Positions 1 through 64,000 of a DNA stretch of 64,000 nucleotides are shown one piece after another. A model generated the notes under the pieces. The model saw only the letters and a list, made by a program, of their open reading frames with translations. It did no database searches and was not told the DNA's origin. This stretch comes from an uncultured Nitrospirota bacterium (GTDB lineage: Bacteria; CG2-30-53-67). The stretch is from assembly GCA_947259355.1 (NCBI GenBank), contig CAMYMF010000004.1:1-64000 (forward strand), given 5' to 3'. The first letter of the stretch is position 1, and each line of letters starts with the position of its first letter. The translations under genes were made by a program, and so were the position numbers.

Positions 1-96
1 GGTTTAAGGTTCAACCAACCTGCAAATTGGCTTAAATCAAGAAAGAGTATAGCCTATTTATTTTCGAGGCCGAAGAGCTTTCTACAATATAGCAAG

Positions 97-161
97 CTTC
101 GTGGTGAGATGGTTTTTGATTTTGCTTTTTGCCATTTCCCATTTTCCATTTCCAATTTCCC
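97..161. repeat. Fragment of dispersed intergenic repeat
   Basis: The segment joins two modules that recur near 7.07-7.25 kb and 9.05-9.1 kb. One is a GTGGTGAGAT-like motif (97-110). The other is an A/G-rich string of GGAAATGG/GGAAAATGGG-type words, read on the minus strand (131-161). It lies just beyond the 3' end of the permease gene. I see nothing coding in 1-169. Confidence 0.5.
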
Positions 162-169
162 GAACCTGT

Positions 170-2701
170 CTATTCGTAGCTGATAAACGCCTTGGGGTCG
201 AGCTTGCGGGTGGCCCGAGACGGGACCATGCCAGCCAGAAGAGTCGCGACGAAGAGGATGGCCGTCAGGAGTGCGAGCAGGCCCAGGGGGATTACCATCC
301 GTACTTCCCAGCCGAAGGAGATCTTGTTGATGACATGGGTGATGACGGCACTGATGAACGGCCCCATGAGGGTGCCCAGACCGATGCCCGCCAGGCCGAT
401 GATCCCTGCGCCCAGCATGATGATCCCGTCGATCTGTTCCCAGCTGCCCCCCAGGTAGCGGAGCACCGAGATCTCCCGTTTCTTCTCAAAGACCAAGATC
501 ATCAGCGTGTTGACCACCCCGATGAGGGAGACGAGGATCGCGATGATCTCGATCGCGTAGGTGAGTGCAAAACTTCGGTTGAAGATTTCCAGAATCTGCA
601 CCCGAAGCTCACTGTTGTCGATGATCTGCAGGGCGTGATGGGGCAACAGCTTCTGGCGCAATTGCTGCACGAAGGCCTCCCGATCAACCCCGTCCTTCAG
701 ATAGACGGTCAGCTGGGTGGCATCGTCGAGTCCCCAGAGCTCCGAGAGCCATCGCCGATCGAGATAGAGGAACCCCGACGTGGTGGAGTAGCTCGTGGCC
801 GAGCCGGTGATGCTGAACACTGCGGGCCCCCGGGGCGTTGTGAGCGTCAGGGTATCACCGATTTCCAGATTATATTTGACCCGGAGGAAATCGGAGATAG
901 AGACCTCGGGTTTGGCCTCCAGACGGCTCAGCCGTTCCTGCTCCTCCCGGTCCAGGTAGTCGGGGTCCCCGAATCTGGCCCAGAGGGAGGTGTTCCCGAA
1001 GCCGGCAATCACCTTGCGCCCGTCAAAATCGAGGTGGAGCGCGCGGAAACGGCCGATCCCGTCAACCTCGGGAAACCGGGCCACGGCCTCGATGACGGCC
1101 GGGTCGATGGGGTAGAAGCAGTAGTTGGAGGTGCACGACGCCGGCTTGATATAGACATCGGCGATCATGTAGGTGTGGATCCAGTCCTGCAGCGAGCGCT
1201 TGAGAGAAAAAATGGAGGTCAGCAGGGCAACAATCAGCGCACAACTGATGGCCACGCTCATGAGGGCCACCGAGAAGCGGTACCGGCTTCCCCGGATGTC
1301 GTTGACGGTGATCCGCCCGGGCGCCTTAAAGAGCCTCACCGCCGGTCGCTGAAGCAGACGGAGCATGAGGCCGAGATAGACGGGCGCATTGAAGGTGCAT
1401 CCGAGAATGAAGGAGAGGATCCCCCCGTAGGCCAGCCAGGGAAAATCGAAGGGGCCGTAGCGGTAGTCCACGCCCGCCAGTAGGCAGCCGAGCACGATGC
1501 AGAAAAGCCCCAGCCAGGAGAGGAGCCGCTGACGCGTACCATAGCGCTTCTCCAGGGTTCCCTCCCGAAGACTCTCGCCGGGCTCCACCCGGGCCGAGTC
1601 CAGCGCCGGAATGAGCGCGGCCCCGAAAGAGACGACCAGCCCCAAAGCGAGGGCCCGGGCAACATCCATCCCCGAGACGAAATAGTCGGAGATGGAGATG
1701 CTCCGATCAATGGTGGAGATGGTTCTTTCCACGGCGACCACGGAGAAGGCAGCGAAGAACTGTCCCAGGAGAATCCCCAGCAGCGATCCCACGGCCCCCA
1801 AAATGAGCCCCTGTGCAGTGAAGAGGGTGATGATGCTCTTCCGGCCAGTGCCGAGGGCCCGCAGGAGGCCGATCTGCGGCCGGCGTTTCACGACCGAAAT
1901 GGAAACAGTGTTGTAAAGTAGAAAGACCCCCACCAGTACGGCGATGAGGCTGACGAACTCCAGGTTGTACTTGAACGACGCGACAAAGGACCGCTGGTTG
2001 CCGAGGACCGCCTCATGGGCGACAATCGTCAGATGGGACGGCAAGGTTGCCGCAATGGCCTCGGCCTTGGCATCGGTGGTCACCAGATCGAGCCGGCTGA
2101 GTCTTCCGACCTGTCGTAAGTGCTCCTGGAAGTTCCCGAGTTGCATCAGGACCGTGTGGGGCGGCAGCGCCGTCTCGCCCAGGATCCCCGAAATCTTAAG
2201 CGTAACCGCCATGTTGTAAACATAAGCAGCGAAGGTGTCGCCCCGCTGCCATCCATGGCGGTCGGCAAAGACTTGCGTGACGAGGACCGCGTTCTCTTCG
2301 CGGAAAAACGATGCCATGTCCCCGCTGCGCGGCCCGGAGAGCCGGAGAACAGACGCCATTCGGACGGCATCGAACCCGTTGATGTCGATGGTTTCGTGCT
2401 GTGCGGGCAGGTACCCGATCGTTCGGATCGCCGGATAGGTGTCGTCCTCCAACCGGCGGACTGCCCCGTAGGCCGCTTCGTCAAAATCGATCCCTGCCGT
2501 GTCGAGCACCTGGTAATTTGCAAAGGGATGGATTCCCTGGAGGTTCGCTTCAAAAGCTTCCACGGCTCGGTCCGTGGCAAGGCGGACCCCCATGAAGAGA
2601 CCGACGCCCAGGGCAATGCCGAGGATCGACAAAAGGGTGAGAAACTTCTCTTCCCGCATGGCCTTGAAAATAAGGAGCCCGAAGAGCCTCATCGTGGTCA
2701 T
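170..2701 (-). CDS. ABC transporter permease, fused FtsX/MacB-type (AttFG-like)
   Basis: An 843-residue inner-membrane permease with two FtsX-type halves in one chain. A first TM segment (about 18-40) is followed by a periplasmic domain (about 41-245) and a three-TM FtsX core (about 246-375). Extra TMs near 395-445 lead to a second TM (475-497), another periplasmic domain (about 500-715) and a final three-TM core (about 718-832). The cytoplasmic loops have the usual R-x-x-x-I-x-x-L-R-x-x-G pattern. The start overlaps the stop of the upstream ATPase by 4 bp, so the two are translationally coupled. With the upstream secreted AttH/CrtC-like protein it forms an AttEFGH-type set, which the literature links to lipid or lipophilic compound handling. 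In that arrangement AttF and AttG can be separate; here they would be fused. The substrate is unknown. Confidence 0.85.
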   Translation of the reverse strand: MTTMRLFGLLIFKAMREEKFLTLLSILGIALGVGLFMGVRLATDRAVEAFEANLQGIHPFANYQVLDTAGIDFDEAAYGAVRRLEDDTYPAIRTIGYLPAQHETIDINGFDAVRMASVLRLSGPRSGDMASFFREENAVLVTQVFADRHGWQRGDTFAAYVYNMAVTLKISGILGETALPPHTVLMQLGNFQEHLRQVGRLSRLDLVTTDAKAEAIAATLPSHLTIVAHEAVLGNQRSFVASFKYNLEFVSLIAVLVGVFLLYNTVSISVVKRRPQIGLLRALGTGRKSIITLFTAQGLILGAVGSLLGILLGQFFAAFSVVAVERTISTIDRSISISDYFVSGMDVARALALGLVVSFGAALIPALDSARVEPGESLREGTLEKRYGTRQRLLSWLGLFCIVLGCLLAGVDYRYGPFDFPWLAYGGILSFILGCTFNAPVYLGLMLRLLQRPAVRLFKAPGRITVNDIRGSRYRFSVALMSVAISCALIVALLTSIFSLKRSLQDWIHTYMIADVYIKPASCTSNYCFYPIDPAVIEAVARFPEVDGIGRFRALHLDFDGRKVIAGFGNTSLWARFGDPDYLDREEQERLSRLEAKPEVSISDFLRVKYNLEIGDTLTLTTPRGPAVFSITGSATSYSTTSGFLYLDRRWLSELWGLDDATQLTVYLKDGVDREAFVQQLRQKLLPHHALQIIDNSELRVQILEIFNRSFALTYAIEIIAILVSLIGVVNTLMILVFEKKREISVLRYLGGSWEQIDGIIMLGAGIIGLAGIGLGTLMGPFISAVITHVINKISFGWEVRMVIPLGLLALLTAILFVATLLAGMVPSRATRKLDPKAFISYE

Positions 2702-3351
2702 GAATGGAGCATCCCGTCTTTCAGTTCGAAGGTGGTCTCCGCAAAGCGCGCCACCGCCGGATCGTGCGTCACCAGGACCACCGTTTTTCCACGCTCCCGC
2801 GCGATGGCGGCAAACAGCTCCATCACGCTCTCTCCCGTACGCCGGTCGAGGTTGCCCGTCGGTTCGTCGGCCAGCACGATCGCGGGCTCGTGAATCAGCG
2901 CACGGGCGATGGCCACCCGCTGTTGCTCACCCCCGGAGAGCTCAAAGGGAGGGGCCGTCTCCTTTTCGGCAAGCCCCACGAGACGGATCAGCTTCCGGAC
3001 CCGGTCGCCGCCATCCCCGATCCCGTTGAGCAGCAGCGGCAGTTCGATGTTCTCAAAGACCGTGATATGGGGCAGCAGATTGAAGGCCTGGAAGACAAAA
3101 CCGACTTTGCGCCGCCGATAGAGGGTCCTCTCGGCATCCCCGTACGCAGAGATCTCCTCCCCGTCGACGACGATTCGCCCGCCGTCGGGAAGATCCATCG
3201 CCCCGACCAGGTTGAGCAGGGTCGATTTGCCCGAGCCCGAGCTTCCCATGACCGCCACCAGGGCCCCCGGCGGCACGTCCCAGTGGATGCGCTCCAGGAC
3301 ACATTGGCGGCCGTAGCATTTTCGAACGTCTTCCAGGCGGATCATCGGCAT
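2698..3351 (-). CDS. ABC transporter ATP-binding protein, LolD/MacB type
   Basis: A 217-residue ATPase of the MacB/LolD/FtsE class, which energises FtsX-type permeases by mechanotransmission. Visible motifs are Walker A GSSGSGKST (about residues 36-44), the signature LSGGEQQRVAIARAL (about 138-152), Walker B with the D-loop (VLADEPTGNLD) and the H-switch VTHD. Its stop overlaps the permease start by 4 bp, and the AttH-like gene ends only 4 bp upstream of its start. The three genes are therefore one operon transcribed leftward. Confidence 0.9.
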   Translation of the reverse strand: MPMIRLEDVRKCYGRQCVLERIHWDVPPGALVAVMGSSGSGKSTLLNLVGAMDLPDGGRIVVDGEEISAYGDAERTLYRRRKVGFVFQAFNLLPHITVFENIELPLLLNGIGDGGDRVRKLIRLVGLAEKETAPPFELSGGEQQRVAIARALIHEPAIVLADEPTGNLDRRTGESVMELFAAIARERGKTVVLVTHDPAVARFAETTFELKDGMLHS

Positions 3352-3355
3352 CCTT

Positions 3356-4426
3356 TCAGTATCCCGTCAGCTCGACATAGGCCCGGCCCGCAGCGGAACC
3401 GCTGACGCGGCAAGCCCCTTCCCAGTAATAGTTCCATGTCGAATGGGGTGCGAGAAACTCCTGGTCCTCCAGGAGCGGCGTGACCACCAGGCGCAGATTC
3501 TCCGAGGAAACAGTGATCTCCCACGCTGCCGGGTAGCGGGCCCCTGTCTTGCGGGAGGTGTAGTGGCGCAGGGCCTTCACGGAAAAAGAGTCCGCGGTAA
3601 AGGTACGGGAGCGCCCGTCGGCATCGACGAGGGTCCCGGACGAATAGGCGTCAATGGAGCCGTCCCGGTTGCGCAGGCGATAGAGCATGAGGTCCCGGCC
3701 GTCGTCCAGCTGCAGGGCAAACCAGTCCCAGCCGACCTGGCGGTCGTCGAGCTCGCTGGAGGAGATCTCCCGATCGAACCAGCTCTGCCCGGTCACCGGA
3801 AAAACCTGATCGTTTATTGCAATCTCCCCCACGGTCTTCAGACGGGTCAGCGAAAAATAGAGAGACGCGTTCAGGGGGGACGCCTCCGATTTGCGGGCAT
3901 AGCCGTGCGCCCCGTTTCGCACCGGCCGTTTCAAGGGCGTGAGGATCAGGTTTATCCGACGGCCGTCATGGGCGGCCTGCAGCTGCATCCTTTCCGGCGA
4001 ACCGATGAGACTGTCCGCACCGACCCAGACCTGCAATCGGCCCGCCTCGGCACCGGCAAATCCGAAGGCGCCGCTGTCCGTTCTGTCCGAGTAGAGGAAC
4101 CGCTTGCCCGCGATGTCCGACAGGGCGAAATGGGAGATGTAAATCCGACGGAGCCCGAATTTTGACTCAAAGGGTCGCGTTTGAACCCCCACGGCGAAGA
4201 AGGTCAGCTCGTATCCGAACTCCCGGCCGGAGCCGTCCTCCAGATGGCCTGTGAAATACCACCACTGAACCTGGTAGGCTTCCCGGAAGAAATAGTCCCG
4301 GGGCAGCACCACCCGATCACCGGGGCGAACATCGCGGTACTCTCCGGCGAGAAGGGGCGGCGCCGGCGGGAGAAGCAACGCCGCCGCCAGCAGGAGGGCC
4401 ATCAGGATCCGTATGTAAAGTCTCAT
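3356..4426 (-). CDS. AttH/CrtC-like lipocalin-fold exported protein
   Basis: A 356-residue protein with a hydrophobic signal peptide (about 1-27). Its AttH-like/carotenoid 1,2-hydratase (CrtC) domain shows the family landmarks QVQWWYFTGHL near residue 52, and GQSWFDRE then GWDWFALQLDDG near 215-245. CrtC hydrates carotenoids, but the non-photosynthetic AttH branch is known mostly as double lipocalin-like barrels of uncertain ligand encoded with ABC transporters. That is the arrangement here: it is the first gene of the operon with the LolD-type ATPase and fused permease. No carotenoid gene is nearby, so a periplasmic lipid or hydrophobic-ligand binding role is more likely than carotenoid hydration. 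This is inference. Confidence 0.8.
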   Translation of the reverse strand: MRLYIRILMALLLAAALLLPPAPPLLAGEYRDVRPGDRVVLPRDYFFREAYQVQWWYFTGHLEDGSGREFGYELTFFAVGVQTRPFESKFGLRRIYISHFALSDIAGKRFLYSDRTDSGAFGFAGAEAGRLQVWVGADSLIGSPERMQLQAAHDGRRINLILTPLKRPVRNGAHGYARKSEASPLNASLYFSLTRLKTVGEIAINDQVFPVTGQSWFDREISSSELDDRQVGWDWFALQLDDGRDLMLYRLRNRDGSIDAYSSGTLVDADGRSRTFTADSFSVKALRHYTSRKTGARYPAAWEITVSSENLRLVVTPLLEDQEFLAPHSTWNYYWEGACRVSGSAAGRAYVELTGY

Positions 4427-4579
4427 TGAAAACTCCCTTCCGCTCGTTCAAAGAACGGAGGAGACGACGCACGACACCGACCGCACTTTGACCAAAATAC
4501 CACAGATTGTCCTGGATGTAGAACGGCCCCCCACTCCGGGTCTTGGACACCCTGCCCGGGCGTAAGGCAGCCTTAGCCC

Positions 4580-4608
4580 TTGACAAAAAAGGGGGAGGCG
4601 CATAGTAT
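4580..4608 (+). promoter_or_regulatory. Sigma-70-type promoter for tatA/B
   Basis: TTGACA (4580-4585), a 17-nt spacer, then TAGTAT (4603-4608). The spacing is ideal. The predicted start near 4615 leaves a short leader before the ATG at 4643. It sits in the divergent gap shared with the AttH-like gene. Confidence 0.7.
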
Positions 4609-4642
4609 GAAAGCGCCCAACGTCCCTATGGGAGGAAGATTC

Positions 4643-4978
4643 ATGTTTGGAATCGGGATGCCGGAGCTGATGGTCATCCTCGTGGTGGCCCTCATCATTT
4701 TCGGCCCCAAGAAACTGCCTGAGCTGGCCCGTTCGCTGGGAAAGGGTCTCGCCGAATTCAAGCGGGCCTCCCACGATATCAAGGAAACCATGGATATGGA
4801 GCTCGAGAAGGACGAAGCCTCGACCCCGCCGCGGGAGGCACCTCCCCTGCCAAAGACCACGGAGAGCATGGAAAGCGCTCCGTCCGGGAGCAGCCCCGAC
4901 CAGGCCGAAAAGCTCGACCAGCCCCCGAAGTCCGAGAAAGAAGAAGCCGCCAAGAGCCCTTCGGAACCCACCGCCTGA
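4643..4978 (+). CDS. tatA: Sec-independent protein translocase TatA/TatB family
   Basis: A 111-residue protein with a single N-terminal membrane helix, then the [16 protein letters not shown] hinge and amphipathic helix, then a Glu/Lys/Pro-rich soluble tail. This is the TatA/B layout of the twin-arginine export pore. The ATG at 4643 is chosen because GGGAGGAAG lies just upstream and the protein then begins MFGIGMPEL, as in relatives. A longer reading would start inside the -35 box. TatA and TatB cannot be separated with confidence; the long tail allows either. No tatC is in the window. Confidence 0.85.
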
Positions 4979-4992
4979 GCCATTCGCCGTCC

Positions 4993-5655
4993 ATGTCTCG
5001 ACGCGCCCTTCTGATCTTCGCCAAAGAGCCCACACCGGGCCAGGTCAAGACACGGCTGAGCCCTCCATGGTCTGCGCAACAAGCTGCGGCGCTCTCGGAG
5101 TGCTTCATCCGGGACACCCTGCTCGCGGCCTCAGCCGTGGACGGGGTCGATCGCTACCTCTTTATCACGCCGCCCGGCAGTGCGTCGTTTTTCCGAAAAC
5201 TCTGTCACGGCGGCTTCGAAATGGTCGTCCAAGAGGGCCGCGATTTTGCGCAGCGGTGCGCGCACTCCTTACGGGTGGCTGCCGAGCGAGGATATGAACA
5301 GATCGTGCAGATCGGAACGGACACGCCTCAGATCCGAGCTTTCGACATTCAGCACGGTTTCGACGGGCTGGCCTCTCACGACATGGTTTTCGGCCCGACC
5401 CGGGATGGGGGCTATTACCTGCTGGCGCTGTCCAAACTCGACACGGGTCTGTATGATGGGGTGGTGATGGGGCAGAGGACGGTGTTCAGGCGAATGATGG
5501 CCAATGCGAAAAAACGATCCTGGCAGGTACGAAAGCTTGCTCACTGGACCGACGCCGACACAGACAATGACCTGCGAACGCTGCGGGACGATCCGCAGAC
5601 CCCCCTGGGAAGGCATACCCGGGCATTTCTGAGCACCCACAGTCCTGAGCATTAA
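4993..5655 (+). CDS. TIGR04282/DUF2064 glycosyltransferase-like protein
   Basis: A 220-residue cytosolic protein of the DUF2064 family, with a GT-A-like nucleotide-binding fold. Landmarks are FAKEPTPGQVKTRL near the N-terminus (the nucleotide-sugar binding start), QIGTDTPQIR near residue 111 and GPTRDGGYYLLAL near 133. Some database names call the family an arsenosugar glycosyltransferase, but no arsenic genes are nearby and the acceptor here is unknown. The gene starts 14 bp after tatA/B and is probably co-transcribed. It converges on the ParA gene with a 12-bp gap. Confidence 0.75.
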   Translation: MSRRALLIFAKEPTPGQVKTRLSPPWSAQQAAALSECFIRDTLLAASAVDGVDRYLFITPPGSASFFRKLCHGGFEMVVQEGRDFAQRCAHSLRVAAERGYEQIVQIGTDTPQIRAFDIQHGFDGLASHDMVFGPTRDGGYYLLALSKLDTGLYDGVVMGQRTVFRRMMANAKKRSWQVRKLAHWTDADTDNDLRTLRDDPQTPLGRHTRAFLSTHSPEH

Positions 5656-5667
5656 TACCCGGATAGC

Positions 5668-6300
5668 TCAGGCACCGCCGGCTTTGTTCACGAACCGGAT
5701 GAGCGGACGCCATTGGTTTCGCAGATGCTCGCTCTGGCTCTTGGCGACGTCAAAGATCCCCAGACCGCGGCTGCCGGCCCGGACATAGAGCTGCGATTCA
5801 GAGAGATTTCCCACCACCCGCGGCTCGATCTTCCGCAACGCCAACTTCAGATCGTGACTGCTGACGGTATTGCTCCGCAGCCGGTTGGCGACAATGCCGA
5901 GCCGCTTGCTTCCCCGCCGGATGGCGGGCATTTCGCTGACAATTTCGAGGAATCGGTTGACGGCCTCCCAGTCGAAGAGGGACGGCAAGACCGGGATCAG
6001 AATCACGTGCGCACCGGCAACGGCCTTCTCGAGCTTGGCCGACTTGATCCGAGCGGGCCCATCGAGGACCACCACGTCGACGTTATTATAAGGCGGCCGG
6101 CCCCCGTGGATGGCATGCCAGCCGGCAATTGCCGGGTGCCGCTCGGGCCGGCGGGCGAGCCAGGTCATGCTGCTCCCCTGCTCATCGAGATCGACCAGCG
6201 CCACCGTCTTGCCACGCCGGGCGTAATAAGAGGCCAGATTGACGGCCAGGGTCGTCTTACCGCAGCCGCCCTTCGGATTTGCCAAGAGAATGGATTTCAT
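5668..6300 (-). CDS. Orphan ParA/MinD-family ATPase
   Basis: A 210-residue deviant-Walker ATPase. KGGCGKTT (about residues 10-17) carries the signature lysine, followed by VDLDEQGS (Walker A') and VVLDGPA (Walker B). The N-terminus is short and has no HTH extension, unlike plasmid type Ia ParA. No ParB gene adjoins it; the only ParB-domain gene in the window is 20 kb away. It may position a protein complex rather than the chromosome. A good minus-strand promoter precedes it (6456-6484), and AGAGGATC supplies the ribosome site. Confidence 0.8.
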   Translation of the reverse strand: MKSILLANPKGGCGKTTLAVNLASYYARRGKTVALVDLDEQGSSMTWLARRPERHPAIAGWHAIHGGRPPYNNVDVVVLDGPARIKSAKLEKAVAGAHVILIPVLPSLFDWEAVNRFLEIVSEMPAIRRGSKRLGIVANRLRSNTVSSHDLKLALRKIEPRVVGNLSESQLYVRAGSRGLGIFDVAKSQSEHLRNQWRPLIRFVNKAGGA

Positions 6301-6455
6301 TGGATCCTCTTTCAGATTTGGGGTTCAGAATCAATCGTCCGGCGGGTCCAATGGACTCCAGCCGGTGGTCTCCGCCTCGATGGGTCGGCACGCAAATCAC
6401 TCCTTTGCGGAACAGCATAGGCAAAATTGTCGTGATTTTACGGCAGGTTTCGACG

Positions 6456-6484
6456 ACTATAGCAAAGGGAGCGTACCCCGTCAA
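6456..6484 (-). promoter_or_regulatory. Sigma-70-type promoter for the ParA gene
   Basis: On the minus strand: TTGACG (6479-6484), a 17-nt spacer and TATAGT (6456-6461). The leader to the ATG at 6300 is about 150 nt. It separates this gene from mobB upstream. Confidence 0.65.
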
Positions 6485-6501
6485 GAAGGGCGATGCTTTT
6501 T

Positions 6502-6993
6502 CTAAAGCATTTTCCTCTCGAGCAGGTCGGCCACCCCAGCCACATCATCGAGGGCAAAGACGGGGAAGTCCACGTGCGGAAAAGGGCAATCGGAGACGAG
6601 CGCCAGCGGACGGGGCCCCTGCAGAAAGAGCGGCTCCTCCGTGGTTGCCGAGGCTCGATAGATTTCGATGGACGGCAGCCCCCCCTCCTTGAACCCTTCC
6701 ACCAGAATCAGATCGACCGCTCTGAAATAACCGAGAACCGTCTCCAGAGAGACACGCGCCGCCATTTGACGAATGACGGCCAGCTGCCGGTCAGTACTGA
6801 GAACGACCTCGGAAGCCCCGGCCTCCCGAAGGCGAAAGCTGTCCTTGCCCGGACGGTCGATCTCGACGAGGTGATGGGCATGCTTGACCGCGCCCACCCG
6901 ATAGCCCCGTCCGGTCAGCACCGGGATCAGCTCCTCGAGAAAGGTCGTCTTGCCGCTCCCCGAGCGGCCCACAAAGGCGATGGCCGGAATCAT
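6502..6993 (-). CDS. mobB: Molybdopterin-guanine dinucleotide biosynthesis protein MobB
   Basis: A 163-residue GTP-binding adapter for conversion of molybdopterin to Mo-bis-MGD, the cofactor of DMSO-reductase-type oxidoreductases. It shows a P-loop (GRSGSGKTT, about 8-16), the family motif GAVKHAHH, DRPGKDSFR and DLILVEGFKEG. The length matches stand-alone MobB. No mobA or moa gene is in the window. Its implied need for molybdenum or tungsten enzymes fits anaerobic respiration. Confidence 0.9.
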   Translation of the reverse strand: MIPAIAFVGRSGSGKTTFLEELIPVLTGRGYRVGAVKHAHHLVEIDRPGKDSFRLREAGASEVVLSTDRQLAVIRQMAARVSLETVLGYFRAVDLILVEGFKEGGLPSIEIYRASATTEEPLFLQGPRPLALVSDCPFPHVDFPVFALDDVAGVADLLERKML

Positions 6994-7019
6994 AGACGCT
7001 CCTTTGAACCTCCCCAGTC

Positions 7020-7048
7020 ATCTTAGGCCGACATCCGGCGGAAGTCAA
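7020..7048 (-). promoter_or_regulatory. Sigma-70-type promoter for mobB
   Basis: Minus strand TTGACT (7043-7048), a 17-nt spacer and TAAGAT (7020-7025), about 27 bp upstream of the mobB ATG. The short leader has no other visible signal. Confidence 0.6.
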
Positions 7049-7072
7049 ACGGCTTTTCGGGCACCCCGGATT

Positions 7073-7179
7073 GGGAAATGGCAAATGGAAAATGGGCCCA
7101 GGTAGAAGGCTGAAGACTGAAGGTTGAAGACAAATCTTAGGTTTTTGCCCTCAACGCTATTTGGCCTTTCCTCCGCGCC
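7073..7179 (+). repeat. 107-bp direct repeat, left copy
   Basis: This matches 9055-9161 over 107 bp with no gaps and 10 mismatches (about 91% by hand alignment). It starts with GGGAAATGGCAAATGG, continues through AAGACTGAAGGTTGAAGACA and ends CCTTTCCTCCGCGCC. The two copies, in the same orientation, bracket the riboswitch and surface-protein locus. No ORF in the repeat looks coding. Confidence 0.8.
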
Positions 7180-7390
7180 TGCCCCGTTAGAGGCGCAGCC
7201 TCTAATGGGGACCTCTGAGCCTCCGTGGTGAAATAGCTTCTGATCTTGCCTTTAACAAGAATTGCCTATCCTTCGCGCCTGCGGTGAGATCGGTTCTCTT
7301 CTTGCCTTTAGCAAGAAGAGCCTTTCTCCGCGCTCTCTGCGAGCTCTGCGGCAAGATTTAGTTCTTGTGTCCTTAGCAACGTGCTGTCAA
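7180..7390. repeat. Degenerate tandem repeats and perfect hairpins upstream of the riboswitches
   Basis: Three loosely related units share words such as CCTTTCTCCGCGC, TGCGGTGAGAT and CTTGCCTTTAGCAAGA (about 7160, 7259 and 7315). Two strong palindromes lie inside: a 13-bp stem at 7182-7194/7198-7210 with a GCA loop, and a perfect 10-bp stem at 7296-7305/7311-7320 with a 5-nt loop. Neither has a T-tract, so terminator activity is doubtful. Nothing here looks coding. It resembles accumulated small mobile or REP-like debris. Confidence 0.5.
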
Positions 7391-7393
7391 TTA

Positions 7394-7428
7394 TTGACAT
7401 TGACACCCTGGCCGAATCAGCATTACCC
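7394..7428 (+). promoter_or_regulatory. Possible promoter for the structured leader
   Basis: Two back-to-back TTGACA hexamers (7394-7399 and 7400-7405) lie 15-17 nt before a weak -10 (CATTAC/ATTACC, 7421-7427). Transcription would begin just before the first structured RNA. The -35 is perfect but the -10 is poor, so activator dependence is possible. Confidence 0.35.
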
Positions 7429-7439
7429 TTTATCTAAGA

Positions 7440-7528
7440 CCACCGATAAAGGCAGCCCTGCTCGTGAGGGTAGGGTCGCAGAGTTGTGAGACCTTGGAAA
7501 CAAGGTCGGTCACAACCCTCCGAAGTGG
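7440..7528 (+). ncRNA. GEMM-like structured RNA, divergent (possible riboswitch)
   Basis: The order of parts copies a GEMM-I (cyclic dinucleotide) aptamer. AAGGC (7449-7453) is followed by a 7-bp hairpin (7457-7463/7468-7474) capped by a GTGA GNRA loop, then GTCGCAGAG (7475-7483), which aligns with the GEMM core GACGCAAAG. A long second hairpin follows: 7483-7489 pairs with 7510-7516, and 7490-7496 pairs perfectly with 7501-7507 around a GAAA loop. CCAC (7440-7443) can close with GTGG (7525-7528). Position 20 by Vc2 numbering is G and A47 is kept. The AAA after GGC is AGC, the usual tetraloop receptor is not evident, and the 3' ligand-pairing C is shifted by one nucleotide. It is a divergent GEMM relative or a look-alike; I cannot tell which. 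Confidence 0.5.
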
Positions 7529-7565
7529 GAAAGATAGAAGGCTCTCAAAGCCGCAGACCATTCTA

Positions 7566-7600
7566 CCCATCGTGCCTTTCATTGGCGTGATGGGTTTTTT
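7566..7600 (+). terminator. Intrinsic terminator after the first structured RNA
   Basis: An 11-bp stem (7566-7576 with 7584-7594; two G-T pairs), a 7-nt loop, then six T residues (7595-7600). CTCTCAA at 7542-7548 pairs perfectly with TTGAGAG at 7602-7608. This could extend or compete with the terminator and suggests a regulated leader. Confidence 0.8.
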
Positions 7601-7639
7601 GTTGAGAGGTGTCCAGATGTAACCTATTGAAAAATCTAT

Positions 7640-7740
7640 TGAATCCTTTGCTCAGAGCAAACCATGGGAAACCGTGGGACGCAGAGCTTCGGGACTAAAG
7701 AAGGCGGGAACAGACGGGTCCGGGCTGCTTCGGCAGTGCG
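7640..7740 (+). ncRNA. GEMM-I riboswitch, A20 variant (3',3'-cGAMP-type or c-di-GMP)
   Basis: Strong match to the GEMM-I aptamer. AGAGCAAACC (7654-7663) leads into a perfect 6-bp hairpin (7662-7667/7672-7677) with a GAAA tetraloop, the same length as in Vc2. GGACGCAGAGC (7677-7687) contains the base that stacks between the ligand bases (A47, at 7683). The second arm has CTAAAG (receptor-like, about 7695-7700) and closes with GTCCGGGCTGC, placing the ligand-pairing C92 at 7728. By Vc2 numbering position 20 is A (7656), not G. In published work G20A permits cGAMP recognition, and natural A20 (GEMM-Ib) riboswitches of Geobacter sense 3',3'-cGAMP. The ligand call is therefore inference from one base. 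A CTGC-TTCG-GCAG hairpin overlaps the 3' edge. Confidence 0.82.
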
Positions 7741-7785
7741 CAATCCCGCATGGATGATTGCCAGTGCTCGCCTTCGATGTTTGCC

Positions 7786-7822
7786 GGGCCGCCAGAGGGA
7801 AGTTCTTTTGGCGGTCCTTTTT
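7786..7822 (+). terminator. Expression-platform terminator of the GEMM-I riboswitch
   Basis: A 9-bp GC-rich stem (7786-7794 with 7809-7817) is followed by TTTTT (7818-7822). It ends 13 bp before the ATG of the surface protein, and the ribosome site GAGG (7825-7828) comes directly after the T-run. Control is thus likely by premature termination, with read-through when the ligand stabilises the aptamer. Confidence 0.8.
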
Positions 7823-7835
7823 GTGAGGTCATGTT

Positions 7836-9026
7836 ATGAAGGCGGAGAAATCAATAGACTGGTTCACCCAAGGCGTTCTTTTTCTATCCCTTGTAGTCTG
7901 CCTTGCAGCCAGTTCTGCAAGCGCATCGGTGACGATTGACTGGGGTGCCCCCACGACGAATGCCGACGGAACCCCATGCACGGACCTCGCCGGCTACAAG
8001 ATCTACTACGACACCGACGGCCCTGGGGGTCCCTACAATGGATCGGGCCTGCCTCAGGGGGACTCACCCATCACGGTGCCTCTGTCCGAGCTTGCCGATC
8101 CCGCAGCGCCGACCCTTACCCTGGTTGGCTTGGTCTCTGGCGCCACCTATTCCATGGTCGTGACGGCCTACGACACCAGTGGGAATGAAAGTGGCTATTC
8201 AAATGAACTCAATCCGACGGAGACAGAGACCGATTCCGATGATGACCGGCTTTCCGACCCGTTGGAAGCATCCTACGGTCTAGATCTGGCATCGAGCGAT
8301 TCCGATGCGGACGGTATCGGCGACCTTGCCGAGTGGGGCACGTCTGAGTTCCCCGCTGACACGGACTTCGACGGAGTCGTCGACGCGTTAGACACCGACT
8401 CGGACAATGACGGCACACCAGACCTGGATGAGGACAGTGTGGACTCGGATCTGGATGGTACGCCGGACCGGTTGGATGCGAAGACCGCGACCATGGCCAC
8501 GACCCACGGAAATATGTCGGTCGTTCTGAATCACATCTCCGGAAGTTTGGCACAGACCCGGTTCATCGCCACCGTCGCGTCGGGCAGCGGCCACCCGGAC
8601 GTGGAGTTTCCCTACGGCGGCGTCGAATACCAGATCACCGGATTGTCCGCGGGTGAAACGGTGCTCGTCACGATCATCATGGCAGACGTCCTGCCGGCGA
8701 ATGCAGAGTACTGGAAATATGACCCCGTCCACGGATTCCAAAAGATTGCGAGCCAGACAAGCGGCAGAGAGATCTCATTCAACCTGCGAGACGGCGGCGC
8801 TGGCGATGCCGACGGCTCGGCCAACGGCGTAATCGTCGATCCCGGCTATGTCGGGGTTCCCCTCCCGGCAAATCCGGTCACCTCGTCAAGCGGCGGTGGG
8901 GGCGGCGGCTGTGCTCTGGCGCGCGATTCCGGAGCGCTTCCCGATGTTTTCTTTTTTCTGTTTCCCCTAGTCCTCGTACTCATTCTCAAGAGCCGTTCCG
9001 AAAGAAGGAAGCCGGGCATAGGGTAG
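7836..9026 (+). CDS. Secreted FnIII/choice-of-anchor U protein with Gly-Cys C-terminal sorting tail
   Basis: A 396-residue exported protein. The signal peptide is about 1-30, and a fibronectin type III-like domain spans about 31-130 (YKIYYDTDG, SMVVTAYDTSGNESGYSNE). Acidic thrombospondin-3-like calcium repeats follow (about 135-210; DTDFDGVVDALDTDSDNDG). The choice-of-anchor U domain is about 220-335 (YWKYDPVHGF, NLRDGGAGDADGSANG, VIVDPG). The tail has a GGGGGGC motif near 347, a hydrophobic helix and a basic end (KSRSERR), as in MYXO/JDVT-CTERM-like sorting signals processed by intramembrane proteases. It is probably anchored to or shed from the cell surface. No sorting enzyme is in the window. 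It lies directly behind two structured RNAs and terminators and between 107-bp direct repeats, so it is a single-gene, second-messenger-controlled cargo. Confidence 0.85.
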   Translation: MKAEKSIDWFTQGVLFLSLVVCLAASSASASVTIDWGAPTTNADGTPCTDLAGYKIYYDTDGPGGPYNGSGLPQGDSPITVPLSELADPAAPTLTLVGLVSGATYSMVVTAYDTSGNESGYSNELNPTETETDSDDDRLSDPLEASYGLDLASSDSDADGIGDLAEWGTSEFPADTDFDGVVDALDTDSDNDGTPDLDEDSVDSDLDGTPDRLDAKTATMATTHGNMSVVLNHISGSLAQTRFIATVASGSGHPDVEFPYGGVEYQITGLSAGETVLVTIIMADVLPANAEYWKYDPVHGFQKIASQTSGREISFNLRDGGAGDADGSANGVIVDPGYVGVPLPANPVTSSSGGGGGGCALARDSGALPDVFFFLFPLVLVLILKSRSERRKPGIG

Positions 9027-9054
9027 GTGGAAGGCTGAAGACAGATTGGAAACT

Positions 9055-9161
9055 GGGAAATAGGAAATGGAAAATGGGCACAGGTAGAAGAGTGAAGACT
9101 GAAGGTTGAAGACAGATCTTCGGTTTTCGCCCTCAATGCGATTTGGCCTTTCCTCCGCGCC
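9055..9161 (+). repeat. 107-bp direct repeat, right copy
   Basis: The partner of 7073-7179, in the same orientation and about 91% identical. It is preceded at 9025-9044 by a further partial word, GGTGGAAGGCTGAAGACAGA, that echoes its interior. It lies between the surface-protein stop and polA. Confidence 0.8.
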
Positions 9162-9204
9162 CTCGGCGTCCTCTGCCGCAAAACCGCTCTTCCCTCTCCC
9201 CGAC

Positions 9205-9233
9205 TTGATTTATCCCCCCGTTTTGGATATGTT
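9205..9233 (+). promoter_or_regulatory. Sigma-70-type promoter for polA operon
   Basis: TTGATT (9205-9210), a 17-nt spacer and TATGTT (9228-9233). The expected start near 9240 gives a leader of about 44 nt to the polA ATG. This is the only convincing promoter I see before the polA-hslVU-arg series. Confidence 0.5.
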
Positions 9234-9283
9234 GAGCGGGCGTTCGGCTGGACCCAGGCCGTCCATCAGGAGTCGAATATCCC

Positions 9284-11953
9284 ATGACCCGCCGCGAGAC
9301 GCTCTATCTCATCGACGGAAGCTCCTATATTTATCGGGCCTTCTACGCGATCCGAAATCTGTCTAACTCCCAAGGACTTCCCACCAATGCGGTCTTTGGC
9401 TTCACCCGAATGCTGATGAAGGTCATCGAGGAGAAGAAGCCGGACTACGTGGCGGTGGCCTTCGACGCCAAAGGGCCCTCTTTCCGGCACAAGCTCTACC
9501 CCGACTACAAAGCGAACCGCCCGGAAATGCCGGACGATCTGCAGCCCCAGATTCCCTATATCAAGATGATGGTTGACGGCTTCGGCATTCCTGCCATCGA
9601 ACGGGCCGGTTTTGAGGCCGATGACATCATCGGCACCCTGGCGCGCCAGGGCGAGGCCATGGGACTGGACGTGGTGCTCGTCACCGGCGACAAGGACTTC
9701 CTACAGCTCGTGCGTCCCCATGTGCAGGTCTACGACACCATGAAGGACGAGCTCTACGGCGAGCCGGAGGTGCGGGAACGCTTTGGCGTGGAACCGGGCC
9801 GGGTGATCGAAGTGATGGCCCTCATGGGGGACAGTTCGGACAACGTGCCCGGCGTGCCCGGGGTGGGATCGAAAACCGCCGTCAAGCTGATTCAGCAGTA
9901 CCACGATGTCGAAGGGACATTGGCCCAAGCTGAGAAGATCAAGGGAAAAGCGGGAAAGGCCCTGCAGGAGTATTCCGAGCAGGCCCGATTGAGCCGCCAA
10001 CTGGTCACCATCGACACCGACCTTGATATCAAGCTCGATCCCGACGCGTACCGGTATACGGAACCCAAGCTGGAAAACCTCATGGCCCTGCTTCGAGAAT
10101 TGGAGTTCACGAGCCTCCTCAAGGAGTTTGCCGGGGAGGCAGAGAGACCGCAGAAGGACTACCGGACCGTTCTCGCCTTGAAGGAGCTGAATTCCTTTCT
10201 GAGCCGGGTGCTGACCCGAGAGACGGTCTCCATCGATCTGGAAACCACGGCCCTCGATCCGATGCGCGCACAAATCGTCGGCATCTCTCTTTCCCTCCAG
10301 GAAGACGAGGGGATTTACGTCCCCGTGGGGCACCGCGGCCCCGACGCACCGAAACAGCTTCCGCTGGATGACCTGCTGCAGGCCCTCAAGCCGGTCCTGA
10401 CTGACGAAAAAATACGAAAGATCGGTCAGAATATCAAATACGACATGATCGTTCTGGCCAACGCGGGCATCGAACTGGCCGGCGTCTACTTCGATACCAT
10501 GGTGGCCTCCTATCTGATCAATCCCTCCCGCACGACGCACAATCTGAACGATCTGGCCCTGACCTACCTGCATCACAAAATGATTACCTATCAGGAGGTA
10601 ACGGGGACCGGCAAAAAGGCCATCGGCTTCGAGGAGGTGCCGGTGGAGAGGGCCACCGTCTATTCAGCGGAGGATGCTGAAATCACCTATACCCTCTACC
10701 GCAAACTGGAGCCCCTGCTGGCGGAACAGAACTTGACCAAACTCTTTCATGAAATCGAAATGCCGCTGGTGCGGGTACTGGTCGACATGGAACGCACAGG
10801 GGTGCGGCTGGACGCCAAACTTCTCGCCCGCATGTCCCGGGAGATGGGCGGCGACCTCGACGCGCTGCGCCAGAAGATCGTCACCCTGGCCGGTGAGGAG
10901 TTCAACATCAACTCCACCCAGCAGCTCTCCCGCATCCTTTTTGACAAACTGAAGATCAAGCCGATCAAGAAAACCAAAACGGGCTACTCCACCGACGTGG
11001 AGGTAATGCAGAAACTGGCCGAAGAGCATGCGCTGCCGCGAGAGATATTGGAGTACCGGAGCCTGAGCAAGCTCAAAAGTACCTACGTGGATGCCCTGCC
11101 CAAACTGATCCATCCGGAAACGGGACGGGTCCACACCTCCTTCAACCAGACCGTCACCGCCACGGGCCGGCTCAGCAGCTCGGAGCCCAATCTGCAGAAC
11201 ATTCCGATCCGCACCCCCTTGGGGCGGCAAATCCGGGAAGCCTTCGTGGCAGCCCCGGCCCATCTCCTGATCTCCGCGGATTATTCCCAGGTGGAACTGC
11301 GCATTCTGGCACACCTCTCGGAGGATGCCACGCTGATCGAGGCCTTTCAAAACCACGAGGACATCCACACCCGCACGGCGGTCGAGATTTTCGACCTGCC
11401 GCCGGGAAAGGTAACCCCCGAGATGCGTCGCGACGCCAAAGCGGTAAACTTCGGGATTATCTACGGCATGGGCCCATACGGGCTCTCCCGGCAGTTGGGC
11501 CTGCCCGTTTCTGAAGCCGAGCGGTACATCGAGAACTACTTTGAGCGGTATCCGGGGGTTCGGACTTACCAGGAGGAGCTGCTGGCGGAGGCCAGAAAGA
11601 ACGGCTATGTTTCAACACTCATGAACCGCCGCCGGCCAATCCCGGAGCTTGCCAGCCGGAACCGCAACCTCGCCGCCCTGGGGGAGCGGACCGCCATCAA
11701 CACCCCGATCCAGGGGACCGCGGCCGATATCATCAAAGTCGCGATGATCCGGATCCACGAGACCTTCCGCAGGAAGAAGATGCGCACCCGGATGATCCTG
11801 CAGATACACGACGAGCTCGTCTTCGAAGTGCCCGACTCCGAGCTGGAGGCTACCCGAAAGATCATCCGTCAAGGGATGGAGGGCGTCGTCCAGCTGAAAG
11901 TCCCCCTCCTTGTCGATCTCGGCACCGGCAAGAACTGGTGCGAAGCACATTGA
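9284..11953 (+). CDS. polA: DNA polymerase I
   Basis: An 889-residue full-length Pol I for Okazaki-fragment maturation and repair synthesis. The N-terminal 5' nuclease domain (about 1-290) shows [22 protein letters not shown] and [14 protein letters not shown]. The 3'-5' exonuclease domain (about 300-490) keeps its acidic residues (IDLETT, GQNIKYD, YSAEDAE), so proofreading is probably active. Polymerase motif A is [13 protein letters not shown], motif B is [14 protein letters not shown] and motif C is QIHDELVFE. It heads a tightly packed plus-strand run with hslVU and arg genes. Confidence 0.97.
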
Positions 11954-12047
11954 CTTTTTGTCCAAAATCTGCGAAACTGGCGGTTTCGATAAATCCAGAG
12001 AACCCGGCGCTTCGGGCATGAAGCCGTCGCTGCCAGAGGAGACCGTT

Positions 12048-12572
12048 GTGAACGGGACCACCATCTTATCGGTCCGGCGAAACGGGCAGGTGGCCTTGGC
12101 CGGCGACGGGCAGGTCACCGTGGGCAATACCGTGCTCAAGCAGAAGGCCCGCAAGATCCGGCGTCTCTACCGGGACCGAATCCTGGTCGGCTTTGCGGGC
12201 GCCACGGCCGACGCCTTCACCCTCTTTGAGAAGTTCGAAGCCAAACTGGATCAGTTTAACGGGAATCTGACCCGGGCTTCGGTGGAGTTGGCCAAGGACT
12301 GGCGTACCGACCGCATTCTGCGACGGCTGGAGGCCATGATGATTGCGGTGGACGAGGGGCACACATTTATTCTCTCGGGAACGGGCGATGTCGTGGAGCC
12401 GGACGACGGCATTGCCGCCATCGGTTCCGGTGGCGCCTTCGCCCAAGCGGCAGCCCGCGCGCTGCTGCGGCACTCCAGCCTTCCGGCCCCGGAGATCGTG
12501 AGCGAGGCCATGGCCATCGCGGCCGATATCTGTATTTACACGAACCGCGAAATTACCGTGGAGGAGTTGTAA
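12048..12572 (+). CDS. hslV: ATP-dependent protease peptidase subunit HslV (ClpQ)
   Basis: The 174-residue proteolytic subunit of the HslUV (ClpYQ) complex, an N-terminal threonine hydrolase with proteasome beta-subunit fold. I place the start at the GTG at 12048: GAGGAG lies about 7 nt upstream, the length then matches the family, and the product begins [11 protein letters not shown], as in homologues where processing exposes the catalytic Thr. An ATG at 12018 in frame would add ten residues. [10 protein letters not shown] and [14 protein letters not shown] are conserved. It is followed 7 bp later by its partner hslU. Confidence 0.93.
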
Positions 12573-12579
12573 GTCACCC

Positions 12580-13944
12580 ATGCAGGAATACACCCCCCGG
12601 CAGATTGTCGCTGAATTGGACAAATACATCGTCGGACAGGACGATGCCAAGCGGGCCGTCGCCATTGCCATTCGCGACCGCTGGCGCCGCCTCAAGCTCT
12701 CGGAGGAACTCCGAGAGGAAGTGCTGCCGAAAAATATCATCATGATCGGCCCCACAGGGGTCGGCAAGACCGAGATCTCCCGGCGGCTCGCGGCCCTGGC
12801 GCAGGCCCCCTTCATCAAGGTGGAGGCCTCCAAATACACGGAGGTGGGCTACGTGGGGCGGGATGTGGAGTCGATGATCCGAGACCTGACGGAGCTTTCG
12901 GTCAACATGGTCAAGGCCGAGATGGCCGAACGGGTCCGGGAGCAGGCTGGGGAGCATGCGGAGGAGAAGATCCTCGACATTCTGCTGCCGCCCCTGCAGC
13001 GCACCGGGACCACCGCCGACGGTCAGATCGAAGTAACGGGCAACCTCGACGAGGAGGATCAGAAGGACCGGACCCGGGAGAAGCTGCGGGCGCGGCTCCG
13101 CCAGGGCAAGCTCGACGCCCGGATGGTCGACATTGAGCAGACCGACTCCGGCGGCATGCCCATGGTGGAGATTTTCACCGGCTCGGGGATGGAGGAGTTC
13201 AACATCAAGGACATGCTGGGCAACTTCTTTCCCAAGCGGAAGAAACGTCGGCGCGTCACCATCGGCGAAGCCCGAAAGATCCTCGAAGACGAGGAGGCCC
13301 AGCGCCTGGTCGACATGGACAAAGTCAAGGAGGAGGCCCTGCGGCGCGTGCAGGAATCGGGGATCGTCTTCATCGATGAGATCGACAAGATCGCAGGGCG
13401 CGAGAGCGGCGGAACGGGTCCCTCCGTCTCCCGGGAAGGGGTGCAGCGGGACATCCTCCCCATTGTCGAGGGCTCGACGGTGACAACCAAGTATGGCATG
13501 GTCCGGACAGATCACATCCTCTTCATTTCGGCCGGCGCATTTCATGTCTCCAAGCCGTCTGACCTGATCCCCGAACTCCAGGGGCGCTTCCCCATTCGGG
13601 TGGAGCTGCAATCCCTGGGCAAAGACGACTTCATCCGGATCCTCACGGAGCCCAAGAATGCTCTGATCCGCCAGTATACCGCCATGCTGGCGACCGAGGG
13701 CTACGCGCTGGACTTTACGGAGGACGCCATCGAGGAGCTGGCGGTCATTGCCACCGAAGTGAACGACCGCTCGGAGAACATCGGGGCGCGGCGGCTCTAT
13801 ACCATCCTGGAACGGCTGCTCTCGGACATCTCCTTCAATGCCCCCGATGCCGACCCGAAGGCAACGACCATCGACCGGGCCTTTGTCCGGGAGACACTCA
13901 AGGAGATCGCACAGGACGAAGACCTGTCGCGCTATATTCTGTAG
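12580..13944 (+). CDS. hslU: ATP-dependent protease ATPase subunit HslU (ClpY)
   Basis: A 454-residue AAA+ unfoldase that feeds substrates to HslV. Walker A is GPTGVGKTE (about 57-65), Walker B is [11 protein letters not shown], and the GYVGRDVES pore-loop motif is present. The intermediate (I) domain lies between Walker A and B, about residues 110-240. The C-terminal SRYIL matches the tail that docks into HslV. It is directly downstream of hslV, as in most bacteria. Confidence 0.97.
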
Positions 13945-14006
13945 GCAACGCATTCCGCCGGACGGCACCTCACAGCACAACTCCCCTGCTGCGGGAAGAC
14001 GGAACG

Positions 14007-14906
14007 ATGAAAAGATTTCTTAGAACAGCTGACGTGCTCATCGAGGCTCTACCCTACATCCGAAAGTTCGAGGGCAAGACCATCGTCATCAAATACGGCG
14101 GCAGCGCTATGGTAGACGAAGAGCTCAAACGCTTTTTCGCCCTCGACATCATCCTCATGGAATCGGTGGGTATCCATCCGGTCATCGTGCACGGCGGCGG
14201 GCCTCAAATCGGCAAAACCATGGAGAAGATGGGCAAGATCCCCAAGTTCATCCGAGGCCAGCGGGTCACCGATGATGAAACCATGGACATCGTTCAAATG
14301 GTGCTGGGCGGCAAAGTGAACAAGGAGATCGTCTCGCTGATTAACAGCAACGGCGGCCGGGCGGTGGGACTCACCGGCAAGGATGGCCGGATGATCCGGG
14401 CGCGAAAACTCATTGTCAAGGAGCCCTCGCCGGAAACGGGCGTGCCCGAGATCATCGACCTCGGCAAAGTGGGTGAAGTGGCCGAAATCAACCCCGACAT
14501 CGTCCGCGTCATCGAGCAGTCGGGATGTATTCCGGTGATTGCACCGGTGGGGGAAGGGGAGAACGGCGACTCGTGCAACATCAACGCCGACCTTGTGGCC
14601 GGCAGCATGGCGGCCGCCTTGCAGGCGGAAAAGCTGATTTTGCTGACCGACGTCAAGGGGATCCTGGACGGTGAGGGGCAACTTGTCCACACTGCGACGC
14701 GAAAGCACATCGAGGAACTCAAAGCGGATGGGGTGATCACGGCTGGCATGCTTCCGAAAGTGACGGCCTGCTTCACGGCCCTGGCGGGCGGCGTCGCGAA
14801 GACCCATATCATCGACGGGCGGATCAAGCACGCCGTGCTCCTGGAGGTTTTTACCAAGGGGGGCGTCGGCACGGAGATCGTCACCGGCGAGGGAAGCGCT
14901 GCATGA
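14007..14906 (+). CDS. argB: N-acetylglutamate kinase
   Basis: A 299-residue amino-acid kinase that phosphorylates N-acetyl-L-glutamate, step 2 of arginine synthesis. The KYGGSAM phosphate-binding loop (about 29-35), [16 protein letters not shown] and the C-terminal [12 protein letters not shown] are visible. The N-terminal extension before KYGG is typical of the arginine-inhibited, hexameric type, so feedback control by arginine is plausible. The stop overlaps the argD start by 4 bp. Confidence 0.95.
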
Positions 14907-16096
14907 ACGAATTGTCGCAGCAGGAGATTCTGGACACGACGGCGCGCTGCGTGATGCAGACCTACGCCCGCTACCCTGTGGCGCTGGTGCGCGGCGAGGG
15001 GTGTCGGGTCTGGGATGCCGCGGGCCGGGAGTATCTCGATTTCGTTGGGGGACTGGCAGTCAATGGGCTCGGCCATGGGCATCCGGCGCTGGTGGGGGCC
15101 ATTCGGGAACAGGCGGGCAGACTGATTCATGTCTCCAACCTCTACCACATCGGGGCCCAGGCCGCGCTGGCCGAGCTGCTCGTGTCAAACGCCTTCGCGG
15201 ACAAGGTCTTCTTCTGCAACAGCGGTGCCGAAGCCAACGAGGCCGCGATCAAGCTGGCCCGCAAGGTGGCGAAAGATCGGGGCAAGACGGACTGTTACGA
15301 AATCGTGACCATGCGGCGGTCCTTTCACGGCCGCACGCTGGCCGCGATGAGCGCGACGGGACAGGAGAACATACACCGGGGTTTTGAACCGATTGTCCCC
15401 GGTTTTCACTATGTGCCCTTCAATGATCTCGCGGCGGCAAAAGAGGCCGTGACCGCCCGCACGTGCGCGGTCCTGGTGGAGCCAGTGCAGGGCGAGGGCG
15501 GTGTGCACCCCGCGGATGCGGCCTATCTGCCGGCCCTGCGGGAACTCTGCGACCAGCAGGGGGCACTGCTGATTTTCGACGAAGTCCAGTGCGGCATGGG
15601 ACGCACCGGGAAACTCTTTGCCTATGAGCACTACCGGACGGCACCGGACATCATGACGCTGGCCAAGTCACTGGCTGGCGGCGTTCCCATCGGTGCCATG
15701 CTGGCCACGGACGCCGTCGCGAAGAGCTTCTCCCCGGGGACCCATGCGTCCACCTTTGGCGGAAACCCCCTGGCCTGTGCCGCCGGTACGGCGGTGATGG
15801 AGACCCTTCTGGCTGACGGTTTTCTCGAGGGCGTGCAGGCGCGGTCGCGCCATTTCGAGGCCCGCCTGCGGGAACTCAAGGCGCGGCATCCATCGATCCG
15901 AGAGCTGCGCATCCGGGGGCTTATGGTGGGACTGGAGCTGAATGTGGACGGTGCGCCGCTCGTCACGCAGTGTCTGGAACGAGGTTTTCTGATCAACTGC
16001 ACCATGGGCAACGTGTTGCGATTCCTCCCGCCCCTGATCGTAACGGACGCAGAGATCGACCGTCTGGTGAACACACTGGACGAGTTGCTGCCGTAA
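14903..16096 (+). CDS. argD: Acetylornithine aminotransferase
   Basis: A 397-residue class III PLP aminotransferase that converts N-acetylglutamate semialdehyde to N-acetylornithine. [18 protein letters not shown] forms the cofactor-phosphate region, [16 protein letters not shown] precedes the PLP lysine in TLAKSLAGG, and [15 protein letters not shown] is conserved. It is coupled to argB by an ATGA overlap. Members can also act on succinyl-DAP (lysine route), but the window has an LL-DAP aminotransferase instead. Confidence 0.94.
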
Positions 16097-16136
16097 CCCC
16101 ACGGGCGGCATGGAGGCCGGAGATCCACTAACGGTG

Positions 16137-17069
16137 ATGAAAAAGGACCTAGTTTCCATACTTGATTTGAGCCGCGAGGATATCGGGCGGATCCTGGAGC
16201 ACTCCGCCGTGCTCAAGGAGAAGCACAAAGACGGCGTCTCCTATCAGCCGCTCAAGGGCAAATGCCTCGGCATGATCTTCGCCAAGTCATCCACCCGGAC
16301 GCGGGTCTCCTTCGAAGTGGGGATCTATCAGCTCGGCGGCTACGCCCTTTTCCTCAGCTCCCGAGATATGCAGCTCGGCCGGGGAGAGACCATTGCCGAC
16401 ACGGCCCATGTCCTGTCACGTTACGTGGACGGCATCATGATCCGCACATTCAGCCAGACAGACGTGGAGGAGTTGGCCCGCATGGCCGAGATCCCCGTCA
16501 TCAACGGTCTGACCGACCTGCTCCACCCCTGCCAGGTCCTGGCCGATCTCTTCACCATTCAGGAGCGGCTCGGGAGGCTGGAAGGTCTCCGGGTAGCCTA
16601 TGTGGGAGACGGGAACAATATGGCCAACTCTTGGCTCCATGCGGCGGCCCGGCTCGGCATGACCCTGTCGGTGGCGTCGCCCAAGGGCTATGAGCCCAAT
16701 GCCGAAGTGGTGGCCGCCGCGAGCGAGACGGCGAAGCAGACGGGGGCTTCCCTGCATATCACCAACGACCCGACAGTGGCCGTTCGGGGGGCGCAAATTA
16801 TCTGTACCGATGTCTGGGCGAGCATGGGCCAGGAGGGCGAACAGGAGAAGCGGCGCCGAGACTTCAGCCGCTTCCAAGTGAATGCAGAGCTCGTGCGGCG
16901 TGCAGACCCGGACTATCTCTTTATGCACTGTCTGCCCGCGCACCGGGGGGAAGAGGTCTCCGCGGAGATCCTCGACGGCCCGCACTCCATCGTATTCGAT
17001 GAGGCCGAAAACCGTCTCCATACCCAGAAGGCGATCATGGAGCTTCTCATGGGAGAGGACAGGGGATGA
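16137..17069 (+). CDS. argF: Ornithine carbamoyltransferase
   Basis: An approximately 310-residue enzyme that forms citrulline from ornithine and carbamoyl phosphate. The carbamoyl-phosphate loop [10 protein letters not shown] (about 48-57), [18 protein letters not shown] and the ornithine motif [11 protein letters not shown] are all present. I start at the ATG at 16137 ([11 protein letters not shown], as in homologues). A GTG directly before it and an ATG at 16110 are possible; the GGAG near 16119 fits the nearer starts better. The stop overlaps argG by 4 bp. Confidence 0.93.
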
Positions 17070-18268
17070 AAGGAAACATACAGAAGGTGGTGGTGGCCTA
17101 CTCGGGCGGACTGGACACCTCGATCATCGTTCGCTGGCTAATCGAGACCTATGGCTGCGAAGTGATCACCTTCACAGCGGACCTCGGTCAGGGCGAGGAA
17201 CTCGACGGCATCGAGGAGAAGGCGGTTGGCACGGGCGCGTCCAAGGCGTACGTGGAAGACCTGCGGGAGGAGTTCGTGCGAGACTATGTCTTTCCTGTCC
17301 TCATGGCCAACACCGTCTATGAGGGCGGGTACCTGCTCGGTACCTCCCTGGCCCGCCCGCTGATCGCCAAGTATCTTGTCGACATCGCGCAACGGGAGGG
17401 CGCGGACGCGGTGGCCCACGGGGCCACTGGCAAAGGCAACGACCAGGTGCGCTTTGAGCTGGCGGCCTATGCGCTCAATCCGCACATCCGGGTGGTCGCC
17501 CCGTGGCGGGAGTGGGATCTGGACTCCCGGGAGGCGCTGATCGCCTATGCCGCCCGGCACGGCATCCCCGTTCCGGTGACCAAAGCGCGGCCCTACAGCA
17601 CGGACCGGAATCTCTTCCATATCAGTTTCGAGGGGGGAATTCTGGAAGACCCCTGGCAGGCGCCGCCGGAAGAGATGTTTGTTCTCAGCGTCTCTCCAGA
17701 GAAAGCCCCGGACCGGCCCACGGAGGTGGAGATCGATTTTCGGGACGGCATCCCCACGGCGGTCAACGGCAAGAGCCTCTCCGCGGCGGCCCTCCTTGGG
17801 GAGTTGAATCGGCTGGGGGGTGAAAACGGCGTCGGACGGGTGGACCTCGTGGAGAACCGTTTCGTGGGGATGAAGTCGCGAGGCGTCTACGAAACGCCCG
17901 GCGGCACTATCCTGCACGCCGCCCACCGAGCGGTGGAGTCGTTGACCATGGATCGTGAAGTGATGCATCTTCGGGACAGCCTGATGCCGCGCTTTGCCGA
18001 ACTGGTCTACAACGGCTTCTGGTTCTCGCCGGAGATGGCGCTGCTGCAAAAGACCATGGTCGAGGCCCAAACAGGCGTCACCGGCACGGCACGGATCCGA
18101 CTCTACAAGGGAAATTGTATGGTCACGGGCCGGCGGGCCGAACGCTCTCTCTATCATCCCGGCTTTGCCACCTTTGAAGCCGACCAGGTGTATGACCAGA
18201 AGGATGCGGAAGGTTTCATCCGTCTGCATGCACTCCGGTTGCGCATCCGCAAGATGCTGGAGTCATGA
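17066..18268 (+). CDS. argG: Argininosuccinate synthase
   Basis: A 400-residue N-type ATP pyrophosphatase that joins citrulline and aspartate. The ATP motif AYSGGLDTS is at about 11-19, and [15 protein letters not shown] and [12 protein letters not shown] are conserved. It is the last arg gene in the run. argH, often adjacent in relatives, does not follow; dispersed repeats begin at its stop codon instead. Confidence 0.96.
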
Positions 18269-18307
18269 GCCCGGATATTGCCTGAGCAAATCTATTACGA
18301 GGCCGGA
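18268..18307 (+). repeat. 40-bp dispersed repeat at the argG stop
   Basis: AGCCCGGATATTGCCTGAG (18268-18286) is identical to the reverse complement of 39015-39033. Similarity continues to about 40 bp (35/40 by hand). Both copies begin at the last base or bases of a stop codon (argG here, dapB there) and run in the gene's direction. Confidence 0.75.
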
Positions 18308-18347
18308 TAGTCTGCCACATGCAGCGTTACAGAAAATTTTCTGACTT

Positions 18348-18512
18348 AGTGGCCCCATTCGAAAATACGGTGGCATTCGAGTGCCGTAGCGCGGCCTCCT
18401 CTGCGTTCCGCTCCCTGCGACGTACCGCAGGGGGTACGCCTCAGTCGCGCGCCTTGAGGAGACCGCGCTACCACCCTCTCGATACGTCACCATATTTGCG
18501 AACAGGACCACT
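18348..18512. repeat. MITE-like nested inverted-repeat element
   Basis: A 165-bp palindromic element. The outer 25-bp arms (18348-18372 and 18488-18512) match at 20 of 25 positions. The inner arms TAGCGCGGCCTCCTC (18387-18401) and 18456-18470 match at 14 of 15. A central GTACC/GGTAC fold lies near 18422-18437. No transposase is encoded. It separates argG from mfd and resembles a non-autonomous transposable element or BIME-type repeat. The palindrome CAGAAAATTTTCTG lies just outside the left arm. Confidence 0.7.
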
Positions 18513-18696
18513 TCGAAATATTTTATTTCAATATGTCTTCAGCCAGAAAATCTTCTGCGCCTTGCCTGTGGCGCTCTACGGCCTCTCATGACGATCACCC
18601 ACGCAATGTCCGGGCTTGCCCGGTCGGAAAGAGGCTGCGGACGTCGGATCGGACAGGCCCCGCCGCGACGGCCTTGATGAATCGGCAGAATCCGCC

Positions 18697-21600
18697 ATGA
18701 GCGGTTTGAAACAGATGGAACATCTCCACGCGTTGTGGGAGGAGTCGCTCCTCCACGGGGGGGATCCCGCGACACTGACTGGCCTGTGGGGCGCCTCCCG
18801 GGCCCTGCTGCTGGCCCTGCTCGAGGAGAGACGGCCCCATCCACTTCTCGTCGTGACTGCAACCCCCGCGCAAGCCGAGCGGTTTCACCGGGACCTCCAG
18901 TTCTTCCTGCGGGGCTCCCCGCTTCTTGCCGACGGCGCCGAGCTCTCCCTCTTTCCCCAGTGGGAGATACTTCCCTATGACGACAGGAGCCCGCACCCTG
19001 CGATCGTGCAGCAGCGGCTAAGTGGACTGGCGACATGGCTGCACCGACAGGGGCTGATGACGGTGACCACCCTGCGCGCCGTCATGCAGCGGCTCCTGCC
19101 GCGGCGCATGCTGAAGGGGGGGTGCCTGCATCTGCACACGGGTGAGACCCGGAACCTGGAGCAGTTGGCAGAGGAGATCGCCCACGCGGGCTATCAGCAG
19201 ATGGATCTGGTTGATGTCCCCGGCACCTTCAGCCGGCGGGGCGGCATTCTCGACATCTTTCCAGCCAACCAGGAGCACCCCATTCGGCTGGAGTTCTTCG
19301 GAGATGAGATCGAATCGATCCGGCTCTTCTCCCCCGACGATCAGCGCTCCTTTCGCACCCTCTCCGAGGTAAATACCATCCCCTCGCGAGAAATCATCCT
19401 TCCCAAGGAGGCGGGCGCCCGTTTCGGCCAAAAGCCCGGACTCCGCGGCCACCCCATGGCTGCGTTGGCCGAGGCCGAACGCCTCCCCGACGGCGCCGAG
19501 TTTTATGCGCCGCTCTTCACGGAGCGACTGGAGACCCTCTTCGATTACCTGCCGGGCGATACGGTGGTCGTTTTGGACCAGCCGGGAGAACTACGCAAGC
19601 AGGCGGAAGCCTTCTGGAAGGAAGTGGGCGAACGCCATGAGCTGGCCGTTCACCAGGGCCGTCAGCCCTGTGCCCCGGAGACACTCTATCTGAGTCCCCG
19701 GGAGTTGTGGGAGCTGACGGCCTTGCTCCCCTCTCTTGCCTTCTCCCTGGTCCCCGAGGATGGCCGGCGGGAGATCCCCGTTCAAACCCAGTCTATCGGC
19801 GGACTGGCGGCCTCCGGACGGGGGCGCATCAGCGCCTTCGCGGAAACCCTGCAGCATCTGCGTCGAGAAGCTTTCGTTGCGGTGGTGCTGCAGACACGCG
19901 GCCAGACCGAGCGCCTCGCCGAGGTCCTTGCCGCAGAAGCCGAGATTCCCTGCACACGGCTCGAGCATTTCCCCACCGCCGGCGGTGAAGCAGGACAGGT
20001 CGGGCTCATCACGGGTACCCTCTCCACAGGATTTCGCTTTCCGCTGCTCGAGACGGTCGTGGTGACTGAAGACGAGATCTTCGGCGTCAAACGAACCCAT
20101 CGTCCCGCCCGTCCCCTGCGGCGCGGCCCCTTTCTGAGCAGCCTCTCGGAGCTCAAGGAAGGTGATCTCGTGGTGCACGTGGATCACGGCATCGGCCGAT
20201 ACCGGGGGCTGGAGGAGGTCTCGGTGGAGGGGCTGGCCCGCGACCTGGTCCAGCTTGAGTATGCCGGCGGAGACTTCCTCTATGTGCCGCCCGAAAAGAT
20301 CCATCTCATTCAGAAATACTCGGGCAGCGAAGGGGGCGCATCTCTGGTGAGCCGCCTCGGCGGGACAGCCTGGGAGCGGCTCAAGGGCAAAGTCCGCAAA
20401 TCGATCGAGGAGATGTCCCGGGAGCTGGTGGAACTCTATGCGCAGCGCAAACTGGCCGAGGGGGTGGCCTACTCTGCACCGGACCATCTCTTCCGGGAAT
20501 TCGAAGACACCTTCGAGTACGAGGAAACGCCCGACCAGCAGCGAGCCATTTCCGAGGTCCTTGCGGACCTGCAGAAATCCCAGCCCATGGACCGGCTGGT
20601 CTGCGGCGATGTGGGCTACGGCAAGACCGAAGTGGCCATGCGGGCGGCATTCAAGGTGGTGCTGGACGGCAAGCAGGTGGCCATTCTCGTCCCCACCACG
20701 CTGCTGGCCCAGCAGCATTACGACTCCTTCGTCCGGCGCATGAGTGCTTTCCCGGTGGAGGTGGAAATGCTCAGTCGTTTCAAAACGGCCTCGGAGCAGC
20801 GCAAGATTCTCGCACGCGCCCGCGCGGGCGGCGCCGATATCCTCATCGGAACCCATCGGCTCCTCTCCCCGGACATGGCTTTTCGCGACCTGGGGCTTGT
20901 CGTCATCGACGAAGAGCAGCGTTTTGGTGTACGCCACAAGGAGAAGCTCAAACAGTTGCGAAAAGAGGTGGATGTGCTGACCTTGACGGCCACACCCATT
21001 CCCCGGACCCTGGAAATGAGTCTCCTCGGTATCCGCGACATCAGCATCATCAATACCCCCCCCGAGGACAGGCTCTCCATCTACACCCGGGTGGCCCGTT
21101 TCTCCGAGGGGATTGTGCGGGAAGCGGTCCTGCGGGAGCTGGACCGGGGCGGACAGATCTTCTTTGTACACAACCGGGTCGTTGATATCGAACGGGTGGC
21201 CGGCCACGTGCAACGGATAGTGCCCGAGGCCCGCGTGGCCGTCGCCCACGGCCAGATGGATGAGCGCCGCCTGCAGGAGGTCATGGAAAGGTTTCTGGAC
21301 CAGGAGGTGGATCTGCTGGTCTCCACCAGCATCATCGAGTCGGGACTCGACATCCCCAGTGCGAACACCATGATCATTCATCGGCCGGAAGACTTCGGTC
21401 TGGGCCAGCTCTATCAATTGCGAGGTCGTATCGGGCGGACCCGTCATCGTGCCTATGCCTATCTGCTCACGAGACGGGATCGCTCCATGACCCGGGAAGC
21501 CCAGATGCGCCTGCAGGTCATTCAAGAACTGACTGAGCTCGGTTCGGGGTTTCAGATTGCCGCGCGGGATCTGGAGATCCGGGGCGCCGGCAACCTCTTG

Positions 21601-22140
21601 GGGCCGCAGCAGTCCGGCATGATCGCCGCCGTTGGCTTCGATCTTTACATGCAGCTCATCGACGAAGTAGCCCGAAAACTCAAAGGGCAGGCCCCCCTGG
21701 AAACACTGGAGCCCGCCATTCATCTGCGGGTTACCGCGCGGATACCGAAGGGCTACGTCCCCGAGGATCGCCTGAGACTCGACCTCTACCGGCGTCTGGC
21801 GGCACTGGGCGATCTGGAGGCCCTGCAGAAGATTGCGGATGAAATGACCGACCGTTTCGGCAGACCACCGCAGGCGGTGCAAGATCTCTTGCGGGTGGTC
21901 GAGCTGCGACTGCTTTGTCGGAACCTGCGGGTGGTCGAGGTGGTGGAACGGCCAACCAAAGTGCGCTTCAACTTCGATCCGAAGACACCGGTGTCCCGCG
22001 AGCGGATCGTGCAGTTGATTCGGGAGCGGCCGGAGCAGATACGACCGCTGAGTGAGTATCAGATCGAGCTGCAAAAAAACGACCAGGGTTTTGCCGATAC
22101 GTGGTCCCAAACCAGAAACTTCTTGCAGGAACTGGCATGA
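18697..22140 (+). CDS. mfd: Transcription-repair coupling factor
   Basis: An approximately 1147-residue DNA translocase that removes stalled RNA polymerase and recruits UvrA. The UvrB-like module is at the N-terminus (FPQWEILPYDDRSPH). The RNA-polymerase interaction (CarD/Tudor) domain begins GDLVVHVDHGIGRYRGLE, about residue 490. The RecG-like motor has Walker A CGDVGYGKTEVAMRAAF, VIDEEQRFGV, SGLDIPSANTMI and QLRGRIGRT. The TRCF domain is at the C-terminus. I favour the ATG at 18697; an ATG at 18715 is also possible. Neither has a strong ribosome site. The stop overlaps the next gene by 4 bp. Confidence 0.96.
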   Translation: MSGLKQMEHLHALWEESLLHGGDPATLTGLWGASRALLLALLEERRPHPLLVVTATPAQAERFHRDLQFFLRGSPLLADGAELSLFPQWEILPYDDRSPHPAIVQQRLSGLATWLHRQGLMTVTTLRAVMQRLLPRRMLKGGCLHLHTGETRNLEQLAEEIAHAGYQQMDLVDVPGTFSRRGGILDIFPANQEHPIRLEFFGDEIESIRLFSPDDQRSFRTLSEVNTIPSREIILPKEAGARFGQKPGLRGHPMAALAEAERLPDGAEFYAPLFTERLETLFDYLPGDTVVVLDQPGELRKQAEAFWKEVGERHELAVHQGRQPCAPETLYLSPRELWELTALLPSLAFSLVPEDGRREIPVQTQSIGGLAASGRGRISAFAETLQHLRREAFVAVVLQTRGQTERLAEVLAAEAEIPCTRLEHFPTAGGEAGQVGLITGTLSTGFRFPLLETVVVTEDEIFGVKRTHRPARPLRRGPFLSSLSELKEGDLVVHVDHGIGRYRGLEEVSVEGLARDLVQLEYAGGDFLYVPPEKIHLIQKYSGSEGGASLVSRLGGTAWERLKGKVRKSIEEMSRELVELYAQRKLAEGVAYSAPDHLFREFEDTFEYEETPDQQRAISEVLADLQKSQPMDRLVCGDVGYGKTEVAMRAAFKVVLDGKQVAILVPTTLLAQQHYDSFVRRMSAFPVEVEMLSRFKTASEQRKILARARAGGADILIGTHRLLSPDMAFRDLGLVVIDEEQRFGVRHKEKLKQLRKEVDVLTLTATPIPRTLEMSLLGIRDISIINTPPEDRLSIYTRVARFSEGIVREAVLRELDRGGQIFFVHNRVVDIERVAGHVQRIVPEARVAVAHGQMDERRLQEVMERFLDQEVDLLVSTSIIESGLDIPSANTMIIHRPEDFGLGQLYQLRGRIGRTRHRAYAYLLTRRDRSMTREAQMRLQVIQELTELGSGFQIAARDLEIRGAGNLLGPQQSGMIAAVGFDLYMQLIDEVARKLKGQAPLETLEPAIHLRVTARIPKGYVPEDRLRLDLYRRLAALGDLEALQKIADEMTDRFGRPPQAVQDLLRVVELRLLCRNLRVVEVVERPTKVRFNFDPKTPVSRERIVQLIRERPEQIRPLSEYQIELQKNDQGFADTWSQTRNFLQELA

Positions 22141-23126
22141 TTATGGTACCTAGATCAACCATGCCGAGGCGCCGCGCAGCCCAGCTTATCTCCTGTCGAA
22201 AGGCCCTGACCTGGGTCGCTGCCCTGACGGCGACTCTTTTTGTGGGCTGTCTCGAGAAGGAACCGCCGCCGCCCGAGCCCGCGGTGGCGGCCATCGTCAA
22301 CGGCGTGAAGATCCTCCAGGAGGAGTTGGAGGGGGAGGTCCGGCGCGTGGACCGGAGCTTCGCCGTCGACACGGTCGGGCAGGATGCGGAGCGTTTCGCT
22401 CAGGAAGTATTGCGTCAGATGATTCGCCGCATGCTGCTGCTCCAGGAAGCCGAAAGGCGCGGGGCCACCGTGACGCCCGAGGAGACCCGAAAGATTATCA
22501 CCGAGCGGACCGGAGAGATGAGCCGCGAACAGCTCGCCGAGATCGCACAGCGCGCGGGCATGAGTTACGAAATGTGGGAGCAGCGGATGATTGAGGACCA
22601 CATTACAGAAAAGCTCGTGCGCCAGGCCATCGACCCGAGCCTTCATGTGTCGGAGGAGGAGTTGACGACGTATTACCACGAACACCCCGAGGAGTTTCGG
22701 GTGAAGGAGCGGGTGCGGGTCCGCCAGATCATGGTCGCCAAGTTCGCTGACGCGGCACAGGCACGCAAACGTCTTACACAAGGGCAGGAGGATTTCGGTC
22801 TGGTGGCACTGGAGGTCTCCCAGAGTCCCGATGCGGCCGACGGTGGACAAATCGGAGTGTTTGAACCCGGTCAGATGCCACCGGAGTTCGATCTGGTCTG
22901 CTTCTCACTGGAGATCGGCGAGATCAGCCCCATCGTCAAAACGCCTTACGGCTATCATATCTTCATGGTCGAGGAGCGCTTCCCGGCGGGGACGCTCTCT
23001 TTCAAGGAGGCTTGGGACAGCATCTACAACCGTCTCCTGGCGGAACGGCGGGAGGAAGCTTTTGCCAAGTTCCAACAGGAGCTCTGGGATCGCGCCGAGA
23101 TTACGATCCCGTCCAAACCGGAGTGA
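22137..23126 (+). CDS. Parvulin-type peptidyl-prolyl isomerase lipoprotein (PrsA/SurA family)
   Basis: A 329-residue outer-envelope foldase. The lipobox LFVGC places the lipidated Cys at residue 38. A SurA-type N-terminal chaperone region (about 50-190) precedes one rotamase domain (about 195-300; VRQIMVAKF, GGQIGVFEPGQMPPEF, PYGYHIFMVEER). The ATG at 22137 overlaps the mfd stop (ATGA), so it is probably translationally coupled. It is followed 4 bp later by a second SurA-like gene. The two likely act together on outer-membrane or secreted proteins. Confidence 0.88.
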   Translation: MIMVPRSTMPRRRAAQLISCRKALTWVAALTATLFVGCLEKEPPPPEPAVAAIVNGVKILQEELEGEVRRVDRSFAVDTVGQDAERFAQEVLRQMIRRMLLLQEAERRGATVTPEETRKIITERTGEMSREQLAEIAQRAGMSYEMWEQRMIEDHITEKLVRQAIDPSLHVSEEELTTYYHEHPEEFRVKERVRVRQIMVAKFADAAQARKRLTQGQEDFGLVALEVSQSPDAADGGQIGVFEPGQMPPEFDLVCFSLEIGEISPIVKTPYGYHIFMVEERFPAGTLSFKEAWDSIYNRLLAERREEAFAKFQQELWDRAEITIPSKPE

Positions 23127-23130
23127 AGTC

Positions 23131-24072
23131 ATGCTGCGTCTTTTGATTCTTTGTTTTCTGCCGCTGCTCGTCGTTTCAGTCGAGGCGGTGGTTCTCGACC
23201 GTATCGTTGCAGAAGTGAACGATGAGGTCATTACCTTGAGCGAACTGAAGAGCCTGGAGGTCTCGATGCGAAGGAACGACCCCGGGAGTCTCTCAGAACG
23301 GGGCGGCCTCGATCCGGATCAGCTTCTGGATCAGCTCGTCGACAAGAAGATAAAACTGCAACGGGCGAAGGAGCTTGGGATTCGCGTCTCCGATGAGGCC
23401 GTGGCGAAAGCCATTGACGACATTTGCGCGCAGGCTGGCATCACGCGGGACGTGTTGCAGGAAAAACTGACTGCGGAAGGAATTTCCCTGTCCGGATATC
23501 AAGAGGACATCCGCGACCAGATCGTCATGACGCGACTGATCAACACGGAAATCCGGTCCCGCATCGTTATCCTGCCGGAGGAGCTCCAGGATTACTATGC
23601 CCGACACGAAGAACGCTATCTGATCGTTAGCCAAAAACGTCTTCTGCGCATCTTGAAGACGGTGCCTCCCGAAGCCACGGATGCTCAAAAGCGTCTCCTG
23701 CGCGAGCAAATGGAGACGTTCCGGACGCAGATTCTAAGCGGTGAGTCATTTCGGACACTGGCGTCCTTGCACTCCGAGGGACCGGAGCGTCGCGATGGCG
23801 GCGAGCTCGGCTATTTCACTGCCGATGAACTTCGAGAAGAGCTGGCCGAAGTGGTGCGACAGATGAACCCGGGTGATTTGAGCCCCGTGCTGGAGCTGGG
23901 TGACGGATTGACCTTGCTGATGGTAGATGATGCCCGTCAAGCGACACCGCCCAGTTTTGAGGAGGTCGAGGACAAGATCAGAGAAGCCGTCTACCAGGAG
24001 AAGCTCACCAAGCGCTATGCCGAATGGATCCGCGACTTGCGGGACAATGCCTTCATCGAAATCAAGAAGTGA
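23131..24072 (+). CDS. SurA-like periplasmic peptidyl-prolyl isomerase
   Basis: A 313-residue protein with signal peptide MLRLLILCFLPLLVVSVEA (1-19). SurA N-domain features follow (VLDRIVAEVNDEVITLSEL), then one parvulin domain (about 165-280; LRILKTVPPEA, RRDGGELGYFTADEL). E. coli SurA has two parvulin domains, so this is the single-domain form common outside gammaproteobacteria. The start at 23131 is set by the signal peptide; reading frames extending further upstream overlap the previous gene and are not credible. It converges on the SPL-like gene. Confidence 0.88.
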   Translation: MLRLLILCFLPLLVVSVEAVVLDRIVAEVNDEVITLSELKSLEVSMRRNDPGSLSERGGLDPDQLLDQLVDKKIKLQRAKELGIRVSDEAVAKAIDDICAQAGITRDVLQEKLTAEGISLSGYQEDIRDQIVMTRLINTEIRSRIVILPEELQDYYARHEERYLIVSQKRLLRILKTVPPEATDAQKRLLREQMETFRTQILSGESFRTLASLHSEGPERRDGGELGYFTADELREELAEVVRQMNPGDLSPVLELGDGLTLLMVDDARQATPPSFEEVEDKIREAVYQEKLTKRYAEWIRDLRDNAFIEIKK

Positions 24073-24090
24073 GGCGTTCGGCGAAGGTTG

Positions 24091-25179
24091 CTATCCAAAT
24101 AAACCGGCGAGCTCTCTGATCCTAGAGGCCGGCCGGTGATAGACCGCCTCCCAGACATCCCGGCTTTCCATACAGAGATAGACAGCAACCTGCGGCCCGA
24201 GCTCTCGAATCCAACCAAGCATCTGCCGGTACGCCGGCACCCGCAGGGTACGAAGATAACGCAGCTTACCATCGGGACAGGGGACCAGCTCCCCGCAGAC
24301 GAGGCGACTCTCCGGGAAACGGCGACGCATGATCGGCTTCAGCTCCGGGGAGAAGCGAAGGCCCCCGAGACTGATCCAGGCGATGGCTCTTGCCGGAACA
24401 GTCTCAAATATCTGCTGCACAACTTCCCGGTAGGCCTCCTCCCAGCCCGGCTCCAGGACGATGGGATCAAAATGAAAACTGACGGGATATCCGGCCGAGC
24501 AGCAACGCTGGGCTGCACAGAGCCGCGCCGCCAACGGCGCAGTCCCCTGTTCGTCGGACGCGATGACGCTGGGCGGATTCACGGACCACCCGATCACCGT
24601 TCGGCCGCGATGGGTGAGGTCCATCAGGTTCCCCACCTGGTCCGTCTTCGTCTTGAGTTCCAGTTGCGCGTTGGGGTGCCCGGCAAAAAACGGAACAAGC
24701 TCCCGGCTGAGATCGGTCAACCCGTCGAGTGCCAGACTGTCCGTCAGCTCCCCCGTTCCCACGCGAAAATTGCGCCTCCGGTTGGCAGCAAAAACCGACG
24801 CCAGTTGTGAAAAGAGAGCGTCCGTATTGCCGAACACCCGGATCATCGGATTGTTTCCCAGATAGCCCTGCAGAATGCAGTACGTACAATCGAGAGGGCA
24901 GCCGGTGGCCGCGTTGACCACCCAGTAGTTGCAGCAGACAAACCCCTGTGTGCCGGGACACTTCTTCAGAAAGGCGCCCCGGTATTGGGAGATCACCAGC
25001 CATTTCTTCGCCACCTGGGCCAGGTCGGCCTTTCGGCGCATCCGCCGGACCCACGGGCCCACCGCGTGCAGCGTCTCGACGGGCACGTCGGGCAGGCGCG
25101 CCAGAATCCGCTGGGTCATGGGCAAACCCTCCGCGCCTGCCTCGATCAGGATCCGCTCCGGAGAAAAGCCGGTGCTCAC
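24091..25179 (-). CDS. SPL-family radical SAM protein (spore photoproduct lyase-like)
   Basis: A 362-residue radical SAM protein with the CxxxCxxC cluster motif in GCPLDCTYCILQGY (about residues 92-105), preceded by the SPL-family landmark CPGTQGFVCCNYWVV. Later family blocks are VGTGELTDSLALD and SFHFDPIVLEPGWEEAY. Spore photoproduct lyase reverses a UV-induced thymine dimer in spores; this branch occurs in non-sporulating bacteria, where the substrate is not established. The GTG start at 25179 overlaps the stop of the ParB-domain gene (GTGA), which indicates strict coupling. Longer upstream readings would lie inside the ParB gene and are rejected. Confidence 0.85.
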   Translation of the reverse strand: MSTGFSPERILIEAGAEGLPMTQRILARLPDVPVETLHAVGPWVRRMRRKADLAQVAKKWLVISQYRGAFLKKCPGTQGFVCCNYWVVNAATGCPLDCTYCILQGYLGNNPMIRVFGNTDALFSQLASVFAANRRRNFRVGTGELTDSLALDGLTDLSRELVPFFAGHPNAQLELKTKTDQVGNLMDLTHRGRTVIGWSVNPPSVIASDEQGTAPLAARLCAAQRCCSAGYPVSFHFDPIVLEPGWEEAYREVVQQIFETVPARAIAWISLGGLRFSPELKPIMRRRFPESRLVCGELVPCPDGKLRYLRTLRVPAYRQMLGWIRELGPQVAVYLCMESRDVWEAVYHRPASRIRELAGLFG

Positions 25180-26195
25180 TCTTCGTCCTCCACGCTCAGG
25201 AGCGCCAGAGCCCGTGCCAACTCCTCCCGGCGGGCAACCCCCTCGAGATGGGCCAGCTTCTCCCGAAGCTCCGCCACCGATTGAAAAGAAAAGGTCATCT
25301 GGAGCTCTCGGCCCTCCAGATAGGGCGGTGCTGTGCAGGATAGCTCGGAAGTGGCAACGCCTGTTTTCAGCAGGGTGTGGATTTCCGCCTGCCGCGCCCT
25401 CAGCAAGGGGTAGCGGCGCTCGCAGAGACACTGCTTGATGCCCTCTCGTTTCTGGCGGACGGTTCGGCAGGAGTCTTCGATGACCGCCTGCAGCGATCCT
25501 TCTAAGAGTACCGTGCGCAGTTCGATGCCGTCGCGCAGCGCAATTTCTTCAGCGAGGTCGAGCATTTCCCGCAGGGCATTGCCACCCAGGGGCACCGTGC
25601 GCAGCAGTTCACAGAGTACCGACTGGTCCTCGAGAGAAAGGTCGGCGAGGCGCGCGCTCACCCGAAGGGGAATCCCGTGGGAGACGACATAGCGCTGCAG
25701 GGCGGGGCTCAACCGGACCAGTCGCAAGTAGCGCTCAAGAATCTTACGGGAGGGCTCCAGGCCAAGCCGTGCCATGGCTGCAGAAACCACTCTCTCGCCG
25801 GCCGCGAAGTCTGAGACCAGACGGTGCAGGGCAAGGGCCCGTTCCATGTCATTTACGGGACGGAGCGCCGTGTTCTCATGGAGATTCAGCAGAAAGAGGG
25901 TCTGATCAGGCAGCTTGGCATCGAGCCGTCCGGCCGCCACCTCGCGAAGCCCCGCCGCTTGAGCCGCCGCAATCCTTCGGTGTCCGCAGACGATCCGGTA
26001 CTCCCCGGCACGAAGCGTCTGCACCGCCACCGGGACGAGGAGCCCCATCTCTTTGATTGAATCGATCAGTGTTGCGTCCGGACCCCGCGGAAAAGCAAAG
26101 GCAAAACGCTCCCGGCCTCGATCAATGCGAGCCAACGGAATCTGTACCAATGCGGCCACGGTCTCGGTGCACTCTTGCTCCGCCTCGTTTGACAT
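25176..26195 (-). CDS. ParB/Spo0J N-domain protein (ParB-like CTPase/nuclease fold)
   Basis: A 339-residue protein whose N-terminal half is a ParB/Sulfiredoxin-fold domain. PLARIDRGRERFAF and LIDSIKEMGLLVPVAV lead to the nucleotide/phosphate motif CGHRRIAAAQAAG (about 69-81; compare GERRxRA in ParB), followed by NLHENTALRPVNDMERALAL. A helical HTH-like middle (about 130-200) is followed by a long, unfamiliar C-terminal half instead of the usual short dimerisation helix. It lacks a ParA partner nearby, so it is unlikely to be the chromosome partition ParB. Translational coupling to the SPL-like radical SAM gene suggests a joint DNA-related role. The function is inferred only. Confidence 0.8.
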   Translation of the reverse strand: MSNEAEQECTETVAALVQIPLARIDRGRERFAFAFPRGPDATLIDSIKEMGLLVPVAVQTLRAGEYRIVCGHRRIAAAQAAGLREVAAGRLDAKLPDQTLFLLNLHENTALRPVNDMERALALHRLVSDFAAGERVVSAAMARLGLEPSRKILERYLRLVRLSPALQRYVVSHGIPLRVSARLADLSLEDQSVLCELLRTVPLGGNALREMLDLAEEIALRDGIELRTVLLEGSLQAVIEDSCRTVRQKREGIKQCLCERRYPLLRARQAEIHTLLKTGVATSELSCTAPPYLEGRELQMTFSFQSVAELREKLAHLEGVARREELARALALLSVEDEE

Positions 26196-26227
26196 CTTCC
26201 ACCCTTTCTCTTATGCTCACCGGCAGC

Positions 26228-26256
26228 ATTCTCCCAGATCCTATTTTTTTTGACAA
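26228..26256 (-). promoter_or_regulatory. Promoter for the ParB-domain/SPL operon
   Basis: Minus strand TTGTCA (26251-26256), a 17-nt A-rich spacer and GAGAAT (26228-26233). The start near 26221 leaves a 26-nt leader. It sits in the 71-bp divergent gap shared with the phosphorylase gene. Confidence 0.45.
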
Positions 26257-26266
26257 GGAAATTCCC

Positions 26267-26962
26267 ATGCACGCCCATCCCTTGCGGGTGCTCCCGGAAA
26301 ACGTCATCCTGGCCCCCACGGACCCCATCTACCGGGCCGTCCGGCAGGCGGGACGCTGCAGAGAGAGCGATCGCAGGCTCGACCTTTTCAGGGTCTGCCT
26401 TATGCCCAACAGCGGGGGTCGCGCGGCCGTGGCGGGACCCGCACTGGGGGCGCCGGCCGCGGCCCTTCTGGTGGAGCGTTTGGTGCGGGAGGAGGTGAGA
26501 CGGGTGGTCCTGCTGGGAGTCTGCGGCTCCCTCGTTCCCACGCTCCGGCTCGGCGACGGGTTGATCCCCACTGGCGGCATCAGCGAGGAGGGAACTTCTC
26601 CTCTCTATGGTGCCCGCGAAACCCCACTGCCCGATCCCCATCTGCTCCAAAAGATTCGCCACGCCTGTCATCGGAGTGGTTGGCAGCCACAGGAGGGGCG
26701 GATTTGGACCACCGATGCCCCGTACCGGGAGAGTACCGAGAAGAAGAGACAGTTCCGCCAAAGGGGAGCTGTCGCCGTAGACATGGAATTCACCGCGCTG
26801 GCGACTGTGAGCCGGTTGTATGAACTTGCCTTTGCCGCCCTGATGGTCGTGTCCGATGAGCGCTTCCACGACCCGCCCCGCATCGGTTTCGCAACGGCTT
26901 GCTTTCGCGACGCGCTGGCGCACGCGGCTTCCGTGGCAGCGGCTCTTTTTTCCAAAAGATGA
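26267..26962 (+). CDS. Nucleoside phosphorylase (PNP/UDP family)
   Basis: A 231-residue protein of the PNP_UDP_1 fold, which cleaves nucleosides to free base and ribose-1-phosphate (or hydrolyses MTA/SAH-type nucleosides). VVLLGVCGSL and LGDGLIPTGG fit the phosphate/ribose-site region, and VDMEFTAL (about 190) corresponds to the ribose-binding E-M-E-xxA motif. Substrate specificity (purine, uridine, futalosine, MTA) cannot be read from the sequence. I start at the ATG at 26267 with AAGGAA upstream; longer readings run through the divergent ParB gene. It is divergent from the ParB-domain/SPL pair, so a base-salvage link to DNA repair is possible but speculative. Confidence 0.75.
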   Translation: MHAHPLRVLPENVILAPTDPIYRAVRQAGRCRESDRRLDLFRVCLMPNSGGRAAVAGPALGAPAAALLVERLVREEVRRVVLLGVCGSLVPTLRLGDGLIPTGGISEEGTSPLYGARETPLPDPHLLQKIRHACHRSGWQPQEGRIWTTDAPYRESTEKKRQFRQRGAVAVDMEFTALATVSRLYELAFAALMVVSDERFHDPPRIGFATACFRDALAHAASVAAALFSKR

Positions 26963-27013
26963 GGATGCCGGGCAGCGGTGGCGGCCGAAAAACGCCGGAA
27001 TGAAGGCACCTCG

Positions 27014-28438
27014 TTAACGCTGTACCTTTGGGCTCTTACGGGGGGAGCGCTTGCGAGGCTTGCGGGTATTCCGGGCGATGGCCCGACCGGCGAGCATGCC
27101 GCTGACCGATGCCTGAATCAATCCCCGGGTGACGCCGGCTCCGTCGCCGACCGCGAAGAGGTTGCCGATGCGGGTCTCCATGTTTCGATCCACTTCGATG
27201 CGGTGGGAGTAAAATTTGACTTCCACACCGTACAAAAGGGTGTGGCGGGAATTGACCCCCGGAGCAATCTGATCCAGCGCGGCGAGCATTTCGGTTATGT
27301 CTTTGATGTAGCGGTAGGGGAGCACAAAGCTCAGGTCGCCAGGTGTGGCACTCTCCAGAGTCGGTTTTACCGAGGAGCGGGCTATCCGGGCCGGTGTCGA
27401 CCGGCGACCATCGGCCAAGTCCCCAAGCCGTTGTACGATGACGCCTCGCCCCAAGAGATTCGCCAGACGGCTGATATAGCGACCGTAGGCAATGGGATCA
27501 TCGAAGGGTTCGGTAAAGAGCGTGGAAACCAGAAGAGCAAAATTGGTGTTGTCGGTCTTCTTCTCCGCGTACGAATGCCCGTTGACCGTCATGATATCCC
27601 CCACGTATTCACTGACGACCTCGCCGTAAGGATTCATACAAAAGGTCCGGACTTTGTCATCAAACGTCCTGGAATAATAGATGAGCTTCGATTCGTACGT
27701 CGTAGCGGTGATTTCTTCCATCACGGCGGCCGGCAGTTCCACGCGCAGCCCAATGTCGACAGGACTGGGGATGGCCTCCAGTCCAAGGCGGCGGGTCTCA
27801 TCCCGTATCCAGTCGGCCCCGATTCTGCCGGGCGCGGAGATGACGTAACGGGCCGGAATGAACTCCCCCGCCTCGGTGTGAACCCCCTGCACAACACCCC
27901 GCTCCGCCTGAATCTGAGTCACCCGGGTCTCGGTGTGAATCTCAACCCGTCCGTCGAGATCCTGCCGCATACGCTGAAGAACTCGGTAGCAGTTCTCCGT
28001 GCCCAGATGTCGCACCTCCATTTCGATGAGCTCCATTTCAGCTTTCCGGGCCAGGGCCTTGAGGCGGCGGACCGCCCGGTTGGAGCCACCGTGAACGGTT
28101 TCGGGTGCACCGTACTTAAGATACTTTGCGTCGGCCAATCGAATCAGCTCTTGCAGCTCCACTGTCGGGATCAGCTCACCCAAGAACCCGCCCACTTCCG
28201 TTGTGAGGGTCAGCTTGCCGTCACTGAAAGCGCCAGCCCCACCCCACCCCGTGAGGAGGGCACAGGGAGTGCAGTGGACACACCCCTGTTGGTTCTTGCG
28301 CGCAGGGCATTCGCGCTGCTCAATGTCCCGACCTCGATCGACGAGGAGGATGTCGCTAACGCCCTCTTCCAGAAGCGTCAAGGCCGCAAAAATCCCCGCG
28401 GGTCCCGCCCCGATAATCACAACATCCGGCATGTTCAA
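27014..28438 (-). CDS. FAD-dependent dehydrogenase, COG2509-type
   Basis: A 474-residue flavoprotein. The N-terminal dinucleotide fold GAGPAGIFAALTLLEEG (about 7-23) is followed by a Cys-bearing stretch, CPARKNQQGCVHCTPC (about 44-59), and the family motif GWGGAGAFSDGKL. The C-terminal FAD closure is LFAVGDGAGVTRGLIQA. The basic tail (RKPRKRSPRKS) is unusual. Members are annotated as uncharacterised FAD-dependent dehydrogenases or geranylgeranyl-reductase-like proteins. The substrate is unknown. It has its own promoter (28489-28518). Confidence 0.8.
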   Translation of the reverse strand: MNMPDVVIIGAGPAGIFAALTLLEEGVSDILLVDRGRDIEQRECPARKNQQGCVHCTPCALLTGWGGAGAFSDGKLTLTTEVGGFLGELIPTVELQELIRLADAKYLKYGAPETVHGGSNRAVRRLKALARKAEMELIEMEVRHLGTENCYRVLQRMRQDLDGRVEIHTETRVTQIQAERGVVQGVHTEAGEFIPARYVISAPGRIGADWIRDETRRLGLEAIPSPVDIGLRVELPAAVMEEITATTYESKLIYYSRTFDDKVRTFCMNPYGEVVSEYVGDIMTVNGHSYAEKKTDNTNFALLVSTLFTEPFDDPIAYGRYISRLANLLGRGVIVQRLGDLADGRRSTPARIARSSVKPTLESATPGDLSFVLPYRYIKDITEMLAALDQIAPGVNSRHTLLYGVEVKFYSHRIEVDRNMETRIGNLFAVGDGAGVTRGLIQASVSGMLAGRAIARNTRKPRKRSPRKSPKVQR

Positions 28439-28488
28439 CTCCTTGAGAGATGAATCCGGTTCTTTCTTGTCGAGAAGGATCTTTCTCC

Positions 28489-28518
28489 ATTATAGACACG
28501 GGCCTACAGCAAGCACAA
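28489..28518 (-). promoter_or_regulatory. Promoter for the COG2509-type flavoprotein
   Basis: Minus strand TTGTGC (28513-28518), an 18-nt spacer and a consensus TATAAT (28489-28494). The leader is about 45 nt. Confidence 0.6.
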
Positions 28519-28608
28519 TCCCCTTTTCGCGTACCACCTCTCCCGCTCTGTTTAAGAGAACATCGCCGGCATCAGAGGCCAATAATTTTTGTCACTGACA
28601 ATTATCAC

Positions 28609-28741
28609 CGGACACTTTTGGCCGAATCGACGAAAATAGTCCGGAAAATTGCCCTCTGCAACCTGCCGCGGACGACGATTTCCACCTGAATCAGCCCTCC
28701 CGACAAGAAAAATTCCACGGTTTACAGGCCACAAGTGTCCG
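28609..28741. repeat. 133-bp element with terminal inverted repeats
   Basis: CGGACACTTTTGGCC (28609-28623) is inverted at 28727-28741 with 14 of 15 matches. The interior is non-coding. It may be a small non-autonomous element or a transposon remnant. Apart from the promoter at 28489-28518, I see nothing else in the 28439-28932 gap except a ribosome site for the next gene. Confidence 0.45.
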
Positions 28742-28932
28742 AATGTCCTGACCTAAAACATTGAATTTATTCGATATATTGCATCTGGGTTTTCCACAAC
28801 AGGAATCAATGGGCCTTCCTCGCCGGCAAAGGCGACAAGTTGGCACTGCTCTTGCTTTACTCTATCAACGAGATTGCACGGCGCTGGAGTGGACAGCGGA
28901 AACGAGACGCAGATGCACAAGGAGGCCAGCCA

Positions 28933-29112
28933 ATGAAATGCGGAAAATGTGGTTCCAAGATGAGCAGAGACGACACGCGCTTCCTCCCCCTGAACCGAGA
29001 CGAGGGCGGCGCCATTTTCTTTGACATCTACTATAAATGCCCCATTTGTTCCAAGGTGGTCTTCCTTGGACTGGAAGAGGAGTTGGAGAAAGAAAACGCG
29101 TCAGTTGCATAA
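28933..29112 (+). CDS. Small double-CxxC zinc-ribbon protein
   Basis: A 59-residue protein with two zinc-knuckle pairs, CGKC (3-6) and CPIC (36-39), and an acidic C-terminus (EEELEKENASVA). The spacing fits a single four-Cys zinc ribbon of the rubredoxin/RPB9-like type. The start at 28933 is well supported by AAGGAGG (28919-28925), 7 nt upstream. No family name is certain, and the role may be nucleic-acid or protein binding. It is followed by three hairpins, the last an intrinsic terminator. Confidence 0.75.
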   Translation: MKCGKCGSKMSRDDTRFLPLNRDEGGAIFFDIYYKCPICSKVVFLGLEEELEKENASVA

Positions 29113-29127
29113 CCCCCCATTCCCCCT

Positions 29128-29171
29128 AGGGGTATCGCAATGATACCCCTGAATCAGTGGTTTCACCACTG
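29128..29171 (+). other. Twin perfect hairpins after the zinc-ribbon gene
   Basis: A 9-bp perfect stem (29128-29136/29142-29150, 5-nt loop) is followed 4 nt later by a 7-bp perfect stem (29155-29161/29165-29171, 3-nt loop). Neither has a T-tract. They may protect the mRNA 3' end or be a repeat remnant. Confidence 0.5.
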
Positions 29172-29229
29172 AACTGCAGGAGATCGTGCGGGCCTGGCTC
29201 ACCCACACTTTTTCCTGCAGTTTTTTTTT
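29172..29229 (+). terminator. Intrinsic terminator with long loop
   Basis: A perfect 10-bp stem (29172-29181 with 29213-29222) contains the palindrome CTGCAG in each arm. The loop is 31 nt and a run of nine T follows (29221-29229). It is oriented for the plus strand, ending the zinc-ribbon transcript. Confidence 0.6.
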
Positions 29230-29327
29230 GCCCCCATGCCGAACACTCTTTCCCAACATCACAGAAAATGCGTACTGCAGATCAAAAGCTGAGACGCCAC
29301 CGTCGGTCGCGCAGGCCAGGCGCAGCC

Positions 29328-30428
29328 CTAACCGCTCTGGAAGCGGCGCATCCGTACATTCAAAATCAGTCCGACTCCGATAAAGAGCGTGATCAGCGAC
29401 GAGCCGCCGTAGCTGATGAAAGGGAGCGGGACGCCGACCACCGGGAAGAGACCGGCTGTCATCCCGATGTTGACAAAGACGTAAAAGGCGATCATGGAGG
29501 TGATGCCGGCGACCACTAGGGTGCCAAACCCGTCTTGTGTCTTCAGCGCCGTGTCAATTCCTTTGAATATGAGGTAGCCGAAGAGGCAGATGAGCGCGAC
29601 CGTCCCCGCAAATCCCGTCTCTTCCGCAATCACGGAAAAGATGAAATCGGTGTGCTGCTCCGGGAGAAACCGGAGCTGACTCTGCGTCCCCTGCATGATT
29701 CCCTTCCCAAGCACCCCTCCTGACCCGATGGCAATTTTGGACTGAATGATATGATAGCCCGATCCGCTCGGATCGGTCTCAGGCCTGAGAAATACTAGAA
29801 TCCGCTGTTTCTGATAGGCCTTGAGAAATCGCCACAGAAACGGCGTGGCTGCCAGGGTCCCGATTCCTGCATAGAGGAGGGGGCGCAGGGGCGCCCCGGA
29901 GACAAATATCAGGGTCAGGGCTATGAGCAGAATCATTACCGAGGTACCCAAGTCGGGTTGCTGTACAATCAAAACGAGGGGCACACCCACGAGCAGCCCC
30001 AATGCAGCGCAACTACCCAATCTGAAACCACCCCGCTCGGGCAGATCAGACAGGTAACGGGACAGCACCAGAATCAGCGAGATCTTGACGATCTCCGAAG
30101 GCTGCAGAGTCAGGGGCCCGAGGACCAGCCAACGCTTGGCTCCCATTCCCACCTTACCGGCCACGGCGACGATGACGAGGAGCACGATAGAGACAGCGTA
30201 GATCACGTAAGCATAACGCTGCAAAGTCCGATAGTGAACGGAAATGGCCACCAGCAAGGCGGCCACGCCAATGCCGATCCAATACAGCTGCTTCACATAC
30301 AGCATGGATGTCGAGCTGCCTCCGAAATGCGTGGCACTGAAGATGGCTCCTACACCGACACCCGAGAGGAGCAACACCAGCAATAGCAGCCCGAAATCGA
30401 AGTGGATGATCAATCTTCTGTCCAGCAA
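29328..30428 (-). CDS. rodA: Peptidoglycan glycosyltransferase RodA (SEDS)
   Basis: A 366-residue multispanning SEDS protein that polymerises glycan strands in the elongasome. There are about ten TM segments. The family blocks include the KRWLVLGPLTLQPSEIVKISLIL region (catalytic-loop side), QQPDLGTSVMIL and the C-terminal GVPLPFISYGGSSL. It pairs with the transpeptidase MrdA immediately upstream and is the last gene of the mre operon. Confidence 0.95.
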   Translation of the reverse strand: MLDRRLIIHFDFGLLLLVLLLSGVGVGAIFSATHFGGSSTSMLYVKQLYWIGIGVAALLVAISVHYRTLQRYAYVIYAVSIVLLVIVAVAGKVGMGAKRWLVLGPLTLQPSEIVKISLILVLSRYLSDLPERGGFRLGSCAALGLLVGVPLVLIVQQPDLGTSVMILLIALTLIFVSGAPLRPLLYAGIGTLAATPFLWRFLKAYQKQRILVFLRPETDPSGSGYHIIQSKIAIGSGGVLGKGIMQGTQSQLRFLPEQHTDFIFSVIAEETGFAGTVALICLFGYLIFKGIDTALKTQDGFGTLVVAGITSMIAFYVFVNIGMTAGLFPVVGVPLPFISYGGSSLITLFIGVGLILNVRMRRFQSG

Positions 30429-30455
30429 CGGTCGCTCCTTTTGTCTGTTTTTTCC

Positions 30456-32372
30456 TCAGTTGACCCGTCCGGCCGTCAGAAACGCCTGGGGTCCTTCGAC
30501 ATGCTCGCCGGGCCCTTTGTCTTTCCCGTCATCGGGTTTTGGCAACCGACCGGTTTTCGTGAAATACCGCTCCAGGACCTGCCCGGCGATGGGGGCAGCT
30601 GCGGAGCCACCATGGCCGCCATGCTCCACGATGATGGCCACCGCAATTTCCGGATCGTCCACCGGCGCAAAGGCCGTAAAGAGGGCGTGGTCCCGGTGCT
30701 TTTCAGGGATATCTTCGATCTCTTCCTCGTCCTGTTTCATACGCACCACCTGAGCTGTGCCGGTCTTCCCGGCCACCCGAATGTTTTTCAGCCGCGCCCG
30801 GCCGCCGGTGCCACGCTTTTCGGAAACCACTCCCTCCAGCGCCTGGATCACGAGGTGGAGCGTCTTGGCAGACAGGGGCGCATCGTAGCGCACCTCGGGG
30901 GCAATTTCCTTGAGCACCTCGCCGCGGTAGTTCTCTACGCGCTTGACGAGTTGGGGCCGGTAGACGGTGCCGCCATTGGCGATGGCCGCCACCAGATTGG
31001 CCAGTTGTATGGGCGTCACCAGGATATAGCCCTGACCGATGGCGGCGTTCAGGTTTTCTCCGGGATACCAGGGCTCTTTGCGCGTCTTCTTTTTCCAGGC
31101 CCGGTTCGGAATGAGGCCGGGTTTTTCCCCCTCCAGATCGATGCCCGTGGGTCGGTTGAGCCCCAGATTCTCGGCACACTCAGCAATCTTGTCAATGCCG
31201 AGGCGCTGCCCGAGTTCATAGAAATAGACATCACAGGACTGCACGAGCGCTCGGTGCAAGTCAACTTTTCCGTGGCCCCGTCGTTTCCAGCAGCGAAAGC
31301 GCCGGCCGCCGAACTTCGTGTAACCTCGGCAGTAGACCGATTCCTGAGGCGTAATCTCCCGCTCTTCAAGACCGGCAACCGCCATGACGATCTTGAAGAC
31401 GGAACCCGGTGCGTACTGCCCCGAGATGGCTTTGTTGGTGAGCGGGTGCTTCTCATCTGCCGTCAACTCTTTCCATGTCTCCTTCGGGATGCCGCCGGAG
31501 AAAACATTGGGGTCGTAGGACGGGCGGCTTACCATCGCCAGGATATCGCCGGTGTTGGGGTTCAGCACCACGCCTGCACCCGAAGCGTCACTGAAGGCCT
31601 CCTCCAAGGCCTGCTGTATATCGTAGTCCACGGTCAGCACGATGCGACTGCCCGGCACCGGGGAGGCCTCGGCCATCTCCTGAATGATCCGGCCCAGGGA
31701 ATTGACTTCTACCCGTCGGGATCCATCGACCCCCTTCAGATAGCGCTCCAGCCCTTTCTCGAGGCCGGTCTTGCCGATGACATCCCCCATCCGGTAATCC
31801 GTGAAAGCCTCTTGCGACAGTTCGGCACCATTGATTTCCCCCATATAGCCGAAGGCATGGGCAAACAGGCCATCAAAGCGATAGTTCCGAAGAGGCTCGG
31901 GTGAAACAGAGATCCCCCGCAGGTCCATCTGGTGGGCCTCCAGTAGCGCCACTGTCGGCCAGTCCACATTGGACAGCAGGCGGATCATCTGGAAACGCCG
32001 GATGCCCGCAGTGCTGGCCGCCGCGACCTTCTGGTGCAACTCGACCTCGGAGACGCTGACAAGTTCGGACAGCCGCGCAAGGGACTGACCCAGATCCTGA
32101 ACATCCTCCAGCGTCAGCGTCACGTTGAACCCCGGCTTGGTGTCCACCAGCGTTCGCTCTTCCCGGTCGACGAACTCACCGCGAGGCGACAGAACCCGTA
32201 GGACCCGGATGCGCTGCTTTTCAGACTTCTCCTTGAAAAAGTTTCCGCGCAGGATCTGCAGATACCAGACCCGGGAGACCAGAAGACAGAAAAATGCCGC
32301 GAGAAAAACGGACAGGATGCGAAGCCGACGCTGATGGAGCGTCGGCTCCAGGGTATTGCCGTTATATAACAC
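30456..32372 (-). CDS. mrdA: Penicillin-binding protein 2 (MrdA)
   Basis: A 638-residue class B PBP and transpeptidase of the cell-elongation machine. The N-terminal membrane anchor is about 17-37. A pedestal/dimerisation region precedes the transpeptidase domain with active serine SxxK in APGSVFKIVMAV (about residue 325), SCD (SxN-type, about 380) and KTGT in VAGKTGTAQVV (about 535). It lies between mreD and rodA, as in classical mre clusters. It is the target class of mecillinam. Confidence 0.96.
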   Translation of the reverse strand: MLYNGNTLEPTLHQRRLRILSVFLAAFFCLLVSRVWYLQILRGNFFKEKSEKQRIRVLRVLSPRGEFVDREERTLVDTKPGFNVTLTLEDVQDLGQSLARLSELVSVSEVELHQKVAAASTAGIRRFQMIRLLSNVDWPTVALLEAHQMDLRGISVSPEPLRNYRFDGLFAHAFGYMGEINGAELSQEAFTDYRMGDVIGKTGLEKGLERYLKGVDGSRRVEVNSLGRIIQEMAEASPVPGSRIVLTVDYDIQQALEEAFSDASGAGVVLNPNTGDILAMVSRPSYDPNVFSGGIPKETWKELTADEKHPLTNKAISGQYAPGSVFKIVMAVAGLEEREITPQESVYCRGYTKFGGRRFRCWKRRGHGKVDLHRALVQSCDVYFYELGQRLGIDKIAECAENLGLNRPTGIDLEGEKPGLIPNRAWKKKTRKEPWYPGENLNAAIGQGYILVTPIQLANLVAAIANGGTVYRPQLVKRVENYRGEVLKEIAPEVRYDAPLSAKTLHLVIQALEGVVSEKRGTGGRARLKNIRVAGKTGTAQVVRMKQDEEEIEDIPEKHRDHALFTAFAPVDDPEIAVAIIVEHGGHGGSAAAPIAGQVLERYFTKTGRLPKPDDGKDKGPGEHVEGPQAFLTAGRVN

Positions 32373-32402
32373 GGGCGCCTCTCTCTGCTGCGATCCTCTT
32401 AG

Positions 32403-32909
32403 TCAGTCCACATCCAAATCGCTGGAGAACACGGGCGTGTGCAAGGATCCCCGCCGCACCAGCAGGATGAAGATGGTACCGACGATCGCGTTCCAGAAGA
32501 TCGATGGAAATATCATGACCGACAGGGCCTCCCCCACGGGGATGCTGCCACCGAAGAGGTTTACGAGGAAGAGATTAACCAGGCCATTGGTCAAAGAGAA
32601 CAGCACCAGTAGCAGGAAATGCACAGGAAGATCTCTGGAGAGAACCCCCACGCCGCACAGAGCCGCCAGATATCCGACCAGCGTTTTGAGAAACATCTGT
32701 GATCCGAGCAGTTCACCCGACAGAATATCTGTGAGAATGCCCAGATACGCTCCGATGGCCATGCCTTTGCTCTTCCCGTGAAAATAGCCGTAGTAATACG
32801 TCACAATCAGCACCAAATCCAGGGGCACGGGACGGGGGACAAGGCTGATGATGTGCGTCTGGAGGGGAACAGTCAGTGTAATGACTAGAAGCGTCAGTAG
32901 CGGCTTCAT
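32403..32909 (-). CDS. mreD: Rod shape-determining protein MreD
   Basis: A 168-residue small integral membrane protein with about five TM segments. Its sequence is weakly conserved, but the family-like PRPVPLDLVLIVTYYYGYFHG stretch is seen in two parts near residues 27-46. Position between mreC (4-bp overlap) and mrdA makes the call secure. It links MreC to the synthetic enzymes of the elongasome. Confidence 0.88.
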   Translation of the reverse strand: MKPLLTLLVITLTVPLQTHIISLVPRPVPLDLVLIVTYYYGYFHGKSKGMAIGAYLGILTDILSGELLGSQMFLKTLVGYLAALCGVGVLSRDLPVHFLLLVLFSLTNGLVNLFLVNLFGGSIPVGEALSVMIFPSIFWNAIVGTIFILLVRRGSLHTPVFSSDLDVD

Positions 32910-33763
32910 ACGTCCGGTTGTCTCAGCTGCTGGTCTTCACCGGCGAGACCGCGGCTCTTGATGATGAAGACCTCTTCCATCCGTGAAAAATCCACGGCCG
33001 GTGCAATGGTCACCTCCTGGAACAGGCCATAGGGCTTCTTCTCCACGGATTGCACCGTGCCGACGATCAGTCCCTTCGGGTAGATGCCCCCCAACCCGGA
33101 GGTGATGACCAGGTCCTCCCGTTGGACATCGGCCAGACGGTTCAGGTATTTGACCTGACACTGGCTCGTGATCTTGCCTTCCACGATACCTTCTGCACGG
33201 GTCCTCTGAAAAATCGCCGGCACGTCACTGTTGCTGTCGATGATCAACAGCACCTGCGCATAGCTTGGAGAAACCGACAGGATACGACCCACAATTCCCT
33301 CGGGCCGCACCACGGCCATGCCTCGCTCGATCCCCGAGCGAGTTCCCTGGTTGATGATCAGCGTCCGGGACCAGCTGTTGAAGTCCTTGCCCACCACACG
33401 GACAGGTGCCATGTCATAGGGCACGGATTCCTGAAAGGCCAGCAACTCCCGGAGTCTCTCGTTTTCAAGTTCGATTTCACGGAGAGCGTTCAGCCGGTTC
33501 TCAAGATAGGCTTCTCGCTTTCGAAGGAGCCTGTTTTCCTTGCCCACATCGATGAGGCGAACATATTGTCTATAAAACTGCATGAGACCCGACGAAATGG
33601 ACGCGAGGCACGATTCCATCCAGGCTGTGACTTCAAAGGTCGCGCCGGCGATATTCTGGACCCCCTTTCCCGTCTCCGCCTGTGTTTGCATCAGAAGCAA
33701 AGAGAGAAACAGGATAACAAAGAGGATAATAATCTGACGAAATTTGGCGAAAATACGCTGCAT
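32906..33763 (-). CDS. mreC: Cell shape-determining protein MreC
   Basis: A 285-residue bitopic inner-membrane protein. A TM helix (about 11-28) and a coiled coil (about 65-110, ENRLLRKREAYLENRLNAL) precede the periplasmic beta domain (GKDFNSWSRTLIINQGTRSG, GLGGIYPKGLIVGTV). It scaffolds MreB to MrdA/RodA. It is downstream of mreB by 19 bp and overlaps mreD. Confidence 0.94.
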   Translation of the reverse strand: MQRIFAKFRQIIILFVILFLSLLLMQTQAETGKGVQNIAGATFEVTAWMESCLASISSGLMQFYRQYVRLIDVGKENRLLRKREAYLENRLNALREIELENERLRELLAFQESVPYDMAPVRVVGKDFNSWSRTLIINQGTRSGIERGMAVVRPEGIVGRILSVSPSYAQVLLIIDSNSDVPAIFQRTRAEGIVEGKITSQCQVKYLNRLADVQREDLVITSGLGGIYPKGLIVGTVQSVEKKPYGLFQEVTIAPAVDFSRMEEVFIIKSRGLAGEDQQLRQPDV

Positions 33764-33782
33764 TGTCGGTTCCCGTCGACTG

Positions 33783-34916
<1,134 letters not shown>

Positions 34917-34918
34917 CT

Positions 34919-34947
34919 AATATAATGAAAAAACGCTGCCAACACAA
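34919..34947 (-). promoter_or_regulatory. Sigma-70-type promoter for the mre operon
   Basis: Minus strand TTGTGT (34942-34947), a 17-nt spacer and TATATT (34919-34924). The leader to mreB is about 105 nt. Confidence 0.6.
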
Positions 34948-35086
34948 GCAAAAAAGTTGGCCCTTCCCTGAGGTGCGATTCCTGTTCCGCCGTGTCGGCA
35001 GCTAAAACGGAGGCGCAGCATGTCCGGCGCGACTCCCCACGCTCGCGCAAACGTCCGGAAAAAGGGGATTGTAAATCGTTCGCCCG

Positions 35087-35092
35087 TATAAT
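35087..35092 (+). promoter_or_regulatory. Possible -10 element for the PpiD-like gene
   Basis: A consensus TATAAT (35087-35092) about 115 nt before the ATG. No good -35 is visible at 16-18 nt, so an alternative sigma factor or activator is possible. I see nothing else in the rest of the 34809-35205 gap beyond the two promoter regions. Confidence 0.35.
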
Positions 35093-35205
35093 AAAATGAC
35101 GTTTTAGGCTTGCAGCTCTCGCTGCTTCCAAACGGTGCCGCCCCTCGCGGCCCCTTTTGAATAACCGGGGAGATCCCAGAGAGGTCCCCCAGGGAGATGA
35201 ATGAA

Positions 35206-37098
35206 ATGCTCTACACCATGCGCCACAAAGTAAAAGCGTACATCCTCTGGTTGATCATTGCTGCCTTTGTCGGCACAATCTTTGTCGGCTGGGGAATCGG
35301 CAGCGGCCGGTTCAGCCAGGACGGCAAGAGCTGGATCGCGCGGGTCGGTGAAGCCACCATTTCCGTGGAAGAGTATCGGCGCGAACTCATGCAAATGCAA
35401 ACCCAGTACCGGGACCTTCCGGCGGAACTCCTGCAGACTCTCAACCTGAAACAGCAGGCTCTGGACAACCTGATCAACCGACGCATCTTCACCGCACACG
35501 CCCAGAAAATGGGCCTCGACGTCCCCGATGCGGAACTGGCGGCGGCGATCCAGAAAATACCCTCGTTCCAACAAGACGGCGGTTTCAGCACCGAGGCCTA
35601 CCGACAGGTGCTTGCTCTGAGCCGACTCACGCCCGCCGCCTTCGAAGAGCAGCAACGCGCCTTTCTCCGCATTCAGAAGCTCCAACAGCTGATTCAGGAC
35701 TCGGCAAAAGTCTCCGACACGGAGGTCCGCGAGGCCTTCATGCGCCGCAATGCGAAGGTGGCCGTCGATTATGCTGTAATCACCCCTGATGAGCACCCCC
35801 TGCACGAGGCACCTGCAGAGGAGGCGCTGCAGACCCACTATGAAGCTGCCAAGGAGAACTTCCGAACGCCGGAGCAAGTGGATGCTGTGTTTGTCCAACT
35901 GCGCGCGGAGGATTTCTTCCATGAGATCGAGATCACCGATGCCACGGTTCAGCAGTATTTTGAGGGCAACCATTCGCTCTATGTCCAACCGGAAAAGGTC
36001 CGGGCCCGGCATATCCTGGTCCGGGTTGCCCAGGATGCCGATGAGGCTGCCGAAACAGCCGCTCGCGAGCGTATCGAGAAGATTTATGACGATGTGCAGC
36101 AGGGAAAACCCTTCGACATTTTAGCCCAGGAATACTCGGAAGACTCCTCCACTGCCCCCCGGGGCGGAGACCTCGGCTTCTTTGAAAGGGGCCAAATGGT
36201 GCCAGCCTTCGACCAAGCGGCGTTTGCGCTGCAACCGGGTGAAGTCAGCGAAATCATTCGGACACGTTTTGGCTTTCATGTCATCAAGCTGGAAGAGCAC
36301 GAAGCGGAGAAAAGCAAGTCCCTGGATGAGGTGCGGGAAGCGATTTTGGCGGAGCTCAAATATGATCCAGCCATGCGGCTGGCCCGCAAAAAAGCCATGG
36401 CACTTTATGCAGAGATTCGACGGGGAGCTGACTTGCGCGACGTCGCGGAAGAAGCGGGGTTTCCCGTGTCCGAGAGCGGCTATTTCTCCCGGGCCGATGC
36501 CTACATTCCAGACGTGCCTACCGACCTCACGGCCGAGTTCAAAGAGACAGCCTTTGCGGTCAACGGCGCCGGCGTGGCGTCCCCGCTGCGCGGGGAGCGG
36601 GGCTATTTTGTCCTGGCGGTAAAAGACCGGCGGCCGGCACGCATCCCTACCTTGGATGAAATTCGCGACACCGTTCGTGAGGCTGTGCTAAAGGAGATGG
36701 AAGCGGCGGCAGTCGAGCAGGTTGCGCTGGAGATGGTGAGCGCGCTGATCGGCGGGAATGATTTTAGAGAGGCCGCCGCCCTAGCCCGGGCCGTGCTCAT
36801 CGAGTCCACCGAACCTTTCACCCGAAGCGAAACCATCGTGACCCCCGAGTTCACGGAAAAGGCCTTTGCCCTCTCCATGGACGCGCCGGCCGACTATGTG
36901 CTGGTCGGTCCTCGGGCGTATGTCCTGTTTCTGCGCGATCAGCAAAGCCCGGATGAAAGCACCTACGAAGAGGCCCGCGTCGCCATCCAGGAAGAGTTGA
37001 TTTCACAAAAGCGGGACGCCCTCTTTCTTTCCTGGATGGAGCAGGCCCGCAAGGGTGCCGACGTCCAGGTCAACCAGGACCTTCTCGATCGCGTGTAG
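35206..37098 (+). CDS. PpiD/SurA-like membrane-anchored peptidyl-prolyl isomerase
   Basis: An approximately 630-residue inner-membrane periplasmic foldase. A single TM (about 11-32, AYILWLIIAAFVGTIFVGWG) is followed by a SurA_N-type chaperone region (about 40-180), a parvulin domain (about 262-360; ARHILVRVAQDADEA, RGGDLGFFERGQMVPAFDQ, TRFGFHVIKLEEH) and a second degenerate parvulin-like region. The architecture is that of PpiD at the SecYEG exit. The start at 35206 is preferred because AGGGAG (35191-35196) is well spaced from it, while the ATG at 35197 directly abuts that site. Confidence 0.9.
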   Translation: MLYTMRHKVKAYILWLIIAAFVGTIFVGWGIGSGRFSQDGKSWIARVGEATISVEEYRRELMQMQTQYRDLPAELLQTLNLKQQALDNLINRRIFTAHAQKMGLDVPDAELAAAIQKIPSFQQDGGFSTEAYRQVLALSRLTPAAFEEQQRAFLRIQKLQQLIQDSAKVSDTEVREAFMRRNAKVAVDYAVITPDEHPLHEAPAEEALQTHYEAAKENFRTPEQVDAVFVQLRAEDFFHEIEITDATVQQYFEGNHSLYVQPEKVRARHILVRVAQDADEAAETAARERIEKIYDDVQQGKPFDILAQEYSEDSSTAPRGGDLGFFERGQMVPAFDQAAFALQPGEVSEIIRTRFGFHVIKLEEHEAEKSKSLDEVREAILAELKYDPAMRLARKKAMALYAEIRRGADLRDVAEEAGFPVSESGYFSRADAYIPDVPTDLTAEFKETAFAVNGAGVASPLRGERGYFVLAVKDRRPARIPTLDEIRDTVREAVLKEMEAAAVEQVALEMVSALIGGNDFREAAALARAVLIESTEPFTRSETIVTPEFTEKAFALSMDAPADYVLVGPRAYVLFLRDQQSPDESTYEEARVAIQEELISQKRDALFLSWMEQARKGADVQVNQDLLDRV

Positions 37099-37147
37099 AC
37101 TGCTGTCTGCCGTGCACAGCGAGTGAGGATGGGGGAAGGGCACTCCG

Positions 37148-37711
37148 TCAGTGGGGCATGGCCGGCGCCAAGAGCTGAGCCACATCGAGCAGAATCAGGA
37201 TTCGGTCGTTCTGTTTCGCCACGCGCCGAACATAGCGCGCATCGATGGAGGAAACCATGGACGGCGCCTCCTCAAGACTCTCCTGAGGCAGTCGGAGCAC
37301 CTCCGAGACACTGTCTACCAAAAGGGCCACCGGCCGGCCGCCGTTCTTGACGACAATCATGCGGGTCTCGGCGCTCGCCTCCGCCACTGGCAGCTGGAGC
37401 CGCTTGCGAAGGTCCATCACTGGGACCACCTTGCCCCGCAGGTTGACGACCCCATCCAGAAACATGGGCGCCTCCGGGATCGGGCGAACGGGCAGCACCC
37501 GCGCAATCTCCTGCACTTCCAGGATATCAATGGCAAACGCCTCACCATCCAGGTCAAAACTGACCACCTGATTCTGTGCATCCGTTTCCGGGATGCCCTG
37601 TGCGTTCTCTAAGGCGACCACACGATCCTTTCGCCGGGGGTCTAGTAGTGGTTCGGAGATTCGGGATGCGACGATTGTTTTCAGGATATCCCAAGGACCC
37701 CGCTTTTTCAA
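37148..37711 (-). CDS. cheW: CheW-domain protein
   Basis: A 187-residue chemotaxis coupling protein. The CheW domain spans about 47-182 (VSFDLDGEAFAIDILEVQEI, GVVNLRGKVVPVMDLRKRL, ALLVDSVSEVLRLP). It is preceded by a basic N-terminal extension of about 45 residues that ordinary CheW lacks. CheW links receptors to CheA. No other che gene is nearby; it trails dapL by 33 bp, so it may be a stray or auxiliary coupling protein. Confidence 0.88.
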   Translation of the reverse strand: MKKRGPWDILKTIVASRISEPLLDPRRKDRVVALENAQGIPETDAQNQVVSFDLDGEAFAIDILEVQEIARVLPVRPIPEAPMFLDGVVNLRGKVVPVMDLRKRLQLPVAEASAETRMIVVKNGGRPVALLVDSVSEVLRLPQESLEEAPSMVSSIDARYVRRVAKQNDRILILLDVAQLLAPAMPH

Positions 37712-37744
37712 CAGGTAATTGCTCGGGCCGGCGGCAGGTGAGAC

Positions 37745-38923
37745 TCAACGGGACAGGGCCTTGCGAATTCGCTCGGCAGCCTCGGCCAGACGCTGGCGCG
37801 GCACGGTCAACGCAAAGCGGATATAGCCTTCGCCGGCCTGCCCGAACCCGTTGCCCGGCGTGGCCGCAATCCCCGCCCGAGTCAGCAAGAATTCACTGAA
37901 GGAAGCGGAGGTATATCCTTCCGGAACATCCACCCAGACATAAAAGGTTGCCTCCGGCGAATCGCAGTGCAATCCTGCGGCCCGCAGTCCGGCCACCAGG
38001 GTGTCCCGACGCTCCTGATATAGAGTACGCATGCGCGCCACGGCGGACTGATCCCCCGTCATCGCCTCAATGCCGGCTTCCTGAATCGCCTGAAAAATCC
38101 CCGAATCCACGTTGGTCTTGATCTTGCCCAGACCCTGAACCACGGGCGCAGCTCCCACCACGAAACCGACACGCCATCCGGTCATGTTGTACGTCTTGGA
38201 GAGCGAGTGGAACTCGACACCCACCTCCCGGGCACCGTCCACTTCCAGAAAACTCCTGGGCCGCTTGCCGTCGAAATACATCTCCGTGTAGGCCGCATCA
38301 TGACAGACGATGATGCCGTTATCCCGAGCGAATCGCACCGCCGCTTCGAAGAACTCCCGCGGGGCCGTTGCCGCGGTCGGGTTGTTGGGGTAATTGAGAA
38401 ACATGAGGCGGGACCGCTCCCGCACCTCTTGGGAAATGGCCTGCAGATCCGGCAGGAAGTCGTTCTCTCGGGTCAGCGGCATATAATGGGGCTCCCCGCC
38501 GGCCAGGAGGGTGCTGATTTCATAAACGGGATATCCTGGATCCGGCACAAGAACCACCTCACCGGGATTGACGAACGCGAGCGGGATATGACCGATGCCC
38601 TCCTTGGAGCCGATCAGGGAGAGGACCTCGCCGGCCGGATCGAGGGTAACGCCGAAGCGGGTGCGGTACCATCGGGCCACGGCCTCTCGAAACCGAGGCA
38701 TCCCCTCATAGGAGGGATATTGATGGTTCACGGGCCGGTCCACGGCCTGATGCATGGCTTCTAGAATATTCTTCGGCGTCGGCTCATCGGGATCGCCCAC
38801 ACCCAGGGCAATCACATCGACCCCTTTGGCCATCTCGGCCCGTTTGAGCTCATCGAGCTTTGCAAAGAGATAGGGGGGGAGACCTTTGAGCCTCCGGGCC
38901 AATTCGAAGGGCTGTGCAGTCAC
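37745..38923 (-). CDS. dapL: LL-diaminopimelate aminotransferase
   Basis: A 392-residue class I/II PLP aminotransferase. ALGVGDPDEPTP, LNYPNNPTAA, HDAAYTEMYFDG and the PLP lysine in FHSLSKTYNMTGWRVGF are visible. The opening ARRLKGLPPYLFAKLDELK is typical of DapL-type enzymes that make LL-DAP from tetrahydrodipicolinate directly. Its position downstream of dapB supports a lysine and peptidoglycan role over alanine transamination. I use the GTG at 38923 (AGGAGG just upstream); an upstream in-frame extension has no conserved residues. Confidence 0.88.
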   Translation of the reverse strand: MTAQPFELARRLKGLPPYLFAKLDELKRAEMAKGVDVIALGVGDPDEPTPKNILEAMHQAVDRPVNHQYPSYEGMPRFREAVARWYRTRFGVTLDPAGEVLSLIGSKEGIGHIPLAFVNPGEVVLVPDPGYPVYEISTLLAGGEPHYMPLTRENDFLPDLQAISQEVRERSRLMFLNYPNNPTAATAPREFFEAAVRFARDNGIIVCHDAAYTEMYFDGKRPRSFLEVDGAREVGVEFHSLSKTYNMTGWRVGFVVGAAPVVQGLGKIKTNVDSGIFQAIQEAGIEAMTGDQSAVARMRTLYQERRDTLVAGLRAAGLHCDSPEATFYVWVDVPEGYTSASFSEFLLTRAGIAATPGNGFGQAGEGYIRFALTVPRQRLAEAAERIRKALSR

Positions 38924-38993
38924 GAAACCTCCTCTGGTAAAATGCCGCAAGTGGCGCCTTATCCGTCTTCGCAGAATGCTACGCCGCGACAAG

Positions 38994-39033
38994 TCCGCCC
39001 TCGCAATAGACTCACTCAGGCAATATCCGGGCT
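38994..39033 (-). repeat. 40-bp dispersed repeat at the dapB stop
   Basis: The partner of 18268-18307: 19 identical bases (39015-39033) and 35/40 overall on the minus strand. It begins within the dapB stop codon and runs into the dapB-dapL gap. Confidence 0.75.
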
Positions 39034-39832
39034 AAAGCCCCAGCAGATCGAGCATGGAATAAAGCGACGGCTTTTGTCCCACGATCCATTTGGCGGCCCT
39101 CAGGGCCCCCTGGGCGAAGGTATTTCGACTCGCGGCACGGTGGGTCAGCTCAATCCGTTCACCGGTGCCACAAAACATGACCGTGTGCTCCCCCACGATG
39201 TCTCCGCCCCGCACGGCATGGACCCCGATTTCCTTCGTCCGCCGCTCCCCGACCATCCCCTGTCGCCCGTGCACCATCGACGCGGCTGGGTCGCGCTGCA
39301 ACGCACGGGCAATGACCTCCGCAAATTTTGCGGCGGTTCCGGACGGTGCGTCCTTCTTGAAATGATGGTGGGCCTCGACGATCTCGACGTCGAAATCGTC
39401 GCCCAAAGCCCGGGCCACCTCCGGCAGAATCCGAAGCAGCAGGTTGACGCCCAGACTCATGTTCGGCGCCAGCAGGTTGGCCACCCCCTTGGACGACTCC
39501 CGGATCAGCGCCAGGTCCTCCTCAGAAAAACCGGTCGTGCCGATCACCATCGACTTCCCTACCGCCGAGGCCTCGCAGAGATGACTCAGCGTCGCCTCCG
39601 GGTAAGTAAAATCGATGAGCACGTCACAGCCCTCCAGGAGGGGGCGTAGCTCCGTTGCCAGGGGAACGCCGATGCCACCGATGCCGATCAGCTCCCCCAC
39701 ATCCTGGCCTGCTGCCCGATGCCCCGACACTTCCAGGGCACCCGCCAGTTCCACAGAACTGTCGTCCTGCATGAGGCGGATGATCCGTTGTCCCATCCGT
39801 CCTGCGGCTCCCGCCACAATGATTCGGACCAT
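39032..39832 (-). CDS. dapB: 4-hydroxy-tetrahydrodipicolinate reductase
   Basis: A 266-residue NAD(P)H enzyme of lysine/DAP synthesis. The nucleotide loop VAGAAGRMGQRI (about 6-17), VIGTTGF, APNMSLGVN and the substrate motif EAHHHFKKDAPSGTA (about 153-167) are all present. It is upstream of dapL, so the pair supplies LL-DAP for peptidoglycan. dapA is not in the window. Confidence 0.96.
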   Translation of the reverse strand: MVRIIVAGAAGRMGQRIIRLMQDDSSVELAGALEVSGHRAAGQDVGELIGIGGIGVPLATELRPLLEGCDVLIDFTYPEATLSHLCEASAVGKSMVIGTTGFSEEDLALIRESSKGVANLLAPNMSLGVNLLLRILPEVARALGDDFDVEIVEAHHHFKKDAPSGTAAKFAEVIARALQRDPAASMVHGRQGMVGERRTKEIGVHAVRGGDIVGEHTVMFCGTGERIELTHRAASRNTFAQGALRAAKWIVGQKPSLYSMLDLLGL

Positions 39833-39902
39833 GGGTTTGCCCTCCTCCCGCTGCGCACCTGAGGCCGATTCCTGTTACCCCGTCGGCTCACGGGTGCCGA
39901 TC

Positions 39903-41171
39903 TCAGACGCCGCCGGGATCCTTTTCCCGCCAGATCTGCGCGCCCAGGGCAGAGAGTTTTTTCTCAATCTGCTCATAACCACGATCAATATGGTAGATGC
40001 GCGACACCGTTGTCCGGCCCTCGGCCGCCAGCCCACCGAGGATCAGCGATGCGCTGGCCCTGAGATCGGTGGCCATCACCGGCGCGCCGCTCAGTCTTTT
40101 CACGCCGCGCACCACCGCACTGTTTCCCTGCACCCGAATGTCGGCCCCCATTCGCCGCAATTCGGCCACATGCATGAAGCGGTTTTCAAAGATGGTTTCC
40201 GCCATCACCGAGGTGCCCTCGGCAATGGCCATCAACGCCATGAACTGTGCCTGCATGTCGGTGGCAAAGGCCGGGTAACCACCTGTTTTGACATCTGCAG
40301 CACGCACTCGGTCAGAACCGAGAATGCGCACGGCGTCTGCGTCCATTTGAATCTCTGCCCCCGCTTCAATGAGTTTTTCGATGACCGCTTCCAGGTGCGC
40401 CGGCCGGCAGCCCCGTACGGTCACATCGCCTCCTGTGATGGCCCCGGCCACCAGAAAAGTTCCCGTTTCGATGCGGTCGGGCATCACCGAATGGTCCACG
40501 GCACCGAGCCACTGTACGCCCTCGATCCGGATATGGTCGGTGCCGGCCCCTTCGATACAAGCCCCCATGTCATTCAGAACCGCCCCAAGCTCCGCCACTT
40601 CCGGCTCACAGGCTGCGTTCTCAATCAGTGTAATGCCCCGGGCCAATGACGCGGCCATCATCAAATTCATGGTTCCCGTCACACTGGGAAGGTCGAGATA
40701 GATCCGGGCACCCCGCAGTCGGCGACTCCTGGCACAGACATATCCCTCGTCGATGGTGATTTCTGCGCCGAGTTTGTCCAGTCCCTTGAGGTGCAGGTTG
40801 ATCGGCCTCGCACCGATGGCGCATCCGCCAGGCAGCGAAACCTGGGCCTCACCAAACCGGGCGAGGAGGGGACCCAGCACCAGCACCGACGCCCGCATGG
40901 TTCGGACCAGATCGTAGGCCGCACGATGGCCCGTCGCCGCGCTCGCGTCGAGCACCAGCTGCGCACCTGCTCCGCCCGCCACACGCACCCCGAGGCTCTC
41001 CAGCAGCGTCGCCATGGTCCTGACGTCGCGCAGCTCCGGCACATTGCTGAGCCGACACGGCCCCTCAGCCAGAAGAGATGCGGCCATGATGGGCAGGGCG
41101 GCATTCTTGGCCCCGCTCGCAGCCACCGCCCCCCGAAGGCGTGTGCCGCCCCGAATCACGATCCGTTCCAT
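39903..41171 (-). CDS. murA: UDP-N-acetylglucosamine 1-carboxyvinyltransferase
   Basis: A 422-residue enzyme for the first committed step of peptidoglycan synthesis. The catalytic cysteine loop [11 protein letters not shown] (about 114-124) has Cys, so fosfomycin sensitivity is expected rather than the Asp-type resistance. [15 protein letters not shown] and [18 protein letters not shown] are conserved. I start at the ATG at 41171 with AGGAG upstream; a longer reading adds residues that are not conserved. It follows rpsR. Confidence 0.95.
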
Positions 41172-41257
41172 CCCGATCTCCTTCCGGGCTGCTGCCTCGG
41201 CGACGGTCTTTGTTTCCAAGGCAGGAACCCGAGAGCCGTTTTGTGCTGTTTTCAGAA

Positions 41258-41512
41258 TCAGCTCTCCACAAAGGGAAGCAGTGCAATATTTCGCGCGCGT
41301 TGGATGGCAACGTTCAGCGTCCGCTGGTGGCGTGCGCAATTTCCGGAAATGCGTCGCGGAATGATCTTACCCCGTTCGGTGATGAAGTTCCGCAGCAGCT
41401 TGGTGTCCTTGTAGTCGATCACCTGGATCTTGTTCTCACAGCAGCGGCAAACCTTCTTGCGAAAGAAAATCTTTTTCCGCTTCCGTTGCGGTCTTCTTGC
41501 TCCGTAGGCCAT
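41258..41512 (-). CDS. rpsR: 30S ribosomal protein S18
   Basis: An 84-residue ribosomal protein. A basic N-terminus precedes [35 protein letters not shown] and the end [22 protein letters not shown]. It partners S6 in the platform of the 30S subunit. The cysteines of CRCC with C-A-R-H indicate the zinc-binding (C+) form. rpsF is 3 bp upstream. The usual rplI does not follow; murA does. Confidence 0.97.
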
Positions 41513-41515
41513 GGG

Positions 41516-41869
41516 CTATTCTCCTGTATCGGTCTGTGCGGCAGGCGGGGCCGCATCCTTTGGTTTGACGGGCTGCAGCTCATCCTGCCGGATCTTCAAT
41601 GTCATGTACTTGATGACGCCGTCGTTGAGCCGATAGCTTCGCTCCAGCTCCTGGAGTGCCCCCCCGTCCCCCGCAAACTGCATGAGCACATAATGGCCCT
41701 TGCGCTGCTTCTTCACTTCATAGGCGAGGCGCTTCACACCCCAATTATCGATCACATGTATTTTGCCGCCGTTCTTCTCGACAACACCGGCCATGGCTTC
41801 CGTGATCTTTTCCGACTGCTCGGAGTTGAGATCGGGGTGGAGGATAAAGATGGACTCGTAGTAGGACAT
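41516..41869 (-). CDS. rpsF: 30S ribosomal protein S6
   Basis: A 117-residue ribosomal protein (SYYESIFILHPDLNSEQ, GVKRLAYEVKKQRKGHYVLMQF split near residues 55-76, and an acidic Ala/Pro/Gln tail). The start at 41869 follows GAGGAGGCACC. Upstream leader sequence of about 90 nt includes a CCGGA/TCCGG hairpin that could hold the S6:S18 autoregulatory site, though I cannot confirm it. Confidence 0.96.
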   Translation of the reverse strand: MSYYESIFILHPDLNSEQSEKITEAMAGVVEKNGGKIHVIDNWGVKRLAYEVKKQRKGHYVLMQFAGDGGALQELERSYRLNDGVIKYMTLKIRQDELQPVKPKDAAPPAAQTDTGE

Positions 41870-41964
41870 GGTGCCTCCTCGTGGGTATAAAGCCCCGGAA
41901 GCGGTCCGGAGCAAGGAGTTGGGTGAACTGCTGGGCCGGTCCTTGCCGGCCACAAACTGCCGAT

Positions 41965-41994
41965 TCATACCACAAAAACCGGCGACGGGGCAAG
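41965..41994 (-). promoter_or_regulatory. Extended -10 promoter for rpsF-rpsR-murA
   Basis: Minus strand TTGCCC (41989-41994), an 18-nt spacer and TATGAA (41965-41970) preceded by TGG, i.e. an extended -10. Confidence 0.55.
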
Positions 41995-42015
41995 GCCTTT
42001 CTAAAGCGTAGGAAA

Positions 42016-42044
42016 GGCCCCCCGCGCGCGTGGTGCGGGGGGCC
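42016..42044 (-). terminator. GC-rich terminator downstream of hppA
   Basis: A 10-bp G/C stem (42016-42025 with 42035-42044) is followed on the minus strand by TTTCCT. It ends the hppA transcript before the rpsF promoter. Confidence 0.65.
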
Positions 42045-42087
42045 CCGTAGACCTGTCGGGCACTCCATGGGCGGCATAGCCCTCGCG

Positions 42088-44142
42088 CTATCGCCCGACC
42101 ATCGCCACCAGCGGTGCAATGACCAGGGAAACGATCGACATCAGTTTGATCAAAATATTCATGGCTGGACCGGACGTGTCTTTGAAGGGGTCCCCAATGG
42201 TGTCGCCCACCACGGCCGCCTTGTGTGCTTCGGAGCCCTTTCCGCCGAGATGGCCCTTTTCAATATGCTTTTTGGCGTTGTCCCAGGCGCCACCGCCGTT
42301 GCCCATAAAGAGGGCCATCAGTACGCCGGCCAGGGTTGCGCCCGCCAGCATGCCGCCGAGGGCCTCGGGCCCCAGTACAAAGCCCACAAGAATCGGCGAG
42401 ATGACCGCTGTGAGTCCCGGAAGGATCATCTCCTTGAGGGCCGCGGTGGTGCTGATGTCGACACACTTCTTGGCATCGGGGCGCACCCCCTCCTTGCCTT
42501 CCAGAAGACCGGGGATCTCCCTGAACTGGCGCCGGATCTCACTGACCATGGCCATGGCCGCCTTGCCCACGGAGGTCATGGTCAGGGCCGCCACAAAGAA
42601 GGGGAGAATCCCGCCGATGAGAAGACCGATCACCACATTGGGCGTCGTCACGACGATGGTCATCTCTTTCAGCCCGTTTTTCACCAGGGTATAATTGACG
42701 GTCTGGGCGTAGGCGGTAAAGAGTGCCAGGGCGGTGAGGGCCGCCGAACCGATGGCAAACCCTTTCCCGATGGCCGCGGTCGTATTGCCCAGCGCATCGA
42801 GTTCATCGGTAATCTTTCGGGTCTCCGGTCCCAGTTCGGACATCTCGGAAATACCGCCTGCGTTGTCGGCCACGGGTCCGTACGCATCGACGGACATGGT
42901 AATGCCCACGGTGGCCAGCATGCCGACAGCCGATATCCCGATGCCGTAGAGGCCGGCGAACTTGTTGCCGATAAAAATGGCGGCGGCGATGATCAACACC
43001 GGAATGGCCGTACTCTCCAGTCCCACCGCGAGTCCGGTAATCACGTTGGTGGCGGCCCCGGTCTGACTGGCATCGGCGATCCGGCGAATCGGTCCCGCGG
43101 CCGTGTAGTACTCGGTCACCAATCCGATGGAAATTCCCGCAACCGTACCAGCCAGGATGGCCCAGAAGACCCCCTTGTTCACCCCCATGGGGCCGAGCAT
43201 CATGTTCGCCACAATGAGGAACAGACCAGCGGCGATGAAGGTTGAATAACGAAGCGCTGCGGCCGGACTCCAGCTCTTCAGCACCTTCATCGAGAAAATC
43301 CCCACGAGAGACGAGAGCAGCCCGAGCATGGCGAGAATAATGGGCAGCGCCATGTAGCTTGACTTCGTGGCCTCCGTGATCATGGCAATGGTAGCGCTGC
43401 CGGTGGCGGCAATGGCGATGGTGGCAATGATCGATCCCACGTAAGATTCGAAAATGTCGGCGCCGAGGCCAGCCACGTCGCCCACGTTGTCTCCCACATT
43501 ATCGGCGATCACCCCAGGATTCCTCGGGTCGTCCTCGGGGATGCCCGCTTCCACCTTCCCGACCAGGTCGGCTCCCACATCGGCCGATTTTGTGTAGATC
43601 CCGCCGCCGACGCGCGCAAAGAGCGCGATGGAACTGGCGCCCATGGCAAAGCCGTTGATACTGGCGATGGCCTCAGGGTTGCCCCTGAAAATAAGGTAGC
43701 AGATACCGACCCCCAGCAGCCCGAGACTGGCCACGGAGAGTCCCATGACCGCACCACCAGAAAAGGCTGTGGCGAGTGCGGGCCCGTGATCGGGCTTGTT
43801 CGACTCGGCGGCCTGCGCCGTGCGCACGTTGGCGATGGTGGCCGAATTCATGCCGAAGAATCCCGCAAGAATTGAGCAGAGCGCCCCAAAGATAAACGCC
43901 AAGGCTGTCATCTTCGGTTTTACGAACAGGAGCAGCAGCACAAAGACTACCGCGATGAAAATACCGAGAATCTTGTACATACGGAACAAGAAGACCAGGG
44001 CACCGTCGTGGATCTGCTCCGCAATTTCCCGCATCCGGTAGGTTCCCACCGGTTGCTTCTTGAGCGAGTTGAAAATCAGGAAGGCCACCACGAGGCCGAC
44101 AATGCCGATCAGGGGTGCGATTACGGGATTCGTCATGTTCAT
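42088..44142 (-). CDS. hppA: Membrane-bound ion-translocating pyrophosphatase (K+-dependent type)
   Basis: A 684-residue integral membrane pyrophosphatase with about 16 TM segments that couples PPi hydrolysis to H+ or Na+ export. The catalytic loops are visible: [20 protein letters not shown] (about 199-218), [19 protein letters not shown] and the C-terminal [36 protein letters not shown] has Ala where K+-independent enzymes carry Lys, pointing to the K+-dependent class, which contains both Na+ and H+ pumps. It recovers energy from biosynthetic PPi, which fits an energy-limited anaerobe. Confidence 0.95.
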
Positions 44143-44262
44143 CCTCCTCTTTGCTTCTTTTTAGAGAAAGGCTTGCCTATCGGGCAAAAACCTTGACAAA
44201 CTTTGCTTCAATGCCAAGTCCTGAGTGCGGGGGTTCTTCGTCGAACGCATGGGTCGGAGAAC

Positions 44263-44820
44263 TCAGTGATATCGGTTCATGGTCTCGGAGAGTCCGTTCC
44301 GCAAAATGGATTCCACCACATCGGCCGCGGCGTCAACCCAGGCTCGGGCGTCAGCCCGTCGCGAAAAACTCCGCAGGACATAGTCCGCCGGGTCTTCGTC
44401 ACCCTCCGGACGGCCGATGCCGACGCGCACACGGACAAAATCGGCCGATCCGCATTTCTCGATGATGGAGCGCAGCCCGTTATGCCCGCCGTGCCCGCCG
44501 CCCTGCTTGAGCTTGATGCGACCCTCGCTCAGATCGAGGTCATCGTGTATGACGATGAGCGATTCAGGCGAACAACCGTATCGCTTTAACAAGGGAGCAA
44601 CGGCGTCACCGCTGCGGTTCATGAAGGTCTGCGGCTTCGCCAGGATCACACGATGTCCGGCAAGATTCCCTCTGCCAACCTGGGCGCTGCAGTTTCTGCG
44701 CCACAGGCGGATCCGTTCTCGTTTCCCCAGTTCGTCCAGGACCTGAAAGCCAACGTTGTGCCGGTGGTTCTGATACTTCTTCCCGGGATTTCCTAGCCCG
44801 ACGATGAGGCGCCAGCCCAT
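44263..44820 (-). CDS. pth: Peptidyl-tRNA hydrolase
   Basis: A 185-residue enzyme that recycles peptidyl-tRNA. GLGNPGKKYQNHRHNVGFQV contains the catalytic His (HNVGF, about 21-25); KPQTFMNRSGDAV, HDDLDLSEGRIKLKQGG and GGHNGLRSI follow. It belongs to the spoVG-tRNA-prs-rplY-pth block. Confidence 0.97.
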   Translation of the reverse strand: MGWRLIVGLGNPGKKYQNHRHNVGFQVLDELGKRERIRLWRRNCSAQVGRGNLAGHRVILAKPQTFMNRSGDAVAPLLKRYGCSPESLIVIHDDLDLSEGRIKLKQGGGHGGHNGLRSIIEKCGSADFVRVRVGIGRPEGDEDPADYVLRSFSRRADARAWVDAAADVVESILRNGLSETMNRYH

Positions 44821-45043
44821 GTGCCTGAACCTTTCCGAGCGCTGCCCCTACCGGGTGGTCTTTTCACACACGACCTGTGAAGCGCAGGTCCGCTGCGTGC
44901 GTATCGGGATAGGGCATCCTGATCTTCCGGGGAGGCCACAGGGTGCCGGCGGCGCCGCATGGAGGCTCCAGAAGATAACCTGCCGCTAGACCACGGGCCC
45001 ATCTCGAACGCAGCAAACCTTCTGTCATGCCTCGCGGCCGAGA
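44821..45043 (-). other. Unexplained 223-bp gap between rplY and pth
   Basis: The gap holds several self-complementary stretches. TTCACACACGACCTGTGAA (44863-44881) can fold, and the minus strand has a tRNA A-box-like TGGTCTAGCGGCAGG near 44980-44994. No complete cloverleaf, T-arm or ORF fits. It could be a structured leader of pth or a decayed tRNA. Confidence 0.3.
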
Positions 45044-45700
45044 CTATCCAGCCTCGGATTTTTCATCCGATTCGGAAGATTTCTCCTCGGCCTCCTCGGC
45101 AGGCACTTCCTCGCCTTCGGCCACTTCCTCCTCTTCTACCTCCGGTTCCGCTTCCACCGTTGGCGCCACGAGGGCGTAGAGAAGCTGGTCCTCGGGTGTC
45201 AGAATCTTCACACCCGTGGCGGGCAGATCGGAGACATGATAGGCGTCGCCCACATCAAGCGCCGACAGGTCCGCCTCGAAGAATTCGGGAATATCAGAGG
45301 GGAGGCACTCCACTTCGATCTCGGTCAGGCCGTGGGTCAGGATGCCGCCTGTCTTGAACCCCACGGGCTCGGCATCGGTGTGGCGCACTTCCACCATGAC
45401 CCGGATCGTCTGGTCCATGGAAATTTCGAACAGATCGGCATGGATGGCCACTTGGCGAATCGGGTCGTACTGGACGTCCTTGAGCAGTACGGTCCGCTTG
45501 GTGTTGGCCACCTCCACTTCGAGAATCGCATTGGCACCTTCTTTGAGTATCCCCTGGAGGTCCCGGAGTCGCACCGCCAGCTGAACCGTACCGCCCGGTC
45601 CGTAGATGACCGCGGGCACCATGCCGGCACGTCTGAGTTTTCGGGCAACCCCTTTGCCCGCGCCCTCTCGGGAGAAAACTTCAAGTGCAAGGGTTTTCAT
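45044..45700 (-). CDS. rplY: 50S ribosomal protein L25/Ctc
   Basis: A 218-residue Ctc-type L25, the long form with an N-terminal L25 domain that binds 5S rRNA (about 1-95) and a TL5-like C-terminal beta domain (about 96-180). A strongly acidic tail follows (EEEEVAEGEEVPAEEAEEK). It follows prs by 34 bp and precedes pth. Confidence 0.95.
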   Translation of the reverse strand: MKTLALEVFSREGAGKGVARKLRRAGMVPAVIYGPGGTVQLAVRLRDLQGILKEGANAILEVEVANTKRTVLLKDVQYDPIRQVAIHADLFEISMDQTIRVMVEVRHTDAEPVGFKTGGILTHGLTEIEVECLPSDIPEFFEADLSALDVGDAYHVSDLPATGVKILTPEDQLLYALVAPTVEAEPEVEEEEVAEGEEVPAEEAEEKSSESDEKSEAG

Positions 45701-45734
45701 GTGGTCTTAACCTCCTCGTGACGATGCAGCCGCA

Positions 45735-46670
45735 CTACTCGAACAGGGAGCTGATGCTGGTCTCCTCATGGATGTTGCGGATCGCTTTGGCAAAGAGTTC
45801 TCCGATGGACAGGATTTCGATCTTGCTGCACCGCGCATGATTCCTGAAGGGAATGCTGTTCGTCGACACCACCCGCTCCAGTTTGGCGTTGTTGATCCGA
45901 TCCAGGGCTGGCCCGGAAAGCACGCCATGGGAACAGCAGGCGATCACCCTCTTGGCGCCGCGCTCCATGATCGCGGCGGACGCCTCGGTAAGCGTCCCGG
46001 CAGTATCCGCCATGTCGTCAAGGATCACGGCTTGTTTCCCTTCAACACTGCCGATGAGATTCATTACCTTGGCTTCGTTGGGCGTGGCCCGCCGCTTGTC
46101 GATGATTGCCAGAGAGGCATGGAGCCCTTTGGCGAAAGCCCGTGCGCGGAGCACGCCGCCGGCGTCGGGTGACACCACGACACACTTGTCACCGGAGAAA
46201 CCATTGGACCGGCAATACTCGAGAAGAATCGGCGCGGCGTAGAGATTGTCCACGGGGATATTGAAGAATCCCTGGATCTGGCCGGCGTGCAGGTCCATGG
46301 TCAGGACGCGATTGGCGCCGGCCGCGGTAATCAGATCGGCCACCAGTTTGGCAGATATGGGGACCCGGGGCAGGACCTTGCGATCCTGGCGCGCGTATCC
46401 GTAGTAGGGGAGCACTGCCGTGATGCGGCCCGCCGAAGCACGCTTCAGCGCGTCGATCATGATCAGAAACTCCATCAGGTGGTGGTTTACCGGGTTGCAG
46501 GTCGACTGTACGACGAAGACATCCCGTCCCCGGACGTTCTCGTTCAGCTGGACCATGCTTTCACCGTCGCTGAACGTCCCCACCGCGGCTTCGCCGAGGG
46601 GGATGCCGAGACAATCGCATATCTCCCGAGTAAGGGGCAGGTTGGAATTTCCCCCGAAGATTTTCATCAC
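45735..46670 (-). CDS. prs: Ribose-phosphate pyrophosphokinase
   Basis: A 311-residue PRPP synthase feeding purines, pyrimidines, histidine and tryptophan. ATP-site FSDGESMVQLNENVRG, DLHAGQIQGFF and the PRPP loop VVSPDAGGVLRARAFA are clear, as is the flexible-loop stretch YARQDRK. It lies between tRNA-Gln and rplY. Confidence 0.97.
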   Translation of the reverse strand: MMKIFGGNSNLPLTREICDCLGIPLGEAAVGTFSDGESMVQLNENVRGRDVFVVQSTCNPVNHHLMEFLIMIDALKRASAGRITAVLPYYGYARQDRKVLPRVPISAKLVADLITAAGANRVLTMDLHAGQIQGFFNIPVDNLYAAPILLEYCRSNGFSGDKCVVVSPDAGGVLRARAFAKGLHASLAIIDKRRATPNEAKVMNLIGSVEGKQAVILDDMADTAGTLTEASAAIMERGAKRVIACCSHGVLSGPALDRINNAKLERVVSTNSIPFRNHARCSKIEILSIGELFAKAIRNIHEETSISSLFE

Positions 46671-46754
46671 GTGCGCAACCCTTTCAGGAGCCGCCCCCCT
46701 GACTCCCCCTTGGACGGACCCGACACCGCCACGGAGCCCTTACCGGGATAAGCT

Positions 46755-46828
46755 GGCTCGGGGGCAGGGATTCGAACCCCGATAGCCAGAACCAAAATCT
46801 GGAGTCCTGCCGTTGGACGACCCCCGAT
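46755..46828 (-). tRNA. tRNA-Gln (TTG)
   Basis: A 74-nt minus-strand tRNA with CCA encoded (46755-46757). The acceptor stem TCGGGGG (46822-46828) pairs with CCCCCGA (46759-46765). The anticodon stem CCAGA/TCTGG encloses the loop TTTTGGT, anticodon TTG. The T-arm contains GTTCGAATCC. It sits between spoVG and prs, as in many deltaproteobacteria. Confidence 0.95.
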
Positions 46829-46877
46829 CCCAACTCCCCGTTAACGGCTTCAGGCGAATGTCCCCCCGCCCCGTCTC

Positions 46878-47168
46878 TCAACTCAGATGGGCGTTATACG
46901 CTCGCCGGTCGCTCTGCTTCAGCAATTCTCCATAGGCATGAAGCACGGTCTCTTGAATCCGCTCGCGTGTTTGGTTGTTCAGGGGATGGGCCATATCCCG
47001 GTAGCTGCCGTCCGCCTGCCGGCGACTGGGCATGGCAACGAAGACGCCTTTGCGTCCTTCAATGATCTTAACGTCCCGCACCACAAAGCAATCGTCAAAT
47101 GTTACCGCGGCATACGCTCTCAACTGCTTGTCGGCAACGGGGTAGATGCGAACCTCCGTGATCTCCAT
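46878..47168 (-). CDS. spoVG: SpoVG family regulatory protein
   Basis: A 96-residue SpoVG (MEITEVRIYPV, LRAYAAVTFDDCFVVRDVKI, GVFVAMPSRRQADGSYRDMAHP). In Firmicutes it is a site-specific nucleic-acid-binding regulator; it is also common in non-sporulating deltaproteobacteria next to ispE and prs. Role here is likely global regulation, not sporulation. Confidence 0.95.
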   Translation of the reverse strand: MEITEVRIYPVADKQLRAYAAVTFDDCFVVRDVKIIEGRKGVFVAMPSRRQADGSYRDMAHPLNNQTRERIQETVLHAYGELLKQSDRRAYNAHLS

Positions 47169-47220
47169 TCAGCAAATCACCACCTTTCTCATGGGAGTCT
47201 GATAGATTGGATTAGAAACG

Positions 47221-48102
47221 CTACGGCTTGGACGACGGTACCGGAACGGCATCGAGGGTACGCACCAGATAGGTGGCGAGTTCCCGGCGCCGTTGCAGGA
47301 CCTGTCGGGCCGAAGCAGCCGTCTGCCGGTTAGGGAAAACACCGAAGACGGTTGGACCACTTCCCGACATCAACCCGGTCAAGGCGCCCAGTTCACGAAG
47401 AGATTCCTTGATCTCTCCGAGAACGGGAAAGGCCTTCAGGGTTGCGCCTTCCAGGTCGTTCTCTAATGGAAATCTAGCATCCTCAAAGGCAGTGATAGAG
47501 AACCGCAGCATGCTAATATGTTTATTTTTTATTGTCAACCCTAAATTTAGACTTTCGTAGGCCCAGGGCGTGGAGACCCGAAAACCGGGATTTACCAGAA
47601 CCACCCAAAGGGGCGGCTTGGGTGGGCGCAGCGGGGTCAGCTGTTCGCCCCGTCCCTTCGCAAAAGCCGTCGGCGACAGCAGAAAGAAAGGTACATCCAT
47701 ACCGAGTTCTACGGCCATGGTGCGGAGTCGCTCAGCGGGGTAGTCCAGCCCCCAAAGCCGGTTGAGTCCCGCCAGGGTTGCCGCAGCGTCACTACTGCCG
47801 CCACCCAGTCCCGCGGCCACGGGAATTTGCTTGGCCAGGTGAATCCGCACCGCCGGCGCTCGTCCCGCCTCAAGCGCAAGCCTTTCCGCGGCCCGATAGA
47901 CAAGGTTCTCTTGTCCCAGGGGCAGCGCGGAGGTGTCCGAGGCCAACACGATACCGTCATCACCCTGTGCAATCTCGAGGGTGTCGTAGAGCGAGACCAT
48001 CTGCAGGACCGTTTCGATCTCATGGTAGCCGTCGGGCCGCTTACCACGCACGATCAACCCGAGGTTGATCTTGGCCGGCGCTTGCATGATGATACGCTTC
48101 AC
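47221..48102 (-). CDS. ispE: 4-diphosphocytidyl-2-C-methyl-D-erythritol kinase
   Basis: A 293-residue GHMP kinase of the MEP isoprenoid pathway. APAKINLGLIVRGKRPDGYHEIETV is seen at the N-terminus in consecutive short blocks, the ATP loop is PVAAGLGGGSSDAAATL (about 92-108), and GLMSGSGPTVFGVF lies near the C-terminus. I start at the GTG at 48102 with GGGAG upstream; an ATG five codons later is also possible. It is followed by spoVG 52 bp downstream. Confidence 0.94.
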   Translation of the reverse strand: MKRIIMQAPAKINLGLIVRGKRPDGYHEIETVLQMVSLYDTLEIAQGDDGIVLASDTSALPLGQENLVYRAAERLALEAGRAPAVRIHLAKQIPVAAGLGGGSSDAAATLAGLNRLWGLDYPAERLRTMAVELGMDVPFFLLSPTAFAKGRGEQLTPLRPPKPPLWVVLVNPGFRVSTPWAYESLNLGLTIKNKHISMLRFSITAFEDARFPLENDLEGATLKAFPVLGEIKESLRELGALTGLMSGSGPTVFGVFPNRQTAASARQVLQRRRELATYLVRTLDAVPVPSSKP

Positions 48103-48132
48103 AGCGGAGCACTCCCGTCCGTGCCGCACGGA

Positions 48133-48909
48133 TCACAGGATAGACGGCACCTCAAAGAGATGATCTTCCATGGGGTCATTGAGATGAATGGCGCGGTATT
48201 GCACCAGGAATTCACTGCCGTCGGCGCGACGCAGGGTGATTCGAAAGGGAAGGACAACCCCGTCGACGGTACGGAAATCCTCAAAGAGCAGCGACTCCAC
48301 CGGTGTGCCGGTACCATCGGTGCGCTCCCACCGCAGGACTGCGCCGTCCGCCCTCAGGGTAAGCTGCTCCGCTACCCGGCCTTTGTCGAGGCGGGACACC
48401 ACCGTTTCATCATTCTGCGTCTCGGTGCGAATCTGTTCAGGTCGCCAGGAAGCGAGGGGCGGCTGCCCCATGAGAACCCCGAGCAGATCCTGGGCCGTCA
48501 GCGAAATACCAAGGTAGCGTTTGAGCTCCTGACGGTGCGGGGAGAAGCGAAGCCTGCGTCCCTCGCCGGGCAATACCAACACTCCCGTCTCCCCGCGCAC
48601 GGTGAGCAGCAGCTGCAGACCGCCAAGGGGGTCATGCAGTTCGAGGCGCAGCCTCTCGGGCACCCGGAGGCGGACGAACTCGTTCGCGGCGAGACTCTGT
48701 CCGGGTGTTTCAAGCCGCGCACGGGCCAGACCGCTCAGTGTCTCGATGCTTTCCGTTCGGGCGCGGATACGAGCCAGAACTTGCCGGTTTCGGAGAATTT
48801 CATCCGGTGACAGGCGATGGGGTGGCACCGTGGCACAGGCTGGCAGGATGAAGAGCAGTGCACAGAGGATGCGTCGGCGGCTCCGGCCCGACATTGCAAC
48901 ACGTGCCAT
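48133..48909 (-). CDS. DUF4292 lipoprotein (LolB-like fold)
   Basis: A 258-residue lipoprotein with signal peptide and lipobox LPAC (lipidated Cys about 25). The body is rich in beta strands (FVRLRVPERLRLELHDPLGG, LLLTVRGETGVLVLPGEGR), as in DUF4292 proteins, which resemble the LolB/LppX lipid-carrier fold. It lies between a TPR lipoprotein and ispE, a conserved order in relatives. Likely a periplasmic/outer-membrane lipid or lipoprotein handler, by inference. Confidence 0.75.
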   Translation of the reverse strand: MARVAMSGRSRRRILCALLFILPACATVPPHRLSPDEILRNRQVLARIRARTESIETLSGLARARLETPGQSLAANEFVRLRVPERLRLELHDPLGGLQLLLTVRGETGVLVLPGEGRRLRFSPHRQELKRYLGISLTAQDLLGVLMGQPPLASWRPEQIRTETQNDETVVSRLDKGRVAEQLTLRADGAVLRWERTDGTGTPVESLLFEDFRTVDGVVLPFRITLRRADGSEFLVQYRAIHLNDPMEDHLFEVPSIL

Positions 48910-49002
48910 GGACCTCTCTCAATGGACAACGGCGGCGCACAGCATGTCGGCAACATGTCCCCCAACACAGCCTACCGGGCGCCGGGACCCCGGGACGGGG
49001 CA

Positions 49003-50742
49003 TCAGGGCGGGCTGATTTCCCCCTGCAGTTTCTTCCGGAGGGTTTCATTGTCCGGATCGGCCTCCAGCGCTTTGTTCCAGAGCTCCTGGGCTTTCTGCG
49101 AGTTGCCGAGCTTCATGTACGCATCTCCCAAATGCTCTGTGATCACCGGATCCCCCGGCACATTCCGGCGCGCCTTTTCCAGGTACTTCAGCGCATCGTT
49201 GTAGCGCTTCGCCTTGTAATAGACCCATCCCAAGCTGTCGAGATAATAGCCGTCCTCCGGCTTGATCTCCAAGGCACGCCGCACCAGCGCCTCCGCCTCC
49301 TCCAGGTTGATTCCCCGATCGGCAAACATGTAGCTGAGATAATTGAGTGCGTGGCTGTGCACCGGATTGAGTTCGATGGTCTTACGAAAGGCCGCCACCG
49401 CCTCCTCAAAGCGCTTCTGGCGCTCCAGGATAACACCCACCTGAAAATGAAGGTTGTCGTCTTCCCCATTGAGCTCAATGGCTTTCTGATAAGCTCTGAG
49501 CGCCGCGTCATCCTCCTCAAGGCTGGCATAGAAAGAGCCCAAATACATGAAGACATCCGGGTTGTCTGGAAACTCGTCGCCGGTCTTGGTCAGCAGGCTG
49601 ATGGCTTTGCGGGGCTCCTCCATCTTCTGGTAGAGCTGTGCCAGCCGAAAGATCGTGCTCAGATCGTCCGGCGTGGCCTCCAGAACCATCCGATACTCCT
49701 TCTCGGCAAGGTGGTACTCCTCCAGCTGCTCGTGGGTCGCCCCGAGGTAGAAGTGGGCCTTTTCATTCTCGGGCTGCAACGCCAGAACGATGCGAAATTC
49801 CTGCACCGCCCGGGTCAGCATCCCCTGCTGCAGATAGAGGAGGCCAATCTTCAGATGGGCGTCGGCATTGTTCGGCTCCAGCTCTCCCAGCTGACTCAGC
49901 TGAACCAGCGCTTTGTCCATCTGGTCTTCCTTGATATAGAGCAGTCCCAGGCGTTCCTGAATCTGGGAGAAATGAGGGTTGATCTTCAGCGCCCGTTGAT
50001 AGACCTGGATAGCCTTGTCTGGTTTCTCCGCGATTTCATGGATGGCGCCGAGACTGAGATAGGCCGGCATAAAGTCAGGCCGCTCTTCAATGCTTCTTTC
50101 AAGATAACGGGCGGCTTTGCCATACTCCTTCTGGTTTGCATGGATACGGCCGAGATAGTAGTGCGCCACTGCCGTGTAGCGCTGCTTGGTTGCCAGCTCT
50201 TCGAACAGAGCGATGGCCTCATCGGGGCGTCCTGTCTGAAGATAGAGGGTCCCCAGGAAGACGTATGCTTCCCGCTGATTGGCATCCTGCGCGAGCACCT
50301 TGCGGTACAGGCCGATGGCTTCCTCGGTGCGCTGCAAACTCGAGTAGACCCCGGCGGTGAGCATCATCAGCTCCACCGAATCGGGCGCCATCGCCAGCGC
50401 CCTCTCCGCGGCTGCCGCGGCCTCGTTGAGGAGACCGTTCTGCAGATAAAGCGATGCCAGATCGGACTGCAGCGTCACCGATTGCGGATCAGCGGCCACC
50501 GCCTGCTCCATGGCCGCGAGGGCTTCCTGATACTGGCCCTGAAAGCGGTATTGGTTGGCCAGCAGATACTGGGTGTAGGCCCGGGGCGAGGCAATCCGGG
50601 TCGGCCCGGAGAGCCACTGCGTCTCGGCCGACGGAGGTACCGCTTCTTGTTCGGTCACAATCTGCTCCGTCAAAGGAGCGCAGGCCGCCAACGTCAGGAT
50701 CGACAAGAGTATCGTTGACATGCGCCCTATCAAACTTGGCAT
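49003..50742 (-). CDS. Tetratricopeptide-repeat lipoprotein
   Basis: An approximately 579-residue envelope lipoprotein. The lipobox LAAC follows a short signal peptide (MPSLIGRMSTILLSILTLAAC; Cys about 21). Then come about a dozen TPR units (for example YQEALAAMEQAVAADPQS and FEEAVAAFRKTIELNPVH), covering nearly the whole chain. Such proteins act as scaffolds for outer-membrane assembly or polysaccharide systems. The start at 50742 is set by the signal peptide. It lies behind a strong promoter and a 200-nt leader (50743-50946). Confidence 0.85.
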   Translation of the reverse strand: MPSLIGRMSTILLSILTLAACAPLTEQIVTEQEAVPPSAETQWLSGPTRIASPRAYTQYLLANQYRFQGQYQEALAAMEQAVAADPQSVTLQSDLASLYLQNGLLNEAAAAAERALAMAPDSVELMMLTAGVYSSLQRTEEAIGLYRKVLAQDANQREAYVFLGTLYLQTGRPDEAIALFEELATKQRYTAVAHYYLGRIHANQKEYGKAARYLERSIEERPDFMPAYLSLGAIHEIAEKPDKAIQVYQRALKINPHFSQIQERLGLLYIKEDQMDKALVQLSQLGELEPNNADAHLKIGLLYLQQGMLTRAVQEFRIVLALQPENEKAHFYLGATHEQLEEYHLAEKEYRMVLEATPDDLSTIFRLAQLYQKMEEPRKAISLLTKTGDEFPDNPDVFMYLGSFYASLEEDDAALRAYQKAIELNGEDDNLHFQVGVILERQKRFEEAVAAFRKTIELNPVHSHALNYLSYMFADRGINLEEAEALVRRALEIKPEDGYYLDSLGWVYYKAKRYNDALKYLEKARRNVPGDPVITEHLGDAYMKLGNSQKAQELWNKALEADPDNETLRKKLQGEISPP

Positions 50743-50946
50743 AAGTTGACTCCAAAGGGTTCGGGGCTTCGGTCCGGCTTTACGGAAAGCACTCAGATTG
50801 CGAAACCGGTGGGGGCGAAGAGGTGTGTCACGGGGTTGCCTGCGCCGGTGCCCCCGGGCTCTCCCCACACCCGGTCAAAGCCTCTGTTACGGCCGCGTGG
50901 GGCTCCAACCCGTCCGCGATAAAGTCCTAAAAAAAACATAGAGTTA
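50743..50946 (-). promoter_or_regulatory. Long GC-rich leader of the TPR lipoprotein mRNA
   Basis: About 200 nt lie between the predicted transcription start and the ATG. On the minus strand CCCCAC (about 50852-50857) can pair with GTGGGG about 25 nt downstream, and GGGG/CCCC pairs follow. An eight-T run lies early in the leader. I do not recognise a known riboswitch class. Stable folding may control translation. Confidence 0.3.
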
Positions 50947-50952
50947 GGTAAT

Positions 50953-50981
50953 ACCTTAGCGGATTTCCCCATCGATGTCAA
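50953..50981 (-). promoter_or_regulatory. Sigma-70-type promoter for the TPR lipoprotein gene
   Basis: Minus strand TTGACA (50976-50981), a 17-nt spacer and TAAGGT (50953-50958). Confidence 0.65.
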
Positions 50982-51005
50982 AAGAAAAAGATGCCAGCGG
51001 TGCTT

Positions 51006-51034
51006 TTGATTTCGGCGCGGTTGTGTGTTAAGTT
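51006..51034 (+). promoter_or_regulatory. Sigma-70-type promoter for the ABC-2 exporter
   Basis: TTGATT (51006-51011), a 17-nt spacer and TAAGTT (51029-51034). The leader to the ATG at 51059 is under 20 nt. It is back-to-back with the TPR promoter. Confidence 0.55.
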
Positions 51035-51058
51035 CCCTGCTACACTTTGAGGGAACAG

Positions 51059-51991
51059 ATGGTACCGATCATTCTCGCCAAGGGCCTGACCAAGCGGTTC
51101 GGAGACCTCATTGCCGTAGACGGCATTGATTTCACCATCCACGAAAGGGAGTATTTCGGGTTTCTCGGCCCCAACGGCGCCGGCAAAACAAGCACCATTC
51201 GTATGCTCTACGGCCATTCCCCTATGACCGACGGCCAGCTGAAAGTCCTGGGCCTTGATATTCGTACAACAGCCCGGCGGATCAAGGAGCAGATCGGTGT
51301 GGTCTCTCAGGAGAACAATCTTGACACCGACCTGAGCGTGCTGGAAAACCTCTTGGTCTACGCCCGCTACTTCAACATGCCCAAACGGGAGGCCCGGCGG
51401 CGCGCGGACGAACTGATGGCATTCATGCAGCTGGAGGCCAAAGAGAAGAGCCGGGTGGAGCAGCTCTCCGGGGGCATGAAACGCCGTCTCGTACTGGCAC
51501 GGGCACTGATCAACAGACCGAAGATCCTTCTGCTGGACGAACCAACCACCGGCCTAGACCCCCAGGCCCGTCATCTCATCTGGCAGCGGCTCCGCTCCCT
51601 GAAGAGCGGCGGCACCGCCCTGGTCCTCACCACCCATTATATGGATGAAGCTGCGCAGCTCTGCGACCGGGTGGCCGTCATGGATGCGGGCCGCATCATT
51701 GCAACAGGCTCCCCCCAGGAGCTGGTCCGGGAACGGGTCGGCGCGGAGGTCCTGGAGCTGCGAATCGCGCCGGCGCTGGACGCCCAGGTGCTGCGGAGCA
51801 TCGCGGATCTGGACATCGAAACCGAGCGCTATGGCGACACCCTCTATCTCTATTTGCCCGAAGGCCACACCCTGGCCAAAACCCTCACCGACCGTCTCAT
51901 AGGGATCAACCACTCGGAAATGATCCACCGCCAGGCTACCCTGGAAGATCTCTTTCTGAGACTCACCGGCCGGGAGCTCGTGGAGCACTGA
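51059..51991 (+). CDS. ABC-2 exporter ATP-binding protein (NodI/DrrA-like)
   Basis: A 310-residue ATPase. Walker A is GPNGAGKTS (about 38-46), the signature LSGGMKRRLVLARALI (about 140-155), Walker B ILLLDEPTTGLDP and the H-switch TTHYMDEA. The C-terminal extension is the DrrA/NodI type. It is 2 bp upstream of its permease. The ATG at 51059 has GAGGGA upstream; a TTG at 51047 is less likely. Confidence 0.9.
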   Translation: MVPIILAKGLTKRFGDLIAVDGIDFTIHEREYFGFLGPNGAGKTSTIRMLYGHSPMTDGQLKVLGLDIRTTARRIKEQIGVVSQENNLDTDLSVLENLLVYARYFNMPKREARRRADELMAFMQLEAKEKSRVEQLSGGMKRRLVLARALINRPKILLLDEPTTGLDPQARHLIWQRLRSLKSGGTALVLTTHYMDEAAQLCDRVAVMDAGRIIATGSPQELVRERVGAEVLELRIAPALDAQVLRSIADLDIETERYGDTLYLYLPEGHTLAKTLTDRLIGINHSEMIHRQATLEDLFLRLTGRELVEH

Positions 51992-51993
51992 AC

Positions 51994-52776
51994 ATGAACG
52001 ACATCTTTCGGATACCTTCGGTTTCGTGGCGATGCCTGCGCGTGTGGCAGCGGGACCGGGACGCCTACATGAAATTCTACAAGCTGAGCCTTCTGGGGAA
52101 TCTGGGCGATCCCATCCTCTACCTCGTCGCCATGGGCTACGGCCTGGGGCGGTTCCTGAATCAGATAGAGGGGATGACTTATCTGGAGTTCATTGCTCCC
52201 GGTCTGGTCATCTCCTCATCCATGTTTGCCGCGTCCTTTGAATGTACCTACGGCTCTTTCCTGCGGATGATCTATCTGAAAACCTATGATGCCATCATTG
52301 CCACGCCCCTGAGCATTGAAGACGTGGTCTCCGGAGACATCCTCTGGGGAACGACCAAGGGGATGATCAGCGGCACCATCATGTTTGCCGTTGTGGGCGC
52401 CTTTGGCCTCATCGATTCCGTCTGGGCCGCAGGGATCCCCTTGCTGATCGTGCTGGTCAGCTTTCTCTTTGCCTCCCTGTCTATGGCAGCCACCTCCTTC
52501 GTCAAAACTTTTGAGGCGTTCAACTACTACATCACCCTGTTTCTCACACCCATGTTCTTCTTTTCGGGGGTCTTTTTCCCCCTCAACCGGCTGCCCGACT
52601 GGGTTTCTGTCGTTTCGAAGTTCCTGCCGCTGACCTATGCAGTGGAGATCTCCCGAGCCCTCATCTATGGGCAACCCTCCTGGATCGTTCCGGTGGGCCT
52701 CGCGCTCCTGCTGGGGCCGGCGCTCTTCTTTTACTGCGTTTCCATTAATCTGATGAAGCGGCGCGTCATTCAGTAA
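51994..52776 (+). CDS. ABC-2 type permease (NodJ/DrrB-like)
   Basis: A 260-residue membrane protein with six predicted TM segments and the ABC-2 signature FFSGVFFPLNRLPDWVSVVS (about 187-206). It partners the ATPase directly upstream to form an exporter. The NodIJ subgroup exports lipo-oligosaccharides and others export drugs or lipids; no neighbour indicates the cargo. Confidence 0.88.
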   Translation: MNDIFRIPSVSWRCLRVWQRDRDAYMKFYKLSLLGNLGDPILYLVAMGYGLGRFLNQIEGMTYLEFIAPGLVISSSMFAASFECTYGSFLRMIYLKTYDAIIATPLSIEDVVSGDILWGTTKGMISGTIMFAVVGAFGLIDSVWAAGIPLLIVLVSFLFASLSMAATSFVKTFEAFNYYITLFLTPMFFFSGVFFPLNRLPDWVSVVSKFLPLTYAVEISRALIYGQPSWIVPVGLALLLGPALFFYCVSINLMKRRVIQ

Positions 52777-52838
52777 GACTGGCATGAACGTTCAGCCAGC
52801 AGGGATCGGCGTCGGCCCCGTTGGGAAGCATTTCCGTC

Positions 52839-52867
52839 TTGACATGAAAATGGAGCTTTGATAGGAT
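52839..52867 (+). promoter_or_regulatory. Sigma-70-type promoter for the DksA-like gene
   Basis: TTGACA (52839-52844), a 17-nt spacer and TAGGAT (52862-52867). Confidence 0.65.
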
Positions 52868-52915
52868 TTAGGAATTTCATACCGCCAATGGATGTGCATA
52901 GCAGTTGAGGAGACG

Positions 52916-53323
52916 ATGGCGACGCGATCCCGGAAAACGTCCAAGACAGCCAAGAGCAAGAAAGCGAAAAGCTTCGAGAAAATCCGGCAGCACTTGCTCG
53001 AAAAGAAGAAAACGATTCTGGATGGGACCAACGCTGCGATCAACAGAAAGCTGGGCGCCCACAACGAGAATCTACCCGAACTCGCCGATCAGGCCTCCGT
53101 GGAAATGGACAGCAATTTTCTGCTCCGCCTGAAGGGCCGGGAGAAGAAACTGCTGACCAAGATTGACCAGGCCCTGGAGCGCATTGACAAGGGAACGTTC
53201 GGGATCTGCGAAGTCTGCGAAGAGGAGATCGGCCTGAAGCGGCTCGAGGCGCGACCGGTGACCACCATGTGCATCGAGTGCAAGACCGACGAAGAAGAGC
53301 GGGAAAAGATCACCCGCGCCTGA
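52916..53323 (+). CDS. dksA: DksA/TraR-family zinc-finger transcription regulator
   Basis: A 135-residue RNA-polymerase secondary-channel factor. A Lys-rich N-terminus leads to a coiled coil whose tip reads ELADQA (DksA has DxxDxA; here the first Asp is Glu). The C4 zinc finger is CEVC (about 99-102) and CIEC (about 120-123), followed by an end helix (KTDEEEREKITRA). The start at 52916 has GAGGAGA upstream. It may act with ppGpp in stringent control. The altered tip means activity is not certain. Confidence 0.88.
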   Translation: MATRSRKTSKTAKSKKAKSFEKIRQHLLEKKKTILDGTNAAINRKLGAHNENLPELADQASVEMDSNFLLRLKGREKKLLTKIDQALERIDKGTFGICEVCEEEIGLKRLEARPVTTMCIECKTDEEEREKITRA

Positions 53324-53408
53324 TGTTCCCTCGACGCTTAATCCCCCCTGTTCACTGCCTACGCACAAGACGGACCCCACGAAGGCCGTTGCATTGTTGG
53401 CGTTGCGC

Positions 53409-54197
53409 CTACGTGCGCGCCGTTGCCTCGTCGCGAGCCAGACAGGCCGCCCCCAGGGCCCCGATGAGCTGCGGGTCGGCAGGCACATTTACCGGCCCCT
53501 GAAGGCGCTGCTGCAGGGCTGCCACAACGCCTCGATTCAGGGCCACCCCGCCGCTCATGAACAGCGGCGGCTCGAAACCCACCCGGCTGAGCAATGCCAT
53601 CGTCCTCTCCGCAATAGAAGCGTGCACCCCGCGAACAATATCCGCCACGGGCCGTCCTTCGGCAAGCAGCGAGATGACCTCCGACTCGGCAAAGACGGTA
53701 CAGAGGCTGTTGATCGGTGCGCATTGCGCCGCCACCGCCTCGGGCACGCTCCCCATTGCGTCGAGACCCATTTCCAACACCTTCGCCATCACCTCCAGGA
53801 AGCGGCCGGTTCCGGCGGCACAGCGATCGTTCATGGCGAAGTCCACCATGCGGCCCGATCGGTCGAGCAGAATCACCTTGCTGTCCTGCCCACCGATATC
53901 GATAACTGTGCGAACACCCGGCAACACGTGGTGAGCCCCCCGGGCATGGCAGCTGATCTCGGTGAGTCGGGCGTCGGCCACCGCCACGCTCTTGCGCCCG
54001 TAACCGGTTGCCACGACACGGCGCAAATCCTCCCGGCTGATCCGCGCCTGTGCCAGGCACGCGCCGAGCGCTGCGTCGGCAGCCCGGGACCCCGCGACGC
54101 CGGTGTCGGAGACAGCCTGTGCCAGCACCTTGCTCTGGCCATCGAGCAGCACTGCCTTGGTCGTTCTGGAGCCGACGTCAATACCCGCAAACAACAT
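53409..54197 (-). CDS. Orphan 2-hydroxyacyl-CoA dehydratase activator (BadF/HgdC-type ATPase)
   Basis: A 262-residue ASKHA-fold ATPase. GIDVGSRTTKAVLL is the phosphate-1 motif and VIDIGGQDSKVI the phosphate-2 motif. NDRCAAGTGRF and NSLCTVFAESEV supply the two Cys that would bind the shared [4Fe-4S] cluster of the homodimer. Activators of this type drive an electron into 2-hydroxyacyl-CoA dehydratases or benzoyl-CoA reductases at the cost of ATP. No dehydratase subunit is adjacent, so the partner must lie elsewhere. It has a strong own promoter. Confidence 0.88.
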   Translation of the reverse strand: MLFAGIDVGSRTTKAVLLDGQSKVLAQAVSDTGVAGSRAADAALGACLAQARISREDLRRVVATGYGRKSVAVADARLTEISCHARGAHHVLPGVRTVIDIGGQDSKVILLDRSGRMVDFAMNDRCAAGTGRFLEVMAKVLEMGLDAMGSVPEAVAAQCAPINSLCTVFAESEVISLLAEGRPVADIVRGVHASIAERTMALLSRVGFEPPLFMSGGVALNRGVVAALQQRLQGPVNVPADPQLIGALGAACLARDEATART

Positions 54198-54233
54198 ATA
54201 AATCCTTGTTTCTATGGTATTTTTTTTTGGCCA

Positions 54234-54262
54234 ATCATAGCACGGACGGCCCGCGATGACAA
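54234..54262 (-). promoter_or_regulatory. Extended -10 promoter for the activator gene
   Basis: Minus strand TTGTCA (54257-54262), a 17-nt spacer and TATGAT (54234-54239) preceded by TGC. Confidence 0.65.
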
Positions 54263-54272
54263 GGGATACACC

Positions 54273-54302
54273 TTGACACTTTTTTTGAGATTGGGCTATA
54301 CT
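54273..54302 (+). promoter_or_regulatory. Promoter for the HAMP membrane protein
   Basis: TTGACA (54273-54278), an 18-nt spacer and TATACT (54297-54302), about 35 nt before the ATG. Confidence 0.6.
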
Positions 54303-54337
54303 GGCAGTACGACTAACACACCGATTTCTGAGGTATT

Positions 54338-54886
54338 ATGGAAAAAGCCGGTCCGACAAAACAACGTTTCTTTGTCGAACGGGACCTGTTTTTCCAGACC
54401 CTGACCCTGCTGCTTACGGTCCTGCTCGGCGGGTTTCTCCTGCTGTTACTTTCCAAAACCATCAGCGGCTACGTCGACTCCTCCGTACTTTTTCTCATGC
54501 TTTTCGTCGGCTATTTTCTCCTGATCATCTTCTTTGCCTGGTCTCTGTCCACCAAATTTATCGGACCCTTCGGCCGGCTCAAGGAGAACATGCAGGCGAT
54601 CTCCGGGGGCGACCTCACCGTACGTCTCTCTGTGCGCCAAGGCGACGATATTCGGATCAAGGACTTCGTGGAAGAAGCCAACCACATGATCGGGTCGGTT
54701 AATCAATGCCTGGAGCAGATCAAAGGACCCTGTCGCGAAACGGAGATCCTCTCGGAGAGAATCCTGAGCAAGCTCAGAAACAACCCTGATGCCGCCGGGC
54801 AAGAATGCGTGTCGCACCTGGAAACCCTCCGCGACAACGTCAAAGAGATTACTCAAATCAGCGAGCGATTCAAAACGAGCGGCTAG
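54338..54886 (+). CDS. Two-TM HAMP-domain protein without output domain
   Basis: A 182-residue inner-membrane protein. The TM segments are about 18-41 and 47-70, with almost no periplasmic loop. A HAMP domain follows (about 70-122; GPFGRLKENMQAISGGDL), then a helical, probably coiled-coil end (about 125-180). No kinase, methyl-accepting or cyclase domain is present. It could be a signalling adaptor or a scaffold; similar small HAMP proteins are common in deltaproteobacteria and remain uncharacterised. GAGG at 54330-54333 supports the start. Confidence 0.75.
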   Translation: MEKAGPTKQRFFVERDLFFQTLTLLLTVLLGGFLLLLLSKTISGYVDSSVLFLMLFVGYFLLIIFFAWSLSTKFIGPFGRLKENMQAISGGDLTVRLSVRQGDDIRIKDFVEEANHMIGSVNQCLEQIKGPCRETEILSERILSKLRNNPDAAGQECVSHLETLRDNVKEITQISERFKTSG

Positions 54887-54920
54887 CTCGGTCTCGGCAC
54901 TCCTTGGCTCTCCTGCGCTT

Positions 54921-54950
54921 TTGACAATCCTCTGGATGATGGGATATGTT
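54921..54950 (+). promoter_or_regulatory. Promoter for glnE
   Basis: TTGACA (54921-54926), an 18-nt spacer and TATGTT (54945-54950). The leader to the ATG at 55024 is about 67 nt. Confidence 0.6.
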
Positions 54951-55023
54951 TTGAGCGGTCGCATCGGCACGGCCAATCCGAAACAGCGGTGCACCCCCAC
55001 GACCGCATGGACGCTAAAAAACC

Positions 55024-58000
55024 ATGTCCCCCTTGGTCTCTCTTTTCAACCAGGAGCCTCTCTCGGAGGCAGCCAAGACCCTGCTGGGCGAGCATGGTCT
55101 GCAAGGCACCCGCACTGTGGCGAAAAACCTGCGGGCCATCGTCTCGGCGCTGCCCTCTTCGGTGGATCCCGAGAACTTCCTGGCGAGCGTTCTCAAGAAT
55201 GTGAAAGAGACGGCTGACCCGGGGCAGGCCCTCAACCAGCTGGAACGCTTCCTGCAGAACATCGACTCGCCCGAAGAGGTCTTTTCTCTCCTCGTCGAGA
55301 ATCAGACATCACTGCGGCACCTGAGCATCCTCTTCGGCGCCAGCCCTTACCTCAGCGGCATCCTCATTCAGAACCCCCACTTGCTGTGCTGGTTGATGCA
55401 GGAGCAGATTTGGAAAGCCCCTCCGGACCGGGAATCATTGGTTCGCGAACTCCTTGCCGCTTGCCGGGGGATCCAGGATATTGCAGCGGCTTACCCAATC
55501 CTTCGCAACGTCAAGAAACGGGAGATGCTCAGGATCGGAGCCCGGGACCTGACGGGCTTTGCCGATCTCACCGAAACCATCGATGCTCTGAGTATCCTGG
55601 CGGAAGCCACCCTGGAGGCCAGTTATGGGGTGGCAGACCGCTTCCTCAAGTTGCGCTACGGCACGCCCATGATGACGGACGACAGCGGTGCCACACAGGA
55701 ATGCCCCTTTACGGTTCTCGGCATGGGAAAACTGGGCGGGGAGGAGCTCAATTTCAGCTCCGATGTTGATCTGCTCTACCTCTATGAATCAGACTGGGGG
55801 GAGACCACCGGTGTGACCGATGCTACGGGGCAGGTGCGGGGCCGCGTCGACAATCATGTCTACTTCGTGCGGCTTTCGGAAATGATTACCGATCTGATGC
55901 ATGCCTCGACAGAAGACGGCTTCGTCTTTCGCGTTGACCTGCGACTGCGACCCGAAGGGGCGCAGGGACCTGTGGCTTCTTCGCTGCGAAGCTACGAGCT
56001 ATATTACGAGTCCTTTGGCCAGACCTGGGAGCGCGCCGCCCATCTCAAACACCGACCTGTGGCCGGTGACATGGCTCTGGGCCGCGAGTTCGAAAAACTG
56101 CTCACCCCCTTTGTCTATCGCAAGTATTTCGATTACACCGCCATCGACGAGCTACGTGAAATGAAACGGCGCATCGTGCGTCAACTCGTGACCAAACCAG
56201 GCCGCGGCTTCAACGTCAAGCTGGGCGAGGGGGGTATCCGGGAAATCGAGTTCTTTGTTCAGACCCTTCAGCTGCTCTACGGCGGGCGACTCACGTGGAT
56301 CCGCCAGAAGAACACCCTGCGGGCCCTGCACAGACTGTGCGACAAGGAGTTGATCACCTACGACGATTTCTCCGCGCTCTTCGCGGCCTACACCTTTCTG
56401 CGCGACGTGGAGCACAAGCTGCAGATCGAAAACCAGCTGCAGCTCCAGACCCTTCCCACGGAACCAGCCAAACTCGATGGGCTGGCCCGGCGGTGCGGTT
56501 TTCCAACACGCACCGTTTTTCTGGAAGAGCTGGACCGCCATCGGCACAAGGTGCAAGAGCGCTTCGACAATCTGCTGCACGAAAAGGCCGAGCCCCTCTC
56601 CGGCAACGACTCCCCCGTGGCGGCCGTGGTGCGAGGCACGCTGGAGGAGGCCGAAAGTTACCAGCAGTTGACGGCGCTCGGATTCTGCGATGCCCGCCTG
56701 GCGCACAAGAACCTCCAGCTGCTGCGCGAGGGGCCCCCTTACGCCCACAGCTCCTCACGGTCACGCGCACTCTTTCTGACGATCGGTCCCACCCTGCTGG
56801 AGGCCCTTGGCACCTCGCCCGATCCAGACATGGCCCTGAACAATCTGGAACGTTTTGTTTCAGGCTATGGTGCCCGAGAGCCTTTCTACGCCATGCTCGG
56901 CGCCAACCCCGAAGCCATGCAGCGGGTGGTCTCGCTCTTCAGCACGAGCAGCTATCTCTCCCATCTGCTGATTCGTCACCCCGACTATATCGACGTTCTC
57001 TTCGGGGAGGCTTTGACGGAGCCGACACCTGAGCGCAGCCGGCTGCTGCACAACCTCACTGCAAGACTCGAGCAGAAGACAACGGCGAGCTCTCGGCTCG
57101 ACACAATCCGTCGATTCAAACACAGAGAGGAAATGAAAATAGGCTTTCGGGACATTCTCACAAACGCGGAGCTCCGGGAGACATCCCTGGCGTTGAGCCG
57201 CCTCGCTGAAGTCTGTCTGGAAGCCGCCTATGTGCTGGCACTGGCGGAGCTGCAAGCCGAATTCGGGTCCCCCGCCATCAGCGGAACATCTCCGGGAATC
57301 GCAATACTCGGGGCGGGAAAGCTCGGTTCGGAGGAGCTCAGCTACGGATCCGATCTGGACCTGCTCTTTGTCTACGCCGGCGACGGCGAAACCAGCGGCG
57401 CGACCTCCATCTCGAACCGAGACTTCTTCGCCCGGCTCGCGGGGCGCGTCGTGGCCGTTCTGACCGCGCTCACCGCAGAGGGACTCGCCTACCGGGTGGA
57501 TCTGAGACTGCGACCCCTGGGCGAGTCGGGCCCGCTGGTCCCGTCTCTGGACAGCTATCGGAGCTACTTTGAACGCAACCTTCAGCCCTGGGAGCGCCAA
57601 GCCATGACCCGCTGCCGGTTCTGTGCCGGCCACCGGGAAACAGGCCGGGCCCTGCTGGCGTTACTGGAAGAGACCCTCTTCGGCGCTGCGCCGCCGCCCG
57701 ACCTGCGCGAACAGGTCTTCGAGATGCGCATGCGCATTGAACGGGAGAAGTCCCAGCGGGCCGACGGGCAGCTCTACTTCAAGACCGGTGCCGGTGGCCT
57801 GGTAGATATCGAATTCATCGTGCAATATCTGCAGCTTCAACGGGGGCATGACACCCCGGCACTGCGATGGTGCAGCCCCCTGGAGACCCTGGCCCTGGCC
57901 GAGCAGAAGGGTCTTCTATCCGAAGCCGATCGAGCCGCGCTGGAGGAAGCTTACCTGTTCCTGCGGCGCCTCGAAAGCCGCGCCCGTATCGTCCAGGACC

Positions 58001-58173
58001 GTCCCATCACGTCCCTCTTTTCCGATGCGGACAAAAACCGTGCCCTCGCGTTGCGCATGGGTTACCCCGCAGATGCCGATCGCCCCCCGGGCCAGCAGCT
58101 TTTGGACGACTACCAGGCGATGACGGAAAGGACCCGGCAAATCTTTCTCCGGCTGCTGGGACCCTCAGCGTGA
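55024..58173 (+). CDS. glnE: Bifunctional glutamine synthetase adenylyltransferase/deadenylase
   Basis: A 1049-residue two-headed regulator of glutamine synthetase. The N-terminal (deadenylylating) nucleotidyltransferase core is GMGKLGGEELNFSSDVDL (about 237-254) and the C-terminal (adenylylating) core is GAGKLGSEELSYGSDLDL (about 763-780). Each is followed by RVDLRLRP and a GlnD-PII-type helical region (GGIREIEFFVQ, GGLVDIEFIVQ). Both catalytic heads look intact. It implies PII-linked nitrogen control of a GS-I enzyme encoded elsewhere. Confidence 0.96.
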   Translation: MSPLVSLFNQEPLSEAAKTLLGEHGLQGTRTVAKNLRAIVSALPSSVDPENFLASVLKNVKETADPGQALNQLERFLQNIDSPEEVFSLLVENQTSLRHLSILFGASPYLSGILIQNPHLLCWLMQEQIWKAPPDRESLVRELLAACRGIQDIAAAYPILRNVKKREMLRIGARDLTGFADLTETIDALSILAEATLEASYGVADRFLKLRYGTPMMTDDSGATQECPFTVLGMGKLGGEELNFSSDVDLLYLYESDWGETTGVTDATGQVRGRVDNHVYFVRLSEMITDLMHASTEDGFVFRVDLRLRPEGAQGPVASSLRSYELYYESFGQTWERAAHLKHRPVAGDMALGREFEKLLTPFVYRKYFDYTAIDELREMKRRIVRQLVTKPGRGFNVKLGEGGIREIEFFVQTLQLLYGGRLTWIRQKNTLRALHRLCDKELITYDDFSALFAAYTFLRDVEHKLQIENQLQLQTLPTEPAKLDGLARRCGFPTRTVFLEELDRHRHKVQERFDNLLHEKAEPLSGNDSPVAAVVRGTLEEAESYQQLTALGFCDARLAHKNLQLLREGPPYAHSSSRSRALFLTIGPTLLEALGTSPDPDMALNNLERFVSGYGAREPFYAMLGANPEAMQRVVSLFSTSSYLSHLLIRHPDYIDVLFGEALTEPTPERSRLLHNLTARLEQKTTASSRLDTIRRFKHREEMKIGFRDILTNAELRETSLALSRLAEVCLEAAYVLALAELQAEFGSPAISGTSPGIAILGAGKLGSEELSYGSDLDLLFVYAGDGETSGATSISNRDFFARLAGRVVAVLTALTAEGLAYRVDLRLRPLGESGPLVPSLDSYRSYFERNLQPWERQAMTRCRFCAGHRETGRALLALLEETLFGAAPPPDLREQVFEMRMRIEREKSQRADGQLYFKTGAGGLVDIEFIVQYLQLQRGHDTPALRWCSPLETLALAEQKGLLSEADRAALEEAYLFLRRLESRARIVQDRPITSLFSDADKNRALALRMGYPADADRPPGQQLLDDYQAMTERTRQIFLRLLGPSA

Positions 58174-58218
58174 GGCTTCGCCCATCGGATCCCCAGAGAC
58201 ATTCAACGTTGAAAAGGA

Positions 58219-58247
58219 TTGACACCGTCCGGACGTTATTATATTTT
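58219..58247 (+). promoter_or_regulatory. Sigma-70-type promoter for ilvE
   Basis: TTGACA (58219-58224), a 17-nt spacer and TATTTT (58242-58247). The ATG is about 33 nt beyond the predicted start. Confidence 0.65.
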
Positions 58248-58287
58248 CTCCCCGACACCAAGCAGACGGGCTGAAAAGGACAGACGC

Positions 58288-59202
58288 ATGATTGAAGCGG
58301 CATCGACCATTTGGATGGACGGCGATTTTGTCCCGTGGCAAGAGGCGCAGGTGCATGTCCTGACCCATACCCTACATTATGGCCTGGGGGTCTTTGAGGG
58401 CATTCGCTGCTATCAGATCGACGGCGGCTCTGCGGTGTTTCGTCTGGCGGAACATGTGGACCGGCTCTTTGCCTCAGCCCATATCATGCAGATGACGATT
58501 CCCTTTTCCCGTGAAGAGACCGCGGCGGCCATTGTTGAGACCATCCGGGTCAACACACTGAAGGAGTGTTACATCCGCCCCATCGCTTTCATCGGTTACG
58601 GCGACATGGGCCTTTACGTCAAGGACAATCCCATCCATCTCGCCATCGCCGCCTGGCCTTGGGGGACCTATCTTGGTGAGGAGGGTCTGCGAAAAGGCAT
58701 CCGGGTCATGGTCTCGTCCTTCACCCGCTCCCACGTCAATACCATCATGACGAAAGCCAAAGCCTGCGGCGCCTACATCAACTCGCAGCTCGCCAAACGT
58801 GAAGCCGTTCTTCACGGCTACAATGAAGCCCTGTTGCTCGACAGCGAGGGCTACGTTTCGGAAGGCCCCGGTGAAAACATCTTCATCGTGCGCAGCGGGG
58901 CGCTCAAGACAACGCCGCTGACCTCCATTCTGGAAGGGATCACTCGAGACTCGGTCATGACCCTGGCCCGCGAGGCCGGTCTGGAGATTCGGGAAGAGCG
59001 CTTTACCCGGGATGAGCTCTACGTGTCGGAGGAAGCTTTCTTCGTGGGCACGGCCGCGGAGGTCACCCCTATCCGGGAGATCGACGGCCGCGTCATCGGC
59101 ACCGGGGAGCCGGGTCCCGTTACCCGCAGGATCCAGGCGAGCTACTTCGATGCCGTCCACGGCAAGAACCCGCATCATCCCACCTGGCTCACCGCCGTGT
59201 GA
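58288..59202 (+). CDS. ilvE: Branched-chain amino acid aminotransferase
   Basis: A 304-residue fold-type IV PLP enzyme for the last step of valine, leucine and isoleucine synthesis. [32 protein letters not shown], the PLP lysine in [17 protein letters not shown] (about 152-168) and [10 protein letters not shown] are present. The ATG at 58288 has AAGGA upstream; longer frames include the promoter. It converges on lgt with a 7-bp gap. Confidence 0.93.
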
Positions 59203-59209
59203 GAACCCC

Positions 59210-59989
59210 CTACGCGGATCGTACCGACGCGGATCGGACCCGCAGATAATAATAAACAGACAAAACGCAAACGGCCACACTGATGGCCTGGGATGTGGAG
59301 AGCATGCCACCCAACAACGCGCCCCGGGGATCGCCGCGAAAGATTTCAATGGCAGCGCGCAGCAGCGGATAGAGGATGCCGTAGAGGAGCATGACCTGCC
59401 CGTCGAAACGTTGTCTGCGCCCGACCCCGTAGAGCACGAGAAAAAGCAGAAAGTTCCCGAACGACGAGTAGAGCTGGGTGGGGTGGAGGGTGAGACCAAG
59501 TTTCTCCGGCGACACCAGGGAACCGGGGTCGGTGAAGACAATTCCCCAGGGAACGCTCGTCTCCTTGCCGTAGCAGCAGCCGGCCGAGAGACAGCCGAAG
59601 CGCCCCACCACTTGCGCGAGGGCCAGGGCGGGGGCGATGATGTCCCCCACCTTCAGCACCGGCATGGCATGCTTGCGCAGATACGCAATGGCCGTCACGA
59701 CCGCGAGAATCAGCCCCCCGTAGAACACCAGTCCCCCCTCCCAAATCTTGAAGATGCGCAGGGGATGCTCCAGGAAGTAGCGATATTCCACTATGATGAA
59801 GAGGATTCGGGCGCCGATGATCGCCGATAGCGTCACATAGAAAGCGAGATCGAGCATCCGCTCGGGATCAATCCCCTCCTGTTTGGCACGTCGCAAACTC
59901 CAGAGGATGGCGACGAAGAACGCCGCGGCCACAAAAACGCCGTAGGTGTGCAGTGTGAAAGGTCCAAGTTTGATCAGTTCGGGATGCAT
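59210..59989 (-). CDS. lgt: Prolipoprotein diacylglyceryl transferase
   Basis: A 259-residue inner-membrane enzyme that attaches diacylglycerol to lipobox Cys. Seven TM segments are predicted, and the phosphatidylglycerol motif GRFGCLSAGCCYGKET (about 128-143) has the essential Arg; HPTQLYSS follows. It overlaps lspA by 1 bp, so both enzymes of lipoprotein maturation are made together. Several lipoproteins in this window would be their substrates. Confidence 0.95.
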   Translation of the reverse strand: MHPELIKLGPFTLHTYGVFVAAAFFVAILWSLRRAKQEGIDPERMLDLAFYVTLSAIIGARILFIIVEYRYFLEHPLRIFKIWEGGLVFYGGLILAVVTAIAYLRKHAMPVLKVGDIIAPALALAQVVGRFGCLSAGCCYGKETSVPWGIVFTDPGSLVSPEKLGLTLHPTQLYSSFGNFLLFLVLYGVGRRQRFDGQVMLLYGILYPLLRAAIEIFRGDPRGALLGGMLSTSQAISVAVCVLSVYYYLRVRSASVRSA

Positions 59990-60480
59990 CAGTTCTGCAC
60001 GCTCCCTTCCCGCCGGGCCGACAGGACCGCATCGAGAATCAGCAGCCCCACGCCAATGCTGATGGCCGAGTCGGCGATGTTAAAGGCGGGCCAATGATAC
60101 TGTCGGTAGTAGATATCGATAAAGTCCACCACTTCCCCGAATCGAACCCGGTCAATCATATTCCCCACGGCCCCGCCGAGCACGAGGGTAAGTCCCACCT
60201 GGAGCAGCACGTTGTCGCGGGCACGCTGAAAGTAAAAGAGCAGCACCAGGATGATGGCGATCAGAGAGACCCCCAGAAAGAAGGGGATCCGGAAACTTTC
60301 GGACAAGGTTGAGAGTATTCCGAAAGCCGCGCCGGGATTCATCACGAAGGTGAGGTTGAAGAAACCGTCGAGGACAGGTATCGACTGGCCGACACGCATC
60401 TCCTTCAAGACCAGGTATTTGGTCACCTGATCCAGCAATACCGTCAGGGTGGTGATGATGACAAAGCGTCCGATGAACAA
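59989..60480 (-). CDS. lspA: Lipoprotein signal peptidase
   Basis: A 163-residue, four-TM aspartic protease. The catalytic pair lies in GNMIDRVRFGEVVDFI (about 114-129) and FNIADSAISIG (about 142-152). It is 26 bp downstream of ileS, a conserved pairing, and precedes lgt. Confidence 0.96.
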   Translation of the reverse strand: MFIGRFVIITTLTVLLDQVTKYLVLKEMRVGQSIPVLDGFFNLTFVMNPGAAFGILSTLSESFRIPFFLGVSLIAIILVLLFYFQRARDNVLLQVGLTLVLGGAVGNMIDRVRFGEVVDFIDIYYRQYHWPAFNIADSAISIGVGLLILDAVLSARREGSVQN

Positions 60481-60506
60481 TTCGACCTCATCAGATCTTC
60501 CCGATC

Positions 60507-63314
60507 TTAAGAAGACAACTCCAGCTGGCGCACAATCCCGGCACAGCGCCCACAGATCTCGGGATGTCCCGGGTCCGCACCGACGTTCTCCCGGTAAGTC
60601 CAGCAGCGTTCACACTTGCGACCTCGGGCAGGCTGCACGGCGATGCGAACCCCCTCGAGCTCTTCGGCGGCAGGCGCCCCGTCGGGGGCCTCCGCCAGGG
60701 GGCGCAGCGTCACACGGGAGACAATGAGAATCTCTGCGAGCAGTGCGGCATAAGGCCGAAGTCTTTCGAGCCAGGCCTCCGACAAGTAGAGTGCCACCGA
60801 AGCATCCAGAGAGAGTCCGATCACCTTCTCCCGCCGCGCCGCTTCCAGCACCCGGGTCACCTCCCCACGTACCTGAAAGATCCCGTCCCACCGGGCCGCC
60901 AGGGCATCGTCTCGGTCCCCCCGATTGGGCTCGGGAAAGGCCGCCAGATGGACCGACGAGGCCGAGGTCCCCTTGGGAATAGCCAGCCAGATTTCCTCCG
61001 CCGTGAAGCTCAAAATGGGCGCCATGAGCCGCGTGACGACTGTCACCATTTCAAAGAGTACGGTCTGGGCGGAGCGCCGCGCGGGTGCTTCGGGCACTAA
61101 GATGTACAGCCGGTCCTTGAGAATATCGAGATAGCGCGCACTCAGCTCCACGGTACAGAAGTGATAGAGCGCATGGTAGATGGTGTGAAAGGAGAATCGC
61201 TCATAGGCGCCATCGACTTTCTCGACGAGCTGCTGCAGTTTGTGCAGGGCCCATCGGTCGAGCTCTGTCATCTCCTCGCGCGCCACCCCGTCCGACACGG
61301 GATCGAAGTCGGCCAGATTGCCAAGGATGAACCGGGCCGTGTTGCGAATCTTCCGGTAGGCCTCCACCGTTCGTTTGAGGATTTCATTGGAGATCTTGAT
61401 GTCGTCCCGATAGTCCTCCGCCGAGACCCAGAGGCGAAGAATTTCCGCACCGTGCTGTTTGATCACCTGCTCTGGCGCGATGACGTTGCCGATTGATTTG
61501 GACATCTTTTTTCCAGCACCGTCGACGACGAAACCGTGTGTCAGCACTGCCCGGTAGGGCGCTTCCTTGCCGGTGCCGAGCGCTGTCAACAGGGCACTGT
61601 GGAACCAACCCCGATGCTGGTCGCTCCCCTCCAGATACAGGTCCGCCGGATAGGACAGCCCCTCGGCCTGCCGAATCACGGCCGTATGGCTCACGCCCGA
61701 GTCAAACCAGACATCGAGAATATCCTCTTCCTTGGCAAAACGGCCTTCCCCGCACTTGCCGCAGACCGTCCCCTCCGGGAGCAGCGCCGCAGCGTCGCGT
61801 TCAAACCAGATATCCGCACCCGCGGAGGCTACCAGGTCCGCCGCGTGAAAAACGGCTTTTGCATCCATGAGGTATTCTCCGCAGTCACGGCACCGCACAA
61901 TCGCGATGGGTACCCCCCAGCTTCGCTGCCGGGAGATACACCAGTCGGGGCGGTTTTCCACCATGGCAAAGATCCGGTTGCGCCCCCATTCGGGGATCCA
62001 CTGTACGCGCTGCGCAATGGCCTCCAGGGTCCGGGCACGCAGTTCATTGGACTCCATGGAAATAAACCACTGGGCCGTCGCGCGAAAGATGATCGGCTTT
62101 TTGCACCGCCAGCAGTGCGGATACGCATGGCGGACCGTTTCCTCGGCCAACAGGTACCCCGTATCGTCGAGCAGCCGGTTGATGGCACCGTTCGCTTTGA
62201 AAACGAATTGTCCGGCAAACCGGCCCGCCTCCTCGGTGAAGCAGCCCCGGTCGTCGACGGGCGTAAAGACCGGCAGGTCGTAGGTCAGACCGATGACGTA
62301 GTCGTCCTCGCCGTGCCCGGGAGCCGTATGCACACAGCCCGTTCCCTGCTCCAGCGTCACATGTTCGCCGAGAATAATCAGCGAATCTCTGGCCTCAAAG
62401 GGGTGTCGCGCCTTGAGGCCCTCCAGCAACTTTCCGGCGAAGGTGGCGAGGATCTGGTGCGACGTCCGCCCGAAAGCGTCCAGACAAGGGGCCACCCGAT
62501 CTTCGGCAAGAATCAGGACGGCACCCTCCGTCTCCACTGCCGCGTAGCGGTACTCGGGATGCACCGCAACCGCGAGGTTGGCGGGCAGCGTCCAGGGCGT
62601 GGTCGTCCAGATCACCATGGAGACCTCTTTGTCCACCAACGCCGGGACCCGCTCGGCAACGGCCGCCTCCAGGGGAAATCGGACGTAAATGGAGGGCGAC
62701 GCCTCATCCGCATACTCCACTTCCGCTTCCGCCAGAGCTGTCCGGCAGGAGGCGCACCAGTGAATCGGTTTCTTCCCTTTGTAGATACCCCCTCTTTCGA
62801 CAAAACGCCCGAACTCCCGGATGATCGCGCCTTCGTAGGCATGGTCCATGGTCAGGTAAGGCGCCTGCCACTCCCCGAACACGCCGAGCCGCTTGAACTC
62901 CTCTCGCTGGATCTCCACGAAACGGGCGGCGTAATCCCGGCACTGCCTTCGGAATTCGGTCAGGGAGAGATCGTGCTTCTTCGCGCCAAGCTTCTTGTCA
63001 ACCTGCAGCTCAATCGGCAGCCCATGGCAGTCCCAGCCCGGAAGATACTTGGCGAAACAACCCTTCATGTTTTTGTACTTGACGATGATGTCCTTGAGAA
63101 TTTTGTTCAGCGCGTGCCCCATGTGGATGTGTCCGTTGGCGTAGGGAGGACCGTCATGGAGGGTATAGATCACGCCCTCTCGGTTCTTCCGCAGGATCTG
63201 CTCCCACAGAGCCTCTTTCTCCCATCTTTGAAGTAGCTCCGGCTCCCGTTGCGTCAAATTCGCTTTCATGGGAAAGGAAGTCGACGGCAGATTCAATGTC
63301 TCTTTATACTCCAT
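60507..63314 (-). CDS. ileS: Isoleucyl-tRNA synthetase
   Basis: A 935-residue class I synthetase. The HIGH-type motif is in PPYANGHIHMGHAL (about 57-70), the CP1 editing domain is about 190-400 and KMSKS is in GKKMSKSIGN. The C-terminal zinc finger is CERCWTYRENVG with CGRC. This is the bacterial-type IleRS, expected to be mupirocin sensitive. The start at 63314 gives MEYKETLNLPST, as in relatives. No T-box leader is seen in the short 5' region. Confidence 0.96.
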   Translation of the reverse strand: MEYKETLNLPSTSFPMKANLTQREPELLQRWEKEALWEQILRKNREGVIYTLHDGPPYANGHIHMGHALNKILKDIIVKYKNMKGCFAKYLPGWDCHGLPIELQVDKKLGAKKHDLSLTEFRRQCRDYAARFVEIQREEFKRLGVFGEWQAPYLTMDHAYEGAIIREFGRFVERGGIYKGKKPIHWCASCRTALAEAEVEYADEASPSIYVRFPLEAAVAERVPALVDKEVSMVIWTTTPWTLPANLAVAVHPEYRYAAVETEGAVLILAEDRVAPCLDAFGRTSHQILATFAGKLLEGLKARHPFEARDSLIILGEHVTLEQGTGCVHTAPGHGEDDYVIGLTYDLPVFTPVDDRGCFTEEAGRFAGQFVFKANGAINRLLDDTGYLLAEETVRHAYPHCWRCKKPIIFRATAQWFISMESNELRARTLEAIAQRVQWIPEWGRNRIFAMVENRPDWCISRQRSWGVPIAIVRCRDCGEYLMDAKAVFHAADLVASAGADIWFERDAAALLPEGTVCGKCGEGRFAKEEDILDVWFDSGVSHTAVIRQAEGLSYPADLYLEGSDQHRGWFHSALLTALGTGKEAPYRAVLTHGFVVDGAGKKMSKSIGNVIAPEQVIKQHGAEILRLWVSAEDYRDDIKISNEILKRTVEAYRKIRNTARFILGNLADFDPVSDGVAREEMTELDRWALHKLQQLVEKVDGAYERFSFHTIYHALYHFCTVELSARYLDILKDRLYILVPEAPARRSAQTVLFEMVTVVTRLMAPILSFTAEEIWLAIPKGTSASSVHLAAFPEPNRGDRDDALAARWDGIFQVRGEVTRVLEAARREKVIGLSLDASVALYLSEAWLERLRPYAALLAEILIVSRVTLRPLAEAPDGAPAAEELEGVRIAVQPARGRKCERCWTYRENVGADPGHPEICGRCAGIVRQLELSS

Positions 63315-63387
63315 GGCGGCTCTCCGGTAACACGCCCGAAACAACCAAAAAACAGGGGTAACGTTCGTAAGTACGGACAAAATAAAA

Positions 63388-63416
63388 AAATATCAATACG
63401 GCGGCTTCTGTGTCAA
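63388..63416 (-). promoter_or_regulatory. Promoter for ileS-lspA-lgt
   Basis: Minus strand TTGACA (63411-63416), a 17- to 18-nt spacer and ATATTT/TATTTT (63387-63393). The leader is about 65 nt. Confidence 0.55.
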
Positions 63417-63515
63417 TGAAAAAAGCCGACCAGTGGTGAAAGGCAACGCACTACTTCGGTGGGGGTGTCAAAGCTGCACCCGCCGGATTTTGTCTTTCCC
63501 CGCCTGGAAAGCCTG

Positions 63516-63524
63516 TGCTATAGT
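63516..63524 (+). promoter_or_regulatory. Extended -10 element for the cysteine desulfurase
   Basis: TGC-TATAGT (63516-63524), a TGn extended -10, about 30 nt before the TTG start. No clear -35 is visible. Confidence 0.5.
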
Positions 63525-63554
63525 GCTGGATCGGAAAAAGCGGAGAGAACCACC

Positions 63555-64000
63555 TTGCAGAGCATCTACTTGGACCACAATGCAACCACGCCCGTCGATC
63601 CCGCCGTTATGGAGGTCATGGCCGAGACGGCGGCCCATTTCTGGGCGAACCCCTCGAGCGGACATGCGCCCGGACGCCGGGCGCGCGAAGCACTACGTCT
63701 TGCCCACGAGTTTATCGCCGGCTTTATCGGCGCCACTCCCGGGGAGATCGTCGTGACCGGTGGGGGCACGGAATCGGACAATCTGGCGATTTTAGGGGCG
63801 GTTCGGGCCTGCGAGGCCGAGAGACCCCACGTCGTGATTTCCGCAGTGGAACATCACGCCATCCTGGAGAGCTGCACCGTGCTTCGCCGGGAGGGCGTTG
63901 ACATCACCGACATCCCCGTCGACCCGCACGGACGGGTCGATCCCGACGAGGTACAAAAAGCGCTTCGGGACGAAACTGTCCTCGCATCGATCATGCATGC
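63555..64000 (+). CDS. Cysteine desulfurase (NifS/IscS), 5' part only
   Basis: The first 148 codons of a class V PLP aminotransferase-fold desulfurase that supplies sulfur for Fe-S clusters or tRNA thiolation. QSIYLDHNATTPVDPAVMEV, NPSSGHAPGRRAREAL, VVTGGGTESDNLAI and SAVEHHAILES are typical of the NifS group. The gene runs off the window, so the PLP lysine is not seen. The start is most likely the TTG at 63555 (GGAGAG seven nt upstream), giving the usual short N-terminus. Confidence 0.9.
   Translation, partial: MQSIYLDHNATTPVDPAVMEVMAETAAHFWANPSSGHAPGRRAREALRLAHEFIAGFIGATPGEIVVTGGGTESDNLAILGAVRACEAERPHVVISAVEHHAILESCTVLRREGVDITDIPVDPHGRVDPDEVQKALRDETVLASIMH

Follow-up and report, generated by a model that had tools for sequence, protein, structure and literature searches.

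A divergent GEMM-I-like aptamer in tandem with an A20-type GEMM-I element: a possible two-signal gate ahead of a secreted protein gene in a Nitrospirota bacterium

Our analysis of a 64,000-nucleotide window from an uncultured Nitrospirota bacterium established that the leader of a gene for a secreted protein contains a real, conserved relative of the GEMM-I riboswitch, which goes unseen at the Rfam threshold and stands in a recurrent tandem. The first of the two RNAs, Element 1 (E1, 7440 to 7528; all features described here lie on the forward strand), is a divergent GEMM-I relative that most likely works like GEMM-I, rather than a member to be filed under Rfam family RF01051. The second, Element 2 (E2, 7646 to 7796), is a GEMM-I (c-di-GMP-I) element of the A20 (cGAMP) type. 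An initial annotation of the sequence had proposed two tandem GEMM-type RNAs, each with its own terminator, and this proposal was borne out by Rfam, by a covariance model of our own, by a terminator scan, and by the recurrence of the arrangement in related genomes. For the leader as a whole, we favor, with a probability of about 0.5, a serial two-riboswitch gate with the logic NOT c-di-GMP AND cGAMP. Closely related enzymes produce these two signals, which differ by one base, and a leader of this kind would bear on how cells separate or oppose them.

With respect to its identity, E1 could be aligned across the full RF01051 model (7441 to 7524) with 25.3 bits, an E value of 0.017 when 1.2 kb was searched with 4,227 Rfam families, which is below the gathering score of 35 bits; its homologues are likewise subthreshold. 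The homologues score 20.0 to 22.6 bits with c-di-GMP-I-GGC (RF03167), short of the gathering score of 59 bits, and assignment of E1 to another known RNA family was rejected, as no further Rfam family matched at E values up to 1. Our own model R1, built from E1 homologues with the window copy among them, places E1 exactly at 7440 to 7528 with 106.8 bits, limits identical to those originally annotated, and gives the eight full copies 97 to 107 bits. The predicted fold of E1 also beats shuffled sequences by 3.9 standard deviations. Rfam misses E1 because the tetraloop receptor of P3 is absent and P2 is longer, and since E1 neither reaches the score threshold nor carries the receptor, we call it a divergent relative. 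This case illustrates that GEMM-I relatives can fall under the Rfam threshold and thus escape standard annotation.

The architecture of E1 is that of a three-way junction, with P1 at 7440-7443/7525-7528, P2 at 7455-7463/7468-7476 closed by a GUGA loop, and P3 at 7483-7496/7501-7516. The core comprises G20 (7451), G21 (7452), C22 (7453), A47 (7480), and C92 (7520), position names that we take to be those of the Vc2 structure, mapped through the Rfam alignment. E1 retains G20, the pairs G21-C46 and C22-G45, C44, A47, and C92, and an unpaired GG (7508 to 7509) lies at the site of A82-G83 of GEMM-I. The junction, G20, A47, C92, C44, and an unpaired G are present in all eight aligned copies; the long-range pair between C44 and the unpaired G is invariant and hence without covariation support. 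P2 consists of one A, a G-U pair, eight further positions, and a GNRA loop, is 21 nucleotides long in every copy, and carries the loop GGAA except in the window copy, which has GUGA. P3, which is nearly invariant among the copies, forms 7 bp without the bulged A, followed by a conserved CCU:AGG at the site of the 11-nt receptor, and the CUAA/UAUG receptor is absent from each of the eight full copies. The CCU:AGG helix is placed where the GNRA loop of a P2 that is one layer longer could dock.

The comparative search for homologous leaders that had been suggested yielded eight full copies of E1 in four genomes of one family and a ninth truncated by a contig end, and E1 with its terminator recurs across three genera. 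A BLAST search with positions 7410 to 7610 returned strong copies within the same family only, four of them in genome G002. The full copies can be aligned from CCACCGAUAAAGGCAG through CCGAAGUGG, and 97% of the cells at the proposed pairs are standard pairs. A lack of covariance support, which the initial annotation had considered as a possible outcome for the first element, did not materialize: both sides had changed in eight pairs, compared with one to three in slid controls, counts that support a structure but are no probability, as the copies are related. Because all copies are related and come from one family, the independent evidence on E1 is limited. Outside the family, E1 was found neither when 84,980 species genomes were scanned with an exact pattern, which would miss diverged copies, nor by model R1 in 386 genomes. 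The best out-of-family R1 matches (33 to 40 bits) were all ordinary c-di-GMP-I aptamers, and CCGAUAAAGGCA and CCGAAG are common to E1 and ordinary c-di-GMP-I aptamers of other families.

We also observed short GEMM variants (L053, L058, L059, L062, and L065, as well as L008 in the window's own genome) that are nearest to c-di-GMP-I-GGC, yet below its cutoff. They have the flanks UCCACCGAUAAAGGC and GCCGAAGUGGA in common with E1, carry a GUGGAUAGG/CCUAUCCA antiterminator, and in at least three cases lie upstream of an oxidoreductase-like gene.

E1 is followed by intrinsic terminator 1 (7565 to 7600), whose stem (7565 to 7595) and U-run agree with the terminator annotated at 7566 to 7600. In the scan that lists it, shuffled sequences average 0.8 terminators per region. 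Its pair counts across copies show 96.9% paired, with two pairs changed on both sides, and it uses none of the E1 aptamer strands. A predicted antiterminator spans 7525 to 7570; in it, GUGGG (7525 to 7529) and UAGAA (7535 to 7539) pair with UUCUACCCAU (7561 to 7570), competing with P1 as well as with the 5' arm of terminator 1. This alternative pairing of the P1-closing strand (GUGG and the following bases) into the terminator arm is predicted in all eight full copies, and its strands covary between copies (GGUAAAA/UUUUACC, GUGGAA/UUCCAC, and AUGGU/ACCAU). The native duplexes are stronger than swapped ones, with 562 of 40,320 permutations performing as well. In a transcript that stops just short of the terminator hairpin, the antiterminator fold lies 2.8 to 5.7 kcal/mol below the P1 fold by approximate folding energies, a gap that ligand binding could plausibly pay. 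A second contact is suggested by UGCCUUU (7573 to 7579) in the arm and loop of terminator 1, which is complementary to AAAGGCA (7448 to 7454), the core segment containing G20 to C22; the complementarity of UGCCUU(U) to the core amounts to 6 to 9 bp in every copy tested and also appears in free folds. In the predicted folds of all E1 copies, P1 excludes the antiterminator and leaves the terminator free to form. With the antiterminator opposed to the closing helix and the terminator compatible with it, the platform of E1 is predicted to be an OFF switch.

The segment between the two switches contains a Shine-Dalgarno-like GAGAGG (7604 to 7609) and a start-stop ATGTAA (7617 to 7622), and a start-stop preceded by a Shine-Dalgarno-like stretch also occurs in the linkers of four other loci (L042, L043, L044, and L047), as ATGTAA in three and GTGTAA in one. 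At locus G002:C126, where E1 stands alone, the true gene start occupies the matching position. The start-stop may be a relic of a gene start that belonged to E1 or a ribosome-loading site.

E2 scores 53.6 bits with RF01051, so that the Rfam search suggested for the leader identified the second element above the cutoff and the first below it. The proposed GEMM-I match of E2 was thus upheld, whereas its proposed extent (7640 to 7740) was too short, taking in just the 5' half of the aptamer and a portion of a 68-nt insert in P3. This insert is predicted to fold as a hairpin of its own, and C92 and the P3 3' strand come after it, within the second terminator. The Rfam alignment places A20 at 7656, C44 at 7680, A47 at 7683, and C92 at 7792, and both alignments agree with the annotated G20 in the first element and A20 in the second. 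With A20 next to retained A47 and C92, E2 has the sequence features of GEMM-Ib, and its ligand is probably cGAMP. Intrinsic terminator 2 (7786 to 7822, with its stem at 7786 to 7817 and a U-run) was found by the scan, the folds, and the Rfam alignment where it had been annotated. Because C92 and the P3 3' strand form part of its 5' arm, the aptamer and the terminator are mutually exclusive, and the E2 platform is predicted to be an ON switch. A small hairpin, UUUGCU-CAG-AGCAAA (7647 to 7661), which would mask A20, G21, and C22 of E2, is kept in every A20 element seen.

The arrangement of two aptamers in one leader, each with its own terminator, recurs beyond the window: a GEMM-I element lies closely downstream of terminator 1 in eight of the nine E1 loci, one of these with the E1 cut by the contig end. 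At the ninth, G002:C126, a lone E1 with its own terminator precedes a single gene of the fn3/PKD type, and the next gene, a similar one, has an A20 element in front of it. Position 20 of E1 is G in all copies, together with A47 and C92, and the downstream GEMM-I has A20 at eight of the nine loci when G002:C126 is counted; the exception is the tandem G002:C144, with G20 in both elements. A20 elements also exist without E1. One of them (G001:C58) has the same TTATTGACATTGACA promoter motif, carries a different hairpin at the E1 site, and precedes a secreted metalloprotease-like gene. Tandems of ordinary-form GEMM-I were also seen in unrelated families (L170, L171, and L172).

Upstream of E1, we infer a promoter at 7400 to 7429, with TTGACA (7400 to 7405), an 18-nt spacer, and TACCCT (7424 to 7429). 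TTGACA begins 44 nt ahead of CGATAAAGG in seven of the eight E1 copies and 43 nt ahead in the other; the promoter call rests on this conserved spacing because a strict sigma-70 scan did not list the leader promoter. Given the conserved spacing, the RNA therefore probably starts near 7436, a few bases ahead of P1. Two alternative leader structures, an inverted repeat CCTTTATC/GATAAAGG (7428 to 7451) and an outer stem UUUAUCU/AGAUAGA in a fold of 7420 to 7545, were rejected because they are unconserved in homologues, lie within the inferred promoter, and are upstream of the inferred RNA start.

The regulated gene (7836 to 9026) encodes a 396-amino-acid secreted fn3-like protein with a choice-of-anchor U domain (NF041766, 94.8 bits) and a hydrophobic C-terminal tail; its fn3 match (E value of 2e-4) is under the Pfam cutoff. 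Across the loci, the downstream genes are mostly ones for surface proteins: they code for secreted proteins of the fn3, PKD, and Ig-like types and for a beta-helix protein, with one Fe-S/FAD oxidoreductase among them. At one locus in the window's own assembly (L043, G000:C19), the gene just upstream of E1 codes for a short membrane protein bearing an ACSGVRS motif, reminiscent of exosortases.

A possible source of cGAMP was found in five relatives (G001 to G005), each with one Hypr-type GGDEF protein that carries, after a GAF domain, serine at the position marking this type (NDRxGHxVGS), the signature described for Hypr enzymes (PMC6456294). For the one protein tested, the best PDB match was 6d9m, a construct of Geobacter metallireducens GacA, with GHLVGSQ in both. 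These GacA-like proteins are candidate cGAMP synthases. In the window's own assembly (G000, 89.7% complete), no Hypr GGDEF was found, and at this completeness a gap and an absence look the same. Two genomes of a neighboring family yielded no Hypr motif and no A20 element; the one GEMM-I detected in them has G20.

For both elements, ligand binding, ligand identity, and regulatory sign are what we infer, and it is solely the difference between G20 and A20 that suggests two different ligands acting on one gene. In our proposed model, transcription would start a few bases ahead of E1. When c-di-GMP is high, E1 would bind it, closing P1 and the core, so that the antiterminator (GUGG and the following bases with UUCUACCCAU, together with AAAGGCA/UGCCUUU) would be blocked, terminator 1 would fold, and the gene would be off. 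When c-di-GMP is low, the antiterminator would prevail and polymerase would proceed to E2. There, in the absence of cGAMP, the P3 strand and C92 would be taken up into terminator 2 as its 5' arm, and binding of cGAMP to the A20 aptamer would allow the gene to be read. A serial two-signal gate had been among the options first put forward and is the best supported of them; the opposite predicted polarity of its two members had not been foreseen. What counts against the gate is the altered lower P2 of E1, a part of the aptamer reported to affect which ligand is bound (PMC9262584), its score below the Rfam cutoff, the lack of a detected Hypr GGDEF in G000, and the G20/G20 tandem at G002:C144. In addition, the ligand cannot be read from G20 by itself, because a change at the equivalent position in Cd1 had little effect on binding (PMC9262584).

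One alternative concerns the identity of the E1 ligand. E1 may be a GEMM-I-fold OFF switch of a new variant class that responds to another cyclic or linear dinucleotide, with E2 still a cGAMP ON switch. The missing 11-nt receptor and bulged A of P3, the different lower P2, and scores under both the c-di-GMP-I and c-di-GMP-I-GGC cutoffs would all fit. Nevertheless, G20, A47, and C92 are as in c-di-GMP binders in all copies, and the CCGAUAAAGGCA and CCGAAG segments also occur in ordinary c-di-GMP-I aptamers of other families, so that a different ligand seems unlikely to us. Both elements might instead respond to the same dinucleotide, or promiscuously, producing a concentration window (off at high and on at intermediate levels) or a steep response. 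Same-class GEMM-I tandems are indeed common, with 347 c-di-GMP-I doublets in a 2022 catalogue (PMC9481103), Geobacter has tandem GEMM-Ib pairs (PMC6456294), and G002:C144 has G20 in both elements. The consistent difference between G20 and A20 at the other tandem loci speaks against one signal, as does the predicted wiring: with E1 OFF and E2 ON, the opposite polarity misfits a simple steep ON switch and argues against the steep one-signal switch that had been suggested. We regard a single signal as less likely still.

The sign of E1 is a further point at which the gate could fail, since it is derived from helices only and from approximate energies, and the full-length minimum fold still retains the antiterminator in two copies. 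Terminator 1 might be opened by the ligand, or a kinetic or protein-dependent route might apply, resulting in some other gate logic. The exclusion of the antiterminator, and not the terminator, by P1 in all copies, which matches the Cd1 OFF switch (PMC9262584), makes such a departure improbable. By far the least credible explanation is that E1 is a decayed, nonfunctional duplicate of E2: its subthreshold Rfam score would be expected, yet the core is nearly invariant over three genera, compensatory changes are present, the P2 hairpin is fixed at 21 nt with a GNRA loop, and the copy at G002:C126 stands alone ahead of a gene and has a terminator of its own. We rejected decay on the basis of this conservation and the stand-alone copy.

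The gate of NOT c-di-GMP AND cGAMP, if true, would make competition between the two signals directly testable on one RNA, ahead of adhesin-like and other genes. We tentatively suggest, at somewhat less than even odds, that E1 founds a lineage-specific subclass of GEMM-I, in which a helical receptor stands in for the 11-nt receptor and a terminator arm blocks the ligand core, and that it forms with the A20 GEMM-I the first natural opposite-sign c-di-GMP/cGAMP gate on one transcript.

Among known systems, E1 is most readily compared with RF01051 and with Cd1 of Clostridioides difficile, which is turned OFF by c-di-GMP (PMC9262584). It shares their core bases and the layout of their junction, and its predicted P1-antiterminator-terminator wiring is like that of Cd1 (PMC9262584), but it scores below the cutoff, has a P2 that is extended by one layer and founded on a G-U pair, lacks the bulged A of P3, and substitutes the CCU:AGG helix for the 11-nt receptor. 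E2 resembles the 3',3'-cGAMP (GEMM-Ib) riboswitches of Geobacter, such as that of pilM, which is turned ON by cGAMP (PMC9262584), in A20 and in a terminator built in part from the 3' strand of the aptamer; it differs in the 68-nt insert of P3 and in following a same-fold switch of opposite predicted sign. In a Geobacter GEMM-Ib, changing A20 to G shifts selectivity from cGAMP to c-di-GMP (PMC6456294). The tandems of Geobacter sulfurreducens, such as GSU2885, likewise place two serial GEMM-I elements before one gene or operon; both of their members carry the GEMM-Ib label and follow cGAMP up and down (PMC6456294), whereas the pair in the window combines G20 with A20 and opposite predicted wiring. 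The 2022 tandem-riboswitch catalogue also contains one AdoCbl/c-AMP-GMP gate, and a c-di-GMP plus cGAMP gate is absent from its Table 2 (PMC9481103), our literature coverage lying largely outside subscription sources. The AdoCbl/c-AMP-GMP gate, an example of the NOT A AND B type, is also OFF and then ON in one leader, with a terminator for each switch (PMC9481103), but in the window both sensors share a single fold and probably sense two competing cyclic dinucleotides.
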